A stretch of DNA of 7,076 bases from NCBI GenBank assembly GCA_017399225.1, contig JAFQEB010000017.1, positions 1 to 7,076 of the forward strand, written 5' to 3'. Position numbers and translations under genes: made by a program. This DNA comes from Clostridia bacterium (GTDB taxonomy: Bacteria; Bacillota_A; Clostridia; Christensenellales; Aristaeellaceae). The first letter of the stretch is position 1, and each line of letters begins with the position of its first letter. The notes below the pieces were generated by a model. It saw only the letters and a list, made by a program, of their open reading frames with translations, was not told the DNA's origin and did not search any database. Of the stretch, positions 1 to 7,076 are shown piece by piece.

Positions 1-9
1 ATATGATTG

Positions 10-1662
10 TCAGCACTCCAGCGCTTCCAGCGTGCAGGTTTTCGCGATGCTCTTACGGATCGCTGCGCGCAGCGGCAGCACGGCAGAGGGCGAAACGGAC
101 AGCTCATCGATCCCGATGGCCAGGAAGGTGGGCAGCATGCTCACATCCGCGCCCAGTTCTCCGCAGATGCCGATCCAGATACCAGCCTTGTGGGCTGCGT
201 CCGCCGCCATCTTGAGGGCGCGCAGCACGGCGGGGTGATGGGGGTCGAAGAACTTGCCCAGGTCATTGGCCTGGCGGTCGCAGGCCAGGGTGTACTGGGT
301 CAGGTCGTTGGTGCCCACGGAGAAGAAATCGACCTCCCGGGCCAGCTCCTCCGCCACGAAGACGGAGGCGGGCGTTTCGATCATCACGCCGATCTCCGTG
401 TCCTTGTTGAAGGGGATGCCTTCCTTCTCCAGCTCGGCCATGACCTTCTGGCAGGCGCGCTTGCACTCGCGCACCTCCCAGACGGAGGTGATCATCGGGA
501 ACATGATGGCGATCTTCCCGTAGGCCGATGCGCGGTACAGCGCGCGCAGCTGGGCGCGGAAGACCTCCGGGCGGTTCAGGCAGATGCGGATCGCCCGCAC
601 GCCCAGCGCAGGATTCTCCTCCTTCTTCATGTCGAAGTAGGCGACCTGCTTGTCCGCGCCGATATCCAGCGTACGGATGATGACCCGCTTGCCGTCCATG
701 GCGGCGGCGACGCTCTTGTAGGCCTCGAACTGCGTATCCTCGCTGGGATAGTCGTCCGCCGCGAGGTACAGGAACTCCGAGCGGAACAGGCCAATGCCCT
801 GCCCGTCGTTGGACAGCACCGCCGCCACATCCTCGGGAGAGCCGATGTTGCAGTACACATTGACCTTCTTGCCGTCCAGCGTCACGTCCTCCTGACCCTT
901 CATGGTCTGGTAGAGAGCGTTCATTTCCTGCTGGCGGGCATACTTTTCGCGCATGGTGGCCAGGGTCAACTCGTCCGGCTCCAGAACAACGCTGCCGGTT
1001 TCGCCGTCCACATAGGCAAAACGGCCCGCGTAGTCCGCCTTCAGCGCATCGCCCAGGCCGCAAACGGCAGGGATGCCCATCGTGCGGGCCAGGATGGCGG
1101 TGTGGCTGTTGCCGGAGCCGCCCTGGGTGACGAAGCCGAGGATCTTCGACTTGTCCAGCTGGATGGTCTCCGAGGGCGCGAGGTCGTCTGCGGCAACGAT
1201 GACCGGCTCGTCGGAGTCGATGCCGCCCTCGACCACGCCCATCAGGTTGTTCAGGATGCGGCGGGCCACATCGCGGATGTCAGCGGCGCGGGCCTGCATG
1301 TAGGCGTCATCCATCGCGGCAAACATGGCGGCGAACTGCTCACCGGCGGTCTGCACGGCGTACTCGGCGTTGCAGCCCTCCTCCATGGTGGAATGGATGC
1401 ACTCGACGAAGTCCTCGTCCTCCACGAACATCGCATGCGTCTCGAACAGCACAGCGGATTCGTCGCCCGCTTCCTCGCGGCAGCGCTCTGCCAGCGCTTC
1501 CAGCTGGGCAATGGCCTTCTCCTGCGCCTGCTGGAGGCGGGCCTGCTCGGCAGACAGGTCAGTGACGGTGGTCTTTACAACGGTCGTGTCCTGACGGCGG
1601 AAGAAGTACAGCGGCCCCTTCACAACGCCCTTGGATACGCCCTTACCCTGCATGAGAATCAT
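10..1662 (-). CDS. ptsI: PTS enzyme I (phosphoenolpyruvate-protein phosphotransferase)
   Basis: Cytoplasmic enzyme that autophosphorylates from PEP and passes the phosphate to HPr, the first step of all PTS uptake. The 550-residue product is full length for the family. The N-terminal half holds the HPr-binding and phosphohistidine domains, with the active-site motif GGSGNSHTAILAR placing the phospho-histidine at H187. The C-terminal PEP-binding barrel shows GLFRSEFLY (R294), RTLDIGADK (R330), the PEP-utiliser signature VGTNDLTQYTLACDR (about 449-463, N452/D453) and the catalytic cysteine in GICGELGAD (C500). All expected catalytic residues are present. ATG at 1662 is chosen because AGAGG (1671-1675) lies 8 nt upstream; the internal Met4 would be too far from it. 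It is the last visible gene of the operon, 30 nt after ptsH, and its TGA ends 9 bases from the window edge, so a terminator or further gene would lie outside. Family assignment is very secure. Confidence 0.97.
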   Translation of the reverse strand: MILMQGKGVSKGVVKGPLYFFRRQDTTVVKTTVTDLSAEQARLQQAQEKAIAQLEALAERCREEAGDESAVLFETHAMFVEDEDFVECIHSTMEEGCNAEYAVQTAGEQFAAMFAAMDDAYMQARAADIRDVARRILNNLMGVVEGGIDSDEPVIVAADDLAPSETIQLDKSKILGFVTQGGSGNSHTAILARTMGIPAVCGLGDALKADYAGRFAYVDGETGSVVLEPDELTLATMREKYARQQEMNALYQTMKGQEDVTLDGKKVNVYCNIGSPEDVAAVLSNDGQGIGLFRSEFLYLAADDYPSEDTQFEAYKSVAAAMDGKRVIIRTLDIGADKQVAYFDMKKEENPALGVRAIRICLNRPEVFRAQLRALYRASAYGKIAIMFPMITSVWEVRECKRACQKVMAELEKEGIPFNKDTEIGVMIETPASVFVAEELAREVDFFSVGTNDLTQYTLACDRQANDLGKFFDPHHPAVLRALKMAADAAHKAGIWIGICGELGADVSMLPTFLAIGIDELSVSPSAVLPLRAAIRKSIAKTCTLEALEC

Positions 1663-1692
1663 CTTTGATACCTCTTCCGTGTGTCAGTCTGA

Positions 1693-1953
1693 TCACAGAT
1701 TCGCCTTGAAGAAAGCTTCCATGGCAGCGATCGCAGCGTCCTCGTTCGCGCCGTCAGCCGTCACGGTCACCACGTCGCCCTGCTTCACGCCCAGGCTCAT
1801 CAGCTTCATCAGCTGGCTGGCCTTCACGGCATTGCCGCCCTTGGCGACGGTGATCACAGTGTCGGCAAAGGCCTTGGCTTCCTTGGCCAGCAGGACGGCG
1901 GGACGGGCATGGATGCCCAGCGCATCGGTAATGGTGTACTCAAACGTCTTCAT
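1693..1953 (-). CDS. ptsH: HPr phosphocarrier protein, atypical regulatory-serine region
   Basis: Small cytoplasmic phosphocarrier that receives phosphate from enzyme I on His15 and hands it to EIIA domains. The 86-residue length is normal. The motif GIHARPA places the active histidine exactly at residue 15, with Arg17 and Pro18 next to it. In Bacillota, HPr kinase normally phosphorylates Ser46 within a KSIMGVMSLG-type segment. Here the segment reads VKASQLMKLMSLGVKQGD. Anchored on MSLG, the Ser46 equivalent is Gln47, and a serine sits one place earlier at residue 46. Seryl regulation may therefore be lost or altered, which is an alignment-based inference. GGAGG at 1962-1966 sits 8 nt before the ATG. 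The gene starts 15 nt after malQ and is followed 30 nt later by ptsI, the usual ptsH-ptsI order. Family call is secure; whether it is the general HPr or one dedicated to this operon cannot be told from the window. Confidence 0.96.
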   Translation of the reverse strand: MKTFEYTITDALGIHARPAVLLAKEAKAFADTVITVAKGGNAVKASQLMKLMSLGVKQGDVVTVTADGANEDAAIAAMEAFFKANL

Positions 1954-1968
1954 CGTGGTGTCCTCCCT

Positions 1969-3519
1969 TTATTTCTCTGCCTTGTCGGCAGTGGTTTCCG
2001 TTTCTTCAGGTTCGTTGTCCCAGTTCAGGCGGCCGTAGCGCCTGGCTGTTTCGTGCATTTCCGTCTTCAGTGCATCGTTCAGCTGCTCCTGCGTGATGCG
2101 CCAGCGCCAGTTCTGTCCGACGGTGGACGGCTTGTTGATGCGTGCGCTGTTGTCCACGCCGAGGTAATCCTGCATGGGAATGATGCAGGTCTTCGCGGCG
2201 CTGCGCATGGCCAGTGCGATGAAGGAGCGGTGCAGGTATTTCGCAGGCGTGTGCTGGTCGCACAGGTAATCCCGCGCCATCTGTCGCTCTTCCTTGCTGA
2301 TGACGCTGAACCAGCCTGCCAGCGTTTCGTTGTCATGCGTGCCGGTGTAGGCGACGCTGTTGACGGGATAGTTGTGGGGCAGGTAGTCGCTGGCGGAGCC
2401 GGTGTCGCGGGCGTCGAAGGCGAACTCGAGCACCTTCATTCCCGGGAAGCCGCTGTCCCGCACCAGCTGCCGCACCGTGTCCGTCACATAGCCCAGATCC
2501 TCCGCGATCACCTCATGCCAGCCGAGATTCTGCTCCGCACAGCGGAACAGGTCAATGCCGGGGCCCTTTTCCCAGTGTCCGCCGATGGCCGTTTCCGCGC
2601 CGTAGGGGATGCTGTAATACTCGTCGAAGCCGCGAAAATGGTCGATGCGGGTCACGTCGTAGAGCTGATAGCAATACCACAGGCGGCTCAGCCACCACTG
2701 ATAGCCGGTCTCGCGGTGATAGTCCCAGCGATAGAGCGGATTGCCCCAGAGCTGGCCGGTCGCGGAGAAGCCGTCCGGCGGGCAGCCCGCCACGGCGATG
2801 GGCATGCAGCTCTCATCCAGCTGGAAAAGCTGCGGATTGGCCCAGGTATCGGCGCTGTCCATGGCAACGTAGATCGGGATATCGCCGATGAGCCTGATGT
2901 GATTCGCGTTGGCGTACTGCTTTAGCGCCCGGTACTGCTGGAAGAACTTGAACTGCAGGTACTTCTGGAACTCGATATCGTAGTACAGCTCGCGCCGGTA
3001 GTAGTCCAGCGCAAAGCCCCAGCGCAGGCGGATATCCTCCGGCCACTCGTACCAGCACTGGCCGCCGAAGAAGTTCTTCAGCGCCATGAACAGCGCGTAG
3101 TCCTCCAGCCACCAGGCGTTTTCGGAGGTAAAGCGCTGGTAGTCGCCGTTCTCCGCGATGCGGCTGCGCTCGTAGGCCCTGCGCAGCAGGGGGTAGCGGG
3201 CGTTGTAGAGCTTTTCGTAGTCAATGGCGGACGCGTCCGCACCAAAATCAGCTTCGTCGCATTCCGCCTGCGTCAGCACGCCTTCGTCGATCAGCGCTTC
3301 GAGGCTGATGAAGTAGGGGTTGCCCGCGAAGGTGGAAAAGCTCTGGTAGGGAGAGTCGCCGTAGGAGGTGGGGCAGATCGGCAGGAACTGCCAGAAGGTC
3401 TGGCCGGCCTCCTTCAGATAGTCCACAAATTCATAGGCGCACCGGTCAAAGCAGCCCACGCCGTATCGGGACGGCAGGCTGGTGATGGGCAGCAGCACGC
3501 CAGCAGCTCGGTTCATCAT
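1969..3519 (-). CDS. malQ: 4-alpha-glucanotransferase (amylomaltase, GH77)
   Basis: Cytoplasmic enzyme that moves alpha-1,4-glucan units between maltose and maltodextrins, releasing glucose. The 516 residues match single-domain GH77 amylomaltases. Family landmarks run in order: LLPITSLPSRYGVG near the N-terminus, GDSPYQSFSTFAGNPYF (54-70), IGDIPIYVAMDSAD (211-224), the nucleophile region RIDHFRGF (D293), the acid/base IAEDLG (E340), the transition-state Asp in GTHDNETL (D396), and the C-terminal ARINKPSTVGQNWRWR (459-474). Catalytic residues are intact. The last 15 residues are an acidic, threonine-rich tail outside the conserved fold. The start overlaps the mapP stop in ATGATGA. GGAGG (3527-3531) lies 7 nt before ATG 3519 and 10 nt before the second ATG at 3516, so 3519 is slightly favoured. 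The overlap suggests translational coupling. In this operon it would act on free maltose made by MapP, taking the place held by maltose phosphorylase in some related loci. Confidence 0.96.
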   Translation of the reverse strand: MMNRAAGVLLPITSLPSRYGVGCFDRCAYEFVDYLKEAGQTFWQFLPICPTSYGDSPYQSFSTFAGNPYFISLEALIDEGVLTQAECDEADFGADASAIDYEKLYNARYPLLRRAYERSRIAENGDYQRFTSENAWWLEDYALFMALKNFFGGQCWYEWPEDIRLRWGFALDYYRRELYYDIEFQKYLQFKFFQQYRALKQYANANHIRLIGDIPIYVAMDSADTWANPQLFQLDESCMPIAVAGCPPDGFSATGQLWGNPLYRWDYHRETGYQWWLSRLWYCYQLYDVTRIDHFRGFDEYYSIPYGAETAIGGHWEKGPGIDLFRCAEQNLGWHEVIAEDLGYVTDTVRQLVRDSGFPGMKVLEFAFDARDTGSASDYLPHNYPVNSVAYTGTHDNETLAGWFSVISKEERQMARDYLCDQHTPAKYLHRSFIALAMRSAAKTCIIPMQDYLGVDNSARINKPSTVGQNWRWRITQEQLNDALKTEMHETARRYGRLNWDNEPEETETTADKAEK

Positions 3520-4436
3520 TCGTCATCCTCCATATCGCTGTCAAAGTCGCCCCAGGGGGACTCTGGCTGCTTTGATGGTTCATTTCCATGGGGCAATGTC
3601 TCGATCATCACGCCGAAGTGGTCGGACACGACCGGATGATTCTCGCCGTTGAACACGACGCGGGAGACGGCGATCTTCTCCGGCAGCGAGCACCAGATCA
3701 GGTCGATGCGCATGCCCTCTGCGGCCGTATCGGCCATCTTGCCGCGCCAGCCGTCGATCACGCCAGGGACGGTCAGGCCGCTGTCATGCTCCTGTGCATA
3801 GCGGAAGGTGTCATACCAGCCGGTGGCGGCGATCTTGTCATAGCCCTCGCCGCGCACCTCTGCCGGGGAGTTGAAATCACCCAGCAGCCAGACTGGCGCA
3901 TGGCGCGGCTTGGTGGTCACAAAGGCGTTGAGCACCTTCCATTGGGCCAGGAACGGCTCCTGCTCGTCCTCCCACCAGCCCATGTGGACGGTGTAGAACC
4001 AGTCCGTCAGGCCTTCGACCTGCATGCCCAGCACCTTGCGGGTCTTCCAGTTGGCGTAGTCGTCCGCGCGGCTGATGAGGAAGCTCTCCACATGGGAGAT
4101 CTCCCGCTCCAGCACCAGCATCGCCAGACCCTCGTCGTACTTGCCGTAGCCCACCTTGATGGGCAGATAGGTCCAGCTGCACGGAACGCCTGCTTCCCGC
4201 AGGAGCTTCGCGACATTGGCGACATGGTTGTCCGCCCGGACGGGAACGGCGGTCTGTGCCGGCACGTAGCCGGTCAGCAGCGCTTCGTCCGCCAGGGGGG
4301 CGGCGATGGTCTGGTTGACCTCCTGCAGCGCAACAACGTCCGGCATTTCTTCCAGCACGCCGCGCACGAACTGCTGCAGCTTCTCCGCGTAGTTCTTCTC
4401 CACCAGAGAATGGGTATTGAGCGTCATGATCTTCAT
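3516..4436 (-). CDS. mapP: Endonuclease/exonuclease/phosphatase-fold protein, probable maltose-6'-phosphate phosphatase
   Basis: A 306-residue protein of the DNase I-like metal-dependent superfamily, with no signal peptide. Visible catalytic motifs are LNTH (N7), LQEVN (metal-binding E39), YTVHMGWW (H151), LLGDFNSP (D187, N189), RIDLIW (D245) and VVSDHFGV (D272, H273). The full superfamily set is therefore present and the protein should be an active phosphoesterase. The segments around VGYGKYDEG (95-103), NWKTRKV (129-135) and HMGWWEDEQEPFLAQW (151-166) resemble, from memory, the MapP group found beside maltose PTS permeases in Enterococcus and relatives. MapP hydrolyses maltose-6'-phosphate to maltose. 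Position between a PTS permease and malQ fits this role better than DNA repair. The last 25 or so residues are a divergent acidic tail. GGGAGG (4444-4449) lies 7 nt before the ATG, partly inside a hairpin. The superfamily is certain; the MapP substrate is inferred from context and remembered similarity. Confidence 0.8.
   Translation of the reverse strand: MKIMTLNTHSLVEKNYAEKLQQFVRGVLEEMPDVVALQEVNQTIAAPLADEALLTGYVPAQTAVPVRADNHVANVAKLLREAGVPCSWTYLPIKVGYGKYDEGLAMLVLEREISHVESFLISRADDYANWKTRKVLGMQVEGLTDWFYTVHMGWWEDEQEPFLAQWKVLNAFVTTKPRHAPVWLLGDFNSPAEVRGEGYDKIAATGWYDTFRYAQEHDSGLTVPGVIDGWRGKMADTAAEGMRIDLIWCSLPEKIAVSRVVFNGENHPVVSDHFGVMIETLPHGNEPSKQPESPWGDFDSDMEDDE
3519..3531 (-). promoter_or_regulatory. 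malQ ribosome binding site and overlap with the mapP stop
   Basis: GGAGG (3531-3527) inside the end of mapP lies 7 nt before ATG 3519. The junction reads ATGATGA: the first ATG overlaps the mapP TGA by three bases, the second by one. This arrangement allows a terminating ribosome to restart on malQ and supports coupled synthesis of the two enzymes. Confidence 0.7.
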
Positions 4437-4446
4437 GAGAATGCCT

Positions 4447-4486
4447 CCCTTCGGGAAGGGGCGGCGCAGCAGCTTACCGCGCCGCC
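4447..4486 (-). other. Two adjacent GC-rich hairpins between malT and mapP
   Basis: In the malT-mapP transcript, arms at 4486-4479 and 4467-4460 (GGCGGCGC/GCGCCGCC, 8 bp) enclose an 11-nt loop. Directly after it, 4460-4456 pairs with 4451-4447 (CCCTT/AAGGG, loop of 4), the two helices sharing only base 4460. The 3' arm of the second hairpin overlaps the mapP ribosome binding site GGGAGG (4449-4444). No U-tract follows, so this is not an intrinsic terminator. Likely roles are protecting the 3' end of malT mRNA after cleavage and lowering mapP translation relative to malT. Confidence 0.55.
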
Positions 4487-4493
4487 GGGGTTA

Positions 4494-6683
4494 TCAAAGA
4501 ATGTCGTTGATGTCGGACTTGATCACGTCAGCCTTGGGGCCGTAAACTGCCTGGATGCCATTGCCCTTGACGAGCAGGGACATGGCGCCCTCCGCCTTCC
4601 ATGCGTCCTTGTCTGCAACCTTGGCCGCATCCTTGACGGTCACGCGCAGACGGGTCATGCAGGCGTCCACCAGAGTGATGTTCTCCCGGCCGCCCAGCAG
4701 CGCGATGATCCGCTCCGCCTGGCTGCCTTCCTTGCCGGCGGCCGCGTTCTGCTGTGCAACGGTCGCGGGCTCTTCGGCACTTTCATCGTTGTAGTTGCCC
4801 AGACGGCCGGGCGTGGCAAACTTCATCTTGCCGATCATGAAGTAGGCCACAGCATAGCCGATGCCAAGGAACACCACGCAGGCGATGATAAAATTGATGA
4901 TGTCGCCGCCCAGACCTGCCTTCAGGCTCATGGGCACGCGGGTCAGGAACTCCAGGTTGCCGAAGGAATGCAGGCGCAGGTCAACGATGCCCGCCAGCGC
5001 GAAGGCACAGCCCTGCAGGATCGCATAGACGATGTACAGCGGCAGCGCGCAGAACATGAACATGAACTCGATCGGCTCCGTCACGCCGGTGAGGAACACC
5101 GCCAGGGTGGTGGAAATGAACATGGAACGGTAGCGCTTGCGCTTATCAGGATCAACGCGGCGATACATCGCCAGCGCTACGCCCATCAGCAGACCGGTTG
5201 CACCGATCATCTGACCCACCTTGAAGCGGGCGGGAATGACGGTCGCCATCAGGTTCTCAGCAGCGGCCACGTTGCCGGCGTCCTTGAAATTGATCAGGTC
5301 GGTCACCCAGGCCAGCCACAGGGGATCCTGACCATAGACCATGGTTCCCGCAGATGCGCCGGTCTGGATCAGGTATTCGCCGCCGAAGGAAGTGTAATTC
5401 ATGGGGATGGTGAGCATGTGGTGCAGACCGAAGGGCAGCAGCAGACGCTCCAGGGTTCCGTAGATGAAAGGAGCCAGCACGGGAGAGGTTTCGGAGGAAT
5501 TGGCGATCCACACGCCGAAGGCATTGATGCCGGACTGGATCAGCGGCCAGATCACGGAAAGCACCAGGGAGATCACCACAGAGTAAGCGATGACCATCAG
5601 GGGCACGAAGCGCTTGCCGTTGAAGAAGGCCAGCGCATCCGGCAGTTTGCGGAAGTTGTAGAACTTGTTGTACACCACGCCGCCGACAAAGCCAGCGATG
5701 ATGCCGATGAACACGCCCATGTTCAGCGCGGGGCGGCCCAGGACTTCCGTGAAGTAATTCTCCACCAGCATCTCCTGGCCGAAGAGGCTGTGCACCACCG
5801 CGCCCTCGGTCGCGAGCATATCGCTGGTCACGCCAAAGACGGAGCCGGTGATGCAGTTGATGAGCACGAAGGCGATGATTGCCGCAAACGCGCCGCCTGC
5901 GCGTTCCTTGGCCCAGCTGCCGCCGATGGCTGCTGCAAACAGGATGTGCAGATTGCCGATGATGGCCCAGCCGATCTGCTCCATGGTCGCGCCGATGGTC
6001 ATGAGGATCGACACATCCGCACCAGCCATCTGGATCAGCTTACCGATGGAGAGCATCAGACCTGCGGCAGGCATGACCGCGATGACCGTCATGAGCACCT
6101 TGCCCAGCTTCTGAAGGAAGTCAAAGTTGATCTTGCCCTTCTTCTCGGACGCTTCGGGCTTCACTGCCGGCTTTGCTTCCGGCTTCGCGGCAGGCTCATC
6201 TTTGGCAGGCTCTGCCGCATCGTCCTTCAGGGTGATCACAGCATGCTGACCGGCAGTCACATGGCTGCTGGCAGGGCAGAGCTGCTTTTCATCCGCGCCG
6301 TCGCAGATGATGACGGGCGTGATGGTGTTCAGGCCCTGGGCCTTGATGTAATCGAGGTCGATTTCGGCTACCAGATCGCCGACCTTCACCCGGTCGCCTT
6401 CCTTGACACAGGGCTTGAATCCCTCGCCCTTGAGGCCCACGGTGTCCAGACCCACATGGACCAGGATTTCAAGGCCGTCATCTGAGGTGAAGCCGTAGGC
6501 ATGGAGCGTCTCGGCAACCGTAGAGATCTCGCCGTTCACGGGGCTGTACAGCTTGCCGTCATCGGGAATGATGGCCACGCCGTCGCCCAGCACCTTCTGG
6601 GAGAACACCTCGTCCGGCACTTCGCTCAGCAGTACGGGTTGTCCGCTCAGTGGGGCGATGACCATTTGCAACTTGTTCGTCAT
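4494..6683 (-). CDS. malT: PTS sugar permease EIIA-EIIC-EIIB, glucose/maltose family (probable maltose PTS MalT)
   Basis: A 729-residue membrane permease that imports and phosphorylates its sugar. The N-terminal EIIA(Glc) domain (about 1-152) has the histidine pair H61 and H76; H76 in VHVGLDTVGLKGEGF is the phosphorylated one. An Ala/Pro/Lys/Glu linker follows (about 154-184). The EIIC domain (about 185-620) begins FDFLQKLGKVLMTVIAVMPA, has about ten hydrophobic segments, and carries the family motif TGVTEPIEF (532-540). After a second hydrophilic linker, EIIB (about 653-729) holds the phosphocysteine in DACMTRLRV (C675). No active residue is missing. A-C-B order is that of streptococcal and enterococcal MalT/PtsG-type permeases. 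The adjacent phosphatase and malQ favour maltose over glucose, but the sequence alone does not fix the substrate, and ptsG is the alternative name. Here malT means a permease, not the E. coli activator. AGAGG (6694-6698) precedes the ATG by 10 nt. It ends in tandem stops TGA TAA. Confidence 0.92.
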   Translation of the reverse strand: MTNKLQMVIAPLSGQPVLLSEVPDEVFSQKVLGDGVAIIPDDGKLYSPVNGEISTVAETLHAYGFTSDDGLEILVHVGLDTVGLKGEGFKPCVKEGDRVKVGDLVAEIDLDYIKAQGLNTITPVIICDGADEKQLCPASSHVTAGQHAVITLKDDAAEPAKDEPAAKPEAKPAVKPEASEKKGKINFDFLQKLGKVLMTVIAVMPAAGLMLSIGKLIQMAGADVSILMTIGATMEQIGWAIIGNLHILFAAAIGGSWAKERAGGAFAAIIAFVLINCITGSVFGVTSDMLATEGAVVHSLFGQEMLVENYFTEVLGRPALNMGVFIGIIAGFVGGVVYNKFYNFRKLPDALAFFNGKRFVPLMVIAYSVVISLVLSVIWPLIQSGINAFGVWIANSSETSPVLAPFIYGTLERLLLPFGLHHMLTIPMNYTSFGGEYLIQTGASAGTMVYGQDPLWLAWVTDLINFKDAGNVAAAENLMATVIPARFKVGQMIGATGLLMGVALAMYRRVDPDKRKRYRSMFISTTLAVFLTGVTEPIEFMFMFCALPLYIVYAILQGCAFALAGIVDLRLHSFGNLEFLTRVPMSLKAGLGGDIINFIIACVVFLGIGYAVAYFMIGKMKFATPGRLGNYNDESAEEPATVAQQNAAAGKEGSQAERIIALLGGRENITLVDACMTRLRVTVKDAAKVADKDAWKAEGAMSLLVKGNGIQAVYGPKADVIKSDINDIL

Positions 6684-6699
6684 GCTGGTTGATCCTCTC

Positions 6700-6714
6700 T
6701 TTCATCGTTTGCAT
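6700..6714 (-). promoter_or_regulatory. cre-like / MalR-like site next to the malT ribosome binding site
   Basis: On the minus strand, ATGCAAACGATGAAA matches the CcpA catabolite-response consensus WTGNAARCGNWWWCA at 13 of 15 positions; the left half ATGCAAACG is perfect. The GCAAACG half is also shared with LacI-type MalR operators, so either CcpA or the divergent regulator could bind. It lies just upstream of AGAGG, where a bound protein could block elongation from an upstream promoter. It coincides with the last unit of the 11-bp array, so independent significance is uncertain. Confidence 0.45.
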
Positions 6715-6768
6715 TAGAATTGCAGAAAGTTTGCATATAAAATGTACCAAATTTGCATAAATATTGCA
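6703..6768 (-). repeat. Tandem 11-bp-phased TGCAA array upstream of malT (six units)
   Basis: Read on the minus strand, the 5-mer TGCAA begins at 6768, 6757, 6735, 6724 and 6713, every one on an exact 11-bp grid. The sixth grid position, 6746, holds the degenerate TACAT. Each unit continues with an AT-rich 6-mer, giving an approximate consensus TGCAAwtttww. The phase puts every copy on about the same face of the helix. Such 11-bp direct repeats are typical binding sites of OmpR/PhoB-type winged-helix regulators, but no such regulator is in the window and the binding protein is unknown. The last unit merges with the cre-like site beside the malT ribosome binding site. Confidence 0.75.
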
Positions 6769-6781
6769 ATGCTCTTTCTGG

Positions 6782-6810
6782 TATATAGTGTTAACTGTCG
6801 AATTAACCAA
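6782..6810 (-). promoter_or_regulatory. Candidate sigma-A promoter of the malT operon
   Basis: Reading the minus strand, TTGGTT (6810-6805) and TATATA (6787-6782) are separated by 17 nt. Each hexamer matches consensus at about four of six positions, so this is the best of several weak options rather than a clear promoter. It would start transcription near 6775 and give a leader of about 90 nt that includes the whole 11-bp repeat array. A second option is TTGCAA (6764-6769) with TACATT (6746-6741), also 17 nt apart, which would put the start near 6734 inside the array. Confidence 0.4.
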
Positions 6811-6816
6811 ATTCGA
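6798..6816. promoter_or_regulatory. Dyad TCGAATT-N5-AATTCGA, candidate operator
   Basis: A perfect 7-bp inverted repeat (arms 6798-6804 and 6810-6816, spacer 6805-6809) covers the putative malT -35. The arm extended by two bases, TGTCGAATT (6796-6804), is the exact inverse of AATTCGACA at 6901-6909 in the regulator's promoter spacer. Placement over both promoters fits a repressor operator pair. The odd-length, AT-rich centre is not the usual central-CG LacI operator, so the bound protein is uncertain. Confidence 0.5.
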
Positions 6817-6850
6817 AAGGACGAAAACGATGTAAATTTGTGAAACACTG

Positions 6851-6878
6851 TGCAAAATTTACGCAAATCGCCGTGCAA
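6851..6878 (+). repeat. Short TGCAA-type repeat cluster upstream of the regulator promoter
   Basis: TGCAA (6851-6855), CGCAA (6862-6866) and TGCAA (6874-6878) follow one another at 11 and 12 bp, ending 16 bp before the regulator's -35. They have the same sense relative to the regulator gene as the malT array has relative to malT. It is a looser version of that array and may be chance enrichment in AT-rich DNA, but the shared motif and spacing argue for the same binding protein. Confidence 0.45.
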
Positions 6879-6894
6879 TTCCTTGAAAACACAT

Positions 6895-6923
6895 TTGACA
6901 AATTCGACATCTTTCGCTACAAT
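6895..6923 (+). promoter_or_regulatory. Sigma-A promoter of the LacI-family regulator
   Basis: A perfect -35 hexamer TTGACA (6895-6900) is followed after exactly 17 nt by TACAAT (6918-6923), one mismatch from the consensus -10. Transcription should start near 6930, giving a leader of about 40 nt that includes the AAGGAG ribosome binding site at 6956-6961. The spacer contains AATTCGACA (6901-6909), a half-site also found at the malT promoter, which suggests autoregulation. Confidence 0.85.
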
Positions 6924-6968
6924 ATGTCCCAGAACGCACAAGTACAGCTTTAACCAAGGAGAATCAGC

Positions 6969-7076
6969 ATGGCAGTAACGATCAAGGATGTTGCAGCGCT
7001 TGCAGGCGTTTCGCCGTCAACTGTTTCACGCGTATGCAACGACAATCCATCTATCAGCAAGGAGACACGCGACAGG
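6969..7076 (+). CDS. LacI-family transcriptional regulator, N-terminal part (probable MalR-like repressor)
   Basis: Only the first 36 codons lie in the window; the reading frame is open at the edge. They form the LacI-type helix-turn-helix: TIKDVAALAGVSPSTVSRV (residues 4-22), followed by CNDNPSISKETRDR, with the usual positions for the two helices and the start of the third. AAGGAG (6956-6961) lies 7 nt before the ATG, fixing the start. The recognition helix with VSPSTVSRV resembles streptococcal MalR regulators, but the effector-binding domain is not seen, so ligand and name are inference. It is transcribed away from the PTS operon and shares a 285-bp intergenic region with it, the usual arrangement for a local repressor controlling a sugar operon and often itself. 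Codon use looks less GC-biased than in the operon, though the sample is too short to weigh. Confidence 0.93.
   Translation, partial: MAVTIKDVAALAGVSPSTVSRVCNDNPSISKETRDR

Follow-up and report, generated by a model that had tools for sequence, protein, structure and literature searches.

In the stretch of DNA analysed here, referred to as the window (7,076 nucleotides), five exact copies of TGCAA lie on one 11-bp grid over the promoter-like sequence of a sugar-uptake (PTS) operon from Clostridia. We read this array, with a probability of roughly three in four, as the binding region of a hinge-degenerate, CytR-like repressor of the LacI family that would occlude the PTS promoter via helically phased half-sites. 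The array is real and conserved, and judged from its sequence it looks functional. The point of interest is the joint change of regulator hinge and operator type among the relatives of the encoded regulator.

Results and Discussion

Genes of the window and position of the array

The features of the window are collected in Table 1. Besides an EII of the glucose type and a member of the Exo_endo_phos family, the operon (10-6683) encodes HPr and enzyme I of its own, and its first gene is presumably the one called malT in the first-pass annotation. The divergent regulator gene is cut by the window end, and its full-length relative L001:464-1489 combines a LacI-type HTH (Pfam LacI, 62.3 bits) with a sugar-binding core (Peripla_BP_3, 116.4 bits) and thus belongs to the LacI/GalR family.

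Table 1: Features of the window, with strand and supporting evidence or context.
Feature	Position	Strand	Evidence or context
PTS EIIA-EIIC-EIIB gene, first in the operon presumed to be controlled	4494..6683	-	TIGR02003, 866.6 bits against a cut-off of 649.85; Pfam
Exo_endo_phos-family protein	3516-4436	-	downstream of PTS EII gene
4-alpha-glucanotransferase	1969-3519	-	downstream of PTS EII gene
HPr	1693-1953	-	downstream of PTS EII gene
PTS enzyme I	10-1662	-	downstream of PTS EII gene
Unit 6, TGCAA	6709..6713	-	sequence
Unit 5, TGCAA	6720..6724	-	sequence
Unit 4, TGCAA, close to inferred start site	6731..6735	-	sequence
Proposed -10 hexamer TACATT (TG one base ahead)	6741..6746	-	17 nt past TTGCAA; unoccupied grid position
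Unit 2, TGCAA, within the -35/-10 spacer	6753..6757	-	sequence
Unit 1, TTGCAA, doubling as the candidate -35 box of the PTS operon	6764..6769	-	sequence
LacI-side array: TGCAA 6851, CGCAA 6862, TGCAA 6874; spacing 11 and 12	6851..6878	+	just upstream of lacI promoter
lacI promoter candidate, TTGACA-17-TACAAT	6895..6923	+	11 of 12 matches
LacI-family regulator gene, 5' end, cut by window end	6969..7076	+	NCBIfam LacI-family matches

On the minus strand the TGCAA units start at 6768, 6757, 6735, 6724 and 6713 and share the same 11-bp grid (span 6768-6709); read on the plus strand they are TTGCA, starting at 6709, 6720, 6731, 6753 and 6764. The array had first been described as six-unit, with five exact copies on one grid. 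The five copies and their grid are borne out by the unit positions and by dinucleotide-preserving shuffles, whereas the remaining grid position (6742-6746) holds no TGCAA unit and coincides with TACATT, which we propose as the -10 hexamer (6746-6741 on the minus strand). When the 285-bp intergenic region was shuffled 20,000 times with dinucleotides preserved, three units on an 11-bp phase were obtained in 5 shuffles and four in none, and even if any 5-mer and any period of 9-12 was allowed, the maximum in 3,000 shuffles was three units compared to the five observed. TGCAA is not unusually frequent across the whole window (20 copies counting both strands versus 16.9 expected); the non-chance property is the phasing.

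On the lacI side, 6851-6868 repeats the sequence of 6751-6768 in inverted orientation, with 89% complementarity over 18 nt. Two more inverted pairs are found in the intergenic region, namely TGTCGAATT... (including TCGAATT) at 6796-6812/6893-6909 and AAACGATG... at 6700-6710/6825-6835. Both are largely kept in L001 and L002; L116 does not keep them, and they were rejected as operator candidates for this reason.

A promoter underneath the array is suggested by the relatives. In 43 occurrences of TTGCA-N7-YGCAA, the hexamer lying 17 nt behind the initial six bases resembles TATAAT, with a mean of 4.09 of 6 matches, compared to at most 2.84 at the other offsets from 10 to 29. Of the 80 regions (best 80 of 200 loci), 40 contain TTGCA-N7-YGCAA, and 33 of these 40 show at least 4 of 6 TATAAT matches 17 nt on. 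From this trend we propose TTGCAA-17-TACATT as the promoter in the window; all six columns of TACATT are invariant across the window, L001, L002 and L116. Along the grid the order would then be -35, spacer, the unoccupied -10 position, start site and two early transcribed units. An mRNA-leader location of the array, as suggested in the first-pass annotation for a start at the upstream candidate promoter, would be at most half true: the last three units would fall at or after the putative start site, but the first unit is the proposed -35 hexamer and the promoter would lie inside the array.

Conservation in related PTS loci

A scan of genome contigs with an alignment of PTS relatives provided the loci, of which the best 80 of 200 were retained, with identities of 67-97%. 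Spacings were counted in 77 distinct upstream regions, with L012 (upstream sequence the same as in L002), L028 and L046 (less than 150 nt) and the window itself left out. Within this set from the best 80 of 200 loci, motif and phase are kept at the orthologous PTS promoters: TGCAA-N6-TGCAA is present in 32 of the 77 regions, and the same-strand TGCAA pair at 11 bp is at the top of all 1024 5-mers, followed by the overlapping GCAAA with 14 of 77 regions. In the same set, TGCAA pairs at spacings 6-10 and 12-19 occur in only 0-6 of the 77 regions, and those at 20 and 21, corresponding to two turns, in 15 and 16.

The periodicity extends over several turns. Counting CGCAA and both orientations as units, the 371 units of the 41 loci with a hinge-degenerate regulator (see below) form a comb of distances at 10-13 (peak at 11), 20-24, 30-35, 41-45 and 51-55. 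The best period for these loci is 10.8 with a score of 13.25 (at most 2.63 in 300 shuffles) and for the 23 hinge-bearing loci 10.7 with a score of 9.19 (at most 2.41 in shuffles), both scores being inflated by kinship; a less redundant subset of 11 regions out of the 41 gives 6.53 compared to at most 3.17 in 1000 random placements.

In the window, L001, L002 and L116, 23 of the 25 columns within units are invariant versus 20 of 35 in the rest of the array, and the two varying unit columns are changes of the first base from T to C. Across the PTS arrays TGCAA is kept, while the spacers vary and the orientation of units flips among relatives. The conserved motif and the phase of about 10.8 bp support the original proposal that a sequence-specific protein would recognise the units along one face of the helix.

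A LacI-type gene accompanies the array

Of 79 distinct loci (best 80 of 200), 64 encode a LacI ortholog no more than 700 nt upstream, and another 4 encode it at a greater upstream distance of up to 2.3 kb; in the aligned part, the orthologs share 52-100% identity with the L001 protein. All of these loci (64/64 and 4/4, best 80 of 200) show at least two TGCAA/TTGCA matches, with TTGCAA scored as two. Seven loci with more than 1 kb of upstream sequence (2-4 kb) are without LacI there. Five of them (L022, L048, L067, L077, L080) have 0-1 matches, and the remaining two (L047, L079) have the array, with the ortholog located elsewhere in the genome according to a whole-genome search. By the same kind of search (E 1e-60) the ortholog was not found in the genomes of L067, L077 and L080, and L022 and L048 are further PTS copies with the ortholog at another place in their genomes. 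Four loci (L017, L028, L046, L049) have too little upstream sequence to be scored; in three of these, L017, L028 and L049, all of them draft assemblies, the motif is present and the ortholog was not found. The array is intact in L017:1-726, with no LacI match in the 726 nt upstream. Another reading frame in L017:1-726 resembles, by eye only, a mobile-element gene.

The array had originally been taken to point away from LacI, with another class of regulator proposed instead. This is not supported: a LacI-type gene accompanies the array, TGCAA is a half-site of MalR and CytR, CytR is reported to use direct repeats and variable spacing, and the type of operator tracks the hinge of the regulator. 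The class first proposed is probably wrong. In addition, all 66 aligned regulators carry Ser-Thr-(Val/Ala)-Ser-Arg in the HTH, and in a family survey the HTH arginine goes along with G in the half-site (PMC2978694), the match in numbering being our own.

Hinge class and operator class change together

The regulators fall into two classes, defined from the 64 full-length proteins of the best 80 of 200 loci: 23 are hinge-bearing and 41, including that of L001, are hinge-degenerate. The classes do not include 15 of the 79 loci, for which there was no full-length LacI (L004, L017, L022, L028, L034, L038, L046-L049, L067, L070, L077, L079, L080), nor a second copy of LacI in L019. Hinge-bearing proteins possess an EPNFQASNLASQNSRT-like hinge that aligns without gaps and Leu on Leu with CcpA (the query being partly typed), a protein with inverted TGWAA or TGTAA half-sites, and their linker is 16 aa long in 22 of 23 cases. 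In the hinge-degenerate class (n=41) the motif is absent and replaced by a Pro/Ser/Ala/Glu-rich linker of 13-20 aa; at the sequence level the hinge helix motif PNxxAxxL does not occur in the L001 linker EQAIPAEEPITPTFRM. The lacI of the window is cut before the hinge and was assigned to the hinge-degenerate class via its relative L001.

A CpG-centred palindrome, TGCAANCGNTTGCR with the pattern [CT]GCAANCGNTTGC[AG], is located between lacI and the PTS gene in 23 of 23 hinge-bearing loci among the best 80 of 200. It is present in 0 of 41 hinge-degenerate loci, so that these have no inverted-repeat operator with a central CG of this pattern. The counts are identical for the 300 nt before the PTS start and for the whole lacI-PTS interval. 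Likewise, a CG centre is found in 29 of 32 half-site palindromes of 14 bp in the hinge-bearing class and in 0 of 2 in the hinge-degenerate class. Direct pairs at 11 bp occur in 33 of 41 hinge-degenerate loci and in 7 of 23 hinge-bearing ones; since they are missing from 8 of the 41 and present in these 7, hinge loss is not strictly required for such pairs, nor does it suffice.

A later check used 26 loci from wider genome searches, of which 16 non-duplicates remained after 10 had been dropped at >98% identity, and covered 450 nt beside lacI; L167, with a partial LacI, was left out. The CpG palindrome was found in 0 of 8 hinge-degenerate loci (in one of these, L152, lacI is away from a target), and four of the eight carry a 14-bp palindrome without CG. 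The unlinked PTS gene belonging to L152 (L169) has a unit array without the CpG palindrome. On the hinge-bearing side the exact palindrome is present in 4 of 8 loci (L148, L150, L162, L163), and L165 shows one mismatch with the CG kept; in L120, L121 and L156 lacI is not beside any target. L047 and L079, found again as L171 and L170, supply the PTS promoters of the genomes to which L120 and L121 belong, and these promoters do carry the CpG palindrome; a PTS gene was not found in the genome of L156. The wider genomes hold no clear exception to the pairing of hinge and palindrome. L148 and L150 are near-copies in which a hinge-bearing lacI is divergent to a gene start resembling, by eye, a 4-alpha-glucanotransferase, with the CpG palindrome in between, an arrangement that would tie the regulator to glucan use.

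In a tree calculated without the hinge columns, hinge and operator class change together about three times on the best tree, while well-supported branches force only one change; independent pairs number one on starred branches and three on all branches. With an outgroup, and thinned by seven rows (L014, L018, L043, L044, L057, L076, L150), the best quick tree shows 5-6 changes, still with one forced and with long outgroup branches, and rooting with 15 paralogues did not settle the ancestral hinge state. With so few class changes, 23/23 versus 0/41 does not amount to 64 independent tests, and both patterns, hinge and palindrome, were written after sight of the sequences; the covariation is complete but based on few events. 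AlphaFold2 models did not separate the classes, with pLDDT <50 over residues 48-58 and 48-59; the hinge helix may fail to form in a DNA-free monomer of either class.

Alternative explanations

Could an unlinked regulator of 11-bp direct repeats, for example an OmpR-family response regulator, use the array while LacI binds at another site? OmpR-type proteins such as PhoP bind direct repeats, and operators of this family resemble the array in having 11-bp direct repeats near a promoter. The same bacteria offer a likely case in the TGCAA array of L082, which lies by kinase and OmpR-type genes and has similar counterparts in L083, L094 and L096. However, the L082 array also repeats its 6-bp spacers, whereas in the PTS arrays the spacers are not conserved and units flip orientation; moreover, the CpG palindrome tracks the hinge of LacI. 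We therefore regard an unlinked regulator as unlikely. A smaller chance still is given to a role of the units in the promoter itself or in DNA shape, as a TTGCAA -35 box and phased curvature, in place of a repressor operator. Phased sequence can bend DNA, and the frequent TATAAT-like hexamer behind TTGCA-N7-YGCAA described above would fit a promoter role, but the units reach past the putative start site and to the lacI side, consist of a fixed GC-containing word and not of A-tracts, and number no more than one at each of the five PTS genes without lacI in the examined upstream DNA.

Even less probable is an action of the repeats in the mRNA leader through an RNA-binding protein or RNA structure. 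Three units would lie at or after the putative start site, but two are at the -35 and in the spacer, the orientation differs among relatives, and no Rfam family reaches the gathering score in the window, L001 or L082. Chance or AT-richness, which the low GC content of the intergenic region (36%) might bring to mind, has a negligible probability: in line with the earlier remark that AT-richness alone hardly explains the array, four units arose in none of the 20,000 shuffles, and the phase is kept in distant relatives.

Proposed mechanism and comparison to known systems

In our preferred reading, the LacI/MalR-type repressor encoded by the divergent gene would use the array as its operator, and each TGCAA, as well as CGCAA, would serve as the half-site of one monomer. 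The ordinary hinge-helix motif normally puts its leucine into the central CpG and thereby holds both half-sites in a tight palindromic arrangement; with this motif absent in the present lineage, a loose linker could allow the DNA-binding heads to use half-sites in either orientation as long as they are on one helix face, and the operator might thus have become a row of half-sites one turn apart. We infer that the repressor, as a dimer or of higher order and in whatever number of molecules, would bind over the -35, the spacer, the putative start site and the early transcribed region of the PTS operon, which would exclude RNA polymerase and result in repression until a sugar ligand releases the protein. 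The shorter row by the lacI promoter suggests autoregulation, and a hinge-bearing ortholog of the L069 type would be expected to prefer TGCAAGCGGTTGCA. That this LacI lineage lost its hinge helix repeatedly, with the CpG palindrome giving way each time to a multi-unit row occupied by several repressors side by side, is a tentative extension on which we would not yet bet. If true, the repeated loss would amount to an experiment done by nature in which hinge insertion and head recognition are uncoupled.

MalR from Streptococcus pneumoniae likewise has the half-site YGCAA, and its targets are maltosaccharide genes and ptsG, with the operator CGCAAACGTTTKSG and the ptsG site TGCAAACGTTTTCG (PMC4451989). 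The MalR sites quoted there are single and palindrome-like, mostly with a CpG centre (PMC4451989). The window has no site of this kind, and the likeness to MalR is one of half-site and target genes. The arrangement also resembles that of E. coli CytR, which shares the half-site TGCAA/TTGCA in inverted or direct repeats with variable spacing that favours one helix face; its operators are described as TGCAA-N2-3-TTGCA or direct repeats, with large spacers that tend to whole helical turns (PMC3454398). The flexible linker of CytR is held responsible for the variable spacing (PMC5263246). In terms of sequence arrangement, direct or inverted half-sites on one helix face are also what is found here. 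Yet CytR works together with CRP between CRP sites, and its conserved direct repeats are described as two half-sites with 1-bp spacers (PMC3454398), in contrast to five half-sites in 11-bp steps over the promoter-like sequence itself. CcpA with its cre and cre-var sites is another LacI-family protein of Gram-positive bacteria for which flexible spacing is reported (PMC5263246).

In a survey of 1303 LacI-family regulators, whose motifs were sought as palindromes, 1251 gave even palindromes, and a CG stood at the centre in 1173 (PMC4052901). In another, the hinge leucine and the central CG were too conserved for covariation to resolve their link, as its authors say (PMC2978694). Here, hinge leucine and central CG both vary, and they do so together. 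The lineage provides natural protein-operator pairs, some with the hinge and some lacking it, for measuring the effect of the hinge on spacing and orientation of half-sites, and it suggests that searches restricted to palindromes overlook some LacI operators. Within the portions of the open-licence PMC literature consulted, CytR is the only LacI-family member with a recognised direct-repeat operator, and novelty is thus not proved.

TGCAA arrays and CpG palindromes elsewhere in the relatives

A search of six genomes for TGCAA-N6-TGCAA-N6-TGCAA retrieved the PTS array in G001 and a kinase/ABC array in G003 and G005, and nothing in the other three. The shorter TTGCAA-N6-TGCAA has matches, unsorted, in 27 of 29 genomes and the CpG palindrome in 11 of 29. 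By contig and position, the 19 loci L125-L143 divide into 10 PTS promoters and 9 sites elsewhere. The nine CpG palindromes outside PTS promoters (L126, L127, L129, L132, L135, L137, L139, L141, L143) come from 7 of the 29 genomes. These include three genomes of hinge-degenerate loci (G003, G004, G021), which our preferred reading leaves unexplained; the nine sites may represent additional targets or be used by other LacI proteins.

A separate TGCAA array on an 11-bp grid is found in L082:1500-1541, with the repeated spacers TGCAAGGTTAA/TGCAAGATTGG (GGTTAA/GATTGG). A histidine-kinase gene, preceded by a gene for an OmpR-type regulator, ends on one side of this array, and a gene for an ABC-transporter ATPase lies on the other; the array is probably the operator of the neighbouring OmpR-type response regulator.
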